Of a DNA stretch of 64,000 nt, positions 1-64,000 are shown piece by piece; position 1 is the stretch's first letter; each line of letters opens with the position of its first letter. The notes beneath the pieces were generated by a model. That model did not search any database. It saw nothing but the letters and a program-made list of their open reading frames with translations, and had not been told where the DNA came from. The DNA is taken from the NCBI RefSeq assembly GCF_002940685.1, contig NZ_PNFP01000016.1:1-64000 (forward strand), read 5' to 3'. The DNA comes from Ensifer adhaerens (GTDB taxonomy: Bacteria > Pseudomonadota > Alphaproteobacteria > Rhizobiales > Rhizobiaceae). A program made the position numbers and the translations under genes.

Positions 1-83
1 TTCAGCCGGATCGCCGCCGCAAGACCGGCCGGCCCCGCGCCGACGATCACAACGTCGAACTCCATGCTCTCGCGTTCAACCAT
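1..83 (-). CDS. Electron transfer flavoprotein-ubiquinone oxidoreductase, N-terminal fragment (runs off window)
   Basis: Only the first 27 or so codons are inside the window. They read MVERESMEFDVVIVGAGPAG and then a further LAAAIRL, which contains the GxGxxG dinucleotide-binding loop of an FAD enzyme. The VERESMEFDVVIVGAG start is what I know from ETF-QO, the Fe-S flavoprotein that passes electrons from reduced ETF to membrane ubiquinone. The start at 83 is preferred because AGG lies 9 nt upstream; an ATG at 89 is in frame but too close to it. The gene is last in a same-strand run with acyl-CoA dehydrogenase, EtfB and EtfA, which supports the call. The FAD fold is certain; ETF-QO rather than another flavoenzyme is inferred from the start and neighbours. 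Confidence 0.7.
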   Translation of the reverse strand, partial: MVERESMEFDVVIVGAGPAGLAAAIRL

Positions 84-245
84 CTGCATGCACCTATCAA
101 TTGGCGGCTCTACTGAAGCGCGCCGCGCGGAACGCTACGGCCGCCCTCGCCGAGGACCGCTAGAAGTTCGCACGGCGACGCGCCGAAGACGCGGCGTCGT
201 CACCGTGCTGGAGGTTTGGTTCAATGGATCTGGTTCAGGAAGAAC

Positions 246-1748
246 TCAGTCCTTCGGTGGCCAGGTCGGGATGCTCCCCCGACCCGACGGAAACCGGACG
301 TTCTTGGAGCGCGTGAATTCGCGCAGGGTTTCGGCGGCATTTTCCCGTCCGAAGCCGCTTCCCTTCTGCCCGCCGAAGGGGGAACCGAGGAAGGCACGGC
401 GCATGTAGTTGTTGACGAAGATCATGCCGGCTTCGAGCCTGGCGGCGATCTTGCCGGCATGGGCCTCGTCGGTCGTGCAGATCGCTGCCGTCAGGCCGTA
501 CTCGCTGTCATTGGCGATGCGGATCGCCTCTTCCTCGGTCGAAAACCGCATGATGCTGGCGATCGGACCGAACATCTCCTCGCGCGCCGGGGTCATGTCG
601 GACGTGACATCAGCGAGCACCGTCGGGGCAACCCAGTAGCCGTCCTTCAATCGCTCCTCGGTCGGCAGCCTGCCCTGGGTGACGAGGCGGGCTCCTTCCT
701 TCAGTGCGATATCGAGATAGGACAGCACCTTGTCGCGGTGCTTCGCATCGACCATCGCGCCGATATCGGTCGCCGGATCGAGCCCGTCGCCGACGACGAG
801 CTTCTCGGTCGCCCGCGCGAACCGCTCGAGGAACTGGTCGTGGAGGCTGTCGTGCACGAGAATGCGCGACGTCGACGTGCATGCCTCGCCCTGATTGTAG
901 AACATGCCTTCGAGCGCGACGTCGATCGCGACGTCGAGATCGGCATCGGCAAGCACGATCAGCGCGTTCTTTCCGCCAAGTTCCATCGTGGCATAGGTGA
1001 GGTTCTGCGCCGCCGACTGCAGCACGCGCCGGCCGGTCATCGTCGAGCCGGTGAAGGTGATCCGCTCGACCAGCGGATGGGAGGCAAGTGCCGGGCCGGA
1101 CGCGAGACCTGCAACGGCATTGAGCACGCCCGGCGGCAGGATTTCATTGGCGAGTTCGACAAGCCGCAGCACGGTCAGGGGCGCCTGCTCACCCGGCTTG
1201 ATGACGACGGTGTTGCCGGCGGCGAGCGCCGGCGCGCACTTCTTGGAAAAGTGGATCGGCGGCCAGTTGAAAGGCAGGATCGCCGCGACCACGCCATAGG
1301 GCTCGTAGCTGATGCGCGCCTCGATCGGTCCCTGATCGAGGATCTCGCCGTGGATCGTATCGGCGAGACCGCCGAAATAGTCGAAGCACGCATGGCAGAA
1401 CGACAGGTCGAAGCGCAAGGCATCGCGTCGCGGCTTGCCCACCTCGCGCGCCTCGATCTCGGCCAGCTCGTCGACGTGCTTGCGGATATGGGCCGCGACC
1501 TCTCGCAGGATCTGGCCGCGCTCGCGCGGCGAACGATCACGCCATGCCTGGTAGGCGCCGCGCGCGCTTCTGACCGCCCGGTCGACGTCGCTCTCCGACG
1601 CGTTGGTCACGTGCGCAATGGTCGCGCCGGTCGCCGGCTCCTCGACGCTGAACGTGGTGGCGCTGCCGTCATCCAGAAATTCTCCGCCCACGAACAGGCC
1701 GGACATCCTGAGCGGTGCCCGCGCCTGATCCTCGACATTCTTAAGCAT
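246..1748 (-). CDS. NAD(P)-dependent aldehyde dehydrogenase family protein
   Basis: 500-aa aldehyde dehydrogenase, oxidising an aldehyde to the acid in the cytosol. All catalytic positions are visible: Asn161 in PFNWP, the cofactor Lys184 in VVIKPGEQ, the general base Glu256 in ELGGK, and the nucleophile Cys290 in NQGEACTS. Length is normal for the superfamily. The start at 1748 follows GGAGGAG with 6 nt spacing; a start five codons earlier lacks a site. It sits 110 nt downstream of the AraC regulator and 156 nt upstream of the ETF-QO gene on the same strand, so it probably belongs to the same catabolic unit as the acyl-CoA dehydrogenase. The substrate cannot be told from sequence. Confidence 0.9.
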   Translation of the reverse strand: MLKNVEDQARAPLRMSGLFVGGEFLDDGSATTFSVEEPATGATIAHVTNASESDVDRAVRSARGAYQAWRDRSPRERGQILREVAAHIRKHVDELAEIEAREVGKPRRDALRFDLSFCHACFDYFGGLADTIHGEILDQGPIEARISYEPYGVVAAILPFNWPPIHFSKKCAPALAAGNTVVIKPGEQAPLTVLRLVELANEILPPGVLNAVAGLASGPALASHPLVERITFTGSTMTGRRVLQSAAQNLTYATMELGGKNALIVLADADLDVAIDVALEGMFYNQGEACTSTSRILVHDSLHDQFLERFARATEKLVVGDGLDPATDIGAMVDAKHRDKVLSYLDIALKEGARLVTQGRLPTEERLKDGYWVAPTVLADVTSDMTPAREEMFGPIASIMRFSTEEEAIRIANDSEYGLTAAICTTDEAHAGKIAARLEAGMIFVNNYMRRAFLGSPFGGQKGSGFGRENAAETLREFTRSKNVRFPSGRGSIPTWPPKD

Positions 1749-1858
1749 TGCTACTCCTCCCATGTTGCAATCAACCGCACATGCCGGACCGGATCCCGGT
1801 CAGGCTCTCCTCTGTCCGACGGACAATCCCGTTGCCCGCCTGGTTCCACTTGCCCTGA

Positions 1859-2875
1859 CTAGCTCTTGCCCCTCGGCATGGGGCCCGCGGCCTGCGCGGC
1901 AAGGCCGCGCCGGGCGGCCGCGGGCACGGCAAGGTCGCTCAACCGTTTCGCCCGATAGGCCGTCGGGGTCATTCCGACCGACTTTCGAAACGCCCGCAGG
2001 AAATACTTCTCGTCGTTGTAACCAACGGCAAAGGCGATCTGGCCGATCGGCTCGTCGGTCAGCACCAGCCGCTCGCGCGCATCATCGATGCGCATCTCGC
2101 GTATGAGCGCGTTGAAGCTGGTGCCGGTATGCTGTCGTAAAAGCGCGCAGAGGCGGCTGCGGGAAAGCCTGGCATAGGTCGCCGCCTGATCGAGCGTCGG
2201 CGAGCGCAGATAGTTCTCCGCAATGAAGTCGGAGATCCGACGCATGTGTCCGCTGTCCCGGCCGATCACCGGCAGCACCGGCGACAACTCGTCGAAACGA
2301 TCCTCATAGGCCCGGCAGATCCTGCCGAGCATCAGCGTCAACTCGGCGCGAATGATCTCGCCTGTACAGATGCGATCCTCCGAATGCTCCAGGATCATCG
2401 CCCGGCAGGCCTCCTCGACGCGCGCCGCCAGGGCTTCGTCGAGGTTGAAGTCGATGTGCCCCTGCCAGGCAAAGGGCGTGAGTTCCGGGGCGATGCGCAC
2501 CAGTTCCGAGATCGGATAGGAGCGCGTGATCCCCGGCCGGAGGAAGTCGAGATCGAAATAGATCACGACAGACCGCGACGCGCTGCTGAACCGCATCTGG
2601 TGCGGGGTCATCGGCGCGATGAAATAGATCGAGCCCGGCTGCGGCCTGTAGGATCTGAGCCCGACGCGTGCCGTCGGCGCTTCGCTCATGAAATAGACGA
2701 TCTGGAAGTAGTCGTGCTTGTGCGCCGGATAGAGCCTTTGGGTCTTTTCGACCAAGCGTATATGGAACCGGGGTGCATCGGCCCGTTCGAGCGCGTAGGA
2801 ACGAAAGGGCGCCGAGAGGGTATCGTCCACGCCCTGATCCGGATCGCCGCCCGGCTGCCCGTCTGTCCTCACCAT
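1859..2875 (-). CDS. AraC-family transcriptional regulator
   Basis: 338-aa DNA-binding regulator. The N-terminal half (about residues 25-190) looks like a cupin-type sensing domain, with HKHDYFQIVYFM and the later APMTPHQMRF. The C-terminal 100 residues hold the double helix-turn-helix of the AraC/XylS family (RSRLCALLRQHTG, then the second helix region IGQIAFAVGYNDEKYFLRAFRK and the closing MTPTAYR). It lies between etfA (39 nt upstream) and the aldehyde dehydrogenase (110 nt downstream) on the same strand, so it is the natural candidate regulator of the ETF/acyl-CoA dehydrogenase unit. A palindrome at 5987-6000, ahead of the acyl-CoA dehydrogenase, could be its target, but that is only a guess. 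Confidence 0.88.
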   Translation of the reverse strand: MVRTDGQPGGDPDQGVDDTLSAPFRSYALERADAPRFHIRLVEKTQRLYPAHKHDYFQIVYFMSEAPTARVGLRSYRPQPGSIYFIAPMTPHQMRFSSASRSVVIYFDLDFLRPGITRSYPISELVRIAPELTPFAWQGHIDFNLDEALAARVEEACRAMILEHSEDRICTGEIIRAELTLMLGRICRAYEDRFDELSPVLPVIGRDSGHMRRISDFIAENYLRSPTLDQAATYARLSRSRLCALLRQHTGTSFNALIREMRIDDARERLVLTDEPIGQIAFAVGYNDEKYFLRAFRKSVGMTPTAYRAKRLSDLAVPAAARRGLAAQAAGPMPRGKS

Positions 2876-2914
2876 CTCGTCCTCCCCGTTTGCCTCACTG
2901 CCGATGCCACCTGC

Positions 2915-3856
2915 TCAAGTCGCGCTTGCGAGCGTCCCTTTCAATTCGGGAACGGCCTCGAAGAGATCGGCCACGAGACCGTAGTCTGCAACCTGGAAGA
3001 TCGGTGCCTCGGCGTCCCTGTTGATCGCGACGATCACCTTACTGTCCTTCATGCCTGCCAGGTGCTGGATCGCGCCGGAAATGCCGCAGGCGATATAGAG
3101 GTCGGGCGCGACGATCTTGCCGGTCTGGCCGACCTGAAGGTCATTCGACACATAGCCGGCGTCAACCGCCGCACGGCTCGCGCCCAGTGCCGCCCCCAGC
3201 GTGTCGGCGAGCGGCGCAAGCACCGTCTCGAAATTGTCGGCCGAGCCCATGCCGCGCCCGCCGGAGACGACGATGCGCGCCGAGGTCAGGTCGGGCCGTT
3301 CCGAGACGGCAACCGCATTGGCGACGAATGTCGACAGGCAGGAGCCTGGGACAATGTCGACGGTCTCGATCGGCTTTGCCTCACCCTTGCCGACGGGCCG
3401 GAACGCCGACGCCCGGATCGTCAGAACGCGCTTCGGATCCTTCGAGCGCACCGTCTGAACGATGTTGCCGGCATAGATCGGACGGCGAAACAGGTCGGGA
3501 CTATCGATCGCGATCACATCCGAGATCTGCATGACGTCGAGCAATGCCGCAACGCGTGGCATCACGTTCTTGCCGGTCGATGTGGACGCCGCGACGATGG
3601 CGTCGTAGTTGCCCGACCGAGCAACGATCAGGTCGGCGAGCGGCTCGGCAAGCTGGTTGGCAAGGCTTTCCCCTTCGGCGAGCAGGACCTTGGAGACGCC
3701 GTCGAGATGGGCGGCAGCCAGGGCCACGTCGTGACACCCCTTGCCCGCGACGAGCACGTGAACGTCGTTGTCGAGGCAAAGCGCGGCACTGACCGCCCTT
3801 GCCGTTGCCTCGTCCAGTTGCGCATTGCCGTGTTCGGCCAAGACAAGCACGCTCAT
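2915..3856 (-). CDS. etfA: Electron transfer flavoprotein, alpha subunit
   Basis: 313-aa FAD-binding subunit of the ETF heterodimer, which takes electrons from acyl-CoA or other flavin dehydrogenases and hands them to ETF-QO. The family C-terminal FAD domain is clear: [23 protein letters not shown], then [14 protein letters not shown] and [18 protein letters not shown]. The N-terminal start MSVLVLAEH is the canonical EtfA start. A longer open frame upstream is only the antisense of etfB. The ATG overlaps the etfB stop by 4 nt (ATGA), so the two are translationally coupled. This looks like a second, pathway-dedicated ETF because it is packaged with its own dehydrogenase and ETF-QO; the housekeeping copy is not in the window. 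Confidence 0.95.
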
Positions 3857-4605
3857 GCCAGCACTCCCGCTTCCGTTTTCAGTCGTTCGACAAGTTCCGC
3901 CACCGACTTGACCTTGATGCCGGCGGCGCGCGTCGGCGGCTCCTCGAGGCGGACGACCTCCAGGCGCTCCTCGATGACCAGCCCGTAGTCCGAGGCTTGC
4001 CTTTCCTCCAGCGGCTTCTTCTTGGCCTTCATGATGTTCGGCAGCGACGCATAGCGCGGCTCGTTCAGGCGCAGATCTGCCGTGACGATCGCCGGCAGGG
4101 TGAGCGCGATCGTCTGCGATCCGCCATCGACCTCGCGGATGACGGTGACGCGGTCGCCATCGACGGCAAGCTGCGAGGCGAAGGTCGCCTGCGGCCAGCC
4201 GAGTTTTGCCGCCAGCATCTGCCCGGTCTGATTGCAATCGTCGTCGATGGCCTGTTTTCCAAGAAGGATCAAAGCCGGCTGCTCTTCGCCGGCGACGGCG
4301 CTGAGGACCTTGGCGACGGCGAGCGGCTCGGTTGTCGCCTCCGTCCTGACGAGGAGGCCGCGGTCGGCCCCCATCGCCAGCGCGGTCCGCAAGGTCTCCG
4401 TCGCCTTGTCGGGACCGACCGAAACGACGACCACTTCGGAAGCGATGCCTGCCTCCTTGAGCCGGACCGCTTCCTCGACCGCGATCTCGTCGAACGGGTT
4501 CATCGTCATCTTGACGGCGGCAAGGTCGAGACCGCTGCCGTCCGCCCGTAACCTCACCTTCACATTTGGATCGGCAACGCGCTTCACCGCGACCAGTATC
4601 TTCAT
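3853..4605 (-). CDS. etfB: Electron transfer flavoprotein, beta subunit
   Basis: 250-aa beta subunit, matching the usual 249-255 aa. It carries the N-terminal [18 protein letters not shown], the AMP-binding region around [18 protein letters not shown], and the EtfB signature [20 protein letters not shown] followed by AKKKP, which includes the recognition loop that docks on partner dehydrogenases. It lies 38 nt downstream of the acyl-CoA dehydrogenase and overlaps etfA by 4 nt, so it is the middle of a cotranscribed dehydrogenase-ETF unit. Confidence 0.95.
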
Positions 4606-4643
4606 CTTCGTCCTCCCGGGCCCGCCATCTCCTCCGCCACGTC

Positions 4644-5888
4644 CTAGTTTTCAGGGCCTGCGTATTTGCCGGCGGTTGCCGGGAACATGGTCTTGATGAT
4701 CTTCATCCGGCTGACATCGACGGTCGCGTCCATGTGCAGGAAGATGGCGGCATCGCGGAACAGCTTCTCGATGCCGAACTCCAGCATTGCGCCGTTGCCG
4801 CCATGTAGTTCCAGCGCGTGGGTGGCGACCTTCATGATCTCTTCCGACGCGTAGACCTTGGCCATGTTGCAGAGAACATCCATGTCCGGATGCCCCTCGT
4901 CGACGGCCCTCGATGCCCGTTCGATCAGGGCACGCACCGCCTCGATCCGCGTCGCCATGTCGGCGAGCCTGAGCGCCACCGCCTGGTGCTTGATGAGAAT
5001 ACGCCCGCCCTGCACGTAGTTCTGGACGTAGTCGGCCGTGCGTTCGAAACAGGCGACGCCGACGCCGAGGTTCTTGGCCGCCTGGATGATCTTGCCGGCA
5101 CGGAAATACTGCCCGGCGCTGCCAAGCGCGGTGTTCTGCACAAGCAGGTGATCGGCCGGCACCCGGCAGTCTTCGAACACCAGTTCGCCGTTGTTCATGA
5201 AACGGCAGCCCATGGTCTCGTTGCACTTCGTCACCGTCAGGCCGGGCGTGTCGCGCGGCACGAGGAAACTCGAGGTCCCCTGCAACATGCCGACGGAGGA
5301 GTCGGTGTTGGCGTAGACGACATAGAGGCTCGCGTCGAAGCCGTTCGAGATGAACTGCTTGCGGCCGTTGATCACCCAGTGTCCGTCCTTGAGCACGGCC
5401 TTCGTGTGCATCGCCGCCTCGGGCACGTTGTAGGGTAGCCAGCGATCGGAAGCGCCGCGCGGCTCGGTAAGGCAATGGGCCAGCAGGAACTGCGGGTCCG
5501 CCAAGAGGCGCGGGAACCACTTGTCCTGCAGATGCTTCGGCGCGAACTCGCGCAGGAGGATCGAGACCTTCCAGTTCTGCACCAGCTTGTCGGCCAGGCC
5601 AGAGTCGCCGCGGGCGATTTCCTCCGAGATGAGCGCGAAAGTCCTGACTTCCGTCTCGCGCTCGAGGTCGACGCCGCCATAGGCTTCCGGCACGCCGAGC
5701 GTACGGACGCCGATCGTTTCGGCGCCCTCCAGGATCGAGCGCGGCAGCCGCTCGCCGGGGCTCATGTCCCATTCGCGCTGCCAGTTCGATCGAATGAAGG
5801 GCGTCACCGCGTCGTCGACGAAGGCGCGGCAGCTGTCGCGCATCAATCGCTGTTCCTGGGACAGTGAGCCGTCATCGGCGTGGATCAT
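4644..5888 (-). CDS. Acyl-CoA dehydrogenase family protein
   Basis: 414-aa FAD flavoenzyme of the acyl-CoA dehydrogenase superfamily, expected to form a 2,3-enoyl-CoA and pass electrons to the ETF encoded next to it. The three-domain architecture is visible: an N-terminal helical domain, a central beta domain ([11 protein letters not shown], then [13 protein letters not shown], the FAD/substrate loop), and a C-terminal helical domain with [19 protein letters not shown]. The start at 5888 has GGGAG 6 nt upstream; an in-frame start 25 codons earlier has no site. It is first in a minus-strand run with etfB and etfA. Substrate is unknown, and the absence of thiolase, hydratase or CoA ligase nearby argues against a complete beta-oxidation operon. 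Confidence 0.92.
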
Positions 5889-6304
5889 TTCTCGCTCCCT
5901 TGGTTGATCTGGCAGGTTCCTCATCCTGCCGACAGATTGGTAGCGCGGCGTCCCGGTGGACATGAGGTTCGAGTGTGCTCTTTTGGTGGACTATCGTCCA
6001 ATTCGACGTGGATTTTCTGCGCCATATCTGAAGCAACTGAACACCAGGCTGTGTTCGACCGCTCCGCATGCGATCACAGTCTTGCCCGGCGCCGGCAAAA
6101 ATCGTTGTCCTATCTTCAGGACACTGTGGCCCGATTTCAGCAGCTACCGCGCGTTTGTACCGCTCGTATCTTTTTTGAGCCCGCCCGCTCAGGCGCGGCG
6201 AGACGGCTCGGCCACCATCCGACGCCGCACCTGCCGGGGAGGCGACGCGAACCACCCGCGACCTCCGCCAGTTTGCTTTCACCGATCCAGTTGAGGAGAG
6301 TGCC
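5889..6304. other. Divergent intergenic region between acyl-CoA dehydrogenase and amidohydrolase genes
   Basis: 416 nt with no convincing gene; open frames here lack ribosome sites or are tails of neighbouring frames. It must hold the promoters for the minus-strand dehydrogenase/ETF operon and the plus-strand amidohydrolase. The one structured element I see is the dyad TGGAC-TATC-GTCCA at 5987-6000, about 100 nt upstream of the dehydrogenase start. Confidence 0.6.
5987..6000. promoter_or_regulatory. Perfect inverted repeat TGGAC-N4-GTCCA, possible operator
   Basis: A 14-bp dyad with two perfect 5-bp arms sits 99 nt upstream of the acyl-CoA dehydrogenase start and about 305 nt upstream of the amidohydrolase start. 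Position and symmetry suit a regulator site. AraC proteins more often bind direct repeats, so its ownership is open. Confidence 0.3.
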
Positions 6305-7999
6305 TTGATCCGCCGGTTTTCGACTTTCTGCCTCGCCGCGGCGCAGCTTGCCGTTTTCACATCACCGTCCCTGGCAAGCGATCGCCCCGACCTCGTGCTC
6401 CGAAACGGGACGATCGTCACCATGGACGACGACCGCGCGATAGCAGAAGCGCTTGCCATTTCCGACGGCCGCATCCTGGCGGTCGGCACCGATGAGGAAA
6501 TCCAGGCCTTCGTGCAGCCGGGCACAAAAGTTCTGGATCTTGGCGGCCGCACCGTCATTCCCGGCCTTGTCGATACGCATATCCATGCGATCCGTGGCGG
6601 CCAGACTTATCCGTTTGAAACCTACTGGCATGACGAAACGAGCCTTGCGAGCGCGCTCGAAGCCCTGAAAACCGCGGCGCGCGATCGCGCAAGCGACCAG
6701 TGGGTCGCGGTCGTCGGCTCCTGGCATCCGGACCAGTTCGCCGAGCGTCGCGCGCCTGACGTGGCCGACCTCGACAAGGCCCTGCCGGACACGCCGGCCT
6801 ATGTGCAATATCTCTATGACTACGCGCTCGTGAACACCAAGGGGATCGAACTGCTTGCTCTCGACAGCACCAAACCGAAACTGCCGCCCGGCGTCCGGAT
6901 CGAGCGCAACGAAGAGGACCGCGCGACGGGCAAGCTCTTCGGAAATATCGGCTCGTTCAACGTGCTCTTCGGACAACTCAGTGCGATTGGAAAGGAAGAG
7001 CGCAAGGCGAACCTGAAGACCTTCTTCTCGCATCTGAACGCGGTCGGGGTCACCGGTTTCATCGACCCTTCCGCCGGACCGGCGGCCGGCTACGAACCGT
7101 TCTTCGCGCTCAGGGACGAAGGCGGCCTCACGCTGAGGGCCGGCTACCGCATTCCGGCGGCCCATCCCGGCAACGAAGCCGAATGGTTCCGCGAGATCAT
7201 GTCGTTCCGTCCCGCCGTCCACGACGACGGCACGCTGAGCTTCCTCGGTCTTGGCGAATCCCTGGTCTTTGCGATGAACGACGGCGTGCAGATGGGGCCG
7301 GGGTTCACCCCGCCGAAGGAAGCGCGCGACGAACTGCGGAATGTCGCGCTCTTCGCCGCCGAGCGGCGCATCCCCGTCGAGATCCACGCCTATACCGATG
7401 ACGCCGCGAGCGCCATCCTCGACGTCTTCGAGGAGGTGCACAAGACGCGTCCGCTCAATGACCTCAGGTGGTCGATCGCCCACCTCAACACCGGATCGGA
7501 ACGGACACTCGACCGGATGCAGAAGATGGGCCTCGCCTACACCGTCCAGATGGGTCCCTATTTCGAGGGAGCGGCGATCGCTGATGCCAACGGCGCCGAC
7601 GTGGCAGCCGTTTCGCCGCCGACACGCCTTGCCATCGACAAGGGGCTGCTCGTCGCAGGCGGCACCGATTCCACGCGGATCGGCGTGGCCGGCGTCTGGC
7701 AGGCGATTGAGTACCACCTGACCGGGCGCTCGCTCGGGGGCACGGTGCAGAAGGCCGACGACCAGTTGCTGACGCGACAAGAGGCGCTGCGGCTTTATAC
7801 GCGCAACGCCGCATGGATCGGCTTTGCCGAAGAGGACCGCGGCACGCTTTCGGCAGGCAAGCTCGCCGATCTCGCGGTGCTCGACAAGCCGTACATGACG
7901 ATGCCCGCCGACGAGATCGACACCATCGGATCGGTGCTGACCCTGCTTGGTGGCAAGGTCGTGCACGACGCCGGTGCCCTCGAGGCGGCAAAGCAATAG
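6305..7999 (+). CDS. Exported amidohydrolase (YtcJ-like, amidohydrolase family 3)
   Basis: 564-aa metal-dependent hydrolase. It begins with a Sec signal peptide (MIRRFSTFCLAAAQLAVFTS, cleavage probably after the Ala-Ser near residue 25), so it acts in the periplasm. The mature N-terminus has the small beta domain typical of amidohydrolases (LVLRNGTIVTMDDD), then the metal motif VDTHIHA with His92 and His94. The C-terminal metal Asp is probably in VAGGTDSTR, and the chain closes with the family's AGKLADLAVLDKP. The start is TTG, chosen because GAGGAGAG lies 4-5 nt upstream. It is divergent from the dehydrogenase/ETF operon. The substrate (an amide, lactam or imide) is not predictable. Confidence 0.88.
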   Translation: MIRRFSTFCLAAAQLAVFTSPSLASDRPDLVLRNGTIVTMDDDRAIAEALAISDGRILAVGTDEEIQAFVQPGTKVLDLGGRTVIPGLVDTHIHAIRGGQTYPFETYWHDETSLASALEALKTAARDRASDQWVAVVGSWHPDQFAERRAPDVADLDKALPDTPAYVQYLYDYALVNTKGIELLALDSTKPKLPPGVRIERNEEDRATGKLFGNIGSFNVLFGQLSAIGKEERKANLKTFFSHLNAVGVTGFIDPSAGPAAGYEPFFALRDEGGLTLRAGYRIPAAHPGNEAEWFREIMSFRPAVHDDGTLSFLGLGESLVFAMNDGVQMGPGFTPPKEARDELRNVALFAAERRIPVEIHAYTDDAASAILDVFEEVHKTRPLNDLRWSIAHLNTGSERTLDRMQKMGLAYTVQMGPYFEGAAIADANGADVAAVSPPTRLAIDKGLLVAGGTDSTRIGVAGVWQAIEYHLTGRSLGGTVQKADDQLLTRQEALRLYTRNAAWIGFAEEDRGTLSAGKLADLAVLDKPYMTMPADEIDTIGSVLTLLGGKVVHDAGALEAAKQ

Positions 8000-8039
8000 C
8001 CGGAGTGCCGGGGCAGCCCCGCACCCGTCACAGTCGACC

Positions 8040-8061
8040 GGGAGAGGTGACATCCTCTCCC
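8040..8061. terminator. Hairpin between convergent amidohydrolase and selD genes
   Basis: An 8-bp perfect stem GGGAGAGG/CCTCTCCC with a 6-nt loop lies in the 114-nt gap between two genes that converge. It could act as a bidirectional terminator, although only a weak T-rich run (TGTTGT) follows on the plus strand. Confidence 0.45.
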
Positions 8062-8113
8062 TGTTGTGCGCGATCTGAACGCCGCTTCCGGCCAGACAGG
8101 AATGAGCGCGGCG

Positions 8114-9169
8114 CTACGCGACCACCAACTGCGCCGGTCCGGCCACCGTTTCCCCAATCGCCGCCGCGGCGAAGCCATGCTTGCTGAAGAGGTCGAGGAC
8201 CTCCTGTGCGGCGGACCGGTCACAGGCAACGAGCAGGCCGCCGCTCGTCTGCGGATCGCAAAGCAGCGCCTTGTCGACCGCGCCCATCTCGCGGGCAAAG
8301 GCCACGTCCTGCCCGTAGCTTGCCCAGTTTCGCCCCGAAGCGCCGGTGACGAAGCCGGCAGTCGCGAAATCGAAGGCGCCTTCCAGTAGGGGAACGGCGG
8401 ACCAGTCGATACGGACCTGGCAGCTCGACCCGCGCGCCATCTCGAGCGCGTGGCCGGCAAGCCCGAAACCGGTGACATCGGTCATGGCATGAACGCCGGA
8501 ATGCCGCGCGAGGTCGGGCCCGGCGGTGTTGAGGCGGGTCGTGCTTGCGATCATCCTGATGTAACCGGCCTCATCGAGCGCGCCCTTTTTCAGCGCCGCC
8601 GAGAAGATGCCGACACCGAGCGGCTTGCCGAGGATCAGCACGTCGCCCGCAACGGCGCCGCTGTTGCGCTTGAGGTGGGCAGGGTCGACGAGGCCGAGAG
8701 CGACGAGGCCGTAGATCGGCTCGACGGAATCGATCGTATGGCCGCCGGCGATGGGAATTCCGGCCGCCCGACAGGCCGCCGCGCCGCCGTCGAGGATGGC
8801 ACCGATGGTCGCCGTCGACAGCACGTTGACCGGCATGCCGACGAGCGCCAGCGCAAAGATCGGCGTGCCGCCCATGGCGTAGACGTCGCTGATCGCATTG
8901 GTCGCGGCGATCCTGCCGAAATCGTGGGGATCGTCGACGATGGGCATGAAGAAGTCCGTGGTGGCGACCACGGCCTGGTGATCGTTGAGGCGGTAGACCG
9001 CCGCATCGTCGGACGTTTCGATGCCGACGAGGAGTTCCGGCGGAACCGGCAGTTGCACGCGTCCACGCAAGATTTCCTGAAGCACGCCCGGCGCGATCTT
9101 GCAGCCGCAGCCACCACCATGGGCAAGTGAGGTCAGGCGAGGCTCGGCGGAGGCGGATATGCTGCTCAC
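8114..9169 (-). CDS. selD: Selenide, water dikinase (selenophosphate synthetase)
   Basis: 351-aa enzyme that makes selenophosphate from selenide and ATP, the selenium donor for Sec-tRNA. Visible family marks are the N-terminal loop HGGGCGCK with catalytic Cys21 and Lys24, the ATP/Mg site around SDDAAVYRL, TTDFFMPIVDDPHDFGRIAA and SDVYAMGGTP, and the closing DPQTSGGLL. This form uses Cys, not Sec, at the catalytic position. The start is GTG at 9169 with GGGAG 8 nt upstream; the very long open frame continuing upstream is antisense to fdoG. It is divergent from the formate dehydrogenase operon, so one intergenic region can serve the Sec supply and the Sec enzyme. Confidence 0.96.
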   Translation of the reverse strand: MSSISASAEPRLTSLAHGGGCGCKIAPGVLQEILRGRVQLPVPPELLVGIETSDDAAVYRLNDHQAVVATTDFFMPIVDDPHDFGRIAATNAISDVYAMGGTPIFALALVGMPVNVLSTATIGAILDGGAAACRAAGIPIAGGHTIDSVEPIYGLVALGLVDPAHLKRNSGAVAGDVLILGKPLGVGIFSAALKKGALDEAGYIRMIASTTRLNTAGPDLARHSGVHAMTDVTGFGLAGHALEMARGSSCQVRIDWSAVPLLEGAFDFATAGFVTGASGRNWASYGQDVAFAREMGAVDKALLCDPQTSGGLLVACDRSAAQEVLDLFSKHGFAAAAIGETVAGPAQLVVA

Positions 9170-9352
9170 GGTTCGAACTCCCTCGATGCAATGGTGCCGA
9201 TGGCGGCCAGGTGGAGGATCGCGATCATGCCGCATCGTTTCCGGCAAGGCCATGACTTTTCGTGACAAATGCCGATCAAATCGGCCTTGACACGCCGGCC
9301 CTGAGGCTCGACCATTCGCATCAAGACCGATACGCATGGAAGAGGACCTCCA
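9170..9352. promoter_or_regulatory. Divergent promoter region of selD and fdoG
   Basis: 183 nt separate the two divergent starts. fdoG has a GAGGACC ribosome site just upstream of its ATG. I see no clear FNR/FixK dyad or sigma-54 GG-N10-GC element by eye, so the oxygen or formate control of this unit is not evident from sequence. Confidence 0.45.
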
Positions 9353-12300
9353 ATGAACATCGATCTTTCCCGCCGCAGCTTCCTGAGGCTCGCCGGCGCA
9401 GGTGCTGCGGCAACCACGCTCGGGGCCATGGGCTTCGGGGCGGCCGAGGCGGCAACTGCCGCCCATGTGCGCGCCTTCAAGCTCACAAGCACCACCGAGA
9501 CCCGCAACGTCTGCACCTACTGTTCGGTCGCCTGCGGCATCCTGATGTATTCCAGGGGTGACCTTGCCGCCGGCGAAAAGGCGGAGCTCATCCACATCGA
9601 GGGTGATGCCGATCATCCGACCAACCGCGGGACGCTCTGTCCCAAGGGCGCGGCGCTCAAGGACTTCGTGAAGTCCGAGACCCGCGCCACCAAGCCGCGC
9701 CACCGCGCTCCGGGCGCAGACACGTGGCAGGACATTTCCTGGGAAGACGCCTTCGACAAGATCGCCCGGGCGATCAAGGACGACCGCGACAAGAACTTCA
9801 TCGAGAAGAACGCGGCCGGCGTCACGGTCAACCGCTGGACGACGATGGGGTTCCTTGCGGCCTCGGGCGGCACCAACGAGACGGGGTGGCTGACCTACAA
9901 GACCGTCCGGTCCCTGGGAGTCCTCGGCTTCGACAACCAGGCACGCGTCTGACACGGCCCCACGGTAGCCAGTTTGGCTCCAACATTTGGCCGCGGCGCA
10001 ATGACGAACGCCTGGACCGACATCAAGAACACCGACCTCGTCATCGTCATGGGTGGCAATGCGGCGGAAGCCCACCCCTGCGGCTTCAAGTGGGTGACGG
10101 AAGCCAAGCACCATCGCGGCGCCCGGCTGATCGTCGTCGATCCGCGCTTCAACCGCACGGCATCGGTCGCCGATGTCTATGCCCCGATCCGTCCCGGCTC
10201 CGACATCGCCTTTCTGATGGGCGCGATCCGCTACTGCATCGAGAACGACAAGGTGCAGTGGGACTACGTCAAGAACTACACCAACGCCACCTATCTGGTG
10301 AACCCGGAGTTCGGCTGGGCCGATGGTCTCTTTAACGGCTATGATGAGGAGAAACGCGACTACGACCGCACCGCCTGGGAATACCAGCTGAACGAGGACG
10401 GGACGGTCAAGACCGATCCGACGCTCACCGACCCGCGCTGTGTCTGGAACCTCCTGAAAGAGCATGTCGCGGCCTACACGCCGGAGTTCGTGGAAAACAT
10501 CTGCGGCACGCCGAGGGATCGCTACCTGAAGATCTGCGAGATGATCGGCGCGACCTCGGCCCGCGACAAGGTGATGACCTCGCTCTATGCGCTCGGCTGG
10601 ACTCAGCATTCCAAGGGCGCCCAGAACATCCGCGGCATGGCGATGCTGCAGCTCATCCTCGGCAATGTCGGCCTGCCGGGCGGCGGGGTGAACGCGCTTC
10701 GCGGCCACTCCAACATTCAAGGGTTGACCGACATCGGCCTGCTTTCCAACTCCCTGCCGGGTTACATGAACCTGGCGACCGAAAAGGAGACGGACTACGC
10801 GACCTACATGTCGACGCGCGGCAACAAGCCGCTCGTTCCGGGCCAGACGAGCTACTGGCAGAACACCCCGAAATTCATGGTCAGCTTCCTGAAGGCCATG
10901 TGGGGCAGCGCTGCGACCAAGGAGAACGACTGGGGCTTCGACTGGCTGCCCAAGCTCGATGTGCCCTACTACGACATCCTCAGGATGTTCGACATGATGA
11001 GCCGCGGCGAGGTGAACCTCTACTTCTGCCAGGGCTTCAACCCGCTTCTGTCCTTCCCGAACAGAGCGAAGGTGACCGAGGGTCTGTCGAAGCTGAAGCT
11101 GCTCGTCACCATCGACCCGCTGCAGACCGAGACGGCGCATTTCTGGGAAAACCACGGCATCTACAACGAGGTGGACTCGGCCAAGATCATGACCGAGGTG
11201 TTGCAGCTTCCTGCGACGTGTTTTGCCGAGGACGAGGGCGCCACCGTCAATTCCGGCCGCTGGCTGCAATGGCACTGGCCCGGCGCGACACCGCCGGGTG
11301 ACGCCAAGCACGACACCTGGATCCTCGCCAACATCTTCCTGCGGGTGCGTGAACTCTACCGCAAGGAAGGCGGGGTTTGCCCCGATCCGATCCTGAACCT
11401 TGCCTGGGATTACAAGGATCCCTACGAGCCCGAGCCTGCCGAGCTTGCCCAGGAGATGAACGGACGGGCGCTGCAAACGCTCTACGATCCGACCGATCCG
11501 ACGAAGGTGCTGGTAGAAGCGGGCAAGCTTCTGCCGAACTTCGGTGTGATGCGTGACGACGGCTCCACCATGGCGGGCTGCTGGATCTATGCCGGCTCCT
11601 GGACGGAGGACGGCAACATGATGGCCCGGCGCGACAACAGCGATCCGGGCGAGATCGGCACCTATCTCAACTGGACCTTCGCCTGGCCGGCAAACCGCCG
11701 CATCCTCTACAATCGTGCCTCCTGCGATCTTGAGGGCAAGCCCTGGGATCCGGCACGCAAACTGATCGAATGGAACGGCGAGCGGTGGGCAGGCTTCGAC
11801 GTGCCCGACATCGCGGTGACGGCAAAGCCCGAGACGGTGATGCCGTTCATCATGACGCCGGAAGGCACCGCCCGCCTGTTTGCCCGCAAGCTGATGCGGG
11901 ACGGGCCTTTCCCCATCCATATGGAACCGTTCGAAAGCCCGGTCGAAAATCCGTTCAACGCCAAGCTTCGCGGCAATCCGGTCGCCCGCATCTTCCCCCA
12001 CGACCTTGAGCAGTTGGGCACGAGCGGCGATTTCCCGTTCGTTGCCACCTCCTATCGCCTGACCGAGCATTTCCACTTCTGGACCAAGCACAGCCGCGTC
12101 AATGCCGTCCTGCAGCCGGAATTTTTCGTGGAGATCAGCGAGGAGCTGGCGGCCGAACGGGGCATTACGAAAGGTGGAAGGGTGCGCGTGTGGAGCGCGC
12201 GCGGCGAGGTCTGGGCGAAGGCGGTGGTGACGAAGCGCATTCGGCCGCTGATCTGCAACGGCAAGCCGGTGCATGTGGTCGGCATTCCCTTGCACTGGGG

Positions 12301-12439
12301 CTTCATGGGGGCGGCCCGCAAGGGCTTCGGGCCGAACAGTCTGACGCCCTTCGTCGGCGACGCCAATATCGACACGCCGGAATTCAAGGCCTTCCTGGTG
12401 AACATCGAACCGGCGGCGGAAGAAGGAGCCTCGGCATGA
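9353..12439 (+). CDS. fdoG: Formate dehydrogenase-O/N type, selenocysteine-containing molybdopterin alpha subunit
   Basis: 1028-aa catalytic subunit oxidising formate to CO2 on the periplasmic face. The frame runs through an in-frame TGA at 9950-9952 (codon 200), in the context [20 protein letters not shown]. This is the exact neighbourhood of the active-site selenocysteine in E. coli FdnG/FdoG, so TGA is read as Sec. The N-terminus has a Tat signal with SRRSFLR (Arg7, Arg8). One 4Fe-4S cluster is bound by Cys54, Cys57, Cys61 and Cys96. Later landmarks include [25 protein letters not shown] and [15 protein letters not shown]. Reading codon 200 as a stop would give two useless pieces. The ATG is followed by fdoH with a 4-nt overlap. 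Length is close to the E. coli enzymes (about 1015 aa). Confidence 0.97.
9950..9993 (+). promoter_or_regulatory. Bacterial SECIS element of fdoG with in-frame UGA
   Basis: Directly after the UGA lies a hairpin. Outer stem CGGCC (9955-9959) pairs with GGCCG (9989-9993). The apical stem AGCCA (9967-9971) pairs with TGGCT (9975-9979) around a GUU loop. Bacterial SECIS elements place a short apical stem with conserved G-U in the loop about 16-37 nt after the UGA, as here, for binding by SelB. The element is also coding, within the conserved [13 protein letters not shown] stretch. Confidence 0.85.
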
Positions 12440-13425
12440 GCGAACGCGCACCGGAACCGGTAACGGCCGCCGCCAACCCGCCGCTGCAGCCTCTGGCGTC
12501 GAACCTGTTGCCGAGCGACGTCATCAGGGTGTCGGCAACGAGCGACGTACCGGCGCCCGAAAGAGAACTCACCCCGGTCGCCAAGCTGATCGACGTTTCG
12601 AAATGCATCGGCTGCAAGGCCTGCCAGTCCGCCTGCATCGAATGGAACGACACCCATCCGGACCTGGAGGAGAATGTCGGCGTCTACGAGAACCCGCACG
12701 ACCTGACGCCTGACATGTTCACGCTGATGCGGTTCACGGAATACGAGAACCCCGTCACCAACGAGTTCGAATGGCTGATCCGCAAGGACGGCTGCATGCA
12801 CTGTGCCGATCCCGGCTGTCTGAAGGCCTGCCCGGCGCCGGGCGCCATCGTGCAATACTCTAACGGCATCGTCGATTTCATCTCCGACAACTGCATCGGC
12901 TGCGGCTATTGCGTGGCCGGCTGTCCCTTCAACATTCCGCGCATCTCCAAGACCGCGCATGTGTCGAAGAAATGCACGCTCTGCTCCGACCGTGTGGCCG
13001 TCGGCCAGGGACCGGCCTGCGCCAAGGCCTGCCCCACCAAGGCGATCTCCTTTGGCACGAAGGAAGACATGGTCACGCTCGCCAACGAGCGGGTCGAGGA
13101 CCTGAAATCGCGCGGCTACGACCATGCCGGCCTCTATGATCCGCAGGGCGTCGGCGGCACGCACGTCATGTACGTGCTGCACCATGCCGATCAGCCGTCG
13201 CTCTATTCCGGCCTGCCGGACGATCCGCGGATCTCGCCGGTGGTAAGGGGCTGGAAGGGGCCGGCCAAGACCGTGGGTCTCGCCGTCGCCGGACTTGCAG
13301 CCGCCGGCGCCGTGCTCCACGGCATCTTTGCCCGGCCCAACGAGGTGACCGCCCACGAGGAGGGAGAAGCGGAGGAACTCGTCACGCATCGTAACCACGC
13401 GCCGCAGGGCGACAGGGAGGCATGA
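12436..13425 (+). CDS. fdoH: Formate dehydrogenase iron-sulfur beta subunit
   Basis: 329-aa electron-transfer subunit with four ferredoxin-like 4Fe-4S motifs: [35 protein letters not shown] and CTLCSDRV followed by CAKAC. They wire the Mo/Sec site to the membrane cytochrome. A hydrophobic helix ([20 protein letters not shown], about residues 280-300) anchors it to the membrane, as in E. coli FdnH/FdoH. It is about 30 residues longer than the E. coli proteins, with an extra polar N-terminal stretch and acidic tail. It overlaps fdoG by 4 nt and fdoI by 4 nt, so all three are translationally coupled. Confidence 0.95.
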
Positions 13426-14114
13426 TGGCTGACAAACGCATCTACTCCGCGCCCGGCGACAGGATCGAGACGAAGCACCCGGTCACCGTCAATCGATACC
13501 GCGGCTACACACGGGTGAACCATTGGGTCACGGCCGCCTGCATGATCGTGCTTCTGATCTCCGGCCTTTCCTTCTTCCACCCCTCGCTGTTCTTTCTGAC
13601 CGGTCTCTTCGGCGGCGGCCAGATGACGCGGTGGCTGCATCCGATCGTCGGCGTCGTTCTGGTGGCAAGCTTCCTTCTGCTTTTCGCGCAAATGTGGAAG
13701 CTCAACCTGCCGCGGCGCGAGGACGTGGAGTGGAGCCGCAAGATCGGTGACCTGCTGCAGGGCAACGAGGAAAACCTGCCGGAACTCGGCAAATACAATG
13801 CCGGCCAGAAGGTGGTTTTTTGGGGCATGTCCGGGCTGATCGTCGTCCTTGTCACGACCGGCATCATGATCTGGGAACAGTATTTCCCCGACCTCGTTTC
13901 CATTCCGGTGCGTCGCATCGCCGTCGCCGTGCATGCGCTTGCGGCACTTTTCACGATCCTGATTTTCATCGTCCATGTCTACGCGGCGATCTGGACGCGC
14001 GGCACGATTAGAGCCATGACGCGCGGCACCGTCACCGGCGGCTGGGCATTTCGCCACCATCGCAAATGGTTGCGCGAACTGGCTGGACGCCAGGGCTCCG
14101 ACCCGTCAAAATGA
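13422..14114 (+). CDS. fdoI: Formate dehydrogenase cytochrome b556 gamma subunit
   Basis: 230-aa integral membrane diheme cytochrome that passes electrons from FdoH to quinone. Four membrane helices are visible (around 32-55, 68-90, 125-148, 165-190). Candidate heme histidines are in RVNHWVTA (helix 1), WLHPIVGV (helix 2) and AVHALAALF and IVHVYAAIW (helix 4), the arrangement known for FdnI/FdoI. ATGATGG at 13422 overlaps the fdoH stop by 4 nt. It closes the structural operon; a 44-bp palindromic repeat follows before fdhE. Confidence 0.94.
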
Positions 14115-14121
14115 GCGTCTC

Positions 14122-14165
14122 CTACAGCGCCGCGCGTCCTGTCAGGCGCGCAAAGGTCGCTGTAG
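14122..14165. repeat. Palindromic intergenic repeat element (rhizobial mosaic type)
   Basis: A 44-bp hairpin with outer arms CTACAGCG (14122-14129) and CGCTGTAG (14158-14165) encloses a GC-rich inner stem. I recall close copies of this CTACAGCG...CGCTGTAG unit scattered between genes in Sinorhizobium/Rhizobium genomes. Here it separates the fdoGHI structural genes from fdhE-selAB, where it could attenuate or stabilise transcript ends. Confidence 0.6.
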
Positions 14166-14216
14166 CACCGTGAATGCTGCTTGATCCGGCCTTGCGGCCG
14201 GATTGCCGGAGATGCG

Positions 14217-15128
14217 ATGGCAGAAGACGTTCAACCCGATCCCTCCCTCATCGGCGGCGTGCCGACACCGCCCCTTACTCTCCTGCCCGAGCCAGTCAAA
14301 CTGTTCCAGACGCGCGCGCGCCGCTTCGCGTTTCTTGCCGAAAGCAATGCGCTCGCGCCTTATCTCACCTTCCTCTCAGCCCTTTCCAAACTGCAGGCGC
14401 GGCTTGCGGCAACCCTTCCGCCCGTCTCCCCACCCTCTTCGGCGCGCATCGTCGAGGCAATGCGCGCCGCAATGCCACCGATCGACCGGACTGCATTTGC
14501 CGGCGATCCCGAGCTTGCCGCAACGCTCGGCGCGCTGCTCGACGGTGCCGTCGAGATCGCGATGCCCGAACCCGCCCGCCTGGCGCTTGATGCGGTGCGG
14601 GCGGCAAGCGTCGATGATCGGCGCTGGCTGCTTGCAAATATTCTCTCCGATCAGATTCCCGACGACAGCGCCGCACCCCATCTCTTCGTCGCAGCCGCGG
14701 TGCAGGTGCACATGGCGCGGCTCGCCGCGGCGCTCGATGCGGAAGCGCTCGTCCCTGTCGCGCTCGGCGTCTGTCCCGCTTGCGGCGGCCGGCCGGCCAC
14801 CTCGTCCGTGATGGGCGCGCAGGGCGTCGAGAACGTCCGCTATGCCGCCTGCGCCTGCTGCGGCACGCAATGGAACGAAGTGCGGGTAAAGTGCCTCTGT
14901 TGCGGCTCGACCAAGGGCATCAGCTACCGCTCGGTCGAGACATCGGAGGCGACGGTGAAAGCCGAGACCTGCCGGGAATGCCACGCCTGGGTCAAGATCT
15001 TCTACCAGGTGAAGAACCCGAGCCTGGATCCGATCGCCGATGACGTCGGCAGCCTCGGCCTCGATATCCTGATGAAGGAAACCGAGTTCCGCCGCGGCGG
15101 CTTCAACCCCTATCTCGTGGGCTATTGA
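14217..15128 (+). CDS. fdhE: Formate dehydrogenase accessory protein FdhE
   Basis: 303-aa cytoplasmic protein required for assembly of active respiratory formate dehydrogenase. The C-terminal half is a tandem of rubredoxin-like zinc/iron knuckles: CPACGG, CACCGTQW, CLCCGS and CRECHAW. The protein ends with DIGSLG-like residues (DDVGSLGLDILM), as in E. coli FdhE (309 aa). The start at 14217 has GGAG 5 nt upstream; an in-frame ATG twelve codons earlier has no site. It touches selA (stop TGA and ATG share one base), placing Fdh maturation and Sec synthesis in one transcript. Confidence 0.95.
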   Translation: MAEDVQPDPSLIGGVPTPPLTLLPEPVKLFQTRARRFAFLAESNALAPYLTFLSALSKLQARLAATLPPVSPPSSARIVEAMRAAMPPIDRTAFAGDPELAATLGALLDGAVEIAMPEPARLALDAVRAASVDDRRWLLANILSDQIPDDSAAPHLFVAAAVQVHMARLAAALDAEALVPVALGVCPACGGRPATSSVMGAQGVENVRYAACACCGTQWNEVRVKCLCCGSTKGISYRSVETSEATVKAETCRECHAWVKIFYQVKNPSLDPIADDVGSLGLDILMKETEFRRGGFNPYLVGY

Positions 15129-16504
15129 TGCCGGATTTTCGCGTGCTTCCCTCGGTCGACCAGATGCTGACCTCGCCAGAGGGGCTGCTGCTGACTGAAG
15201 AATATGGCCGCCTTGCCGTCGTCACCGCCGTGCGCGCCGGGCTCGAGATTGCGCGAGCAAAAATCCGTGCGGGCGAGGATGGGGCAGCGCTCGCGACCGA
15301 GCTGCCACGCCGTGTTGCCGAGGACCTGGCGGCTGCCGCCCGCTCCGCTCTTCGACCGCTCTTGAACCTCACGGGCACGGTGCTGCACACCAATCTCGGC
15401 CGTGCCATTCTGGCCGAGGAAGCCGTCAGCGCCGCAACCGCCGCTATGGCCAACCCGCTGGCGCTGGAGTTCGACCTTTCGGGCGGCGGGCGGGGTCAGC
15501 GCGACGACCATCTGCGCGGCCTGCTCTGCGAACTGACCGGCTCCGAAGATGCCACCATCGTCAACAACAACGCCGCCGCGGTCCTGATCGCACTCAACAC
15601 GCTCAGCGAAGGCCGCGAGGCGATCGTCTCGCGGGGCGAGTTGATCGAAATCGGCGGCGCCTTCCGCATGCCCGATATCATGGCCCGCGCCGGCGCAAAA
15701 CTGGTGGAAGTGGGCACCACCAACCGCACCCACCCGCGCGACTACGAAGGCGCGATCGGGCCGGAAACCGGCGTCATCCTCAAGGTCCACACGTCCAATT
15801 ACCGGATCGAGGGTTTTACCGCCGAAGTGCCGGCGCCGAGGCTGGCCGAGATTGCGCGCAAGGGCGGTGTCCCGCTTCTCAACGACCTCGGCTCCGGTTC
15901 GCTGGTCGATCTCTCCACCTTCGGGCTGCGGCGTGAACCGACCGTCGCGGAAGCGGTCGCCGAAGGTGCTGATCTCGTCACCTTCTCCGGCGACAAGCTG
16001 CTCGGCGGCCCGCAGGCGGGCTTTATCGTCGGGAAGCGCGACCTGATCGCTGCCATCAACCGCAATCCGCTAAAACGCGCCGTCCGCCTCGACAAGATCC
16101 GCATCGCCGCGCTGGAGGCGACGCTGAGACTTTATCGCGATCCCGACCGGCTTGGGGAACGCCTGCCAACATTGCGTTTCCTCACCCGGCCGCAGGCCGA
16201 AATCGCCGCGCAAGCGACCCGGCTTGCGCCGGCAATCGATGCGCTGCTCCAACCGCACGGCTACTCGGCGGCGCGCTGCGCTTGCCAGAGCCAGGTCGGC
16301 TCCGGCGCCTTGCCGGTCGATACCGTCCCGAGCGCCGGCCTCAGGTTGACAGGCAGTGGCGGCGATGCGCCGGAACGGCTTTCGGCACGGCTCCGCGGCC
16401 TTCCTTTGCCGGTGATCGGCTACATCCGCGATGGCGCGCTGATCCTCGATCTACGCTGCCTTCAGAGCGATCAGATACTGATCGAGGCCCTGGCGGCGCT
16501 ATGA
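15128..16504 (+). CDS. selA: L-seryl-tRNA(Sec) selenium transferase (selenocysteine synthase)
   Basis: 458-aa PLP enzyme converting seryl-tRNA(Sec) to selenocysteyl-tRNA(Sec) using selenophosphate. The PLP lysine is Lys290 in [13 protein letters not shown], aligning with Lys295 of the 463-aa E. coli enzyme. Other family landmarks are [14 protein letters not shown] near residue 80, [22 protein letters not shown] and LNDLGSGSL. It starts at the ATG that shares one base with the fdhE stop and overlaps selB by 4 nt. Confidence 0.96.
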
Positions 16505-18405
16505 TCGTCGGAACCGCAGGGCATATCGACCACGGCAAGACGGCGCTCGTGAAAGCGCTCACCGGCACCGATGCCGATCGCCTTGCCGAAGAGAAGGCCC
16601 GCGGCATCACCATCGACCTTGGCTTTGCCTATGCCGACCTCGGCGGCGGCACGGTCACCGGCTTCGTCGACGTGCCGGGTCACGAGCGGCTGATCCACAC
16701 CATGCTTGCCGGCGCCGGCGGCATCGATTTCGCGCTGCTCGTTGTCGCCGCCGACGATGGCGTCATGCCGCAGACGCGCGAGCATCTCGCCATCCTCGAC
16801 CTGCTGGGCAGCGAACGGGGCATCGTCGCGCTCACCAAGGCCGATCTCGCCGGACCGGAGCGACGCGCGGAAGTGAAAACGGAGATCCGCGCGGCGCTTT
16901 CCGGCACCGGGCTTGCGGGTGCGCCCATCATTGCCGTCTCCGCATTGACCGGCGAAGGTATCGACACTCTCAGCGCGGCACTTGCCGCCGCCGAAGCGGA
17001 AACCGCAGCGCGCAACGACACCGGCCTGCTGCGCTTTGCCGTCGACCGCAGTTTTACGCTTTCAGGCGCCGGCACCGTGGTGACAGGCATGGTCCTTGGC
17101 GGCCGCGTGACGCTCGACGATACCGTCACCGTCAGTCCGTCCGGCCTTGTGGCCCGCGTGCGCGGCATCCATGCGCAGAACCGGAAGGCAGCTGAAGGGC
17201 TTGCCGGCCAGCGCTGCGCGCTGAACCTTGCCGGCGAGCGCGTGACGAAGGACGCAATCCGGCGCGGCGACGTCATCCTGGCCCCACCGCTGCACGCCCC
17301 GACCGACCGGATCGATGCGACGCTCCATGTGCTCGCTTCGGAAGCCAAGCCGATCGGCACCTGGTTTCCCGTGCGGCTGCACAGCCATGCGACAGAAGTC
17401 GGGGCGCGGATCGTGCCCCTTGCCGGCCCGCTCGATGCCGGAACAGAAGGTCTGGTGCAACTGGTTCTCGATCGCCCCATTGCCGCGACGATCGGCGACC
17501 GCTTCATCCTGCGCGACACCTCGGCCAGCCGGACGATCGGCGGCGGCCGTTTTCTCGACCTGCGTCCGCCGGCGCGAAAGCGCGGCACACCGGAGCGGCT
17601 GAATGTCCTCGCCGCATCGGACAACCAGGACCCGGCGGCGGCGCTGGCGGCTCTGATCGAGCTTGCCCCGATCGAACTTTCGGCCTTCCTGCGCGACCGC
17701 GGCCTCGGCGAACAGACACTGCCCCGCCTGCTCACGGACGCCGGGGCCGAGGTCGTCGGCGACCACGCATTCTCTTCCGCGGCCCTTCACCGATTGCGGG
17801 CGAGCCTGACCGACACACTCTCAGCGTTCCACGCCGAGAACCCCGACCTGGCCGGCATCGGCCGCGAGAAGCTCCGGCTTTCGCTGAAGCCGCGCCTGGC
17901 AAAGCCTACGTTCCTGACATTCCTCAAGGCCGAAGCAGCGGCGGGCCGTATCGTGCTCGACGGCGCTTTCCTGCGGCTGCCGGGCCACGTGGTCCGGCTG
18001 ACGCCTGCCGACGAAAGCCTCTGGCAACGCATTCATCCGCAGCTCATTGGCGAGAGCCGCTTCCGGCCGCCGCGGGTGCGCGATCTTGTGCCTCTGCTTG
18101 GCGCCGACGAGCGCGACGTGCGGCGGGTCTTGAAGCTCGCCCAGAAACTCGGGCAGGTTCACGAGATCGCGCACGATCACTTCTTCGCCCGCACGGTCGT
18201 GGAGGAAATGGCAGATATCGTGCTCGACGTCGCAGCGGAGACGGACGATGGCTGGTTCACCGCACCCGCCTTCCGCGACCGGGTGCACAACGGCCGCAAG
18301 GTCGCGATCGAGATCCTCGACTTCTTCGATCGGCTCGGCCTGACCTTGCGCCGGGGAGACTTGCGTCGCATAAATCCCCATCGCAGCGACCTGTTTTCAC
18401 GCTGA
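16501..18405 (+). CDS. selB: Selenocysteine-specific translation elongation factor SelB
   Basis: 634-aa GTPase that brings Sec-tRNA(Sec) to UGA codons marked by a SECIS hairpin. The EF-Tu-like N-terminus has AGHIDHGKT (residues 6-14), the switch region [22 protein letters not shown] and TKADL. The C-terminal third (from about residue 400) holds winged-helix modules, including one near [15 protein letters not shown] and one near [15 protein letters not shown], which in known SelB bind the SECIS. Length suits the family (E. coli 614 aa). The tRNA-Sec gene begins at the very next base after its TGA. Confidence 0.96.
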
Positions 18406-18501
18406 GGAAGGGAATCGTCTCCGGTGGGACGGCCGGACTTCAAATCCGGTTGGGGCAGCGAGCCTGTCCCGGGTGGGTTCGACCCCCACTCCCCTCCGCC
18501 A
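18406..18501 (+). tRNA. selC: tRNA-Sec (anticodon UCA), CCA encoded
   Basis: 96-nt selenocysteine tRNA with all hallmarks: 8-bp acceptor arm, 6-bp D stem (CGTCTC/GGGACG), anticodon stem CCGGA/TCCGG with loop CTTCAAA and anticodon TCA at 18440-18442, long variable arm (GGGGCAG/CTGTCCC), 5-bp T stem GTGGG/CCCAC with loop TTCGACC, discriminator G and encoded CCA. It resembles E. coli selC closely in the D and anticodon arms. It starts directly after the selB stop codon, so it must be processed from the selB transcript or have a promoter inside selB. One oddity is an A-C mismatch at the fourth acceptor pair (18409 with 18494). Confidence 0.97.
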
Positions 18502-18562
18502 GTGCTCGCGCATCGGGGCTGCGCCTGCAATGTACGCAAAGCCGAGACACAACTAAGCGATG

Positions 18563-18919
18563 TTATGCGCGAGATACCCCATTGGGCGGGCGTTCGCTCC
18601 TCGCAACTGTCGCCCGATAAAGGATGCAGAGATCGATACGGCGATCGATCTCCAGTTTGAGAAAAATACGTCGCAGATGCGCGGAAACTGTCCAATGGCT
18701 GATGCCGAGAGCAAGGCCGATCTCCTTGTTCGCCATGCCGCTTGCAACCAGACGGGCGATCTCCTGCTCCCGTGGGGACAGATATGAGCAGCGATCGCGA
18801 AACAGAGAAGGCGGCGTGGCCAGGTCCGGCGGCAAGCTCGGGCTCCTGCTCGCCAGCGGCAGGGAGGATGCAAACGATGTTCTTTCCTCCGGTACTGATG
18901 CCGATGATATCCGTGCCAT
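18563..18919 (-). CDS. Small LuxR-type (GerE) helix-turn-helix regulator
   Basis: 118-aa protein, of which residues 46-108 form a LuxR/FixJ-type HTH: YLSPREQEIARLVASGMANK, then EIGLALGISHWTVSAHLRRI and FLKLEIDRR. There is no receiver or autoinducer domain; the N-terminal 45 residues are Ser/Pro-rich and low in pattern. The ATG has GGGAGG 6 nt upstream, so it is a complete small regulator rather than a broken one. It lies 68 nt downstream of the last gene of the five-gene unknown cluster on the same strand and is the likeliest regulator of that cluster. It is tail-to-tail with selC. Confidence 0.85.
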   Translation of the reverse strand: MARISSASVPEERTSFASSLPLASRSPSLPPDLATPPSLFRDRCSYLSPREQEIARLVASGMANKEIGLALGISHWTVSAHLRRIFLKLEIDRRIDLCILYRATVARSERPPNGVSRA

Positions 18920-18987
18920 TCGGCCCTCCCAAACGAATGAAATAACTCTACGCTTTTTGCCGGATTTCGACCCCGGTCACGATCCTC

Positions 18988-20139
18988 TCAGGTGTAGTTG
19001 ATGCCGCCGAGGATGGACTTGCCCCGGCCTCGCGCCGGTTCGAACGTAACCACGTTCCCGCCATTCAACTTGGGATTCTGCCGAAGCCCCACGGACTCCG
19101 CACTTGTCAGCCAGTCGTCGCAGGCGTCCACGATCGCCTCAAGCAGGGACTCGAAATCGATGCGCACGGTCGTCAGCAGGTAATCTTCCGACAGCCAGCG
19201 CAAGATCTCGCGGCCGGTGACGGCCATGCGGCTGCGCTGCGAGGTGACCGGAATCTCGCGCAGATACCGCTTCGAGATCTCCTCGAGCACATCCCAGGCA
19301 TTGTCGGCGCCGAACAGGTTGATGACGTCGTCGGAGCCCAGGATGTCGAAGGCCTCCTGCAGGAGAACCATGACTTCGCTGCGCAGCACGGCGACATGGC
19401 CGTAGGACACCTGCTTGAGATTGTGCCGAAGGTCGAGTCCGGACCGTCGAACGACGGCCATGCTGCCGAAGGTCTCGCGGATGCCGTCGGGACGCAGGAC
19501 TTCAGACACGCGCTTGTCCTCGAAGAAGCGCGAAACGTGCTGGCAGAAATTGCTCAGAAGTGCATGGAACGCGATGTTCGGCTCGGCACCGGACGGCGGC
19601 GCCACCTCCGTGTAGCCGAAGACCTTGCGGTAGGCCGAACGCCGCTCCCTCTGCGTATACCGCAGCACGCGCTTGCGATCGTACTGGTAAAGCGAGAGCG
19701 CACCCCTGCCGTCGGAAAGGCGGATCTCGCCGGACTGGAACAGTTGCTGCAGCTTCAGGATCGACCGGAACACGCCGGCGCGCTCATGCTGGTAAATGTA
19801 GTAGAGATCGCCGACGGCCGTCAGCCGCTCGCGGCTGATCTGGTCGTCATAGGCGGGAACCAGCGGCGCCGGACGGACCTCGTTCAAGGTGGACGCCACC
19901 TGTTCGCCAAGACCGATCATGCGGCCGAGACCGCCGTCGGTACCCGGTTGGCCGGGCGCCCGCTTCAACGTCTCGTAGATCGCCTCCTCGGCCTCCGTGA
20001 TGTACTGGTTGATCAGTTCGGCCTGCGCCGGCGTTTTGGCCAGTTCGTCCCGGGCATCGCGGACCATTTGCGAACGCAGTCGCTGCAGCCGCCCCAGCAG
20101 ATCGTTGAGACCGCCCAGATTCGTAAGTTCGGTTGCCAT
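18988..20139 (-). CDS. Unknown protein, fifth gene of the selC-adjacent cluster
   Basis: 383 aa, no family recognised. It starts with MATELTNLGGLNDLLGRLQR and is mostly alpha-helical by composition, with probable coiled-coil stretches near residues 8-60 (LGRLQRLRSQMVRDARDELA) and a helical centre (FRSILKLQQLFQSGEIRLS). No signal peptide, membrane helix or catalytic motif is evident. The ribosome site AGGAGG is 7 nt upstream, and the gene is only 11 nt after the 589-aa gene, so the two are cotranscribed. The Arg-rich centre (YDRKRVLRYTQRERRSAYRK) may bind nucleic acid or an acidic partner, such as the acidic first protein of this cluster; that is a guess. Confidence 0.85.
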   Translation of the reverse strand: MATELTNLGGLNDLLGRLQRLRSQMVRDARDELAKTPAQAELINQYITEAEEAIYETLKRAPGQPGTDGGLGRMIGLGEQVASTLNEVRPAPLVPAYDDQISRERLTAVGDLYYIYQHERAGVFRSILKLQQLFQSGEIRLSDGRGALSLYQYDRKRVLRYTQRERRSAYRKVFGYTEVAPPSGAEPNIAFHALLSNFCQHVSRFFEDKRVSEVLRPDGIRETFGSMAVVRRSGLDLRHNLKQVSYGHVAVLRSEVMVLLQEAFDILGSDDVINLFGADNAWDVLEEISKRYLREIPVTSQRSRMAVTGREILRWLSEDYLLTTVRIDFESLLEAIVDACDDWLTSAESVGLRQNPKLNGGNVVTFEPARGRGKSILGGINYT

Positions 20140-20150
20140 CTCGCGTCCTC

Positions 20151-21920
20151 CTAAGCCTTTTCAATGGTCAAGGCCGCAGCCATCGCATCGGCAGCATTGA
20201 GCGCTTTGTCCAGCAGGTACTTCAGTTCGACCAGCTGCCGTATCGGCCCGGGCAGCCGAACCGAGAAGCTCAGGCTGCCCGCACCGGAGACGAATTGCTC
20301 AGCCGCCTGCCTGAGGGAACGAAGCTCGCAGCGGAGAATCTTGAGGTCGCCGGCGTGCAGGTTGGCAGCCTTGTTTTCCGGGCGCGAGAACGGTTCGGCG
20401 ACCGCGCGCACCCATCCGAGGAACTGCCCGAGAGACAGGCCGCCGAACGTCTCGGGTGATCCTTCCTGCGCCGGAACGAGCACCAGATCCTGCTCGATCG
20501 GGTCGGTGCCGGTGCGTTCGAGTTGATCTTCGAGCGCAACAGCGGCGCTGAGCGTCGCCGTCAGTGCCAGCTCGAGCCGGGCCGAGTTGACACCACGCTG
20601 GGCGCCCTCCTGAACCGAAACGATCCGGCGGCCGATCGAGCAGAGAAGACCGAAGACGGCCCGCAGTTCGGCGGCGACCTCCTCCTCCCGGACCGCCGAA
20701 ACCGGCGCCGCAAGGTCGTTTTCGATGACCTGGACGAGTTCCCTGATGAGCTCGCGCACGTCGTCGCTCGTAAAACATCTCCGCCAGTTCGCAACCGTAT
20801 GAATCTCGCCGAGCTCCAGATATTCAAGGATTGTCCTGATCACCCGGCGAAACTGATATTTGGCCCGCGCCCGGTTGATCCCGAGCGGATCGCGCGCGGT
20901 CTCCACCAGGGCGTCGAGTTCGTCCTTGATCCGCCGGCGCATAGACGCAGGGTCGAAAAGCCCGCGAACCGTTTCGAAACGGTTCATCGCCGGCAACCGC
21001 GCGATCGTCGCATTCAGCGCGTTCGCGTCCGTGCGCAGAATCTCGGAATTGACCAACGCCTCGCCTCTCAGCAGCTGCGACGGATCTGCCGTGCTGCGGA
21101 GCTCCGGCGCGGCATCGGTCCGGTAATAGACGCGGAAACCATCACGCTCCTTCCAGGCGAAGTTGCGCATCAGGCCGTCGATCAGCCGGCTGCGCGTCAA
21201 CTCCAGCTTGCCCTCGCTGCCGAACTGGACGCCTTCATGCGGCAGCCCCATCACATCGAGGGTCGCCATCATCTGATCGCTGACGGTTTCGAAGCGGCCG
21301 CTCGCACGGCTGGTCTCCATCGGCCGGGCGGAGCCCGCCTGGAAACTTGCCATCATCACCGCCAGATCACGAATGGCCTCGGCAGCGGGCTGCTCATTCG
21401 CCGGGTGGATGACCGGACGAGCCATGCTGGTCAGGGTAGGGGTAAGGTCGATGACGGTAGCCATCAGATTGTCTGTCAACTCGGAAAGTTCGTCGAGCAA
21501 CTCATCCAGGCCCTCGACAGTATGGCGGTCGTCCTCGACCTCGCGCATCGACGTGCTCTCATCGATCTTGAGGCTTGCCAGATCGGCGGACCCATAGACC
21601 CGGATGTCAGACAGGATGACCCGGGATCGGAGCATGTGGATCAGAGCCAAGACGCTCTGGAGCGCACTGCTGGCGCGCTCATCCGCGACCGCCTTCTCAG
21701 CCCTTTCTTCAAGGATAAGGGCTTTCGGCACGCTCTCTGCCAAATGTTCAAGGGAAATCGTCAGGTCCTTGTGGTCGACCCGCTCCGTTACGCCGTCAAG
21801 AAAGGCATGGAGTCGACCCAGGCACTCTCCCAGCGCCTTCAAAGGCCGACCGAGTGCATGGAAAACGTTCTCCAGCTCGTAACTCGCGTTCTCGATTGAC
21901 TTCTTTTCGATCCCGGCCAT
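20151..21920 (-). CDS. Unknown large helical protein, fourth gene of the selC-adjacent cluster
   Basis: 589 aa, no family recognised. It is rich in Leu, Glu and Ala with many heptad-like runs (residues 1-130 and 470-589), suggesting a long helical, possibly coiled-coil, soluble protein. There is no signal peptide, transmembrane segment, Walker motif or obvious catalytic signature. The start is the ATG at 21920, with GGGGAGG 8 nt upstream; a GTG three codons earlier would sit on top of the ribosome site. It begins 5 nt after the stop of the metallopeptidase gene. The layout suggests a structural or scaffold partner of its neighbours. Confidence 0.85.
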   Translation of the reverse strand: MAGIEKKSIENASYELENVFHALGRPLKALGECLGRLHAFLDGVTERVDHKDLTISLEHLAESVPKALILEERAEKAVADERASSALQSVLALIHMLRSRVILSDIRVYGSADLASLKIDESTSMREVEDDRHTVEGLDELLDELSELTDNLMATVIDLTPTLTSMARPVIHPANEQPAAEAIRDLAVMMASFQAGSARPMETSRASGRFETVSDQMMATLDVMGLPHEGVQFGSEGKLELTRSRLIDGLMRNFAWKERDGFRVYYRTDAAPELRSTADPSQLLRGEALVNSEILRTDANALNATIARLPAMNRFETVRGLFDPASMRRRIKDELDALVETARDPLGINRARAKYQFRRVIRTILEYLELGEIHTVANWRRCFTSDDVRELIRELVQVIENDLAAPVSAVREEEVAAELRAVFGLLCSIGRRIVSVQEGAQRGVNSARLELALTATLSAAVALEDQLERTGTDPIEQDLVLVPAQEGSPETFGGLSLGQFLGWVRAVAEPFSRPENKAANLHAGDLKILRCELRSLRQAAEQFVSGAGSLSFSVRLPGPIRQLVELKYLLDKALNAADAMAAALTIEKA

Positions 21921-21925
21921 TGCGG

Positions 21926-23245
21926 TCACCTCCCCAACGTCTCGTAGAAGTTGCGATGGATGATCTCCGGCGCGGCTTTCTTGCGGATCAGCGCGATGCG
22001 CGCTGCTGCAATCAAGAAACGTTCCGGAAGTACGCCTGTATCGGTGCCTGTCTCGAGCCGCGCGGCGGCTTCTCGCACGAGCGCTGCGTGCTTGGGCTGA
22101 AAGCGTACCACGTCAGCGAGCGCCCGTCCTCCATATTCCTTGAAGCTCGTGAAGCACATCGCGTCGAGCGCAGCGTCTATCTGCTGCGGCAACTTCGCAC
22201 GCACCCAGTCCGGCACCTGCCTCCAGACGGAGGCGGGGTAGAGCATGTCCCAGGACCGGCGGAACGCCTGTGCATCCTCGCCGAACCCCATCCGCTCCAG
22301 GAGACGGATGTTGAGCGGCACCCTGATGATCGGCGTCGGGTGCACGGCCTCGTCGGAATAGGCGGCGGTCTGCTGGCGGGAGCGTCCGACGACATCCATG
22401 AGCGAGCCGACATAGGCAGGCCCAATCAGGAGCACGCCGGCGAGATCGGCATAGGCCTCCTTGTGCCACCGCGCCCAGACCTCCGCGTTGCGCTCCGGCA
22501 GCTTGTGCTGGTCGAAGGCAAGCTTGATGCGATGCGGCATGATCTCCCAAAGCTCAAGGTCGTTCTGCAGATTGTGCGCGACCTCATGCGGCACAGCTCC
22601 CAGCGACCAGGGGTTGACCAGCCGATGAAACGGTACCTTGACCAGCGGAAACGGATTTTGCCGCTGGCCGAGCTTGGACAATTTCACGCCACGCCGATAG
22701 GTCGCCGGGCCGAACCCCGCTTCCATATAGGCAAACGGAACCGGAGACGGGATCGACCGCGCCCGCCCAAGGCCGAGATAGACCGCCTGGTAACAATCGA
22801 GCGCGATCCGGTCGATCCCGCGAAGCCAATGGCCGAAGGGGCCGATGCGCTGGCCAAAGAGGTTGAGGTAGAACTCCCAGATCTTCTCCGTCTCGCTGGC
22901 GAGCGCCTGGTTGCGCTCCTTCAGTTGCAAGAGCAGGGCGCGGCCGGAATCGCCGGCCTTCGCGATGTTGCCGGCGAGCGTCGCCAGCCGCCTGTCCTCG
23001 ACCATCTGCCGCTTGCGTGCCTCCTCGATGAGGCGGTTTACCGCCTGGATGTGAGACCGGCTGGGCGATTCAGGCCCGGAACCGAACTCGTCCTCGCGGA
23101 AGGCTCGAAGGCCCGTCACGTAGCGTCTGGCATTGACCGCCGTGCGCACGGCAAAGAACGGCAAGGCGTTGCCGCTGGTGGCCGCCGCCGCGCCGGGTCG
23201 GCTCTTCACCTTCGTCGCTACCGGTATCGTCGCCACGACGTTCAT
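21926..23245 (-). CDS. HExxH zinc metallopeptidase-like protein, third gene of the selC-adjacent cluster
   Basis: 439 aa. The catalytic signature is HEVAH at residues 220-224 (in GAVPHEVAHNLQND), followed about 40 residues on by HKEAYADLAG. There Glu263 or Asp267 could be the third zinc ligand, the pattern of gluzincin-type peptidases (HExxH ... ExxxD). The N-terminal third is basic, then coiled (residues 62-125), and there is no signal peptide, so it is either cytosolic or exported by an unknown route. The start at 23245 gives a 4-nt ATGA overlap with the upstream gene and has GGAG 8 nt upstream, better than the ATG two codons earlier. I do not recognise the exact family, so substrate is unknown; processing of a cluster partner is one reasonable idea. 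Confidence 0.82.
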   Translation of the reverse strand: MNVVATIPVATKVKSRPGAAAATSGNALPFFAVRTAVNARRYVTGLRAFREDEFGSGPESPSRSHIQAVNRLIEEARKRQMVEDRRLATLAGNIAKAGDSGRALLLQLKERNQALASETEKIWEFYLNLFGQRIGPFGHWLRGIDRIALDCYQAVYLGLGRARSIPSPVPFAYMEAGFGPATYRRGVKLSKLGQRQNPFPLVKVPFHRLVNPWSLGAVPHEVAHNLQNDLELWEIMPHRIKLAFDQHKLPERNAEVWARWHKEAYADLAGVLLIGPAYVGSLMDVVGRSRQQTAAYSDEAVHPTPIIRVPLNIRLLERMGFGEDAQAFRRSWDMLYPASVWRQVPDWVRAKLPQQIDAALDAMCFTSFKEYGGRALADVVRFQPKHAALVREAAARLETGTDTGVLPERFLIAAARIALIRKKAAPEIIHRNFYETLGR

Positions 23246-24246
23246 CGCCATATCTCCGGGTCCGAGAACAACTCGTCGCTTTCTTTCGACGGGACGGCCC
23301 TCACCGCGAAGCTGGCGGCGATGATGGCAAGTTTTGCCATGGCCGGCAGGTGGGGCGCGAGCGCCGCGTTCACCACGTCGGCCAGCATCGGGACGGCACG
23401 ATCATCGATGATGTTGAGGCGCCGCGCCGCATCGGCAACCGCCGCCGACGTCATTGCATTGATACCGGCATCTGCGACGTCACCGGCATTCGGATCCGAG
23501 AACAGACGCGTGAATTCCGCCACGAAGCGGTCGCTGGCAAGCCCGACAAAACGGGCGCGGACCTGAGCGATCTCGGAGGGCAGCAGTGTCGGATTGCGCC
23601 GAGCGATCGCCTGGTCCGTCAGCAAATTGCCGGTGGCGGCCCGGGCAAAGGCGACCCTGGCAAGGCCGGCAAGTCGCTGCCGCGCCTGTTGCGCGCTGTA
23701 CCTCGCCTGCTTGCTCGCCTGTCCCCTTGACGCCCAACGTCTGACGTCGCGCGCCGCCCGCAGGTTGGCTTCGATCCTGTTGCGCCGCGCCGCCTTTGAC
23801 CTCGGGTCTTCGAACTCGACCCCCTCACCCCGACCCGACGTGGCCAGTCTTCGGTCAAGGCTGCGAAGCAGATAGGCCCTGGCCGCTGCATTCGACCAGA
23901 CGGAGCCGGCAAGCCGGCGGGCACTGCCTTCCTCTGCAGCCGGTTTCTCGAGCCCGCGCGAAAACATGTCGACTGCGGCCATGCGAAGCGCGAGGCGCAC
24001 CAGATGCTGCCGTTCGGCGCTGCCGCGTTCGCGCAGCCGCATCGCATAGGTGCCCGGCAGTCGCTGCAAGAGAAGCGGGATCGCCCACCGTGCCGCGGCA
24101 AGGACGAGTTCTCGTCCGGACCCGGAGTGCCCTCCCGGCGCGCCGGCGAGGCGGCCGGGGCGCTGCGACCGCCCCGGTCGTGCCGCGCCGCGCCTGTCCA
24201 CCACTTCTATGGTGTAGGCCGGGGCCATATGGCTGCTCGCGTACAT
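23242..24246 (-). CDS. Unknown Arg/Ala-rich protein, second gene of the selC-adjacent cluster
   Basis: 334 aa, no family recognised. It is strongly basic and Ala/Arg-rich (for example ARRNRIEANLRAARDVRRWA, then SKQARYSAQQARQRLAGLAR), with a weakly hydrophobic patch near residues 48-62 (AARWAIPLLLQRLP) and another near 300-325 (PHLPAMAKLAIIAASFAV). It could bind nucleic acid or membranes. It starts 36 nt after the acidic first protein, whose charge is opposite, and overlaps the metallopeptidase gene by 4 nt. The ribosome site is weak, so translation may depend on coupling to the first gene. Confidence 0.8.
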   Translation of the reverse strand: MYASSHMAPAYTIEVVDRRGAARPGRSQRPGRLAGAPGGHSGSGRELVLAAARWAIPLLLQRLPGTYAMRLRERGSAERQHLVRLALRMAAVDMFSRGLEKPAAEEGSARRLAGSVWSNAAARAYLLRSLDRRLATSGRGEGVEFEDPRSKAARRNRIEANLRAARDVRRWASRGQASKQARYSAQQARQRLAGLARVAFARAATGNLLTDQAIARRNPTLLPSEIAQVRARFVGLASDRFVAEFTRLFSDPNAGDVADAGINAMTSAAVADAARRLNIIDDRAVPMLADVVNAALAPHLPAMAKLAIIAASFAVRAVPSKESDELFSDPEIWR

Positions 24247-24282
24247 CGTCGTTCTCGCCAGCCTGGGTTGCGGTTGAAGCGT

Positions 24283-25161
24283 TCAGTAGAAGCGTTCTGC
24301 CCGGGCGACTGCGCGTCGATCGATCTGCCGCTTCTTGGCGACATTGCCCGCGAGCGCCTTCGCAATCGTGTTCGGATTGGTCAGCGTCCGGTTTGCCTGC
24401 TTGGCCATGACGCGAATGGCGGTTCGCGGCGTAACCGGTTTTCCCGTCTGCGCCTTGCGGGTGAGAGTGGCGATGGTGCGGCGCTGGATCGTCGGCAGCG
24501 TCCGGATCAGGGTGCGGGCGCGCGGATCGTTGGTGGAAGCCAGCCGGCGGGCCACGTCGGCGCTCGCCTTTGCCAGAACCGGTGTCACCGTCTTGACGGC
24601 GAGAGGCGCGCGACTGGAGATGGTTATCGTGATCGCCGACCCCAGCGCGAGCGCATCGCTCACGGGCGCCTTCGACGCGGCAACGGCCATCGCCTCGGAA
24701 AGCTGATCGTCGATTGCCGGAACGCGGATCATGGCGTTCATTTCGTCTTCGGTCTCGCCTTCGTCTTCCGCCTCGAGCGAGCGCACGACAGACCCGAGCT
24801 TGCCGCCGATGGCAGCGCCGGCCGGCCCGCCGAGCGCGCCGCCGATCACGGTGCCGATCTGCGGGGCGAACTTCTTGGCGATCGGTGCCACGACCTTGGC
24901 TGCCTTCTTCGCTGCCTTCCACACCGAGCCGAGGAACTGGTCGCCCTCGGCCTCCATGGTAAACTCGTCCTCGAAATCGTAGCCGTCGGCGGAGAAATCT
25001 TCAGCTTCGAGGTCGAAGTAGTTGCCTTCGGGTTCGTTGAAGCCCTCGTCCTCAAAATCTTGAAAATCGAGAGCATCGCCGGCTTCGGCGGCGAGGAACC
25101 CTCCCTCATCCTCTCCGAGAAGTGCTTCAAGTCCGTTGAGCGAGCCCCTGTCCTGTGCCAT
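24283..25161 (-). CDS. Acidic protein with Gly/Ala-rich membrane-active-like segment, first gene of the selC-adjacent cluster
   Basis: 292 aa with three clear zones. Residues 16-75 are very acidic and aromatic (EDEGFNEPEGNYFDLEAED). Residues 77-127 form a Lys/Ala amphipathic stretch followed by a Gly-rich hydrophobic one (LGSVWKAAKKAAKVVAPIAK, then GTVIGGALGGPAGAAIGGKL), resembling pore-forming peptides or phage/bacteriocin membrane segments. Residues 190-292 are basic (RTLPTIQRRTIATLTRKAQT and on). There is no classical signal peptide. The order acidic leader, membrane-like core, basic tail suggests a protein held soluble and then inserted or cleaved; that is inference. GGGAGG lies 5-8 nt upstream of the ATG. 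It is the first gene of the operon, expressed from the 25162-25502 region. Confidence 0.85.
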   Translation of the reverse strand: MAQDRGSLNGLEALLGEDEGGFLAAEAGDALDFQDFEDEGFNEPEGNYFDLEAEDFSADGYDFEDEFTMEAEGDQFLGSVWKAAKKAAKVVAPIAKKFAPQIGTVIGGALGGPAGAAIGGKLGSVVRSLEAEDEGETEDEMNAMIRVPAIDDQLSEAMAVAASKAPVSDALALGSAITITISSRAPLAVKTVTPVLAKASADVARRLASTNDPRARTLIRTLPTIQRRTIATLTRKAQTGKPVTPRTAIRVMAKQANRTLTNPNTIAKALAGNVAKKRQIDRRAVARAERFY

Positions 25162-25502
25162 TTCATCCTCCCTCGAAGATGGGCCGCTGCGGCCCGAAAA
25201 GAGATGAAGGAAAGTGATACTCCCATTGCCGAGGGGGCGTTAGAGACACGCATTCAGTAGCTAAGTTGAGCTAGTCAAATACGGCCCCCGGCCGCCTGTG
25301 TCGGCTCCGGCCCAGGGGTATCGATCTTGCGCTCGCGCCCACGGAAAGGCCGAGCAGACCACCCGGAAAATTGGGATTTCGGGCCGACGAGCGGCTTCAC
25401 GCCGGTCCCGGCTGCGCAGCGACAAAGCCGTGCGCCGACGCCGGTGCACGACCGGCGAACGCTATTGCCCGCCGGTCGGCGCGGCGCAACCGCCGCAACC
25501 GG
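25162..25502. promoter_or_regulatory. Upstream region of the selC-adjacent unknown operon
   Basis: 341 nt between gluconate kinase (which ends at 25503) and the first gene of the unknown operon, both on the minus strand. Open frames here lack ribosome sites. The operon promoter must lie here unless it is read through from gntT-gntK. The notable element is a 16-bp dyad TAGCT-N6-AGCTA at 25258-25273, about 100 nt upstream of the ATG. Confidence 0.55.
25258..25273. promoter_or_regulatory. Perfect dyad TAGCT-AAGTTG-AGCTA, candidate operator
   Basis: Two perfect 5-bp arms around a 6-bp spacer, in an AT-richer island within GC-rich DNA, 97 nt upstream of the first gene of the unknown operon. Size and symmetry suit a LuxR/FixJ-type dimer, and a small LuxR-type regulator closes the same cluster. 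The link is inference. Confidence 0.35.
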
Positions 25503-26012
25503 CTAGTTGCCCAGTCCCCGCAAGGCGAGCTCGACCTGTTCGCCCGTTGCGAGCGCCACGTCGACGACGACGCCATCCTCGTCCGGACCGAGCGGTTCGA
25601 GGGCTGCAAGCTGGGTGTCGAGCAGCGAGGCGGGGAAGAAATGCCCGGACCGATGCGAAAGCCGGTCGGCCAGCACGGCGCGGTCGCCGTGCACATGCAC
25701 GAAGCGCACGCGCGGCGCTCCGGTGCGCAGGATGTCGCGATAGGCACGCTTCAGCGCCGAACATCCGACCACCGAGGGGCGGCCAGCCGCCTCGTCCTTG
25801 GCTATTTCTGCCGCCAGGGTCCGCAGCCAGGGCTCGCGATCGTTGTCATCGAGCGGAATGCCGGCCGACATCTTGGCGACGTTTTCCGGCGGATGGAAAC
25901 TGTCGCCCTCGACAAAGCGCCAGCCGAGCCTTGCGGCCAGCGCCTCGCCGACGGTGGTCTTGCCGCTGCCGGAAACCCCCATGACAACGATATGCTGCAG
26001 ATCCGCGCTCAT
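25503..26012 (-). CDS. gntK: Gluconokinase (carbohydrate kinase, thermoresistant glucokinase family)
   Basis: 169-aa cytosolic kinase phosphorylating D-gluconate to 6-phosphogluconate. The P-loop GVSGSGKT is at residues 12-19. It is followed by family landmarks GDSFHPPENVAKMSAGIPLD, GCSALKRAYRD and FVHVHGDRAVLADRL with GHFFP. The length of about 170 aa is typical for GntK/IdnK. The ATG overlaps the gntT stop by 4 nt; a much longer frame upstream is only antisense-type continuation through gntT. The two form a gluconate uptake and activation operon. Confidence 0.93.
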   Translation of the reverse strand: MSADLQHIVVMGVSGSGKTTVGEALAARLGWRFVEGDSFHPPENVAKMSAGIPLDDNDREPWLRTLAAEIAKDEAAGRPSVVGCSALKRAYRDILRTGAPRVRFVHVHGDRAVLADRLSHRSGHFFPASLLDTQLAALEPLGPDEDGVVVDVALATGEQVELALRGLGN

Positions 26013-27385
26013 AGCAGCCACCATCCGACGAGCGCGAAGGCGAAACCGATCACCCCGAGCAAGGTTTCCATCACCGTCCAGGTCTTGAGCGTCGTGCGTT
26101 CGTCCATCTGAAGGAAGCGGCCGACAAGCCAGAAGCCGGAATCGTTCACGTGGCTCAGCACCGTCGCACCGCAGGCGATGGCGATGACGAGGAAGCACAG
26201 GTCGAAGGGGCTCAGCCCCGTTGTGGCCGCAACGGTCGGCGCAAGCAGGCCCGCCGTCGTCGTCAGCGCCACGGTCGCCGAACCCTGCGCCACGCGCAGG
26301 GCCGTGGAGATGAGGAAGGCGGCGACGATCAGCGGCATGCCGATGGTCTCGAGGCTGCCGGCGAGCGCCTGCCCGATTCCGCTTGCGCGCAGCACGCCGC
26401 CGAACATGCCGCCGGCTCCGGTAACGAGGATGATGCCGCAGATCGGGCCAAGAGCACCGTCCATCAGCTTCTCCATGTCCTTGAGCGTACGCTCGCCGCT
26501 CAAGAGCCACATGCCGACAAGAACGGTGATCAGCAGCGCGACCGGCGTCTGCCCGGCCATGCGCAGGATGCTGACCCACAATGCGCCGCCGTCGATCACC
26601 TTGGCGGCGGCCAGCGTCGAAAGGCCGGTATTGAGGAAGATCAGCACGAGCGGCAGCAGCAGCACCAGCAGCACCGTGCCGAAGGACGGAGGTACGTCGT
26701 CGTGCGCCGCCTCGCTCGGCGATCCGAGAAGTGTCGGAACCGGCAGTTCGAAGCGCTTGCCGGCCCATAGGCCGAAGATGTAGCTGCCGAGATACCATGT
26801 GGGCAGGGCAAGGACGAGGCCGACAAGCACGAGGAGGCCGATGTCCGCCCCCAGCAACTCGCTTGCCGCGACCGGGCCCGGATGGGGCGGGAGAAACGCG
26901 TGCATCACCGCGAAGGCGCCTGCCGAGGGCAACGCATAAAGCAGCACCGAGCCGCCGAAGCGGCTTGCGACGCTGAAAATGATCGGCAGCATGACCACCA
27001 GGCCGGCGTCAAAGAAGATCGGAAAGCCGAAGAGCAGCGAGGCGACGCCGAGCGCCAGAGGCGCGCGCTCAGGCCCGAACTGGCCGATCAGCCGATCCGC
27101 CAGCACCTGCGCTCCGCCGGAGACTTCCAGCATCCGCCCGATCATCGCGCCGAAACCGACGAGCAGCGCGACCGAGGCAAGCGTCGAGCCAAACCCCTGC
27201 AGCAGCGTCGGCACCACGTCCTTGAAGGAGATGCCGGTCACCAGCGCGGTCAACAGACTGACCAGCACCAGGGCGACAAAGGCATGCAGACGCAACCGGA
27301 GGATAAGAAAAAGAAGCAGGCCGACGGCTGCCGCCGCGATCAGCAGCAGCGTCGCGGTTCCATAGACGGGTTCGATCGAAGTCAT
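26009..27385 (-). CDS. gntT: Gluconate:H+ symporter, GntP family
   Basis: 458-aa inner-membrane permease with about 12-14 hydrophobic helices. GntP-family marks include GFGAMIGRMLEVSGGAQ, FGFPIFFDAGLVVMLPIIF, AFLPPHPGPVAASELL and SHVNDSGFWLVGRFLQMDE. The start at 27385 has AAGGAGG 5-6 nt upstream, so the in-frame ATG ten codons earlier is not used. Gluconokinase follows with 4-nt overlap, which identifies the likely substrate. The operon's own regulator is not adjacent; the MocR gene at 27910-29253 is of a different type. Confidence 0.93.
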   Translation of the reverse strand: MTSIEPVYGTATLLLIAAAAVGLLLFLILRLRLHAFVALVLVSLLTALVTGISFKDVVPTLLQGFGSTLASVALLVGFGAMIGRMLEVSGGAQVLADRLIGQFGPERAPLALGVASLLFGFPIFFDAGLVVMLPIIFSVASRFGGSVLLYALPSAGAFAVMHAFLPPHPGPVAASELLGADIGLLVLVGLVLALPTWYLGSYIFGLWAGKRFELPVPTLLGSPSEAAHDDVPPSFGTVLLVLLLPLVLIFLNTGLSTLAAAKVIDGGALWVSILRMAGQTPVALLITVLVGMWLLSGERTLKDMEKLMDGALGPICGIILVTGAGGMFGGVLRASGIGQALAGSLETIGMPLIVAAFLISTALRVAQGSATVALTTTAGLLAPTVAATTGLSPFDLCFLVIAIACGATVLSHVNDSGFWLVGRFLQMDERTTLKTWTVMETLLGVIGFAFALVGWWLL

Positions 27386-27666
27386 GTGTCCTCCTTGTTC
27401 CGGAAGTGAGGTCAAGGGCCTTATAGTCTATGTTCTTTCTCAGCAACCTACCTGAAAGAGGTGGACATAGGAGATGCGCCCGTAAGATCACGGGCTGTGG
27501 CCCGACGGTAACGATCGCCTTCCACAGGCGATCGCGGTGCGTTTGAGGCGCGTCGCATTGCCATAGACAGTCATCGCCACACGCACTCGATCAAACTCCA
27601 CCGGGCGTGTTAGGTATGCGACCTCGGCAACCCTGTCGTGATTGTTGAATTGAAAAGGTAGAATAA

Positions 27667-27804
27667 ATGCGCGCTACAATCCTGTTGGCAATGGTTCTCG
27701 CCCTCGCCGGATGCTCCCAGACCGGCGGCGGCGGTGGTAGCTACGCCGCGGACTACGAGGCCGGCGACGGTGACTACTACCACGGTATCGTGGCGCCAAG
27801 ATAA
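27667..27804 (+). CDS. Very small lipoprotein (45 aa)
   Basis: Encodes a 45-aa peptide starting MRATILLAMVLALAGC. This is a charged start, a short hydrophobic core and a lipobox LALAGC with the lipidated Cys at residue 16. The mature 30 residues are Gly/Tyr/Asp-rich (SQTGGGGGSYAADYEAGDGD and on). AAAGG stands 8 nt upstream of the ATG. It resembles the entericidin-like and other tiny lipoproteins common in Rhizobiales, but I do not assign a family. It is divergent from gntT with about 280 nt between them. Confidence 0.7.
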   Translation: MRATILLAMVLALAGCSQTGGGGGSYAADYEAGDGDYYHGIVAPR

Positions 27805-27909
27805 GCTTTCGACTGCCTTCACGAGAGACCCCTTTCGTGTTCCAGCGGGATGGACGCTTGCACCGCTGCTCCATCCCGACGACCGGGTCGATCAGGCCAA
27901 TAGGGGCGC

Positions 27910-29253
27910 TCACTCCGTGGAATAGAGCTCTTCCTCCCGCGCGTTCAGCATCCCCGCCAATGTTCGCAGGCCGCTGTCGAGCTGCTCCATCGTCGGGGTC
28001 GCCAGCGCCAGCCTGACGGCATTCGGCGCGTGCCCGGGCATGACAGCGAAGGTCGTCGAGGGCGTCAGGGCGATATCGCGCCTGGCCGCTGCAACGACGA
28101 AACTCTGCGAGCGCCAGTGGGGCGGCAAGGTCAGCCAGAGATGGAAGCAATTGCTGTTGGCCTGGACTTCGAAGCCGGAGAGGCGGTCGGCCGCAAGCTT
28201 CTGGCGCGCGCGCGCGTCGAGCCGCTTCAGCCTGACCAGCTCGGCAACGGTGCCGTCGGCCATGATCCGCTGGGCAGCGGCGAAGGTAAAGCCGGAGGCG
28301 GACCAGCCGCCGGACCGCACCGACGCCATCATGCTTTCACGCAAGCGCAGCGGCGTGACGATGAAGCCGAGCGACAGGCCCGGCGCGACCCGCTTGGACA
28401 GGCTGTCGACGACGACGCAGCTTTCCGGCGCCAGCGCGGCGAGCGGCAGGTCGTCCTCGAGAAAACTGTAGACGCGATCCTCGATGACTGGGAGGTCGAG
28501 TGCTTCGACGACCCGGATCAGATCGCTCCGCCGCGCCGGCGACATCGTCGTGCCGAGCGGGTTCTGCGCCGCAGGCTGGACGTAGATCGCCGAGAGCCGG
28601 GCCTCCTGTTGCGCCTTCAGCACCGAGTCCGGCCGCACGCCGTCCTCGTCCATCGCAAGCGGCACCAGCGTGATGCCCAAGCGGACGGCGACCCCCTTGA
28701 TGAAGGGATAGGTCAATGCCTCCACCCCGCATCGGCCGCCCGTCGGGACGAGCGCGGCGAGTGCCGCGGCAATGGCCTGCCGTCCGTTGCCGGTAAAAAC
28801 GAGTTGCTCGGCCGCAGGCGCCCATCCGCCCCGTGACAGAAATTTGGCCCCCGCGCTTCGCGCCGCGGTCGTTCCGGTGCTGGTGACCTGCCTCAGCGCG
28901 CCATCCAGGGCCGCGACTTTTTCCAGGCCCGCGAGGCTCCTTGCGATCAGCGCGGTCTGTTCGGGCAGAACTGGATAGTTGAATTCCAGGTCTATCCGGA
29001 TGCCGCGCGGCTCGCCGAGCGCCTCCGCGCCGCGCCTGGCCTCGCCCGAGACGAATGTGCCCCGGCCCACTTCGCCGACGACAAGTCCGCGACGCAGCAA
29101 TTCGGAAAAGACGCGGCTGGCGGTCGAAACGGCAATCTTGTGCTCATAGGCAAAGCGTCGTTGCGGCGGCAGGCGGTCACCCGGCTTCAGTGTACCGTTC
29201 GCGATCTGCGCCGCGACCGCGTCCGCGAGCCTGATATATTCGGAGTTCGACAT
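27910..29253 (-). CDS. MocR-type regulator: GntR winged helix fused to class I aminotransferase domain
   Basis: 447 aa. Residues 1-72 are a GntR winged helix (LADAVAAQIANGTLKPGDRL, then FAYEHKIAVSTASRVFSELL and GRGTFVSGEA). Residues 90-440 are a fold-type I aminotransferase domain with TGNGRQAIAAAL, YVQPAAQNPLGTTMSPARR and the PLP lysine in VDSLSKRVAPGLSLGF. MocR proteins use bound PLP, sometimes with an amino acid, as the signal. It is divergent from the TauE/SafE-type permease gene with 132 nt between, so that permease is its likely target, possibly along with its own gene. Confidence 0.92.
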   Translation of the reverse strand: MSNSEYIRLADAVAAQIANGTLKPGDRLPPQRRFAYEHKIAVSTASRVFSELLRRGLVVGEVGRGTFVSGEARRGAEALGEPRGIRIDLEFNYPVLPEQTALIARSLAGLEKVAALDGALRQVTSTGTTAARSAGAKFLSRGGWAPAAEQLVFTGNGRQAIAAALAALVPTGGRCGVEALTYPFIKGVAVRLGITLVPLAMDEDGVRPDSVLKAQQEARLSAIYVQPAAQNPLGTTMSPARRSDLIRVVEALDLPVIEDRVYSFLEDDLPLAALAPESCVVVDSLSKRVAPGLSLGFIVTPLRLRESMMASVRSGGWSASGFTFAAAQRIMADGTVAELVRLKRLDARARQKLAADRLSGFEVQANSNCFHLWLTLPPHWRSQSFVVAAARRDIALTPSTTFAVMPGHAPNAVRLALATPTMEQLDSGLRTLAGMLNAREEELYSTE

Positions 29254-29385
29254 TTATTGCTCCGAGTACAATGTTTGGATTGCACAGAGCATTATCTGCG
29301 ATCATTCTTCTCCCATCAACCCACTTCCACTGAAAAACGCGAGACGCTTCCGGCGTCGCGGGCGCGTCAACGCGGAGCCACCGCC

Positions 29386-30144
29386 ATGGAACTGACCCTT
29401 GCGACAATTCTGGTCGCCTTTGCCGGCGTGTTTCTGATCAGCTTCATGCGCGGCGCATTTGGCGGCGGCTTCGCCATCATCGGCATTCCGCTGCTGTCGA
29501 TCGTGATGGATCCGGTTGCGGCCGGCGGTCTGCTCGCGCCGCTGTTCATCGCAATGGACCTCGTTGCCTTGCGCTACTGGAAGCCATCGACCTGGTCGAA
29601 ACCGGACCTGGTGCTGCTCGTTCCCGGGCTGGTGATCGGTATCGGCATTGGTTACGTCGTGTTCCGTGTCCTGGACCATCGGGCGATCGCAATCCTGATG
29701 GCAGCGATCACGCTTGCCTTTGTCGGCCTCTGGCTCATCCGGGGCGCGGAGGTGACGCCGCATCCGCGGTCGCGACCAAAGGCCGTTGCCGCCGGCTTCA
29801 CCTCGGGGATCACCACCATGGTGGCCCATTCGGGCGGGCCGCCGCTGGCGATGTACCTCTTGCCTCTCGGCCTCAGCAAGGAAATCTATGCGGGAACCAC
29901 GAGCCTGTTCTTTACCGTCGGCAACGCGACCAAGCTGGTGCCCTGGCTCATCCTTTCGCAGCCATCGATCGGCACCTGGACGCTGATGGCGCTTTGCCTT
30001 CTCACCATTCCGGTCGGCGTATGGTCGGGCTGGCGGCTGCATGGCGTGCTGGACCAGCGCCAGGTCTATCGCGCCTGCTATGGGCTGCTGGTCGTCACCG
30101 CATTGAAATTGCTGTGGGATGGCGTTTCCGGCTTCATCGCCTGA
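29386..30144 (+). CDS. TauE/SafE family anion permease
   Basis: 252-aa membrane protein with about 7-8 helices and the internal duplication of the TauE/SafE family, members of which export sulfite, sulfoacetate or related organosulfur anions. Visible marks are MRGAFGGGFAIIGIPLLS in the first half and FTSGITTMVAHSGGPPLAMY in the second. The start at 29386 has GGAG 8 nt upstream; the open frame extending further upstream overlaps the regulator promoter. It is controlled, I infer, by the divergent MocR protein, which would suggest a small amine- or sulfonate-containing compound as signal. Confidence 0.88.
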   Translation: MELTLATILVAFAGVFLISFMRGAFGGGFAIIGIPLLSIVMDPVAAGGLLAPLFIAMDLVALRYWKPSTWSKPDLVLLVPGLVIGIGIGYVVFRVLDHRAIAILMAAITLAFVGLWLIRGAEVTPHPRSRPKAVAAGFTSGITTMVAHSGGPPLAMYLLPLGLSKEIYAGTTSLFFTVGNATKLVPWLILSQPSIGTWTLMALCLLTIPVGVWSGWRLHGVLDQRQVYRACYGLLVVTALKLLWDGVSGFIA

Positions 30145-30153
30145 CCCTTGGAT

Positions 30154-30195
30154 CTAAAGCGCGCCGCGAACTTTCAGATACGCTCGGTGCGCTTT
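30154..30195. repeat. Palindromic intergenic repeat, AAAGCGC arms
   Basis: Arms TAAAGCGC near 30153 and GCGCTTTA near 30189 bracket about 28 nt. It lies just after the TauE/SafE gene and is the first half of a compound mosaic with the longer hairpin that follows. Similar units occur between genes across Rhizobiaceae. Confidence 0.5.
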
Positions 30196-30210
30196 AAAGT
30201 ATTGATTTGT

Positions 30211-30253
30211 CGCTTGTCGCGCAAAACCGCTGCGCACTTTTGCGCGACAAGCG
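30211..30253. terminator. 16-bp perfect hairpin between convergent genes, likely bidirectional terminator
   Basis: Arms 30211-30226 and 30238-30253 match perfectly over 16 bp (CGCTTGTCGCGCAAAA and its complement) with an 11-nt loop. The run of A/T at the loop side gives U-rich transcript in both directions. It ends on the base before the stop codon of the minus-strand methyltransferase-like gene and lies 66 nt past the plus-strand permease. The sequence type (TTGTCGCGCAAAA...TTTTGCGCGACAA) is a widespread rhizobial intergenic repeat. Confidence 0.6.
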
Positions 30254-30736
30254 CTAGAGCCAGCGCCTGACGCGCGCCTTGTAGGCCCGATAGACGTCGC
30301 CGAACTTGCGTTCGAGATAGGCCTCCTCGCGCGCCACCACGCCGTGGCGGATGACGAGATAGAAGGGCGCCAGCAGGATCAACAGCCACAGGCTGTCAAA
30401 GACGATGGAAAAGCCGATCAGGCCGAGGAACATGCCCATGTAGATGGGGTTGCGGGTGAAGCGGTAGGGACCGGCTTCGACGATCGTCGACGTCGGTCGA
30501 TGGATCTGGATCTCGGTTCCCGCGCGGCCGAAGGTCATCGCCGCCCAGATCAAAAGCGCGAGACCGGCGAGAAAGACGATGCCGCCGACGAGGACGCCCT
30601 GTACCATTTCGGGCACGAACGGCAGCGGGTAGAGCCGGTCGAGCACGAGGCCGCCGCCCACCGACAGCACCCAGGCGACCGGCGGGTGAACCACCGCACC
30701 GGAACTGTCAGGCGCTTGTCCCGTCGCCTCGTTCAT
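30254..30736 (-). CDS. Isoprenylcysteine carboxyl methyltransferase-like (ICMT/PEMT family) membrane protein
   Basis: 160-aa membrane protein with about four helices and the conserved C-terminal SAM-binding core of the ICMT/PEMT group: GPYRFTRNPIYMGMFLGLIG followed by REEAYLERKFGDVYRAYKAR. Bacterial members methylate small lipidic or unknown substrates. The start at 30736 has GAGGAGG 7 nt upstream. It stands alone between two convergent and divergent neighbours, so context gives no substrate. Confidence 0.8.
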   Translation of the reverse strand: MNEATGQAPDSSGAVVHPPVAWVLSVGGGLVLDRLYPLPFVPEMVQGVLVGGIVFLAGLALLIWAAMTFGRAGTEIQIHRPTSTIVEAGPYRFTRNPIYMGMFLGLIGFSIVFDSLWLLILLAPFYLVIRHGVVAREEAYLERKFGDVYRAYKARVRRWL

Positions 30737-30889
30737 CCGAACACCTCCTCGTTCCCGCACAAATGGCGCAGCTTGCCATTTTAGCGGAAGCGGACCATTT
30801 GCGAAAACACTTCGAGGCGGTATGTGAACTGGAGATCATCGCTCTCCTTGGGTCGGTGAACCTGCTATAGCTACAACAGGACGAGACAC

Positions 30890-31315
30890 ATGAAAGCACG
30901 CGTCAAATGGGTGGAAGACCGGACCTTCGTCGGAGAGTCCGGCAGCGGCCACAAAGTCGTATTGGGAACCGCCTTCGGAGAGGAAGGGCGCACCCCGGGA
31001 CCGAGCCCGATGGAACTGGTGCTGATCGGCACGGGCGGCTGCTCGGCCTATGACGTCGTGCACATCCTGGAGAAGGGCCGCGAGCCGGTCGAAGACTGCG
31101 TCGTCGAACTCGACGCCGACCGTGCCGAGACGGAACCGCGCGTCTTTACCCGCATCCACATGCACTTCATCGTCAAGGGCCGCGGGCTTGCGGTCAACAA
31201 GGTCGAGCGCGCCGTTTCGCTCTCGATCGAGAAATACTGCTCGGCCTCGGCGATGCTCGCCAAAACCGCGACGATCACGCATGATTTCGAGGTGGTCGAC
31301 ACCAGCGCCGGCTGA
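30890..31315 (+). CDS. OsmC family protein
   Basis: 141-aa peroxiredoxin-like protein. The OsmC/Ohr fold carries two reactive cysteines, here Cys51 in GTGGCSAYD and Cys117 in EKYCSASAM, suited to reduction of organic hydroperoxides. The segment GPSPMELVLIGTGGCSA is the family's core helix. Its sequence is closer to the general OsmC/YhfA-type than to Ohr. It is divergent from the methyltransferase-like gene and convergent with the glyoxalase-like gene. Confidence 0.9.
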   Translation: MKARVKWVEDRTFVGESGSGHKVVLGTAFGEEGRTPGPSPMELVLIGTGGCSAYDVVHILEKGREPVEDCVVELDADRAETEPRVFTRIHMHFIVKGRGLAVNKVERAVSLSIEKYCSASAMLAKTATITHDFEVVDTSAG

Positions 31316-31367
31316 GCCGACCCGTCTTTCGTTCCCGGTGGGACGAATGACATTAAGCGCGCGGAAG

Positions 31368-31748
31368 TTATCGGCGCGCTGGCTGAAACAGTTCGACGAC
31401 ATTGCCCGAAGGGTCGACCAGCAGGATCTGCGCCCCTCCGGGCCCGGTGACGATGTCATTGCGAAAACGAACGCCGGCGCGGCGCAGCCGCTCCACCTCC
31501 GCGTTCAGGTCATCGACGATGAGATGGATGCGGTTCCAGCCGCCGGGACCGGGCCTCTCGCCGTCCGGCATCGCCCTGCCCGCCGAGCTCTTCGGCCCAC
31601 TGAGCAGCAGCCGCAGCGCTCCGCGCTGGACATCGGCGAAGGCCGGCGGATAGCTCGTCAGAACCGAAAAGCCGAGATGGGCGGTGTACCAGGCGACCGC
31701 AGCCTCCACGTCGTCGACCATGTAGCGAACGTTGACCGTTTCAGACAT
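31368..31748 (-). CDS. Glyoxalase/bleomycin resistance/dioxygenase (VOC) superfamily protein
   Basis: 126-aa vicinal oxygen chelate fold. The two beta-alpha-beta-beta-beta modules show VRYMVDDVEAAVAWYTAHLG and IHLIVDDLNAEVERLRRAG, ending with ILLVDPSGNVVELFQPA. The metal-binding His/Glu pair is plausible (His in RIHLIV, Glu in VVELF). GGAGG lies 7 nt upstream of the ATG at 31748. Members include lyases and antibiotic-binding proteins, so the reaction is not assignable. It follows the aldo/keto reductase gene on the same strand with a 118-nt gap. Confidence 0.88.
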   Translation of the reverse strand: MSETVNVRYMVDDVEAAVAWYTAHLGFSVLTSYPPAFADVQRGALRLLLSGPKSSAGRAMPDGERPGPGGWNRIHLIVDDLNAEVERLRRAGVRFRNDIVTGPGGAQILLVDPSGNVVELFQPARR

Positions 31749-31866
31749 TGCCTTTCCTCCGAAGCGAAGACTGTCGTCATCAGAAACCGGCGCCCTGGGC
31801 ATGAGCTTGTTGCGGGTCGACCTCGCTCGACAACGTCCTCGTCTTCAAGGAGGATGTCGCCGATTT

Positions 31867-32838
31867 TCAATCTCGATAGAAATTGCGCCGCCAGCGATGG
31901 GCGCTCAGCTTCGCCCGCTGGGCGTCCGGCAAACCCCGCCCGTCGCCGATGGCGCAGTTGCGCTCGACGTTGCGCACCGAGCGCATCCCCGGGATGACCG
32001 TCGAGACGGCCGGGTGGCTGAGAACGAAGCGAAGCGCCGTCTCCGCCAATGCGTCCGGCTTGATCTCCAGGTCCTCGACGATCTTCTGCGTCCGCTCCTC
32101 GACCTCGCGCTTGCGCTCGCCGCGGAAATAGGTTTCGCGGAAATCGCCCTCGGGGAAGACGGTGTCGGCGCGGATCTGGCCGGTGAGGCCGCCCTCATCC
32201 AGCGCCACGCGGACGATGACCCCGACATTGTGCTTCAGGCACGCCGGCAGCAGCTTTTCCTCAGGCGCCTGCTCGAAGATGTTGTAGATCACCTGCACGC
32301 TGTCGACGACGCCGGTCTCGATCAGTCTCAGTGCATTGTCCGGTTCGTAGTCGTTGATCGAAACGCCGAAGAAGCGGATCTTGCCGTCGCGCTTCAGCCG
32401 CTCGACCGCCTCCAGCCAGTCGCCGCGGCCGACCCATTCGTCGGACCACACGTGGAATTGCTGCACATCGATGGTCTCGACGCCGAGATTGCGCAGGCTC
32501 GTCTCGGTGCAGGCAATCACGTGGTCGGCCGGAAAGGTCTGCTCGGCCGGTGTGCCGGCATGCGCGGGCCATTGCAGGTTCTGCGGCGGGATCTTGGTGG
32601 CGACGTGGATCGTCTCCGACCTTTCGCGCAGCAAGGCGCCGATAAGCTTTTCGCTGTGGCCCTGACCGTAGCCGAGCGCAGTGTCGATAAAATTGAGGCC
32701 GAGATCGACGGCGCGGTTGAGTGCACGCGCGGACTCGTCGTCGCTGGCACCCTGCCAATGGCTCTTGCCGATGCCCCAGGCACCGTAGCCGATTTCGGAG
32801 ATGCGCAGGCCCGTGCGGCCGAAGGTTCTGTAGTGCAT
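31867..32838 (-). CDS. Aldo/keto reductase
   Basis: 323-aa NADPH-dependent oxidoreductase of the AKR superfamily. The catalytic tetrad is in place: Asp52, Tyr57 ([14 protein letters not shown]), Lys82 (ATKIP) and His129 (QQFHVW). The C-terminal cofactor region has [20 protein letters not shown]. The start at 32838 ([14 protein letters not shown]) is the normal AKR N-terminus; upstream in-frame codons lack a ribosome site. It probably reduces an aldehyde or sugar; substrate unknown. Confidence 0.92.
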
Positions 32839-32951
32839 GATGATCTCGCTGGCATTGGAGAGGATGGGACGTCGCCGGTTATCTAGGCTTCGGTCATCGA
32901 CCGTCAACCGGGATATGTCCCGGTCGCAGACGGCATTCCTGCCCTGACGTC

Positions 32952-33362
32952 CTATGCAAGGAACCAGAAGAAGACGGCCGACAGGAAGATGAAGGCGAGC
33001 ACCATCCCCATGAACTGCCGCATGGCCTCGCTGGTATTGTCACCGAGCAGGGCCACCCAGATGGGGCCGCCGGTGCAGTCTTGGTCGCGGAGGTCCTCGA
33101 TGGAGGCCAACGCTTCGCGGCCGGCCGGCCGGTGGCTGTAGTCGTGCGGCGGCGGTTGCCGGTTGCGATCAGCGACAGGAGCAGCCGAAAGGTCGGGCGC
33201 GACCAGGCCGCCGTCGCCTGCATCGACGACCTGCGCCCGCCCGGCCTCCATTGCGGGCCGGTCGCGCGCCGCATCATCCTGCCGGAGACGCCCGGCGCCA
33301 TGGTGAAACGCCCAGCGCAGTGCTTTCGGCGACGAATCGGATTTCGAGCGACGGATAGACAT
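32952..33362 (-). CDS. Unknown small protein with C-terminal membrane anchor
   Basis: 136 aa, no family recognised. The N-terminal 110 residues are polar with many Arg, Asp and Pro and look disordered. The final 22 residues are one hydrophobic helix ([20 protein letters not shown]) ending at the C-terminus, the topology of a tail-anchored protein. GGGAGG is 6 nt upstream of the ATG at 33362. It could be a narrow-range rhizobial protein. Because the middle is compositionally biased, part of it might be miscalled, but the RBS plus hydrophobic end support a real gene. Confidence 0.6.
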
Positions 33363-33476
33363 CACGCACCTCCCGCAGCCTTAACCGCCTGTCGGGCGCT
33401 TTGGTTCCGTGCGCAGGCACGGATTGATCGCGTGGCGGCCGTGATGCGCCGCTTTAGGGGCTGAAGAGAAGTTGCC

Positions 33477-33516
33477 GAAAACAAAAGAGCCCGCCGCGGG
33501 AGGAGCGGCAGGCTCT
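33477..33516 (-). terminator. Rho-independent terminator of the anti-SD sRNA
   Basis: A stem of 11 pairs with one mismatch (AGAGCCYGCCGC type arms, 33486-33497 with 33505-33516) is followed on the minus strand by a U-rich run at 33477-33486. Its loop is itself one of the anti-SD loops, so terminator and target-binding site are the same hairpin. Confidence 0.75.
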
Positions 33517-33640
33517 CTAAAAATCGATCAGCAGCCTGGGAGGAGGAGTGGCGCTGATCTCGTGAACGATCCATGGGAGGAGGAGATCGTTCACCGCATC
33601 GAAGCTCTGCGGGAGGAGATGCATTGCTTCGATGAGGTGA
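33477..33640 (-). ncRNA. Multi-hairpin sRNA with four anti-Shine-Dalgarno loops (cuckoo RNA type)
   Basis: Read on the minus strand, this segment folds into four successive hairpins, each showing CUCCUCCC or CCUCCUCCC in its loop: stems 33597-33605/33626-33634, 33562-33571/33585-33594, 33526-33532/33553-33559, and 33486-33497/33505-33516. The last stem is followed by TTTTGTTTTC, a Rho-independent terminator, which sets the strand and 3' end. Loops of this sequence pair with ribosome-binding sites. The family known as cuckoo RNAs (with CcsR RNAs in Rhodobacter) has exactly this design. The 5' end is not defined. No small DUF1127 gene, the usual companion in Rhodobacter, is seen upstream. Confidence 0.75.
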
Positions 33641-33817
33641 ATATACAGCGATCCTGCCCAAATCGTAGGCGGAATTTGCGCAAGTCAGCTATGCGCTATG
33701 CGCGCAGCGCAACATCGGAGGCGGCCATACCGGCGATGTGCGGGGAGGCTTCGGGCCACGTACGACTGGGCGTGGACGTGCGCATCCACGCTTGCGCGCC
33801 GCCATCGGCCGCGGCGA

Positions 33818-35158
33818 TCAGTTTTCCATGAAGGCGCGCGCCATGCTGTCGCGAATCGGCTTGGTAAGGTAGTCGAAGAAGGTCCGTTCCGCGGTCTGGA
33901 TCAGGATTTCGGCCGGCATGCCGGGGGTCACGACGAAGTTGTGAACCCTTGCAAGCTCGGTTGCCGGCAGGCTGACGCGCGCCAGGTAGACCTCGCGCGT
34001 GCCTTCCTGCGTCTGCACCGGCAGGGCGTCCGCCGAGACGTAGAAGACCTGCCCGTTGAGGACCGGCGTCGTGCGCTGGTTGAGCGCCGTCAGCCGCACC
34101 GTCGCCTTCTCGCCGACCCGGATATTGTCGACGTCGGTGCGAAGCACCTGCGCCTCGATGATGAGCGGCACGTCGGCCGGCAGGATTTCCATGATCGGCT
34201 TGCCGCTCTCGATGACGCCGCCGGACGTATGGAAATGCATCCGGATGACGGTCCCGGTGACCGGCGCGTTGATCGTCGCACGGCGCAGCACATTGGTGGC
34301 GCCGCGCAATTGTTCACGCACCGTGTCGAGTTCGGCCTCGGCCTTCTGCAATTCGTCGAGCGCCGCCTCCTGGTAACTCTGTTCGGTCTGGTTGACCTGC
34401 TGCTGCTGCTTGAGGATCTGGGCGCCGGTCTCCGAGACTTCGGACATCAGACGCCCGATCTGCCCCTCTGCATCGGCGATCGCGCGCTGGATGGTCTTGA
34501 TCTCCGTCTTGCGGATCAGGTCCTTGGCCAACAGCGTCTTCTTGCCGATATATTCCTCCTCGAGCAGGACCCGTTGCTCGCGCACCGATTTCAGCTGCTC
34601 ATGAAAACCTTGCGAGCGGAACTCCAGGCTCTCGATGTTCCGCTTCAACAGTCCGATGTCGCTGTCGAGCTTGCTCCTCCAGGTCTGGAAATTGAGCTCC
34701 TGGCTCTGCACGATCGGGACAATCTCAGGATCCTTCTTGACGTGCTCCGTAAGAGCCGCCGGCAGCACGATCTGCTTCAGACCATGCGCCTGCGCGGTCA
34801 GCCGGGCGACGATCGCCTCCAGTCGCGCCCAGCGCAGAAAATACTGCCTCTCGTTCGCTTGCGCTGCCGTCTCGTCCAACCGCACCAACGGCTGATCCGC
34901 GGTTACCCGGTCGCCCTCGCTCACCAGGATTTCCTTGATGATCCCGCCTTCGAAGTGCTGGACCACCTTGTTCTGCCCGGTTGCGACAAAGCTGCCCTGG
35001 GCGATGATGGCTGCCGCCAGCGGGGCGGTGAAGGCCCAAATGCCAAAGCCGCCGAAGGTGACCGCGATCAGCACCAGGCCGATCATCGTATGCTGCCAGA
35101 TCGAGCGCGGAACCTCCGCGTACCAGGTCAGATCCTGCACTTTGGCCATGTCGCTCAT
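33818..35158 (-). CDS. Type I secretion membrane fusion protein, HlyD family
   Basis: 446-aa periplasmic adaptor linking the inner-membrane ABC exporter to a TolC-type outer-membrane channel. It has a short cytosolic N-terminus, one membrane helix (about residues 24-44, MIGLVLIAVTFGGFGIWAF), a lipoyl half with GGIIKEILVSEGDRV, a long coiled-coil hairpin (about 100-290), and the second lipoyl/beta-barrel half ending with the HlyD-family VTPGMPAEILIQTAERTFFD followed by YLTKPI. It follows the ABC gene by 6 nt. It resembles PrsE-type proteins. No outer-membrane channel gene is in the window. Confidence 0.93.
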   Translation of the reverse strand: MSDMAKVQDLTWYAEVPRSIWQHTMIGLVLIAVTFGGFGIWAFTAPLAAAIIAQGSFVATGQNKVVQHFEGGIIKEILVSEGDRVTADQPLVRLDETAAQANERQYFLRWARLEAIVARLTAQAHGLKQIVLPAALTEHVKKDPEIVPIVQSQELNFQTWRSKLDSDIGLLKRNIESLEFRSQGFHEQLKSVREQRVLLEEEYIGKKTLLAKDLIRKTEIKTIQRAIADAEGQIGRLMSEVSETGAQILKQQQQVNQTEQSYQEAALDELQKAEAELDTVREQLRGATNVLRRATINAPVTGTVIRMHFHTSGGVIESGKPIMEILPADVPLIIEAQVLRTDVDNIRVGEKATVRLTALNQRTTPVLNGQVFYVSADALPVQTQEGTREVYLARVSLPATELARVHNFVVTPGMPAEILIQTAERTFFDYLTKPIRDSMARAFMEN

Positions 35159-35164
35159 GTTCGC

Positions 35165-37627
35165 CTACGGAAGCTGGGGTTGGTCGAGCGGGTTGCCTTC
35201 GGTGTTGACTCCACGTGCGGCAAGCGCCTTGAGGACATCCTGACGCTGACCGAAGAGCGCGACCGTGCCGTTGACGAGCAGCAGAACCTTGTCGACGCTG
35301 TTCAAAAGCGCGGGCCGCTGGGTAATGGTGACCACCGTGATCTTCTCGCGCTTGGCATGGGTCAGCGCCCGTGTCAGCGCCGCCTCGCCGGCGGTATCCA
35401 GGTTGGAATTGGGCTCGTCGAGCACGACCATGCGCGGATTGCCGAAAAAGGCGCGGGCCAGCGCGACGCGCTGCTTCTGGCCGCCCGAAAGCGGCGAGCC
35501 GTCGGCGGCCACCACGGTCTCGTATCCGTGCGGCAGCATGGCGATCATGTCGTGGACGTCGGCAAGCTTGGCAGCGGCGTAGATGTCGGCGTCGGTGGCA
35601 TCCTCGCGCATGCGGGCGATGTTGGCCTTGATCGTGCCCGGGAAGAGCTGCACGTCCTGCGGCAGGTAGCCGATGCTTTCACCGAACTGCCGCTGGTCCC
35701 AGTTTCTCAGGTCCATGAGATCGAGCCGGACGTTGCCCGACGTCGGCAGGATGGAACCGACGAGCATCTTGCCGAGCGTCGTCTTGCCGGCGCCGGAACT
35801 GCCGATCACGGCAAGCGAATCGCCGGGCTCGAGGGCAAAGGTGATGCCGTTGAGCACCACGCGCTTGGTGCCCTGCGGAACGAAAAGCAGGCGCTCGACG
35901 TCGAGGCGCCCTTCGGGCCGCGGCAGCTTCAACCGCTCGAAATTGAGGGGTGAGGTCTTCAAGAGCGCCGAAATGCGCCCGTAGGCAGCGCGCGACTGGA
36001 TGACCTGGCTCCACCCCTCGATCGCCCCCTCGATGGGTCCGAGTGCGCGGCCGGCGATGATGGAGGCCGCAATCACCATGCCGCCGGTGAGCGAGCCGTT
36101 GAGCGCGAGATGGGCACCCCACCCGAGCATCGTTACCTGGGTCAGAAGCCGCACCGCCTTCGACAGCGACGCAAAGGCGATATTGCGGTCCTGCGCCTTC
36201 ACCTGGGCCTTGAGCGAACCGGCCATGTCCCTGCCCCAAATGTGCACGGCTTCCGGGATCATCGCCAGCGCATTGATGATCTGGGAGTTGCGCGACATTG
36301 AATCGAGATGAAGGTTGGCCTTGGTCTGGTAGTTGGTCGCTTCGCCGAAGGCGGCAGCCGTCGCTTTCTGGTTCAACAGCGTAACGATGAGGAGAAGAAC
36401 GGCTGAGGTGACGACGATCATGCCGAGATGCGGGTGAATGAGGAAGACCGCCACCAGAAAGAGCGGTGCGATCGGTGCATCGAGAAACGAAAGCAACGTG
36501 CCGGATACGAGGAACGAGCGAAGCTGCTGCAGATCGCCAAGCGTCTGATACTCGCGCCCGTTGCTATGCAGGGCGGCTCTTGCTGCCGCGCTCAGGATCG
36601 GCGCGCCGAGCTGCGCGGCCACCTCGACGGCGGTGCGCATCAGGATCATCCGGCGAATGGCGTCGAAAACCGACTGCAGCACCACCGCGCCGACGATGAT
36701 CGCCGTCAGCATCACCAGCGTGTCGACCGAGCGGCTGGTCAGCACCCGGTCCGAAATCTGGAACAGATAGACGGGGATCGAAAGCACGAGAACGTTGGTG
36801 ACGATCGTGAACACCATGACGATCATCAGGTTCTGCCGGATCGCCTTGAGACCGGCAGTGAGGCTGGCCGAAAAATCGACGGGCCCAAGGCGCTTATGGA
36901 AGACGCCACCTCCGCCGCCGCCACCGCCGCCCTTGCCGTCGGACGATCCGCCGCCCTTATCCGGCGATCGCGCCTCGGCCTTGATCGGCCCTCGGTCGGC
37001 CTCGATCACCACCATGCCCGACGGCGAATATCTCTCCTTCATCTCCGCCGTCGGCCAGGCGACCGGCTTTCCGGCCGGCTTTTCGATGCACGGTTCCGGC
37101 CGCGGCTCCTCCTGCAGCGAACGACGCTCTACCGGCGCCGCGTCGCGCGGAGCCGGCCAAGGCTCGGGCCTGGCCACGGGCTCGGTCTTCGGCGGCCACG
37201 GCCGCGGCGCGACATCGACCGCCTCTGCGGCATCTGCCCGCGGCGATCCAGTCTCTGCGCTTGCGGCCTGGGTGATCCCCATCGGTGCGGCCGATGCGGC
37301 ACGCGCCGGTGCGACGCCAGGCGCGACGCCCGTCGCCTGAACCGGCCTTGCTGCGGTATCCGATCCGGGAAGGCCCGAAGGGCTCCAGTTTCCATCCTCG
37401 CCGGCGCCGTTTGCCGCCACTCTTCTTATTTGGTCCGCCACCCCGTCGATCTCCCTAACAGCACGGTCCAGAAGGTGTTCCTGATGATCGAGCTTGCGCT
37501 GAAACTGCCGCCGAACGGCGTCGGCGGCTGACGTTTCCGGCCATGTTCCGGTTTCCTCTGCGCGCGAAGAGGCATCGCCGCCGGTTTCGGCGGACGCTGG
37601 CCGAGACGGATTGGTGCGGTCGGTCAT
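35165..37627 (-). CDS. Type I secretion system ABC transporter (permease fused to ATPase)
   Basis: 820-aa exporter energising secretion of the proteins encoded upstream. Residues 1-255 are a disordered, Pro/Ala/Gly-rich extension, unusually long for this family and including a Gly run near 238-248. The six-helix membrane domain follows (about 265-560, starting LTAGLKAIRQNLMIVMVFTI), then the ATPase domain: Walker A GSSGAGKT at 609-616 (Lys615), signature LSGGQKQR and Walker B MVVLDEPNSNLD. There is no peptidase C39 domain, so it suits substrates with an uncleaved C-terminal signal. It ends 6 nt before the membrane fusion gene. Confidence 0.93.
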   Translation of the reverse strand: MTDRTNPSRPASAETGGDASSRAEETGTWPETSAADAVRRQFQRKLDHQEHLLDRAVREIDGVADQIRRVAANGAGEDGNWSPSGLPGSDTAARPVQATGVAPGVAPARAASAAPMGITQAASAETGSPRADAAEAVDVAPRPWPPKTEPVARPEPWPAPRDAAPVERRSLQEEPRPEPCIEKPAGKPVAWPTAEMKERYSPSGMVVIEADRGPIKAEARSPDKGGGSSDGKGGGGGGGGGVFHKRLGPVDFSASLTAGLKAIRQNLMIVMVFTIVTNVLVLSIPVYLFQISDRVLTSRSVDTLVMLTAIIVGAVVLQSVFDAIRRMILMRTAVEVAAQLGAPILSAAARAALHSNGREYQTLGDLQQLRSFLVSGTLLSFLDAPIAPLFLVAVFLIHPHLGMIVVTSAVLLLIVTLLNQKATAAAFGEATNYQTKANLHLDSMSRNSQIINALAMIPEAVHIWGRDMAGSLKAQVKAQDRNIAFASLSKAVRLLTQVTMLGWGAHLALNGSLTGGMVIAASIIAGRALGPIEGAIEGWSQVIQSRAAYGRISALLKTSPLNFERLKLPRPEGRLDVERLLFVPQGTKRVVLNGITFALEPGDSLAVIGSSGAGKTTLGKMLVGSILPTSGNVRLDLMDLRNWDQRQFGESIGYLPQDVQLFPGTIKANIARMREDATDADIYAAAKLADVHDMIAMLPHGYETVVAADGSPLSGGQKQRVALARAFFGNPRMVVLDEPNSNLDTAGEAALTRALTHAKREKITVVTITQRPALLNSVDKVLLLVNGTVALFGQRQDVLKALAARGVNTEGNPLDQPQLP

Positions 37628-37648
37628 GGATATCCTCCCGCGTCCCGA

Positions 37649-39682
37649 TCAGGCGACCATGCTGTGCATGGGATCGACGCTGGCCGTGTCGATAGTGTGC
37701 ATTCCCTGGTTCGGGGAAATCTGGTCCTGCTGCTGACCAGTGTCCGCCGTGAGCATGTCGTCGCCGAGGAAGATCACGGCTTCGCTGACCAGCGCATCCG
37801 GGTCCTGACCGCCGAGATAGGGATCGTTCTTGACCAGTTCCGCCTGGATGAGCACCTCATCGGAATAGGCCCCGCCGCCGGCATAGATCGTCTTGCCGGT
37901 ATCGACATCGACGATCCCCGCATAGTTCAAAAGGGCGTTCGACCCGGTCGATATGGTCCAATCCGCATCGGGACGGGCCGCAAGCGCATTCATCGCAAGC
38001 GTCACCTGATCGCTGTCGCCCAGGATGTTCGTCTGCTGGATGTAATTGAGGCTGATGAGATCACCGGAAATGTAGAGCACGCGCAGGCCATGCAGCCCGG
38101 CAAAGGCGGGATCATTCAGAAAGTCTCCGCCCGAAGGCATCTTGCCTTCCGACAGATCCTGCAGCGCCGACAGATAGCCTTGCGACATCGGATTGACCGG
38201 GCCTGCACTGCCGGCTTCGACGATTCCGGCATAATTCCACAGCAGGTTTCCGCCGGTCGAGACCGAACCGGCGCCGCTGGTGTGAAAGCCGCCGACCGCA
38301 CCGATGAGATCGTTGTCGAGCAGAATATTCGTCTGCTGGATGATGTTGGCGTCGAAAACGCTGCCGCCGACGAAGATCAGGTCGAAGCGGTATCCGAGCT
38401 CCAGCAGCGATATCTGGTTGGCCGCCGTGTTGTCGCCACCGACGATCGAAAGCTTCGAGCCGGACGCGGCAAGGATCGCCGTGTCCTCATCCGACATGAA
38501 GGCAAACTGCTGCAACCAGTTGACCATCATCAGATCACCCTTGACCTCGGTGATGGCCCAGGCCTTGGGGAAGTCTCCGGTCCCTGTGGGCGTCGTTTGC
38601 TCCGGCTCGACATGCTTGAACATGGCGATGTTGAACGCCTGGGTGGCATGCTGTTCGATATTGTCGCCGCTCAGCGCGGAACTGATGAGGTCGCTGTCAT
38701 AGTAGGTGTTGATCTGCACGATCGCGTTGAGCTCGACGTGGTCGCCGGCCACCGCCAGGACTTCGGCCTGCAGCCAGTTGCTGGTGATGACGACGGAGTT
38801 GACCAGCGTGTTGCTGCCGGTCTCCAACTCGACCGAAATGTCGACCGAGACGGCGCCTTCGCCATAGGCGATGCCGCCCTCGACATCGCTCCCCTCGTTC
38901 GACAATTCGGGCTCTTCCGGCGTATCGGACGCCTCGTCCGGGTCCGGCAGGTGATCCTTCAGAACAGGCGCTTCCTCAACGAGCACGCCGTTCACATAGA
39001 TGCCTTCGAGCGTGCTGGCCCTGGCCGAAAAATGGCTGACGGTCAGCCCCTCCGCCTCCGCTTCGCCGCTAGAGAATGCATCAAGCCTCTCGGCCGTGCC
39101 GACGACGAGGCTGGCGATCGCATCGCTGGAGCCGGCGACATTCGTCTCGCCAAGCAGCGAAATCTTCTGCGTCGCATCGATGAGCCCGGCCATCGTGGCA
39201 CTGTTGTCGATCTGCAGGCCGGATTTCAGGCCATGCCCGCCAACGCTGACGAAGTCGTTGTCCGAAAGCTCGGCGGTCTGGTTGCTGTAGAGCGCGACCG
39301 AACCCGGCGGGCTGATGTGCGGCTCGAGCGGCTGCGCCGCCGATCTCGGCGATGAGCCCTGCAGGAAGACTTCCGAACTGGACCGTCCAAGGGAGCCGCC
39401 AAAAGTCGGATATTCGGGGAAGGACACGCCGGCATAGCCGTCGGGTATCGGCATGAAGATGTCCGGTCCGACCGGCTTGTACGGAATGTCGGGGTTGAAG
39501 TCGTCGAGATCGTAAGGTGCGTGCACCTTGACGGGCGCAGAAACGAGCTCCTTCGGATCCTTGTGGATTTCGCGATCCGGGTCGAACTTGTCGTGGACTT
39601 CACGCAGACGCGCCTCTTCGGTTGAGATTTCGAAGAGACCGATGAAATGGGCAATGGCCTCGGTGATCTTTGCGGAATACAA
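37649..39682 (-). CDS. Unknown repeat protein encoded with the type I secretion system
   Basis: 677 aa, no family recognised. The N-terminal 35 residues are helical (YSAKITEAIAHFIGLFEIST) and there is no signal peptide. From about residue 280 it has roughly 100-residue repeats. Two clear copies contain N-x-IQQTNILxDxD followed by STGxNxLxNYAGIV(E/D); two weaker ones read ELNAIVQINTYYDSD and MVNWLQQFAFMSDED. It is acidic and poor in Cys, like secreted proteins. The start is TTG at 39682 with GAGGAGG 8 nt upstream. It lies 21 nt upstream of the ABC gene, so it is part of the operon. It may be a second cargo or a chaperone-like partner of the low-complexity protein, whose C-terminus has a related NQQ...GN pattern. 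Confidence 0.85.
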   Translation of the reverse strand: MYSAKITEAIAHFIGLFEISTEEARLREVHDKFDPDREIHKDPKELVSAPVKVHAPYDLDDFNPDIPYKPVGPDIFMPIPDGYAGVSFPEYPTFGGSLGRSSSEVFLQGSSPRSAAQPLEPHISPPGSVALYSNQTAELSDNDFVSVGGHGLKSGLQIDNSATMAGLIDATQKISLLGETNVAGSSDAIASLVVGTAERLDAFSSGEAEAEGLTVSHFSARASTLEGIYVNGVLVEEAPVLKDHLPDPDEASDTPEEPELSNEGSDVEGGIAYGEGAVSVDISVELETGSNTLVNSVVITSNWLQAEVLAVAGDHVELNAIVQINTYYDSDLISSALSGDNIEQHATQAFNIAMFKHVEPEQTTPTGTGDFPKAWAITEVKGDLMMVNWLQQFAFMSDEDTAILAASGSKLSIVGGDNTAANQISLLELGYRFDLIFVGGSVFDANIIQQTNILLDNDLIGAVGGFHTSGAGSVSTGGNLLWNYAGIVEAGSAGPVNPMSQGYLSALQDLSEGKMPSGGDFLNDPAFAGLHGLRVLYISGDLISLNYIQQTNILGDSDQVTLAMNALAARPDADWTISTGSNALLNYAGIVDVDTGKTIYAGGGAYSDEVLIQAELVKNDPYLGGQDPDALVSEAVIFLGDDMLTADTGQQQDQISPNQGMHTIDTASVDPMHSMVA

Positions 39683-39814
39683 GGTCGGGCCCTCCTCTTG
39701 TAGTCGGCAGTCCCCTCCTGCGTGGCGGGGCATGCCTGACTGCGCGAGAGGCTTCCCGCGCAGTCATCATTGTCGTGTCGATGCCGCGGGATGCGGATCG
39801 ACGCCCCCTACCGA

Positions 39815-41563
39815 TCAGGTGTTGTCGTCGTCGCCGACGGCGGTGGTCGTGTAATCGCCACCGACGACCGTCATGTCGATCGTGTTGCCCTGCAGGTTCG
39901 CGCCGAGCACGATCTGCTGGTTGAAGGCGTTGGTGTCGATGACTGCGTCTGCCGAGGCAGAGGAGAGCCCTTCAACGAAGCTATCGTCACCATTGTACGA
40001 GCCCCACATGCCGGCGCTGCCACCCGCGCCGCCATCACCGTTGGCCGCAAAGCCACCGTTGCCACCGGCACCGCCGGCACCACCGAGTGCGTGGCCACCA
40101 TAGGCATCGCCACCGTCGCCGCCCGTCGCCCACGAACCCGTGAGCGCAGAGCCACCGAGGCCATGACCGCCGGTCGCAGCACCACCGGTACCGCTGCCAC
40201 CAGTCGCATCGCCACTGGCGCCGCCGCCCGCAAGAGCACTGCCGCCAGCACCACCGGCCCCGCCGATACCTGCACCGGCGCCAAAGCCGGCACCCGCACC
40301 AAGACCAGCACCCAGGGCACCGCCGCCGTCGCCGGCATCGCCGGCATCGCCGCCATTGGCATCACCCGTTTCGCCGACCGCAACGCTGTTGCCGCCGTCG
40401 TTGTCGCCACCGTCGCCACCGAAGTTCAGGATCGGCAGGATGAACCCACCGGCGTCACCGCCGTTGCCGGCATCCGAGGCTTCCGCGTCGTCGCTTTCCA
40501 CGTCGCCGCTATCGCCGCCGTTGCCGGCCCCGTTGCTGCCACCGTCACCGCCGGCTGCTGCGCCGACGCCAAGACCGACACCAAGGCCGAGGCCGACACC
40601 GAGACCTGCACCGCCAGCAGCACCCGAACCAGCGGTCGCTGTACCACCAGCCGCGTCACCGCTGCTGGCAGAACCACCGACGCCAACACTCGCTGCAATG
40701 CCGCCAAGGCCGGCACCGCCGGTCGCATCGGCATCGTTGTCGGAGTCGCCGCCATCGCCGTCGCCTGCGCCTGCGAAGCCACCGATGCTATGGCCGCCGC
40801 CGCCGCCGTCACCACCGTTGGCATAGGCGTCGCTTCCGCCCTCGCCGCCGTCTGCTCCGGCTCTGATGCCGTCGCCCGATTCAGCGTCGCCGGCATTGGC
40901 GTTGCCGTTCTGGTTGAGCGTACCGCTGTTGTTGATGTTCGAGGCGCTGTCGTCATCCGACATGATGGCGTTCTGGCTGAATACGTTGGCAACGTTGCTG
41001 TTGCCGTTCATCGAGCCGTTCAGGATGTCCTTGAAGCTCGTATTCGCCATGCCGTGGATCGAGGAGTTGTCGATATCGGCGAAATCGTCATCGGACGGCT
41101 TGTAGCCGCTCAGATCGAGATCGACGTCCACATCGACATCGACGGTGGTGCTGCTGTCCACATCGACATCGGTGCTGTTTTCATTGAGGTTGGCATTCAG
41201 GTTGGCGTTGCCGTTGCCGTTCAGGTTGGCATTGCCGTTACCGTTGAGATTGGCGTTGCCGTTGCCGTTCAGGTTGCCGTTGCCGTTCGCATTGGCATTG
41301 CCGTTGCCGTTCAGATTGCCGTTGCCGTTCAGGTTGCCGTTGTAGGATTCGCTGTATTGCGATTGGCCCTGATCCTGGCCTTGCCCCTGATCTTGTCCCT
41401 GACCCTGGTCTTGACCCTGCCCCTGGCCCTGTCCTTGCCCCTGAAGCTGGCCTTGCAGCTCTGCCTGCAATTGTCCTTGACCCTGGCCTTGTCCCTGTCC
41501 CTGGTCTTGATCTTGAGACTGGCTGTCATTCCATGGCCACAGAATGTTCTTGTCCTTACTCAT
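39815..41563 (-). CDS. Low-complexity QG/NGN/Gly-rich protein, probable type I secretion cargo
   Basis: 582 aa built almost wholly of simple repeats. Residues 16-69 are Gln-Gly/Gln-Asp repeats, 74-127 Asn-Leu-Asn-Gly-Asn-type repeats, 131-150 Asp-Val repeats, and about 225-520 Gly-rich with GGDGG, GLGVG and GGxGG units. The last 40 residues (NAFNQQIVLGANLQGNTIDM, then a beta-rich end with DDDN) lack charge clusters and could carry the secretion signal. There is no N-terminal signal peptide and almost no Lys, Arg or Cys. GAGG lies upstream of the ATG. It is first in the gene order substrate, 677-aa protein, ABC, fusion protein. A fibrous, hydrated surface or biofilm protein is a fair inference, not a proof. 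Canonical GGxGxDxUx RTX nonapeptides are not evident. Confidence 0.85.
   Translation of the reverse strand: MSKDKNILWPWNDSQSQDQDQGQGQGQGQGQLQAELQGQLQGQGQGQGQGQDQGQGQDQGQGQDQGQSQYSESYNGNLNGNGNLNGNGNANANGNGNLNGNGNANLNGNGNANLNGNGNANLNANLNENSTDVDVDSSTTVDVDVDVDLDLSGYKPSDDDFADIDNSSIHGMANTSFKDILNGSMNGNSNVANVFSQNAIMSDDDSASNINNSGTLNQNGNANAGDAESGDGIRAGADGGEGGSDAYANGGDGGGGGHSIGGFAGAGDGDGGDSDNDADATGGAGLGGIAASVGVGGSASSGDAAGGTATAGSGAAGGAGLGVGLGLGVGLGVGAAAGGDGGSNGAGNGGDSGDVESDDAEASDAGNGGDAGGFILPILNFGGDGGDNDGGNSVAVGETGDANGGDAGDAGDGGGALGAGLGAGAGFGAGAGIGGAGGAGGSALAGGGASGDATGGSGTGGAATGGHGLGGSALTGSWATGGDGGDAYGGHALGGAGGAGGNGGFAANGDGGAGGSAGMWGSYNGDDSFVEGLSSASADAVIDTNAFNQQIVLGANLQGNTIDMTVVGGDYTTTAVGDDDNT
41186..41345. 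repeat. In-gene tandem repeats coding for NLNGNGN units
   Basis: Variants of an 18-bp unit of the form GTTGCCGTTGCCGTTCAG (with GCATTG and GAGATTG variants) run head to tail for about 160 bp on the plus strand, coding on the minus strand for Asn-Gly-Asn/Asn-Leu-Asn repeats. Such arrays are prone to copy-number change by slippage. Confidence 0.75.
41355..41520. repeat. In-gene tandem repeats coding for QG/QDQG units
   Basis: Units of CCTTGCCCCTG and CCCTGACCCTGGTCTTGA type repeat through this stretch, coding on the minus strand for Gln-Gly and Gln-Asp-Gln-Gly repeats at the N-terminus of the 582-aa protein. Sequence and assembly here may be error-prone. Confidence 0.7.
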
Positions 41564-42046
41564 AACAATTACCTCAAGTTGAGGCCGCGACAGCCGAGCC
41601 GCATTCTTCTCATACGCGGATTTGGGCCATGCGCGGGCTACATGTTGGACTCGTTGAACTCAGTAAAGGTGTTTTCCTCCGGGCGCCTAGTCGCCCACAT
41701 GTCGATATCTTTGATCGCTTTTTTTGCCTCTCCCCTTACTTGGTCGAGAGGACCGGAACAGGTTCCCAACTGGGCTTTTCCATTCGATGCAGTGCTTGCC
41801 CTTGGGGGCCTGAGTGCGTCCTGCTCGCCGGTTGCAGAGGAGACTCTGTCTAAAACCGACACGCATTGTAAGTTGTCAGTTCGGGTTAACCTTCGCGGGC
41901 TAGCGACGGGACGCGGAAATGTTCACCCGCGGGCTAGGTAAAATATAGCCGTCGCCCCCCTGGCCAGCCACGCGGCCAAGAGGCCCGGATCGCAGTATTT
42001 CCGGGCCTGCGCGACCATCGTCAGAACAAATTTACTGGACGCAGGA
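41564..42046. other. Intergenic region upstream of the low-complexity protein gene
   Basis: 483 nt with no gene I can support. Two overlapping short open frames on opposite strands lack ribosome sites. It should hold the promoter of the minus-strand secretion operon and that of the plus-strand 178-aa gene. One hairpin is visible: 9-bp arms AGGCCCGGA (41981-41989) and TCCGGGCCT (42000-42008), which would lie in the 5' leader of the 178-aa gene. Confidence 0.55.
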
Positions 42047-42583
42047 ATGCGGTATTCTGGCGAGCAGTGGTTTGGCAAACGGCAAGCACTGGCAGGGCCC
42101 ATGGCAAGATTTCACGAAATCCTCCTTTTGATCGGACAGCTCAACTATACGTGGACCAACACGGAGAGTTTGCTCATCTATCTCATCGCCGGCCTCGCCC
42201 GGGTCGACAAGGAAACCGCGATCGTCATCTTCCTGACGCTGAACACGACGCGCGCGCGCATCGAACTCGTCGAGCGGCTGACCAAGATGGGCAAGACGCC
42301 GGCCGCCCAGCGGCAGGAAATTCTCGCGATTACCCAACACCTTGGCCGGCAGGCGAAGCTTCGCAACAAGTACAGCCACTGCATCTATTCCTTCGACGAG
42401 ACCGGCGATCAGGCCAGCACGCAGCTGATGGCGATCTTCGACAGCAAGGACACGATCAAATACGGCAAGATCGAACAGATCAATGATGCAGAGATCGCAC
42501 GGATCAACGAGGTCATCGAGCAACTGCAGGAGGTCAACCGGGAGATCTGGGGGATCGTCGACCGCTACTCGTTCCCGCGCTGA
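42047..42583 (+). CDS. Unknown small helical protein
   Basis: 178 aa, no family recognised with certainty. The body is all-helical: ARFHEILLLIGQLNYTWTNT, a stretch around LIAGLARVDKETAIVIFLTL, and LRNKYSHCIYSFDE. No signal peptide or membrane helix is present. The ATG at 42047 has GGA 7 nt upstream. An internal ATG at 42101 (MARFHEILL) lines up better with the conserved-looking part and could be the true start, giving 160 aa. Neighbours give no functional hint. Confidence 0.75.
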   Translation: MRYSGEQWFGKRQALAGPMARFHEILLLIGQLNYTWTNTESLLIYLIAGLARVDKETAIVIFLTLNTTRARIELVERLTKMGKTPAAQRQEILAITQHLGRQAKLRNKYSHCIYSFDETGDQASTQLMAIFDSKDTIKYGKIEQINDAEIARINEVIEQLQEVNREIWGIVDRYSFPR

Positions 42584-42737
42584 TCAACCGCGGTAAACGC
42601 CGACGGCTGCATGCCGAGGTCCGGCTGTCTTCGGGCGATGACCGATGGGAAGCAGTGTGGGCGCACGGCACGGTTTTCGCCCATCCATAATTCAACCGCA
42701 TTGTCACGCCATCGCTCCGCGAGGCGACACGGAGACG

Positions 42738-43715
42738 ATGCGGATGGTTCGAGAGCCCGAGGAACGGCGATTCACTAGCCTCGAGGCGCGCATCGACGCC
42801 GCAGCGCATGGTTTGCTCGATCGGCTTCCGGCGAGCGGTCTCTTCGGCGGCCTGACCGAGTTTCTGGTATTCGGCATCAAGCAGGCCTTCGCCTGCCTCT
42901 TCGGCGGCGCGATGCTGGCCCTCATGCTGGGCACGAAATTGTACTGGCCCGAAGGTGCAGGCCTTGCCCGCTACGACTTCCTGTTCCTGAGCGCCATCGC
43001 CATCCAGATTTCCTTGCTCGTCTTCAAGCTCGAGACCATCGCCGAGGCCAAGGTCATCCTGATCTTCCACGTCGTCGGCACGCTGATGGAAATCTTCAAG
43101 ACCTCCGTCGGCTCGTGGATCTATCCGGAGCCGAGCCTCTTTCGCATCGGCGGCGTACCCTTGTTTTCGGGCTTCATGTATGCCGCCGTCGGCTCCTATC
43201 TGGCGCGCGTGACCCGCATTCTCGACATGCGCTACAGCGGCTACCCGCCGCTCCTTGCGACCTTGCTGCTGGCTTTTGCCATCTACGTCAACTTCTTCAG
43301 CCACCACTACATCATCGACCTGCGCTATGTGCTGTTCGGGGCGACGGCGATCCTCTTTCTTCGCACGACCGTGCACTATCGCGTGTTCCGGTTTCGCCAC
43401 CGCATGCCGCTGCTTGTCGGCTTTCTGCTTGTCGCGCTCTTCATCTGGTTTGCCGAAAACATCGGCACCTGGTCGCGGGCCTGGATCTATCCCTCCCAGC
43501 ATGACGGCTGGACGCTGGTGTCCGTGCAGAAGCTCGGCGCCTGGTACCTGCTGATGATCCTGTCGTTCGTGCTGGTCACGCTGGTGCATCGGCCACGCGC
43601 ATTTGCCGCGCGGTCTTCGGCGGAGCGAACCGCTCCGCAGCCCGCCGCCGCTGAAGCCTTCGCTTCCGAGATTGGCGATGGCGGCGCCGCGGCAAAGGGT
43701 GTCGTCGTGAGATAA
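42738..43715 (+). CDS. DUF817 family integral membrane protein
   Basis: 325-aa polytopic protein with 7-8 membrane helices, recognised as DUF817 by FGIKQAFACLFGGAMLALML, EIFKTSVGSWIYPEPSLFRI and FAENIGTWSRAWIYPSQHDG, in which aromatic and charged residues cluster at the membrane edge. The function of the family is unknown. The start is one of two in-frame ATGs (42738 or 42744) after GGAG; further upstream codons lack a site. The C-terminal 35 residues are an Ala-rich tail. It is followed by the AsmA-like gene after 100 nt. Confidence 0.88.
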   Translation: MRMVREPEERRFTSLEARIDAAAHGLLDRLPASGLFGGLTEFLVFGIKQAFACLFGGAMLALMLGTKLYWPEGAGLARYDFLFLSAIAIQISLLVFKLETIAEAKVILIFHVVGTLMEIFKTSVGSWIYPEPSLFRIGGVPLFSGFMYAAVGSYLARVTRILDMRYSGYPPLLATLLLAFAIYVNFFSHHYIIDLRYVLFGATAILFLRTTVHYRVFRFRHRMPLLVGFLLVALFIWFAENIGTWSRAWIYPSQHDGWTLVSVQKLGAWYLLMILSFVLVTLVHRPRAFAARSSAERTAPQPAAAEAFASEIGDGGAAAKGVVVR

Positions 43716-43815
43716 CGCCGCCGTCCGGAGAGAACGGCGGATCGCGCCAAGAGTTGCAAAACAGCGCGCCCTGGAAAACGATACCGAATCAGTCGCTTTC
43801 GCAACGAGGGGAAAC

Positions 43816-46800
43816 ATGCGGAGTTTCTTTCTTTGCCTGCTGGCGCTCGGCGTCCTCGCTGTCGTTACAGTCATGATCCTGCCAAGCTTCGTTTCGAGCG
43901 ACTGGATGCGCGCCGAACTCGGACGGCAACTCTCCAGCGTCACCGGCAGTTCGATCGCGCTCAATGGCCCGGTCAGGCTTTCCGTCGTGCCGCATCTGGC
44001 CGTTGTCGCCGAAAACGTCTCGCTCGATGCCGACGGCATGACCGCCGAGATCGGCGAAGTCGCGGGCTCCGTGACGCTCTCCTCGCTCTGGTCGAAGCGT
44101 CTGCACGTCCGGGAGGTAAGGCTGGTGCGGCCTGTGGTGGCGCTGCGGCCGAAGGCGGATGCCGCACCCGTGGCGCAAGAGAGCGGCGCGGAGGCGGAAC
44201 AGACCAAGACGGACGAAACGCGCGATCCGCTCGCTGTCCTCATCGCTTTCCTCGAGAAAAGCGCGATCGACAAGATCTCGATCAGCGAGGGAACGCTGCG
44301 GCAGGAGGGCGCCGGCGGTTCGGTCGACGTCGTCAGCGATCTCGACCTCACGCTCGCCGTTCCGGATATCGACGGCGAATTGTCGCTCTCGGCCGGGGCC
44401 GGTATCGAGGGTCGGCGCTACGAGGTGACGCTTGCCGTTTCGCCCTTGCGTCCGCTGCTCGAGCACAAGCCCGCCGAACTCAGCCTCTCCCTGGAAGCGG
44501 AGCCTGCACTTGCGGCCGGGCTTACGGAACTGACCGCCAGCGGCCAGGTGGCGTTGAATGCCAATGGCGGCTACCAGATCCGCGGCGGCAAGCTCACGGT
44601 CGGAGACGAAACGCTCGGGCTCGACGCGCTGTTCGTACCGGGAAGCCGCCCGCGGTTTCTCGCCGACCTCAGCGCCGACCGGCTGGATCTGAGCGCGTTT
44701 CTCGATGGTGACGCGACCGCGGCATCGTCGCAGGTGACGGAACCGACAGGTCGTTCGCAGAAGGCCAAGGCGGCAGGGGGCCTGCAGGCACTCGCCGGTT
44801 TCGATGCCGATATCAGCGTCAACGTCGCCGCTCTTGACGTCGGCGACATTTCCGCCGCCGACGTCGCGCTGACCGCCACGCTCAAGGACGGGCAACTGAC
44901 GGGCCGGCTTGAACATCTCGGCATCGACGCCGGCAGCGTTGCCGCCGACCTCGCCGCCGATATCAGCGCCGACGAGCCGGTTTTCAAAGGCCGCGTCGCC
45001 AGCAACGGGCTCGATGTTTCCAAACTCGCGGCTTTTGCCGGGCAGTCGGTGCCGCTGTCCGGCACCGTGACGATGGACACCGGCTTCGCGTTCCGCGGAC
45101 TGAGCGCAAACGCCATCCGCGAGACGATCAACGTCACCGGCGGCGTGAGCCTGCGCGACGCGACCTTCGCAATCCCCGGCATGGACGACCCGGCGATGGC
45201 CGAAGTGAAGGCAAAGAAGCTGACCCTCAAGATCGACGGCCTGACCAAGCCGATGAAGCTTGCGGGCAGCCTCGTCTGGCGCGGCAAAGCGGCCGATGTC
45301 GACCTCACGCTGCCCGTCCGCGACCTGCTCCTGGACGCCAATGCCCGCGCCGGCGACATCCCGCTGAAGCTCGACCTGCGCATGAAGGAGGCGACGCTTG
45401 CGCTTGATGGCACGGCAGCGCTTGCGGGCAGCTATTCAGGCAGGGTGAACTTCGCGGCAGCAGACTTGCGGGCGCTCCTCGCCTGGGTCGGCCAGGCCGA
45501 CGCAGGCGGCATCGCGCAATTCGCCTTCAACGGCGACGTGCAGGCAAGCGCTGCCGGCGTCGCATTCCAGAAAGCCACGCTCTCGGTCAACGGGGTCGAA
45601 GGAAGCGGCAACGGCGCGGTCGAACTCGGGACACCGCTCAAAATTTCGAGCGCGCTCCATTTCAAGGAATTGGATCTTGCGCGACTGGCCGGCGCGCCCT
45701 CGGCTGCCGCCCCGCAGGCGAAGGCTGCGGCCAAGGCGAGCAAAGGGCCGGCCTCGGATACTCCGCTGGATCTGTCCGCGCTTCGCTCGATCGACGCCGC
45801 CATCAAGGTCGATGCCGAGAAGCTCGCCTACGGCCGCGTCGTCGCCGGGCCGGTCGCCACCACCTTGAAGATCTCCGAGGGCATCGCAAACCTCGATATC
45901 CCCGAAAGCCCCTTCTATGGCGGCCAGGTGGCGGCAAGCGTGACCGCCGACGGATCCGGCGCAGAGCCGACGATCGCGGTCAAGGCCTCGATATCGGGCG
46001 CTTCCGCCGCGCCGCTGCTAACCGATCTGGCAAACTTCAAGCACCTCGAGGGCGCCCTGCAGGCGACCTTCGACATTGCCGGCGCCGGCGGCACGACGGG
46101 CGCGCTCAAGCGATCGCTCAAGGGCACGGCTGAGGTCCGTTTTTCCGACGGCGCCATTCGCGGCATCGACGTTGCCGACGTCTACAACAATCTCGTCGGC
46201 CTGATGTCATCCGGCTTCAAGCAGAACGACAACAAGGCGACCGGATTTACCGAACTCGGGGCGTCCTTTGCCATCGACAACGGCGTTGCGCGCACGGACG
46301 ACATCAAGCTCGTCGGTCCCCTCGTGCGCATGAGCGGCAAGGGTGAGGCAAACCTGCCGGAGGATCAGCTGAACTTCCGTCTCGATCCGCGCGTGGTCGC
46401 ATCCTTGCAGGGCCAGGGCGCCGACATTGCGACCGAAGGCATCGGCGTGCCTGTTGTCATCGAAGGATCGTTTGCCGCTCCGCGCATCTATCCCGACCTT
46501 TCGGGCCTCTTGAAAAACCCCGATGCCGCGCTTGCCACCTTGAAGAAGCTCGGACTGCCGACCGGCAAGCTGGGGCTCGACGAGCTCCTGTCCGGCGAGG
46601 GCAAGGGCGGAAAGATCCGCGATATCCTCGGCGGCGCAATCGGCAAGCAGCCGAAGGGCGAGGGAAGCGAGCTCTCCATCGAGCAGATCATCGGCGGCGG
46701 CGGCACCGAACCCGAGGCGGTACCGCCCGCCGACGGGCAAGTCTCGCCCGACATGGCTGCGGACCAGCCGGCACCGGAGACGCCGCAGCCGGATGAGCAA

Positions 46801-46872
46801 CCGGCCGAAGGGACCGCGCAGCCGGCGCAGGAACCCGGCACGCTCGGGAAACTGTTTCAGCTTCTCCAATGA
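43816..46872 (+). CDS. AsmA family protein
   Basis: 1018-aa protein with one N-terminal membrane anchor (MRSFFLCLLALGVLAVVTVM) and a long beta-rich periplasmic body, the layout of AsmA/TamB-like bridges that move phospholipids toward the outer membrane. Family marks are the N-terminal LPSFVSSDWMRAELGRQLSS, then LNGPVRLSVVPHLAVVAENV, and the C-terminal core KRSLKGTAEVRFSDGAIRGI followed by DVADVYNNL and DNGVARTDDIKLVGPLVRMS. A disordered Pro/Ala/Glu tail closes it. Rhizobia carry several AsmA paralogues; which one this is cannot be told. Confidence 0.9.
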   Translation: MRSFFLCLLALGVLAVVTVMILPSFVSSDWMRAELGRQLSSVTGSSIALNGPVRLSVVPHLAVVAENVSLDADGMTAEIGEVAGSVTLSSLWSKRLHVREVRLVRPVVALRPKADAAPVAQESGAEAEQTKTDETRDPLAVLIAFLEKSAIDKISISEGTLRQEGAGGSVDVVSDLDLTLAVPDIDGELSLSAGAGIEGRRYEVTLAVSPLRPLLEHKPAELSLSLEAEPALAAGLTELTASGQVALNANGGYQIRGGKLTVGDETLGLDALFVPGSRPRFLADLSADRLDLSAFLDGDATAASSQVTEPTGRSQKAKAAGGLQALAGFDADISVNVAALDVGDISAADVALTATLKDGQLTGRLEHLGIDAGSVAADLAADISADEPVFKGRVASNGLDVSKLAAFAGQSVPLSGTVTMDTGFAFRGLSANAIRETINVTGGVSLRDATFAIPGMDDPAMAEVKAKKLTLKIDGLTKPMKLAGSLVWRGKAADVDLTLPVRDLLLDANARAGDIPLKLDLRMKEATLALDGTAALAGSYSGRVNFAAADLRALLAWVGQADAGGIAQFAFNGDVQASAAGVAFQKATLSVNGVEGSGNGAVELGTPLKISSALHFKELDLARLAGAPSAAAPQAKAAAKASKGPASDTPLDLSALRSIDAAIKVDAEKLAYGRVVAGPVATTLKISEGIANLDIPESPFYGGQVAASVTADGSGAEPTIAVKASISGASAAPLLTDLANFKHLEGALQATFDIAGAGGTTGALKRSLKGTAEVRFSDGAIRGIDVADVYNNLVGLMSSGFKQNDNKATGFTELGASFAIDNGVARTDDIKLVGPLVRMSGKGEANLPEDQLNFRLDPRVVASLQGQGADIATEGIGVPVVIEGSFAAPRIYPDLSGLLKNPDAALATLKKLGLPTGKLGLDELLSGEGKGGKIRDILGGAIGKQPKGEGSELSIEQIIGGGGTEPEAVPPADGQVSPDMAADQPAPETPQPDEQPAEGTAQPAQEPGTLGKLFQLLQ

Positions 46873-46994
46873 GCGAGTGTCTTCAGTGATGGAGCCCAAA
46901 GCCGGAGGCATGGCCGCGCGGCCATATACGCCGGCTTCCAATCGCGGCCGGCAATGCTAAAGCTGTCGGCGATTGCTTCAAGGATAGAGAGCCC

Positions 46995-48260
46995 ATGAGA
47001 CACGATCCTTTGTTCGAACGTCTGTGGGACGGCACGGCGCAGATGGAAGAATGGACCGCCGCGGTCTCCGACGGCGCCATCACCCACGTCGCCGACGACA
47101 TCGTCACCGTCCATACGACCTATTTCTGCGGCAGCGTGACGGCCATCCGCACGCGCGAAGGTCTGGTCCTGATCGACACCGCGAAGCCGGAAACGGCAAA
47201 GCGGACCCTCGAGGTCATACGCTCCTGGGACGACAGCCCCATCCACAGCGTCATCTTCACGCACGGCCACATCGACCATACCAGCGGGATCACGGAAATC
47301 GACCGGGAAGCGGATGCGCGCGGACTTGCGCGCCCGCAGATCGTCGCCCACCGCAACGTCGCGCGGCGGATGGAGCGCTACGAAGCCTCGCACGGCTACA
47401 ACAGCATCGCGCAGAGCCAGCAATTCAACAAACCGGGCTACATCTACCCGATCGGCCAGCGTCGCCCCGACGTGGTCTATGACGATACCCTCTCGCTTTC
47501 CATCGGCGGCGAGCGGATCGAACTCTTTCACGGCAGAGGCGAAACCGACGATGCCACCTTCGTCTGGCTGCCGGAGCGACGCGTGCTTGCGAGCGGCGAT
47601 TTCGTCATCTGGGTGTTTCCGAATGCCGGCAATCCGCGCAAGGTGCAGCGTTATGCAGCGGATTGGGCGACGGCACTTCGGCAGATGGAGGCGCTCGCTC
47701 CGGCGGTCCTCATTCCCGGTCACGGACCGGTCGTCTTTGGTGAAGAACGGGCCGCCGAGGTGCTGAGCGATGTCGCCGAAGCGCTCGAGCACCTTGTGCG
47801 TGAAACGCTCGCGCTCATCAACAGGGGCGCCAACCTCGACGAGGTTCTGCATGCGGTGAAGGTGCCGGACGGATATCTGGCAAAGCCCTATCTGGCAGCC
47901 AAGTACGACGACCCGGAATTCCTTGTGCGCAGCATTTATCATTTCTACGCCGGCTGGTTCGATGGCGACGCTGCCCATCTCAAGCCGCCGAGGACTGCCG
48001 ATCTCGCATCGGAACTGGCCGCTCTTGCCGGCGGCGCCGAAAGGCTTGCGGAACGGGCAACCCATCTGTCGGAGACTGGGAATTTCCGCCTCGCGGTGCA
48101 ACTGGTGGAATTCGCCAGCGCAGCCGCACCCGACGACCGGGCCATTCAGGCAACCCGTGCAGCGGTCCTGCGAAAGAGCATCGAGAACGAGAAGTCGCTG
48201 ATGGGCAAGGCCTTCCTCGCGGTCTACGCACGCGAGGCCGAGCAACGGTCCAAAGGCTGA
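46995..48260 (+). CDS. Metallo-beta-lactamase fold hydrolase with alkylsulfatase-type C-terminus
   Basis: 421 aa. The MBL signature is HGHIDH (His90, His92, Asp94, His95 within IFTHGHIDHTSG), with further ligands in EASHGYNSIAQSQ, GRGETDDATFVW and PGHGPVVFGE. After the MBL domain (about 30-265) there is an alkylsulfatase dimerisation-like helical part (LDEVLHAVKVPDGYLAKPYL, then YHFYAGWFDGD). The latter resembles SdsA1/Pisa1-type secondary alkyl sulfatases but the protein is shorter and has no signal peptide. Hydrolysis of an alkyl sulfate or related ester is plausible; substrate is unproven. Confidence 0.88.
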   Translation: MRHDPLFERLWDGTAQMEEWTAAVSDGAITHVADDIVTVHTTYFCGSVTAIRTREGLVLIDTAKPETAKRTLEVIRSWDDSPIHSVIFTHGHIDHTSGITEIDREADARGLARPQIVAHRNVARRMERYEASHGYNSIAQSQQFNKPGYIYPIGQRRPDVVYDDTLSLSIGGERIELFHGRGETDDATFVWLPERRVLASGDFVIWVFPNAGNPRKVQRYAADWATALRQMEALAPAVLIPGHGPVVFGEERAAEVLSDVAEALEHLVRETLALINRGANLDEVLHAVKVPDGYLAKPYLAAKYDDPEFLVRSIYHFYAGWFDGDAAHLKPPRTADLASELAALAGGAERLAERATHLSETGNFRLAVQLVEFASAAAPDDRAIQATRAAVLRKSIENEKSLMGKAFLAVYAREAEQRSKG

Positions 48261-48270
48261 TGCAGGTCGC

Positions 48271-48345
48271 GCCAGAGCGTGCCGCGATTTCGCGGCAACG
48301 ACACGCATATAAACAAGAGCTTAGAGCCTGGCGTGCGGATCCTTT
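48271..48345. repeat. Palindromic intergenic repeat element
   Basis: Contains the hairpin TGCCGCG-ATTT-CGCGGCA (48280-48297) and then AGAGCCTGGCGTGCGGATCC, a motif pair typical of rhizobial mosaic repeats. It lies between the convergent sulfatase-like and ogt genes and may serve as a terminator. Confidence 0.5.
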
Positions 48346-48387
48346 TTCACGAAAGGCTTTAGGCGCCCGCGCTGGGCCGCCTCTACC

Positions 48388-48957
48388 TCAGAAGCCGAAA
48401 GACTGCTGCGCGGGCTTGGCCTGCTGCTCCTCCAGATGGACACCCTCCAGTTCGAGCATGCGCGTCTTGGTGGTCGATCCGCCGGGCGCTGAAAACCCGC
48501 CGATCCTGCCGCCGGCGGCCAGGACCCGGTGGCAGGGGATGATCAGCGATACCGGGTTCTTGGCCATGGCCTGGCCGACGTCGCGCGCCGCTTCCGGCCC
48601 GGCGCCCAATTCCTTGGCGAGCGCGCCATAGGTGGTGGTCTGCCCCCAGCGCAGCGCCCGCGCCGCCGCATAGATGCGCAGGAAAAATTCGTCCTGGCCT
48701 TGCAGATCCAGCGCGAAGCCGGAAAAATCGACCTCCACGCCCTCGAAGTAGCGGCGCACGGCGTCCACCGCCGTCCGGATTTCGGGCGTCGGTTCCGACG
48801 CTTCGCCGGAGGGCAGTCGCCGCAGCAACAGCCGCTCGGTTGACTGCATCGCCCTGGTCGGCAGCTGAAAGCGCGTGATGCCGACATCGTTCCAGGCGAT
48901 GCCGCAGAATCCGGCTGCGGTCTCAAAGATGAAATAACGATGCACCGCCTGACCCAT
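48388..48957 (-). CDS. ogt: Methylated-DNA-[protein]-cysteine S-methyltransferase
   Basis: 189-aa suicide DNA-repair protein that removes methyl from O6-methylguanine. The acceptor is Cys142 in the family motif IIPCHRVLAAGG. The upstream wing TTTYGALAKELGAGPEAARDVG carries the DNA-binding helix and the closing GGFSAPGGSTTKTRMLELEG is typical. The start at 48957 has GGAGG 8 nt upstream. Length and the absence of an AlkA/Ada-like fusion fit Ogt. Confidence 0.94.
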   Translation of the reverse strand: MGQAVHRYFIFETAAGFCGIAWNDVGITRFQLPTRAMQSTERLLLRRLPSGEASEPTPEIRTAVDAVRRYFEGVEVDFSGFALDLQGQDEFFLRIYAAARALRWGQTTTYGALAKELGAGPEAARDVGQAMAKNPVSLIIPCHRVLAAGGRIGGFSAPGGSTTKTRMLELEGVHLEEQQAKPAQQSFGF

Positions 48958-49148
48958 CGGTCTCGCCTCCGCTTTTTGCGTCCATCCCAAAAATCGTGCA
49001 GGACGCACCCGAATTCAACCCGTTTCCTGCGCTGGCAACCGCCGTTTTGGCACAGACCGTCCGATGCCGGGCACGCCGTCTGGAGCCGTCATTTGCGAAA
49101 GCTTTACGGTTGTGGGGCATGGTTTCGCGCGAACATCAGGAGACGACG

Positions 49149-50423
49149 GTGGACATCCTGCATACCCCGACGATCATGCTCAGTTCGTTCGCGACACTGG
49201 TGATCTTCGCCGCTTTCTTCGGTCTTGCCTGGCGGCAGGAGCGCAAAAGCCTCGAGCTGCTTCTGTGGTCCTTGGCCTTTAGCATCAGCGCGGTCGGCTT
49301 CGTGCTTTTGACGCTGCGCGGCGACGGTTACAATTTCATGACCATCTCGCTCGGCAACGCGCTCGCGGTGCTGGGGCTCGCGATGATCTGGCTCGGCTTG
49401 CGCGCCTTTGACAATCAGCCGCTCAAGATCGCCGCCGCGCTCTTCGGGCCGGCCCTATGGATCCTCGTCACCTATTCTTCAGATTATGTTCGCGAGAGCG
49501 TTACCAGCCGGATCGTGCTCTACTCGATCCTGATCTTCGCCTATTCGACGCTGATCGCGCTCGAGATCTTCCGGTCGGAGAATTTCCGCAAGCTGCCGAG
49601 CTCCTACATCGTCGCCTTCGTGTTCGCCACCCACGGCCTGCTCTACCTCGCCCGCATCCCGCTGGTCCTGCTTTGGCCGCTCGCCGGCAATACCGCCGCC
49701 GGGACGTCGCAGCCGCTCTGGTATCAGCTGCTGACCTTCGAGCTGTTTCTTCACAGTCTTGCCGGAGGCTTCGCCTTCTTCGCACTGGTCAAGGAGCGAA
49801 CCCAGCAGCGCTACAAGCTCGCTTCGGAGACCGACGCGCTGACGGGCGTGCCGAACCGCCGCTCGTTCCTTGCGCAACTGGACGCCCATCTCGCCACCCA
49901 GCCGGCGAAGGGCGCGCTGCTCTACCTCGACATCGACCACTTCAAGGCGATCAACGATCGACACGGGCACACGGCGGGTGACCAGGTGCTCGTCGAATTT
50001 GCGCAGATCATCTCGAAGGCCGTGCCCCGCGACGCCCTGGTCGCGCGCATGGGCGGAGAGGAATTCGCCGCCTGCCTTCCACGGGCGGACCGCCCGGAGG
50101 CGATCGCCATTGCAGACAGCATTCGCACCGCGCTCGAAGCGCGCCGGCTGAGCACGAGCAAGGGCGTGCTCTCGGCAACCGTCAGCATCGGGATTTCCTT
50201 CGCCGACCGGCACGGGGACGTGCATGCGCTCATTTCCGCCGCCGATGCGGCGCTCTATGCCGCAAAGGCGGCCGGCAGAAACAGCGTCTGGTCGGAGGAC
50301 CCGTCGGGCATTTCGCAGTTTGCCGCAGGATCGCCGAACGTGCCTGCTGAAACGGCAACGACACTTCTGTCGCTGAGCCCCGCCAGAAGCGGTGCGGCGG
50401 CGAGGCGGCCGGCCGGCTCCTGA
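49149..50423 (+). CDS. Membrane-bound diguanylate cyclase (GGDEF)
   Basis: 424-aa protein. Seven or so membrane helices fill residues 1-215 as an uncharacterised sensing domain, starting ILHTPTIMLSSFATLVIFAA. A cytoplasmic GGDEF domain follows: DALTGVPNRRSFL near residue 229, LYLDIDHFKAINDRHGHTAG, and the active-site GGEEF at 302-306, intact, so synthesis of c-di-GMP is expected. The product-inhibition RxxD five residues before GGEEF is not present. The start is GTG at 49149 with GGAG 6 nt upstream; a longer frame upstream overlaps the divergent ogt promoter. Confidence 0.9.
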   Translation: MDILHTPTIMLSSFATLVIFAAFFGLAWRQERKSLELLLWSLAFSISAVGFVLLTLRGDGYNFMTISLGNALAVLGLAMIWLGLRAFDNQPLKIAAALFGPALWILVTYSSDYVRESVTSRIVLYSILIFAYSTLIALEIFRSENFRKLPSSYIVAFVFATHGLLYLARIPLVLLWPLAGNTAAGTSQPLWYQLLTFELFLHSLAGGFAFFALVKERTQQRYKLASETDALTGVPNRRSFLAQLDAHLATQPAKGALLYLDIDHFKAINDRHGHTAGDQVLVEFAQIISKAVPRDALVARMGGEEFAACLPRADRPEAIAIADSIRTALEARRLSTSKGVLSATVSIGISFADRHGDVHALISAADAALYAAKAAGRNSVWSEDPSGISQFAAGSPNVPAETATTLLSLSPARSGAAARRPAGS

Positions 50424-50458
50424 CCCTCTCCGCATCCCCGGGAGCGAACGATCCGCCG

Positions 50459-50919
50459 TCAAGACGCCGAATGTTCGGCCATCCACCGTCGGACGTAGTC
50501 ATGATGCGCCCGCCAGTCCTCCCAGGTGGCTCGCGCTCATCCGCGCACCTTGCGCTCGTGCAGGGCACCGCCTGCAAACGGCGCGACGTCCGCCGCCGTC
50601 ATCGTGAAGGCAACCGGGGGCGACAGCGGCGCGAGCCCCGCCTTGTGGCGTGAAAAGTCCAGTATGACCGCGTTGGTTTCCATCGGCGAACGGGGCCTCT
50701 CGGCTGCAGCCGGCGAGCCTGCCGAAGTTCAGGGATACTGTACTCGGCCGCAAGCAGATCGTTGAAGGCGCGAAAGCAGGCCGGAGATGATTGCATATAG
50801 GCATGGGTCGGGCCGTCGACAGGCTCGAAATTCCCCCCGCACCCCTTGCAGCGTTCCGTCACGCAGGTCTTCGCCTTTTGGAAATGCACATCTGCCGCGC
50901 CGGCATCGCTGCCCGCCAC
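50459..50919 (-). pseudogene. Remnant of a DUF5946-like gene (internal deletion/frameshift plus nonsense)
   Basis: On the minus strand, 50919 down to about 50780 reads CKGCGG followed by DGPTHAYMQSSPACFRAFND and LLAAEYS, the N-terminal part of what I recall as DUF5946. The frame then becomes meaningless. In another frame from about 50680 the text resumes as AFTMTAADVAPFAGGALHER, then KVRG-stop-ARATWEDWRAHHDY and VRRWMAEHSAS, ending at 50459, the expected C-terminus. The middle of the family is missing, and a TGA stands where Trp is usual (VRAWARATWE pattern). I read this as a decayed gene, directly after lysE. Confidence 0.6.
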
Positions 50920-51564
50920 CTATCCGTTGGCGCGTTTCACCAGCGCGAGCGAGGCGGCCGAGACCAGCAGCGCCCCGCCGCAGCCTCTTTCCATCCAGCG
51001 CCGCATCGACGAGGCGGCAAACTGCGCCGTCTTGAAGCCGACAAGCGCGTAGCCGAACATGACGGCAAACTCGACGACGGTGAAGACGGCCGTGAGGGCC
51101 AGGAATTGCGGCAGTTGCGGCGTGGCCGGGTTGATGAACTGCGGCACCAGCGCGGAAAAGAACAGGTAGGCCTTCGGGTTGGTGATGGCCACGATCATGC
51201 TGTGGCGGCAGATCGCAAGCGCGGTTTCCGTGCGAATGAGATCGGTGTTTTCAAAGCCGTGCCCGTCCACCTTCCTTGCTTCGCCGGGGCGAAGCATCCG
51301 GTAGCCGAGCCAGGCGAGATAGCCGGCGCCCGCATATTTGACGACCGAGAACCAGAATTCCGAGGCGGCGAGGATGGCGCCGAGACCGGCTGCCACGGCA
51401 GCGATCAGGAAAAAGTCGGAAAGCAGCACGCCGATCATGCCGGCAACCGCCTTCTTCATGCCGAAGCGAGAGCCGTTGGCCATCGCCAGGATCACGTCCG
51501 GGCCCGGCGTGACCACAGCAATGAAGGTGACGGCCGCAAAGGCGGCCAAGGTGGCGATGTCCAT
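50920..51564 (-). CDS. LysE/RhtB family amino-acid exporter
   Basis: 214-aa inner-membrane exporter with six helices. Family marks are the N-terminal AVVTPGPDVILAMANGSRFG and the middle YAGAGYLAWLGYRMLRPGE, with TNPKAYLFFSALVPQFINPA. Members export lysine, homoserine, threonine or related compounds; the substrate is not deducible. GGGAGGAG lies 9 nt upstream of the ATG. The downstream pseudogene starts right after its stop. Confidence 0.92.
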   Translation of the reverse strand: MDIATLAAFAAVTFIAVVTPGPDVILAMANGSRFGMKKAVAGMIGVLLSDFFLIAAVAAGLGAILAASEFWFSVVKYAGAGYLAWLGYRMLRPGEARKVDGHGFENTDLIRTETALAICRHSMIVAITNPKAYLFFSALVPQFINPATPQLPQFLALTAVFTVVEFAVMFGYALVGFKTAQFAASSMRRWMERGCGGALLVSAASLALVKRANG

Positions 51565-51647
51565 GCGCGAACTCCTCCCGTAGCGGCCATCTTTGGCCAA
51601 TCGGATTGCGCGTGTAAAGCGCCGCCCTCTCAACCGGCTATCGGCTC

Positions 51648-52550
51648 TCATCGGACGAACTGCGCATTGCGAGCCGGGATACGTCCGTCGAAGGACAATT
51701 GAACGCCCTTTCCGGATCCGGCATCGACGGCATGGATGTGCAGATGCGGCTCCGTGCTGTTGCCGGAATTGCCGACCGCGCCGATCGGGGTGCCGGCGGC
51801 AACCCGCGCGCCGACCACGGCGGTCACGCTGCCCTGGCGCAGATGCGCCAGTTCCACCCGCATGCCGTCGCAGGCGACGATCACGTGGTTGCCGGCAGGG
51901 TTGTCGCGGTCCGCCTCGGGTGGTGAAAGGTCCGGCAGTCCATCGACCGCCGCGATCACCTCTCCAGCGCACGGGCTGACGACGGTTTTGCCGAAGATCG
52001 CATAGTCGGCGGGCTCCCCTGGCAGCAGGCCGAATGCACGGAAGCCGGCATCGCCGACAGCGGTAATGTCGAGGGCATGCCGCTGCGCCGGGTGGTCGCT
52101 GTGGTGGTTGAGCACGCCGATGCCGCCCCCTTGCGCGACGACGAAGCGGCCGCCGGAAAGCGGAAACTCCAGCGCGCGGGGGTCGTGTCGCGCGCCCATT
52201 CCCCAGGCGACATAGGCGAGCGCCATCCCGAAGACGAAGAGAGAAGCCACCGTCGGCACGAGGCTTTGCGCCAGTGCGCCGCGATCGGGCGACAGCCAGG
52301 GCCGATGCCTGTGCCGCGGCAGCGAGACGAGGGCCGCCGCAACGCCGAGAGCGGCGAGCGCCGCCCGGGTCCAGAACCCGGCAATGTCCCAGCGGTTGAG
52401 AAGCCCGATCAGGCAGAGCAGCACGGCGGTCTCGGCAAGCGCCAGCAACCAGCCAAGCCGCGTCGGTTCGTCGAGCCGCCACAGACGCCGGATGAAGGCA
52501 AGCGGCAACAGGATGCTGAGGACCAGCAGAAAACCAATGACGGCGACCAT
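51648..52550 (-). CDS. Membrane-anchored M23 (LytM) family peptidase
   Basis: 300 aa. Residues 1-115 hold three or four membrane helices (MVAVIGFLLVLSILLPLAFI onward). The C-terminal 150 residues are an M23 domain with zinc ligands in HALDI (His158, Asp161 area) and EPHLHIH, plus the catalytic-loop HLRQGSVTAVVGARV. M23 enzymes cut peptidoglycan cross-links or regulate amidases. The full HxxxD/HxH set argues for an active enzyme. It shares the strand with lysE 83 nt downstream. Confidence 0.88.
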   Translation of the reverse strand: MVAVIGFLLVLSILLPLAFIRRLWRLDEPTRLGWLLALAETAVLLCLIGLLNRWDIAGFWTRAALAALGVAAALVSLPRHRHRPWLSPDRGALAQSLVPTVASLFVFGMALAYVAWGMGARHDPRALEFPLSGGRFVVAQGGGIGVLNHHSDHPAQRHALDITAVGDAGFRAFGLLPGEPADYAIFGKTVVSPCAGEVIAAVDGLPDLSPPEADRDNPAGNHVIVACDGMRVELAHLRQGSVTAVVGARVAAGTPIGAVGNSGNSTEPHLHIHAVDAGSGKGVQLSFDGRIPARNAQFVR

Positions 52551-52619
52551 TTCCCCTCCTGTTGCCAGCGACGCACGCAGCCATCCCGCGCTGGCGCTGT
52601 TTACACAGGGAAGAAATAG

Positions 52620-52634
52620 GGATATTTTTTGTCC
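52620..52634. promoter_or_regulatory. GGATA-N5-TGTCC dyad upstream of the Rrf2 gene
   Basis: The sequence GGATATTTTTTGTCC followed by TTA lies 52 nt upstream of the Rrf2-type regulator start, where autoregulation would act. The same GGATA-N5-TRTCC layout occurs twice at 56018-56051 ahead of the AhpD-like operon. The shared text includes GGATATTT and TGTCCTTA. Confidence 0.65.
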
Positions 52635-52685
52635 TTAATAGATCCGGAGTGCATCTGCCGGACGAATAAATGATCGTTAGAGCGA

Positions 52686-53174
52686 ATGATCCTTAAAAGC
52701 CAAGTCGAATGGGCGCTGCATTGTTGCGCCATACTCGCCGGCCTGCCCGAGGGCCGCTACCTTTCGACCAAGGCGCTGGCCGAATTCCACGGGCTTCCGA
52801 AGGAATATCTGTCGAAAGCACTGCAGAGCCTGTCGCAGGCGGGCCTCGTCCACACGACCCTCGGCCCTTCGGGAGGCTACCGGCTGGCGAAGGCGCCGGC
52901 GGAGCTGACTTTCCTCGAGATCGTCGAGGCGGTCGAAGGCAGGACGCGCACCTTCGTCTGCACCAACATCCGGGCCAACAATCCCTGCCGGGCGCCCGGT
53001 TACTGCGACGAGACGCCCTGCGCCGTGGCGCGCATCATGTGGGAGGCGGATGAAGCCTGGCGCGACAAGTTGCGGAGCGTGCGCCTGTCCGACCTGGTGG
53101 AAATCCTCGCGAAGGAGATACCCTCGGACCTGTGGAAGCGCAGTTTCCAATGGGTGCTAGAGCGCGCCGGCTGA
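52686..53174 (+). CDS. Rrf2 family transcriptional regulator
   Basis: 162-aa winged-helix regulator. The Rrf2 HTH fills residues 1-75 (YLSTKALAEFHGLPKEYLSK, then GPSGGYRLAK). A Cys-rich loop follows with Cys92, Cys101, Cys107 and Cys112, fitting redox or Fe-S sensing, although the spacing is looser than in IscR/NsrR. Its own promoter carries a GGATA-N5-TGTCC dyad that recurs at the AhpD-like operon, so I infer that it controls itself and that operon. It converges with the MscS gene, the two coding ends overlapping by 18 bp. Confidence 0.92.
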   Translation: MILKSQVEWALHCCAILAGLPEGRYLSTKALAEFHGLPKEYLSKALQSLSQAGLVHTTLGPSGGYRLAKAPAELTFLEIVEAVEGRTRTFVCTNIRANNPCRAPGYCDETPCAVARIMWEADEAWRDKLRSVRLSDLVEILAKEIPSDLWKRSFQWVLERAG

Positions 53175-54167
53175 GGAGGGCTTGAGCTCGGGCTCGGCCT
53201 GCGGTGCGTAGAGATAGGCCTGGGCCGGCGGCGCCAGAGAAAGTCCGCTTTGACGGCATTGTTCATGGACGCGCGCGATCACTTCGTTGCGCCCGGGCGT
53301 TCTTTCCGCCGGGCTCCTGACGCGAAATTGCAGTTCAGCTTCGATCGCCACGGCATCGATTGCCTTGAGGGCGACCACCGGCTCCGGATCGTGCACGATC
53401 CGGCTGCAGCCACGCAAGGCGGTCCTGAGCATCTCTTCGACCCGCTCCGGCGGGTGATCCGCCGCGAGGCGGACCGGCAATGCGATCTGATGTGTCTCGT
53501 CGGGACGGCTGAGGTTGGTGAGGCTCACCTTGGCGAGCGCGCTGTTCGGCAGAACGATGACATTGTGGGCGCCGGTGAGCAGGAAGGTCGAGCGCCAGTT
53601 GTTCTCGATGACACGCCCTTCGGTGCCATCGCCAAGCGCGATCCAGTCGCCGATGGCAAAGGGCCGCCCGAGCGTCAGGGCGATGCCCGAAAAGACGTCG
53701 CCGAGCGTGTTCTGAAGCGCCAGGCCGAAGATGATCGCGACCACGCCGGAGGTGGCGACAAGCGTGCCGATGGGCGCCTTGAACACGAAACCCAGAACCG
53801 CAAGCGTCACCCCGAGATAGACCACGGCGACGATGAGATCCTGCAAGAGACGCGCCTCCTGCGGCCGCTTCTCGAGAACGATGTAAATGCGCACGAAACC
53901 GATGAGGGACCAGGCAAGATGCGTCCACCACAGCACGCGCGCCGACGCCGCCAGAAGGGCGGCAGCGCCCTGAAGATGCCCGTCGTCGCTGCGATGCGGC
54001 ATGATGCCTGCGAGGATGAGAACCGCGGTCATCGCCGAAAAGAAGAGGATCTGGACGATCAGCCTCGCGGTCGGGCGGCCGCGGCCCTGCAGGTGCCAGA
54101 CAACGATGCCGGTCACGCCGAGAAGATTGATCAAAATGAGAGGCAACGGCAATTGGCTGATAAACAT
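53157..54167 (-). CDS. Small-conductance mechanosensitive ion channel (MscS family)
   Basis: 336-aa channel. Several membrane helices come first (about residues 8-150), then the pore-lining helix and gate GTLVATSGVVAIIFGLALQN, followed by the MscS beta domain (GRPFAIGDWIALGDGTEGRV, then VLPNSALAKVSLTNLS) and an alpha/beta C-terminal domain. The start at 54167 has GGAG 6 nt upstream; an in-frame ATG 24 codons earlier is part of the spacer to the cupin gene. It may be cotranscribed with the cupin gene 79 nt upstream. It overlaps the end of the Rrf2 gene tail to tail. Confidence 0.92.
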   Translation of the reverse strand: MFISQLPLPLILINLLGVTGIVVWHLQGRGRPTARLIVQILFFSAMTAVLILAGIMPHRSDDGHLQGAAALLAASARVLWWTHLAWSLIGFVRIYIVLEKRPQEARLLQDLIVAVVYLGVTLAVLGFVFKAPIGTLVATSGVVAIIFGLALQNTLGDVFSGIALTLGRPFAIGDWIALGDGTEGRVIENNWRSTFLLTGAHNVIVLPNSALAKVSLTNLSRPDETHQIALPVRLAADHPPERVEEMLRTALRGCSRIVHDPEPVVALKAIDAVAIEAELQFRVRSPAERTPGRNEVIARVHEQCRQSGLSLAPPAQAYLYAPQAEPELKPSSAGAL

Positions 54168-54246
54168 CGCTGGCTCCACGGAGACAAGGGCCGGTTCGCC
54201 CCCGGCGCCGACCCTTGTCTCGTTTCTTGTCTCGAACAATGCCGAC

Positions 54247-54654
54247 TTACTTCGTCATCGGATAGGTCAGTTCCTTTTCCGCGGTATCGACGACGAAGAC
54301 CGCCAGAAGCTTGGCGGGTTCGGTTTCGCTACCATTGGCGCTGACGCCGTGTCGGTCGCCGGGCATTTCCGAAAAATTCTCACCGGCTTTGTAGACCTTC
54401 ACCGGGCCGTCATTGACCTGGCTTCGGATCGATCCTTCCAGCACCGTGGCGTAGATGAAGGCCGTGCTCGGATGGGTATGCGCCTCGGACGAACCGCCGG
54501 GACCGTATTCCACCAGCACGCCCTTGATGCTCTTGCCCGGAACGTTCGGCAATTCGTGCTCATAGACCAGCGTGACCTTTGCAGCGTCGCCGGCGACGGC
54601 AGGGCCGACCAGGGCTGCACCAACGGCAAGAGCGGCGAGGAGAGATTTGATCAT
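54247..54654 (-). CDS. Exported cupin-domain protein
   Basis: 135 aa with a Sec signal peptide (MIKSLLAALAVGAALVGPAV, cleavage after AVAG near residue 22) and one cupin barrel. The metal-type motif is EAHTHPSTAFIYATVLEG, with a second half GENFSEMPGDRHGVSANGSE. It is probably a periplasmic metal-binding protein of unknown activity. It is third in the operon after the AhpD-like and NmrA-like genes (54-nt gap) and should share their control through the GGATA dyads. Confidence 0.88.
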   Translation of the reverse strand: MIKSLLAALAVGAALVGPAVAGDAAKVTLVYEHELPNVPGKSIKGVLVEYGPGGSSEAHTHPSTAFIYATVLEGSIRSQVNDGPVKVYKAGENFSEMPGDRHGVSANGSETEPAKLLAVFVVDTAEKELTYPMTK

Positions 54655-54708
54655 GTCGAATATCCTTTCAGAATCTGGCGGCGCGGGACGAGCGCGTCTC
54701 CTGTTCGG

Positions 54709-55461
54709 TTACTTGCGGGGCACCGACGCGAACCACTCTTCGAAGGTGATCCGGCCGAGACGGGGGTTGTCGTCGGATACGAGCGAGCCGTCCTTGAGCA
54801 GGGCGCCGAAATAGCGCGCCTCCCGGTCGGGTTCGACCTTGCGATTGTCGCCGCTTGCCTTGAGATAACGGGCGACGAGGTCGCTGAGACGCGAACGTTC
54901 CGGACCGGCGATCTCGACCGTGCCGTTGACGGGAGCGGCCAGCGCAACGGCAGCCATGGCATCGGCAACATCGTCAGACGCGATCGGCTGCACATAGGCC
55001 GGCGACAGGCGTACGGTGTCGCCGACCGTCCCAGACTGCGCGATGCCACCGAGAAACTCCATGAACTGTGTGGAATGCACGATCGTATAGGGAATGCCGG
55101 ATGCCTTGATCAGCTTTTCCTGGGCGAGTTTGCCACGGAAATAGCCGCTCTCCTGCAGCCGTTCGGTGCCGACGACCGAAAGCGCGATATGGTGTTTGAC
55201 GCCGGCCGATCGTTCCGCCGCAAGCAAGTTGCGGCCGGAGGTTTCAAAGAAGTCGAGCACCGCCTTGTCCTCGAAGGAGGGTGCGTTGGCAAGGTCGATG
55301 ACGACATCGCAACCGGTCAGCGTTTCGGCAAGACCTTCGCCGATAACCGTGTTGACGCCGGTATTCGGAGAGGCGGCAATGACCTCGTGGCCCTGCTTGC
55401 GCAGGCGCTCCACCGTCTTGGTGCCGATCAGGCCCGTTCCGCCGATGATGACGATTTTCAT
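54709..55461 (-). CDS. NAD(P)-binding NmrA-like/SDR protein
   Basis: 250-aa atypical short-chain dehydrogenase. The Rossmann motif GGTGLIG is at residues 7-13 (MKIVIIGGTGLIGTKTVERL), followed by VIDLANAPSFEDKAVLDFFE, HHIALSVVGTERLQESGYFR and IPYTIVHSTQFMEFLGGIAQ, typical of NmrA-like redox-sensing or quinone-reductase-type proteins without the YxxxK catalytic pair being obvious. AGGAGG is 5 nt upstream of the ATG at 55461. It is the middle gene of the AhpD-like operon (58-nt gap). Confidence 0.88.
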   Translation of the reverse strand: MKIVIIGGTGLIGTKTVERLRKQGHEVIAASPNTGVNTVIGEGLAETLTGCDVVIDLANAPSFEDKAVLDFFETSGRNLLAAERSAGVKHHIALSVVGTERLQESGYFRGKLAQEKLIKASGIPYTIVHSTQFMEFLGGIAQSGTVGDTVRLSPAYVQPIASDDVADAMAAVALAAPVNGTVEIAGPERSRLSDLVARYLKASGDNRKVEPDREARYFGALLKDGSLVSDDNPRLGRITFEEWFASVPRK

Positions 55462-55519
55462 GGATTCCTCCTGTCGCTGCGGCGGTTGCACCGCGTTGCT
55501 CGATCGCTCCGGAACGAGG

Positions 55520-55999
55520 TCAGTTCAGCCCGGCCTTGTCGAGGCCATAGAGCTTGTCGGCCGAACCGGGCACGGCCTTGAAGGCGACGCTGACACGGTT
55601 CCACGCATTGATGACCATGATGGAGAAGGTCAGGTCGGAGATTTCCTTCTCCGAGAGCTGGCCGCGCACGCGTTCGTAAAGCTCGTCCGGAATGCCGCCT
55701 TCGGGCAGTTTCGTCACCGCTTCGGTCCAGGCAAGGGCCGCGCGTTCGCGTGGAATGAAGAGGTTCGATTCACGCCAGATTGCGACGTGATAGAGGCGCA
55801 GTTCGCTCTCGCCGTGAATTTTTGCCTCCTTCACATGCATGTCAAGGCAGAAGGCGCAGCCGTTGATCTGCGAGGCGCGGATGTTCACGAGGTCGCGGAT
55901 CTTCTGCTCGATGACGCTATCCTTCAGGCTGAGGCTGAGGTCGGAGATTTTCTTGAAAAGCTCGGGAGACTGCTGTGCGTAGTTCAGGCGCTGGGTCAT
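55520..55999 (-). CDS. AhpD-like carboxymuconolactone decarboxylase family protein
   Basis: 159-aa alkylhydroperoxidase-like protein. The peroxidatic motif is CAFCLDMH with Cys48, Cys51 and His55, in the AhpD order E..CxxC..H (RASQINGCAFCLDMHVKEAK). It is expected to reduce peroxides or act as a thiol-disulfide partner in the cytosol. It is the first gene of a three-gene operon with an NmrA-like protein and a cupin. Two GGATA-N5-TRTCC dyads stand 19-52 nt upstream of its ATG, matching the one at the Rrf2 gene. Confidence 0.92.
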   Translation of the reverse strand: MTQRLNYAQQSPELFKKISDLSLSLKDSVIEQKIRDLVNIRASQINGCAFCLDMHVKEAKIHGESELRLYHVAIWRESNLFIPRERAALAWTEAVTKLPEGGIPDELYERVRGQLSEKEISDLTFSIMVINAWNRVSVAFKAVPGSADKLYGLDKAGLN

Positions 56000-56015
56000 G
56001 GCTTTGCTCCTAATT

Positions 56016-56054
56016 AAGGATATTTACTGTCCTTATGGATAGAAGATATCCTTA
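56016..56054. promoter_or_regulatory. Two GGATA-N5-TRTCC dyads upstream of the AhpD-like operon
   Basis: Site 1 is GGATA-TTTAC-TGTCC (56018-56032) and site 2 is GGATA-GAAGA-TATCC (56037-56051), 19 bp apart, about two helical turns. Each is embedded in AAGG...CCTTA flanks. They share layout with the site at 52620-52634 before the Rrf2 gene and lie between the AhpD-like operon and the divergent LysR gene. Confidence 0.7.
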
Positions 56055-56129
56055 ATTGGTGGACAGTAAAGCGCATCGGGCGTAAACTCGGCGCATAAGG
56101 CTTATGTCGAAACGTTTGAGGGAAGCCGG

Positions 56130-57035
56130 ATGGACATCGTTTCTGCGCTGAGAGCCTTCCTGCGGGTGGCCGAGACCGGCTCGTTTTCCGCCGCCGCCAA
56201 CGATCTCGGCCTGACGCAGCCGGCGGTCTCACGCCAGGTCTTGGCGCTGGAGGGGCACCTGAGCACCCGCCTCCTGCACCGAACGACGAATGCTCTGGCG
56301 CTGACCGCCGAGGGCGAGCACATGATCCCGATGGCGCTTCGCGTGGTCGAGGCGGTCGATGCCCTCAGCGAAGCCTCCTCAGGCGACACCGGACTTGTGG
56401 CGGGTCGCGTGAGGCTCACCCTGCCCGCGCCTCTCGGCCTCTATCTCAGCGATCGTCTTGCGGCCCTGCTCGGCCATCATCCGGGGCTTTCGGTCGAGAT
56501 GCTGTTTCGCGAGGCGCCTTCGGATCTCGTCGGAGAGGGCATCGATCTGGAGGTACGCCTGGGTCCGGTGTCGGAGAGCGGCCTAATCTGCCGGCGCATC
56601 GGCTCGACGACCGCCTTTCTCGTGGCCGCTCCCGACTATCTGAACCGGCGGCCTGAGCCAAGGACACCCGACGACATCGCCGGGCACGAATGCATCTGCT
56701 ACAGCCGCGCCGGCGACGGTCGCCAGTGGACATTTTCCGACGGGTCGGACGACGTTTTCGTGCGTGTCGCGCCAAGGCTCGTTGCCAACAATGCCGTGGC
56801 CGTGCATCGCGCGGCGCTCGCCGGCAATGGCCTTGCGATCCTCTCCCATATCCTGGCATGGCCTGATATCGAGGCCGGCCGGCTGGTGAACCTCATGCCG
56901 GCGTTCCCGCCCGCGCGCCTGCCGATCAGCGTCGTCTACCCCTCGCGCAGGAACGTGCCGCTTCGGGTGCGCACCGTTCTCGACTTCCTTGTCCAGGCCA
57001 TCCGGGAAGACCCGCTGATGGCTTCCGCCTCCTGA
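56130..57035 (+). CDS. LysR-family transcriptional regulator
   Basis: 301 aa. The N-terminal winged HTH is ALRAFLRVAETGSFSAAAND with LTQPAVSRQVLALEGHLSTR; a LysR substrate-binding domain follows from residue 90 (VRLTLPAPLGLYLSDRLAAL). It belongs to the CrgA-like branch by its ICRRIGSTTAFLVAAPDYLN pattern. It is divergent from the AhpD-like operon, sharing the region with the two GGATA dyads, so it may be a second input there. Confidence 0.92.
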   Translation: MDIVSALRAFLRVAETGSFSAAANDLGLTQPAVSRQVLALEGHLSTRLLHRTTNALALTAEGEHMIPMALRVVEAVDALSEASSGDTGLVAGRVRLTLPAPLGLYLSDRLAALLGHHPGLSVEMLFREAPSDLVGEGIDLEVRLGPVSESGLICRRIGSTTAFLVAAPDYLNRRPEPRTPDDIAGHECICYSRAGDGRQWTFSDGSDDVFVRVAPRLVANNAVAVHRAALAGNGLAILSHILAWPDIEAGRLVNLMPAFPPARLPISVVYPSRRNVPLRVRTVLDFLVQAIREDPLMASAS

Positions 57036-57042
57036 ACGGCTG

Positions 57043-57528
57043 TCAGCGCGGACCGGCCGAGGCGCACAGGGGCAGGCCGCTATAGGGCTTTATCTCCTTC
57101 AGCACGAAGGTCGTCTGCATCTCCTTGATGCACGGCAGGCGCCGCACGACCTTCATCGCAAAGTCCGAATAGGAATCGAGGTCTGCCGAGACGACCTGGA
57201 GCAGAAAATCCGCGTCACCCGCAATGCTGTAGCAGGCAACGACGCTATCGAGCTTCATCACTTCGTCGGCAAAGGCGTCCGCTTCCGCTTCCGTATGGCT
57301 GTCGATCTTCACCCGGATAAAGGCGAGTACCCCAAGGCCGATTTCCCTGCGGTTGAGAACGGCCATGTAGCCTTGGATGACGCCGTCGTCCTCGAGCTGC
57401 CGCACCCGCCGCCAGCAAGGCGACGTCGACATGCCAACCTCCTCGGACAGCGCCTGATTGCTCAAGCGCCCGTCATTTTGCAGCGCGGTCAGGATTTTCA
57501 CGTCGGCGGGCGCCAGCATAGCGGGCAT
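57043..57528 (-). CDS. Lrp/AsnC family transcriptional regulator
   Basis: 161 aa, standard Lrp length. The N-terminal HTH is ILTALQNDGRLSNQALSEEV with MSTSPCWRRVRQLEDDG, and the C-terminal RAM/AsnC ligand domain is LGVLAFIRVKIDSHTEAEAD through YSIAGDADFLLQVVSADLDS. It probably senses an amino acid. It is divergent from the DUF2000 gene (141 nt), which is therefore its likely target. Confidence 0.93.
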   Translation of the reverse strand: MPAMLAPADVKILTALQNDGRLSNQALSEEVGMSTSPCWRRVRQLEDDGVIQGYMAVLNRREIGLGVLAFIRVKIDSHTEAEADAFADEVMKLDSVVACYSIAGDADFLLQVVSADLDSYSDFAMKVVRRLPCIKEMQTTFVLKEIKPYSGLPLCASAGPR

Positions 57529-57669
57529 CTTCTATCTCTCATTCGGTCAGTTTGGGTAGAAGCTACCTCATACTTTCAATTCTTCGCAATATGCGAAAGA
57601 AACTACCCTGCCGCACGGTCTATTCTCCCGGCCAACAACAGCCTGGGAAACAGAGAGGAAACAGACCAC

Positions 57670-58086
57670 GTGCTTCAGGACACCCGCCTCGCAATCATCG
57701 TCAATCCCGAACTACCCCCGGGTCATCTCGCCAACACGATCGCGGCCATTTCCATTGGCATCGGCTCGGCAATGCCCGGCCTCGGTAACGGGCGGCTGAC
57801 GGACAGCAGGCAGAATACGATCGACATCAGCTCCAACCGGCCCGTGCCGATCCTCCAGGCCGACGGCCCGACGATCCGGGCCCTGCTCCTCAAGGCGCTG
57901 CCGAAGGAGGATGGACGCGTCGTCGTGCCGTTTCCGGCCTTCGCCCGTTCGGTACACAGCTATGCGGACTACGAAACGCAGTTTCCGCAGCGTGACCTCT
58001 CGCAGGAGACGATCGACGGCATCGGTTTGGCAGGCGCTGCCAAATGGGTCAAATCGCTGACGGGATCGTTGAAATTGCTCCGATAG
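57670..58086 (+). CDS. DUF2000 family protein
   Basis: 138 aa, recognised as DUF2000 from LAIIVNPELPPGHLANTIAA, GIGSAMPGLGNGRLTDSRQN and DYETQFPQRDLSQETIDGIG. The family has a peptidyl-tRNA hydrolase 2-like fold with unknown function. The start is GTG at 57670, with GAGG about 11 nt upstream; the in-frame open region further upstream is antisense to the Lrp gene. Its divergence from an Lrp regulator is a common arrangement for amino-acid-linked genes. Confidence 0.8.
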   Translation: MLQDTRLAIIVNPELPPGHLANTIAAISIGIGSAMPGLGNGRLTDSRQNTIDISSNRPVPILQADGPTIRALLLKALPKEDGRVVVPFPAFARSVHSYADYETQFPQRDLSQETIDGIGLAGAAKWVKSLTGSLKLLR

Positions 58087-58390
58087 GGCAAAGCTGTCGC
58101 AACGGCGCGGGGCGCGTCAGCGCCCGCCCCGCCCGACATGTATATTTTTTTCATCGGAACCATACCAATGCCGGGATTGGTGGCGACACATTCGCAACAC
58201 TGGCAGCCATTCGATCGGAAAGGCGTCGCTTTCCAACTTGACGGCCTTTTGCCGGCTTGACGGGACCACCCCTGCGCGACAAGCTCTGAAAACAATTTTC
58301 AGAATATCAGAATTCCTTCACATACCGCATCGGCTCGACGGCCCTCGCCGTTGCCGAGGGTACATCGTGCGACACGATATCCGGGGAACA
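58087..58390. other. Intergenic region without a recognised gene
   Basis: 304 nt between the DUF2000 gene and the MFS gene, both on the plus strand. Open frames on either strand lack ribosome sites and recognisable content. I see no strong hairpin. It presumably holds the MFS promoter. Confidence 0.5.
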
Positions 58391-59575
58391 ATGCGCATGA
58401 CCAATCAACGGCTCATCATGCTGATCTTCTTCCTGCAGCCGATCGCCTTCGGCGCCTGGCTGCCACGCATCCCCGACATACAGCAAAGGCTTGGCCTCGG
58501 CCCGGCGGAGCTTGCCATCGCGCTCCTCGGCATGCCGGTAGGCACGCTGCTGACCCTGCCCTTCGCCGGGCGTTTCGTTGCCTGGATCGGCGGGCGCGCC
58601 ACCATCCTCTACGGCTTCGTCGTCTTCCTGGCGCTCGTCTGGCTGCCGACATGGGCGACGAGCATCGAAATGCTCTTCGTATGTCTCGCCATCGTCGGCG
58701 TGGCGCTGGCGACGCTCGAGCTTGGCCTCAATGTCGAGGCAGACGCGATCGAGAAGCATTCCGGACAGCTGATCATGAGCACCTGCCACGGCTTCTGGAG
58801 CCTCGGCATCATGACCGGAAGCCTGATCGGCGTCGGCTTCGCTGCCCTTCACGTTGCTCCGGAATGGGCGGTGCCGCTGGCGGCCGCGGCCATGCTGCCG
58901 ATCAGCGTCTTCTTCGCCAGAAAACTGCCGCTTCTGCAGAGCCATGAAGCCGCGAGCGCGGAAGCCGCGCCAGCCAGGCGACGGTTACCCGGATGGGCGC
59001 TGCTCAGCGTCTGCTTCTTCGTTTTCGGCATCACGATGACCGAAGGCGCGGTGGCCGACTGGTCGGCAGTCTTTCTGCGCGACGTCTTCGGGCTTTCCAG
59101 CGCCAGCGCCGGCTTCGGCTATTCGATCTTCGCCTTCATGGTGGCCGCCGGACGCTTTGCCGGCGACCGGCTGAAGGCAAACTACGGCCCGGTGCCGGTC
59201 GCCCGCGCCTGCGGCATCGCCAGCATCGCCGGGCTGCTGCTGGTCGTCGCGAGCCCCGCGGCCTGGGCAGCGCTCCTCGGTTTTGCCGCGATGGGTTTCG
59301 GCGTTTCGGTCGGCTTTCCGCTCGCCGTCACGGCCGCCGCCGACCAGAAGGACCGGCCGGCCGCGGCAAGCGTCGCCATCCTGTCCTTCATCGCGCTTTC
59401 GGGCTTCCTGCTCGGGCCACCCTTGATCGGCCTCATCGCCGAGCACAGCGACATGCGCTTCGGCCTCGGCGCGCTCGTGCCCTTCCTCGCCGTCAGCCTG
59501 CTTCTGACCGGCCGGCTCAAGCCAGCCGCCGGCGCCGACGTGCAGGACGCGCAGCAAGCCGCCAGCCGCGCGTAA
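58391..59575 (+). CDS. MFS transporter (YbjJ-like)
   Basis: 394-aa permease with 12 membrane helices. The first loop and helix pattern (FGAWLPRIPDIQQRLGLGPA, then LLGMPVGTLLTLPFAGRFVA) and the middle CHGFWSLGIMTGSLIGVGFA suit the MFS branch containing YbjJ and fucose-permease-like proteins. Substrate unknown. The ATG at 58391 follows GGGGA; an in-frame ATG two codons on is equally possible. A strong bidirectional hairpin terminator follows the stop. Confidence 0.9.
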   Translation: MRMTNQRLIMLIFFLQPIAFGAWLPRIPDIQQRLGLGPAELAIALLGMPVGTLLTLPFAGRFVAWIGGRATILYGFVVFLALVWLPTWATSIEMLFVCLAIVGVALATLELGLNVEADAIEKHSGQLIMSTCHGFWSLGIMTGSLIGVGFAALHVAPEWAVPLAAAAMLPISVFFARKLPLLQSHEAASAEAAPARRRLPGWALLSVCFFVFGITMTEGAVADWSAVFLRDVFGLSSASAGFGYSIFAFMVAAGRFAGDRLKANYGPVPVARACGIASIAGLLLVVASPAAWAALLGFAAMGFGVSVGFPLAVTAAADQKDRPAAASVAILSFIALSGFLLGPPLIGLIAEHSDMRFGLGALVPFLAVSLLLTGRLKPAAGADVQDAQQAASRA

Positions 59576-59593
59576 CACCATAGGATATGCAGC

Positions 59594-59629
59594 ACGAAAG
59601 CCCCGGCCGAAACCGGCCGGGGCTTTCGT
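59594..59629. terminator. Bidirectional intrinsic terminator
   Basis: Perfect 16-bp arms (59594-59609 with 59614-59629, ACGAAAGCCCCGGCCG and complement) around loop AAAC, with A and T runs flanking the GC core so both strands end in a U-containing stretch. It lies between the convergent MFS and hydrolase genes. Confidence 0.85.
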
Positions 59630-59646
59630 CGTTCATCGGCAGGCGC

Positions 59647-60273
59647 TTACTTGCGCGCAGCCATGGTGTTGTAGCTGGTGATGAGGTTGCGGTAGTCCGG
59701 GATGTGGTTCGAAAACAGCGTGCCGAGACCTTCGATGTCGTTGCGCCAGTCGCGGTGCAGTTCACACGCAACGCCGAACCAGGTCATCAGCTGAACGCCG
59801 GCGGCGGTCATGCGCGACCAGGCGGAATCGCGGGTCACCTCGTTGAACGTACCGGACGCATCCGTCACCACGAAGACCTCGAAGCCTTCCTCGATCGCCG
59901 AAAGTGCGGGAAACGCGACGCAAACCTCGGTCACCACGCCGGCGATCAGCAGCTGCTTCTTGCCGGTGGCCTTCACCGCCTTGACGAAATCCGCGTTGTC
60001 CCAGGCGTTGATCTGGCCCGGACGGGCAATATAGGGCGCGTCGGGGAACTGTTCCTTCAGTTCCGGTACCAGCGGGCCGTTCGGGCCATCCTCGAAGCTG
60101 GTGGTGAGAACCGTCGGCAGCTTGAAGTATTTGGCGAGATCGCCGAGCGCCAGGACATTGTTCTTGAACTTGTCCGGGTCGAAGTCGCGCACCAGCGACA
60201 ACAGGCCGGTCTGATGGTCGACGAGCAGGACGGCGACATCATCCTTGTTGAGGCGTACGTAGGGCTTGGTCAT
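59647..60273 (-). CDS. YcaC-like isochorismatase-family cysteine hydrolase
   Basis: 208 aa, matching YcaC in length and text: LLVDHQTGLLSLVRDFDPDK, RPGQINAWDNADFVKAVKAT, VVTEVCVAFPALSAIEEGFE and SAWSRMTAAGVQLMTWF. The nucleophile is Cys118 and the acid Asp19. Reactions of YcaC proteins are poorly known. The start at 60273 has AAGGAAAGGA upstream; the longer frame runs into the promoter. A LysR gene is divergent across 146 nt and probably controls it. Confidence 0.92.
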   Translation of the reverse strand: MTKPYVRLNKDDVAVLLVDHQTGLLSLVRDFDPDKFKNNVLALGDLAKYFKLPTVLTTSFEDGPNGPLVPELKEQFPDAPYIARPGQINAWDNADFVKAVKATGKKQLLIAGVVTEVCVAFPALSAIEEGFEVFVVTDASGTFNEVTRDSAWSRMTAAGVQLMTWFGVACELHRDWRNDIEGLGTLFSNHIPDYRNLITSYNTMAARK

Positions 60274-60419
60274 CGGAAGTCCTTTCCTTCGTTTGGTTTC
60301 CATCACCGCCGGCAGCGCACCTGTTGCTGCCTGATCCGCTGTGATTGAACGCAGGCTACCGCAGGACCGTGCATGCAAATAGATTGTGAAATCCGACGCA
60401 GCGTCCTATCAATAGAACG

Positions 60420-61430
60420 ATGCAAGACCTGAACGACCTCTATTATTTTGTCCAAGTCGTCGAGCATGGCGGCTTTGCGGCTGCGGCACGAGCGACCGGG
60501 ACGCAAAAGTCCCGCCTGAGCCGGCGCATCGCGATGCTGGAGGACCGGCTCGGCGTCCGGCTGATCCAACGCTCGCCACGGCGGTTCTTCGTCACCGATG
60601 TCGGCCGCGAATATTACCAGCGCTGCGTTGCGGTGTTAATCGAGGCCGAGGCGGCCGATGCCTTCATCGCCCAGCACCAAGGAGAACCCCAGGGCACGAT
60701 CCGGGTCAGTTGCCCCACAGCGCTGATCTCCTTCCAGTTCGGTCGACTTTTCGCCCGGTTCATGACCGCGCATCCGAAAATCAGCCTGCAGCTCGAAAGC
60801 ACCAACCGGCGCGTGGACGTGATCGCCGAAGGCTTCGACGTCTCGATCCGGGTGCGGTTCCCGCCGCTGGAAAGAAGCGAGCTCGTCATGCGCAAGCTCG
60901 ATGACAGCCCGCAGTATCTCGTCGCCAAGCCGGGCTTTCTCAAGGAACCGATCGGCGAGCCCGCCGAACTGACGGGACTGCCAAGCCTCGCCTGGACCTC
61001 GGCCACGCACACCTACGAATGGCGGCTGGAAAGCGCCGAGGGAGAACAGGCGGTCGTCCGGCACGAACCGCGCTTTTTGACCGACGACATGGCGGCGTTG
61101 CGCGAGGCGGCGCTCGACGGCGCCGGCATCGTGCAGCTGCCGACGATGATGATCTGGAAGGACCTGGCGGCCGGCACGCTGGTGCCCGTGCTGCCGCAGT
61201 GGCGTCCGGCATCCGGGATCGTACACGCCGTCTTCCCTTCCAGGCGCGGACTTCTGCCCTCCGTTCGCACCTTGATCGACTTTCTCGCCCAGGAATGCGC
61301 CGCCGATCGCCTGACGGTCGACGAAAGCCTGGCATGGCCGGCAAGGCCACCCCATATCATGGCCGAGAGCATCCCGCGTCCAGGCATGCCCCCTCGAAGG
61401 CGGAAAGATGCCTTAAAAACAGAGCGGTAG
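60420..61430 (+). CDS. LysR-family transcriptional regulator
   Basis: 336 aa. The N-terminal HTH is YYFVQVVEHGGFAAAARATG with QKSRLSRRIAMLEDRLGVRL, followed by the effector domain (TIRVSCPTALISFQFGRLFA onward). It carries an extended basic/Pro-rich C-terminal tail of about 35 residues, longer than usual. It is divergent from the YcaC-like gene, the classic arrangement for LysR control. CTAT-CA-ATAG near 60408 and other AT-rich text in the shared region may be part of its site. Confidence 0.92.
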   Translation: MQDLNDLYYFVQVVEHGGFAAAARATGTQKSRLSRRIAMLEDRLGVRLIQRSPRRFFVTDVGREYYQRCVAVLIEAEAADAFIAQHQGEPQGTIRVSCPTALISFQFGRLFARFMTAHPKISLQLESTNRRVDVIAEGFDVSIRVRFPPLERSELVMRKLDDSPQYLVAKPGFLKEPIGEPAELTGLPSLAWTSATHTYEWRLESAEGEQAVVRHEPRFLTDDMAALREAALDGAGIVQLPTMMIWKDLAAGTLVPVLPQWRPASGIVHAVFPSRRGLLPSVRTLIDFLAQECAADRLTVDESLAWPARPPHIMAESIPRPGMPPRRRKDALKTER

Positions 61431-61638
61431 GGTTTCCAAGGCCCGCTCTGCGCAAGTCCGCCGACCCATGCGTCAACCGCATAGTAGCCATTCCTTGCAT
61501 ATCGCGCCGCCCCGCACGATCTTAATGGAGAAGCCGCGTTCGACGCCGGCTCCCCTCCTTGATCCACTACAGTCGTAGACTTTTCCCCCGGCCTTGGCCG
61601 GCGCGGCCATTTCGGCTTGAACAATAGGGAAGGTAATC

Positions 61639-61932
61639 ATGCAGACAACTGCCAAGACTCCCGACGCCAAGACGCTTGATGCGATGACGCTGGATGAACG
61701 CTCCAACATGATGGCGCTGGTGGCCGAGGCGCTCGAGGCAACGGCCGAGAAGGCCTACGAGATCGGCGACGACCGGTTCGCCGAGAACTCGATCAGCCTC
61801 GCCAACATCATCATCGGCTGTGCGGACGACCTGGTGGTCGGCGACCTGCCGGCCGCCGAACTGCTGCTGCAGCAGGGAATAGCGCTTCTCAGCCTGTTTC
61901 CGGGCGAGCCCCGGGAATTCACCCTGCATTAG
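61639..61932 (+). CDS. Unknown small helical protein
   Basis: 97 aa, no family recognised. It is all-helical and acidic: LDERSNMMALVAEALEATAE, then YEIGDDRFAENSISLANIII and a Leu/Ala-rich end (AAELLLQQGIALLSLFPGEP). There is no signal peptide; it may be a small dimeric cytosolic protein. The ribosome site is AAGGTA, 6 nt upstream. It stands alone. Confidence 0.7.
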   Translation: MQTTAKTPDAKTLDAMTLDERSNMMALVAEALEATAEKAYEIGDDRFAENSISLANIIIGCADDLVVGDLPAAELLLQQGIALLSLFPGEPREFTLH

Positions 61933-61978
61933 CGCGCCATGCGCTCAACTGACTGCACGCTCCAGCACTTTTATCCCA

Positions 61979-62024
61979 GAGCATCCTTCCGCTTCCGGTG
62001 GCTCCGCTTGAAAACGGGATGCTC
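61979..62024. repeat. Palindromic intergenic repeat element
   Basis: Arms GAGCATCC (61979-61986) and GGATGCTC (62017-62024) enclose CTTCCGCTTCCGGTGG-type text. This is a sort of rhizobial intergenic repeat I recall as common. It lies between two convergent genes. Confidence 0.55.
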
Positions 62025-62063
62025 CAAGGCTTGTGATCACGGTCGACGGCCCGTCGGCCGTGG

Positions 62064-62762
62064 TCAGGCGCCCTCGAGCGCGAGATCGACCGCAGCGAGC
62101 GCATGGATCTCGGTCGTATCGAATACCGGCACCGGGCTGTCGGCCTGCGAAATCAAGAGCATGATCTCGGTGCAACCCATGATGATCGCCTCCGCGCCGG
62201 CATCGACAAGCCGGCCGATCACCGCACGATAGGTATCGCGTGAACTGTCCCTGACGATACCGGCGACAAGCTCGCGGTAGATGATCTCGTGCACCTTCGC
62301 CCGGTCTTCGGCCTGCGGCACCAGCACATCGAGACCGAACGTCTCCGTCAAACGTCCCTTGTAGAAGTCCTGCTCCATGGTGAAGGCGGTACCGAGCAGG
62401 CCAACCTTTCGAAGGCCCGCGGCCTTGATCTTCTCCGCCGTCGGGTCGGCGATGTGCAGCAGCGGAATGGAGACAGCCGCCGAAACGTCCGATGCCATCC
62501 TGTGCATGGTGTTGGTGCAGATCATCAGGAAATCGGCGCCGCCCGCCTCCAGCCGCCGTGCCGCCGCGATCATCTCCCCGGTCAGGGCCTGCCAGTCGCC
62601 ATGATGCTGCAGCCGCTCGATCTCGCCGAAATCCATCGACCACATCAGCGATTTCGCCGAATGCACGCCGCCCAAGCGGTTGCGAACCGTCTCGTTGATG
62701 ATCCGATAGTACTCGGCCGAGCTCTCCCAGCTCATGCCGCCGATCAGGCCGATGACCTTCAT
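62064..62762 (-). CDS. Aspartate/glutamate racemase family protein
   Basis: 232 aa with the two-cysteine mechanism of the family: Cys82 in MICTNTMHRM and Cys197 in IIMGCTEIMLL, plus the N-terminal MKVIGLIGGMSWESSAEYYR, which is very like E. coli YgeA. It may racemise a broad range of amino acids. The start at 62762 has GGGAG 8 nt upstream. It is divergent from the solute-binding protein gene, which starts 237 nt away. Confidence 0.9.
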   Translation of the reverse strand: MKVIGLIGGMSWESSAEYYRIINETVRNRLGGVHSAKSLMWSMDFGEIERLQHHGDWQALTGEMIAAARRLEAGGADFLMICTNTMHRMASDVSAAVSIPLLHIADPTAEKIKAAGLRKVGLLGTAFTMEQDFYKGRLTETFGLDVLVPQAEDRAKVHEIIYRELVAGIVRDSSRDTYRAVIGRLVDAGAEAIIMGCTEIMLLISQADSPVPVFDTTEIHALAAVDLALEGA

Positions 62763-62915
62763 CCAACGCTCTCCCATTTCAAGCCGGACTCCGGGCTAAC
62801 AAATCGCGGGCCTTCGCGATAGCTCCCGCCGCCCATGTAATCCCGACCAAGCCACGCTTCCGGCTTTCACAGACCGTTGGCGCGGCTGCGATTGTGACAG
62901 GCGGGCGACACCCGG

Positions 62916-62946
62916 TTGACATTTCCGCCTTTGTGCCGTTTTATAT
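62916..62946 (+). promoter_or_regulatory. Candidate sigma-70 promoter for the solute-binding protein gene
   Basis: A TTGACA box at 62916-62921 is followed by an AT-rich TTTTATATT stretch that offers a -10 with 17-bp spacing (TTTTAT, 62939) or 19-bp (TTATAT, 62941). It lies about 55-80 nt upstream of the start at 62999 in locally AT-rich DNA. Confidence 0.5.
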
Positions 62947-62998
62947 TCCAAAATAAAGAACGACATAGCATAACTATGGAATATGAGGAGGAGCAGAA

Positions 62999-64000
62999 AT
63001 GAAATCGACGAAATTTGCATTGCTTATCGGAACGGCTCTGGTGGCATCGGCGACGCTCGCCTTCGCCCAGGAAAAGGGCGGCGTCATCAACGTCGCGACG
63101 GTCGGCGAACCGCCGACGCTCGACCCGATGGCCTCGACCGCCGACCTCGTCGGCATCGTCTCGCAGCACATCTTCGAGACGCTCTACACCTTTGACAAGG
63201 ACTGGAAGCCGACGCCGCTTCTGGCAGCAGCGCTTCCCGAGATCAGCGCCGACGGCAAGACCTACACGATCAAGCTGCGTTCGGGCGTCAAGTTCCACGA
63301 CGGCACCGACCTGGACAGCAAGGACGTCGTCGCCTCGCTCGAGCGCTGGACCAAGGTCGCCTCGCGCGGCAAGCAGACGGCAACGACGATATCAGGCATC
63401 GAAGCGGTCGACCCGCTGACGGTAAAGATCTCGCTCACCACGCCTTACGCGCCGCTCGTCTCGCTGCTCGCCTTCAACAACTCGGCAGCCATCGTGCTTC
63501 CGTCGGAAAAGCAGGCCGAGCCGATGACCGATTTCGTCGGCACCGGCCCCTACCAGCTGAAGGAGCGCAAGGCTGACCAATATATCCAGCTGACCCGCTA
63601 CGACGCCTACACGTCGCCGGAAGGCGAAGCCAACGGCTATGGCGGCGCCCGTCATCAATATGCCGACGAGATCCGCTTCGTGCCGGTGCCGGACCCCAAC
63701 ACCCGCGTCGAGGCGGCCGTCTCCGGCCAGTATGACTATGTGGACTCTCTGCCGGTGGAATCTTTTGACCGCGTGAAGGGTTCGAGCGCGTCGGATCCCG
63801 TCATGCTGCAGCCCTTCGGCTGGCCGGTCTTCGTCTTGAACTCCGGCAACGGCATGACCAAGAACCTCGACCTGCGCAAGGCGATCCGCGCCTCGCTCAG
63901 CATGGAAGACATGATGGCCGCCGCCTTCGGCACCACCGACTTCTATGCGCTCGACGCTGCCCTTTACCCCTCGCAATACACCTGGCGCACCGATGCCGGC
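62999..64000 (+). CDS. ABC transporter solute-binding protein, family 5 (peptide/nickel/opine type), 5' part
   Basis: At least 334 aa; the gene runs off the window. A Sec signal peptide (MKSTKFALLIGTALVASATL, cleavage after AFA at about residue 23) precedes a family-5 binding protein with VATVGEPPTLDPMASTADLV, PLLAAALPEISADGKTYTIK, KLRSGVKFHDGTDLDSKDVV and VGTGPYQLKERKADQYIQL. It captures oligopeptides or another small solute in the periplasm. GAGGAGGAG lies just upstream of the ATG. The permease and ATPase genes should follow beyond the window. The divergent amino-acid racemase gene hints at a D-amino-acid or peptide link. Confidence 0.93.
   Translation, partial: MKSTKFALLIGTALVASATLAFAQEKGGVINVATVGEPPTLDPMASTADLVGIVSQHIFETLYTFDKDWKPTPLLAAALPEISADGKTYTIKLRSGVKFHDGTDLDSKDVVASLERWTKVASRGKQTATTISGIEAVDPLTVKISLTTPYAPLVSLLAFNNSAAIVLPSEKQAEPMTDFVGTGPYQLKERKADQYIQLTRYDAYTSPEGEANGYGGARHQYADEIRFVPVPDPNTRVEAAVSGQYDYVDSLPVESFDRVKGSSASDPVMLQPFGWPVFVLNSGNGMTKNLDLRKAIRASLSMEDMMAAAFGTTDFYALDAALYPSQYTWRTDAG

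Follow-up and report, generated by a model that had tools for sequence, protein, structure and literature searches.

The window considered here, a stretch of 64,000 nucleotides from Ensifer adhaerens, contains five closely spaced minus-strand genes followed by a small LuxR-type gene that adjoins selC (Table 1). This arrangement, including the coordinates and the gaps, had been described in an initial annotation made from the sequence alone, and is confirmed by the open reading frames and by Rfam. According to the coordinates, the spacing from gene 1 to gene 6 is 36 nt, an ATGA overlap, 5 nt, 11 nt, and 68 nt. The isoelectric points of the six products are, in order, 5.1, 11.4, 10.0, 5.2, 6.3, and 10.3, in agreement with the earlier description of gene 1 as acidic and gene 2 as strongly basic.

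Table 1. Features of the operon and its surroundings in the window.
Feature	Position	Strand	Basis or remark
gene 1	24283-25161	-	ORF, 292 aa
gene 2	23242-24246	-	ORF, 334 aa
gene 3	21926-23245	-	ORF, 439 aa; mechanical ORF extends to 23251
gene 4	20151-21920	-	ORF, 589 aa with the ATG as start, 3 aa more with a GTG at 21929
gene 5	18988-20139	-	ORF, 383 aa
gene 6 (LuxR/GerE-type)	18563-18919	-	ORF, 118 aa
selC	18405-18501	+	Rfam tRNA-Sec
palindromic operator-like site GACTAGCTCAACTTAGCTACTG	25255..25276	-	-115 to -94 relative to gene 1
accessory insert, selC to gluconate genes	18529..25483	.	missing in G010 and G005

Searches of Pfam, NCBIfam, PADLOC, and PHROG gave no family above the cut-off for any of genes 1 to 5, which bears out the first impression that four of the five belong to no familiar family; in PADLOC, genes 1, 3, 4, and 5 have no match and that of gene 2 (E 0.055) is not above noise. 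Database relatives number 1345 for gene 3, 923 for gene 5, and 886 for gene 1 (among 8000 scored candidates each). Among the 120 matches listed per gene, the homologues of these three genes are named "hypothetical" or "uncharacterized", the sole exception being a relative of gene 1 with the name "DUF1320 domain-containing". No paper on this operon was found in the open-licence PMC literature. The core families are nameless, and nothing described in the libraries and papers searched corresponds to the set as a whole. The closest named carrier of the operon is Ensifer adhaerens L18 (locus L004), whose gene 3 is 98% identical. Purifying selection is evident from the comparison with this strain, which gives dN/dS values of 0.030, 0.194, 0.085, 0.410, 0.063, and 0.171 for genes 1 to 6. 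Such selection, like the number of database relatives, would not be expected of chance open reading frames.

The conservation of the operon was followed by scanning a gene 3 profile against 84,980 species genomes; 105 stretches were confirmed and the best 80 loci were kept. In the 62 testable loci, defined by at least 3 kb before and at least 6.5 kb after gene 3, the gene 1 family is always present (62/62), the gene 5 family is found in 61, and in 55 a LuxR gene (E < 1e-20) lies no more than 9 kb away. Genes 1, 3, and 5 and the LuxR gene occur together in 54/62 loci from six phyla: Alphaproteobacteria (12/12), Actinomycetota (27/27), Acidobacteriota (7/11), Cyanobacteriota (5/9), Chloroflexota (2/2), and Verrucomicrobiota (1/1), the groups being our own assignment from the names in the sequence records. 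The loci outside the 62 are truncated; one of them, a Planctomycetota MAG (L041), also carries all four. The operon, the regulator, and the palindromic site described below are kept together in six phyla. Since the homologues stay together in so many loci and the palindrome before gene 1 is conserved, the comparison of sequences strongly supports the view that genes 1 to 5 and the LuxR gene form one system, as the initial annotation had proposed, with gene 2 as its alphaproteobacterial part. Several unnamed families (genes 1, 3, 4, and 5, plus a small gene found elsewhere between genes 3 and 4) thereby become one conserved machine.

The LuxR-type call for gene 6 holds, its GerE/LuxR helix-turn-helix scoring 56.6 bits (E 2e-15) against a Pfam cut-off of 23.5; the protein is a small regulator without a receiver domain. 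At 26 loci the LuxR gene is upstream and divergent; at 23 it shares the strand of the operon and lies downstream, and 6 have other placements. Applied to 72 upstream regions, a palindrome-constrained sampler returned GnGTCGCnCAnnTGnGCGACnC (22 bp, about 115 nt upstream of gene 1), with a score of 786 vs 415-439 in four shuffled sets. In held-out tests, a matrix trained without cyanobacteria and alphaproteobacteria marked all 12 cyanobacterial regions (p <= 0.05), and another, derived from 59 non-alphaproteobacterial regions, marked 8/13 alphaproteobacterial regions (p <= 0.05; 20 sampler restarts). The latter include the window, whose palindrome at -115 has a p of 0.008. An earlier cross-test, in which the sampler settled on a worse motif, had marked 4/13 alphaproteobacterial regions. 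Scores of at least 9 were reached by 53/59 training regions, a count on training data that includes near-copies, by 1/13 alphaproteobacterial regions, and by 4/460 control upstream regions. A control made of gene 1 coding DNA outscored the real upstream set (866) and, because this is homologous repetitive coding DNA, was replaced by the upstream regions of other genes; these gave 474-493 (68 sequences) vs 699 for the 59 real ones, the number of sequences and of restarts differing between the two. The core TAGCT-N6-AGCTA is found at one place in the 7.5-Mb genome of the window, considering both strands, and the reversed pattern at 8. Given that the LuxR gene and the dyad are kept together, the gene 6 protein likely binds the palindrome, a putative operator. 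Because several phyla share both the regulator and the control site, the switch, the peptidase, and the substrate can each be assayed.

The HEVAH motif reported earlier in gene 3 is present at residues 220-224. H220, E221, and H224 of this HExxH zinc motif are invariant in 21 sequences, as are E263 and D267 of a downstream ExxxD, whose glutamate is the putative third zinc ligand. The VIA list for gene 3 is headed by M13 PepO, M4 aureolysin, and M1 aminopeptidases, although the structural similarity is weak. Gene 3 thus looks like a gluzincin-like zinc peptidase: the HExxH and ExxxD that it has in common with these gluzincins support well the protease role first suggested for it, and the predicted fold supports it weakly. 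Unlike the gluzincin families, gene 3 has no Pfam match.

Gene 1 consists, in order, of an acidic N-terminus, a cationic amphipathic helix (residues 76-100), a Gly-rich zipper (101-125), an acidic linker, and a cationic C-terminus ending in ARAERFY. Gene 1 proteins in general combine amphipathic helices with acidic stretches and are repetitive and strongly charged. Against the Glycine zipper 2TM family (PF05433), gene 1 scores 11.6 bits, under the Pfam cut-off of 24.2. Judging by its sequence, this layout fits a membrane-active role. Amphibian antimicrobial peptide precursors are likewise composed of an acidic spacer and a cationic helix; both share an acidic stretch followed by an amphipathic helix, often starting with FLG or FFG. 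The likeness is one of analogy and not of homology, gene 1 being bacterial, cytoplasmic by appearance, and with no signal peptide seen. As for gene 2, it is matched by a profile of the Sphingomonas genes at the same position (hmmsearch E 1.2e-13) and is related to the corresponding gene of Salipiger (L015; E 1.7e-6). The remaining same-position alphaproteobacterial proteins gave no significant match (L016, with E 0.027, and L010-L012, L050, and L060). Outside Alphaproteobacteria, this position is mostly occupied by a second gene 1 paralogue, and a tandem pair of gene 1 copies is present in 40/62 testable loci. The basic partner proposed for gene 1 is thus a part belonging to Alphaproteobacteria. 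A relationship of gene 2 with gene 1 of other phyla was rejected (hhalign probability 0.3-0.6).

Gene 4 encodes a helical protein with a hypervariable N-domain (about 21375-21920) and a conserved core. Comparison of the window with L18 gives an identity of 30-54% per 37-residue block over the first 185 residues of the protein and of 78-100% over the remainder; the whole-gene dN/dS of 0.41 compares with 0.03-0.19 in the other genes. The gene is related between Alphaproteobacteria and other phyla (hhalign 97.6). In cyanobacteria, the N-domain position appears partly transthyretin-like (TTR-52 in 4/30 members, best E 0.00064). In many loci of other phyla a separate small gene, lying between genes 3 and 4, precedes gene 4; it was rejected as a relative of gene 4 (0.2-0.9), and by position and size it is taken as equivalent to the N-domain. 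All 13 alphaproteobacterial proteins examined have a methionine at the domain junction, and by one criterion a Shine-Dalgarno 5-mer precedes it in 11 of them, the window not being among these, compared with 2/126 other in-frame methionines. The conserved junction methionine and 5-mer suggest that gene 4 is a fusion of two genes with an internal start kept in relatives.

Gene 5 encodes an all-helical protein with 55 invariant columns across 58 homologues. Of the 51 non-alphaproteobacterial loci that have 3.5 kb of flank, gene 5 is followed by an M20 peptidase gene in 29, an Amidohydro_2 gene in 10, and a trypsin-like peptidase gene in 3; none of these follows it in the 13 alphaproteobacterial loci. 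A scan of 123 out of at least 148 flanking proteins, from loci up to L064, found 22 M20, 6 Amidohydro_2, 3 trypsin, and 2 M28 members.

The closest described counterparts are the zincin/FxSxx-COOH "peptide-processing systems", in which a gene for a zincin-like peptidase lies beside precursor-like genes in one operon and for which an "acidic" precursor type has been described (Kaur et al., 2020; PMC7159879). The present operon shares with them a peptidase that is zincin-like by motif (gene 3) beside precursor-like genes. However, gene 3 does not belong to their named peptidase family, and the radical-SAM, vWA, MoxR, and AP-ATPase partners are absent from this operon; in particular, no Pfam match to a radical-SAM or AP-ATPase/VMAP partner occurs in genes 1 to 6. 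Gene 1 also differs from the precursors described there, being 292 aa long, slow-evolving (dN/dS 0.03), and without the FxSxx end, whereas a precursor of that kind would be small and fast-diverging and would end in FxSxx, RxD, or an acidic run. For genes 4 and 5 and the LuxR gene, those systems offer no equivalent. If gene 3 processes gene 1, the system would count as a remote variant of those that pair a zincin with a precursor.

The favoured reading, put forward tentatively as a possibility, is a LuxR-switched, peptidase-armed, acid-masked, membrane-active system. The LuxR protein would bind the palindrome and control the operon as a unit. The gene 1 protein, together with its second copy where there is one, would be kept harmless by acidic stretches that offset the cationic amphipathic helix and the Gly-zipper segment, until a cut by the gene 3 zinc endopeptidase, close to where acidic and amphipathic parts meet, releases the membrane-binding segments. 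Genes 4 and 5 may provide a platform for precursor and peptidase, and the variable N-domain of gene 4 may face a partner or trigger that changes. The M20 exopeptidases of other phyla might shorten the peptides or clear them away. Membrane damage would be the outcome, in the own cell or in competitors after lysis. A broader version of this idea is improbable as formulated: a phylum-crossing peptide-arming system in which gene 1 encodes precursors resembling polyproteins, with acidic spacers masking at least one membrane-active helix; gene 3 is their dedicated peptidase; genes 4 and 5 form a platform for loading whose recognition domain can be exchanged; and the LuxR protein and an old shared operator act as the switch. 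If the masked-protein reading is true, bacteria would have a new way to store and arm membrane-active proteins.

The same repetitive, strongly charged gene 1 proteins could instead belong to an intracellular structure or store, in which block-charged products of genes 1 and 2 self-assemble into a condensate, a membrane-bound scaffold, or a reserve that genes 4 and 5 organise and peptidases turn over. The slow evolution of genes 1, 3, and 5 and the exopeptidase and amidohydrolase neighbours agree with this, but amphipathic and Gly-zipper segments would be unneeded and a hypervariable gene 4 domain would be unusual for such a role, which leaves the explanation doubtful. That variable domain would rather suit a sensor in a self-killing or anti-phage conflict system with genes 3 and 1 as effector, as would the rare and patchy occurrence of gene 5, found in 4/385 alphaproteobacterial, 5/244 cyanobacterial, and 1/296 actinobacterial genomes (centre included). 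In addition, distant gene 5 relatives adjoin S8 peptidases and a protein whose weak similarity to Trypco2 (E 0.0098) stays below the cut-off, and Trypco2 was named from conflict systems (PMC7159879). Nevertheless, genes 1 to 5 have no PADLOC match above noise, the PADLOC matches of the 123 flanking proteins are scattered, with one member in each of the 25 families listed out of 36, and genes 1 to 6 contain no NTPase or nucleotide-signal family in Pfam, so a conflict role is unlikely. Two further explanations have much less in their favour than these two main rivals. That the operon serves extracellular contractile injection systems (eCIS), as cargo or as an accessory module, is highly unlikely: the tube family PF06841 occurs in 20/39 operon-bearing genomes (that of the window and 38 of the 80 named loci), a figure with no matched background set, but it is absent from the other 19 and has 0 matches in the genome of the window. 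The export system envisaged in the initial annotation, to which the large helical proteins and the Gly-zipper segment might point, must be considered extremely unlikely, as no export machinery family, such as an ATPase, a channel, or a signal peptidase, was found in genes 1 to 6 with Pfam and NCBIfam.

With regard to its distribution, the operon sits next to selC as an accessory insert. The empty site is seen in G010 and G005, where the gluconate region begins 92 and 166 bases after selC. A gene 3 match occurs in 3/61 relatives overall and a close gene 3 in 2/16 genomes of the genus. The GC content of the operon (0.642) equals that of the window (0.643) almost exactly, and Pfam detects no integrase family among genes 1 to 6. 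Wild transfer between phyla was rejected since the gene 5 tree mostly follows the phyla, with 9 label changes against a possible minimum of 6 and a mean of 33.7 after shuffling; in this tree, the window groups with four Sphingomonas rows, with support of only 86/65. No match was confirmed in the phage records searched with gene 5, nor in IMG/VR, which was scanned for gene 3 using two patterns. The genus mate G001 has a gene 3 relative, 27% identical, in a different kind of locus (L112). In this second system the gene 3 homologue has HETGH (HMM E 1.4e-101) and is accompanied by two acidic proteins with Gly-zippers (E 1.1e-19 and 8.9e-9) and an Amidohydro_2 gene. The system differs by a PG-binding/GIY-YIG protein; the stretch tested has no match to genes 4, 5, or 6, and the 724-aa protein of L112 was rejected as a gene 5 relative (0.3). 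Finally, gene 5 relatives are carried by five plasmid records, one of them 56% identical and the other four 24-27%.

Among the 13 alphaproteobacterial gene 4 proteins compared (the window, L005, L006, L008-L012, L014-L016, L050 and L060), an in-frame methionine is found at the junction between the hypervariable N-domain and the conserved core in every case. A Shine-Dalgarno 5-mer precedes this methionine in 11 of the 13 sequences checked; in the window none is present ahead of Met169. In relatives of the window, gene 4 may give rise to two products.

The selC gene, beside which the operon lies, looks like an insertion hotspot within the genus, where the end of selB and selC are split to different extents in the relatives' genomes (see table). 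The largest split, in G005, comes with a repeat roughly 32 nt long. The window itself also carries two RNA elements.

Coordinates of the features
Feature	Location	Strand	Detail
selB end/selC	G005 C1 878066-975259		split by about 97 kb
selB end/selC	G008 C3 297417-303596		split by 6 kb
selB end/selC	G012 C2 1126937-1130396		split by 3 kb
Gene 4 Met169	window 21423-21425		in-frame methionine, domain junction
SECIS_3 element	window 9947-10005	+
ar14 sRNA	window 33482-33600	-	alphaproteobacterial
Divergent system	L112 1003-9485		HETGH-bearing homologue of gene 3; acidic proteins with a Gly zipper; PG-binding/GIY-YIG protein; amidohydrolase
395-aa protein	L015 14167-15351		between LuxR gene and gene 5
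Gene 1 family copies	L026 3282-3995, 15491-16756
Gene 1 family copy	L029 14642-15664
Gene 5 relative cluster	L118 3218-9843		Burkholderia pyrrocinia plasmid
Gene 5 relative cluster	L119 5539-15710		Tolypothrix plasmid

A second, divergent system is found in a genome of the same genus (G001, locus L112). Some operon loci contain extra genes, such as the protein of L015 (Salipiger), which has no Pfam match, and the further gene 1 family copies located beyond the gene 1/gene 3 core of L026 and L029. Distant gene 5 relatives occur in multi-gene plasmid clusters (L118 and L119), together with an S8 peptidase, either a TIG protein or a weak Trypco2-like one, and unnamed protein families common to both; the L118 cluster also has a patatin-like phospholipase, as well as a protein with a cyclase domain.
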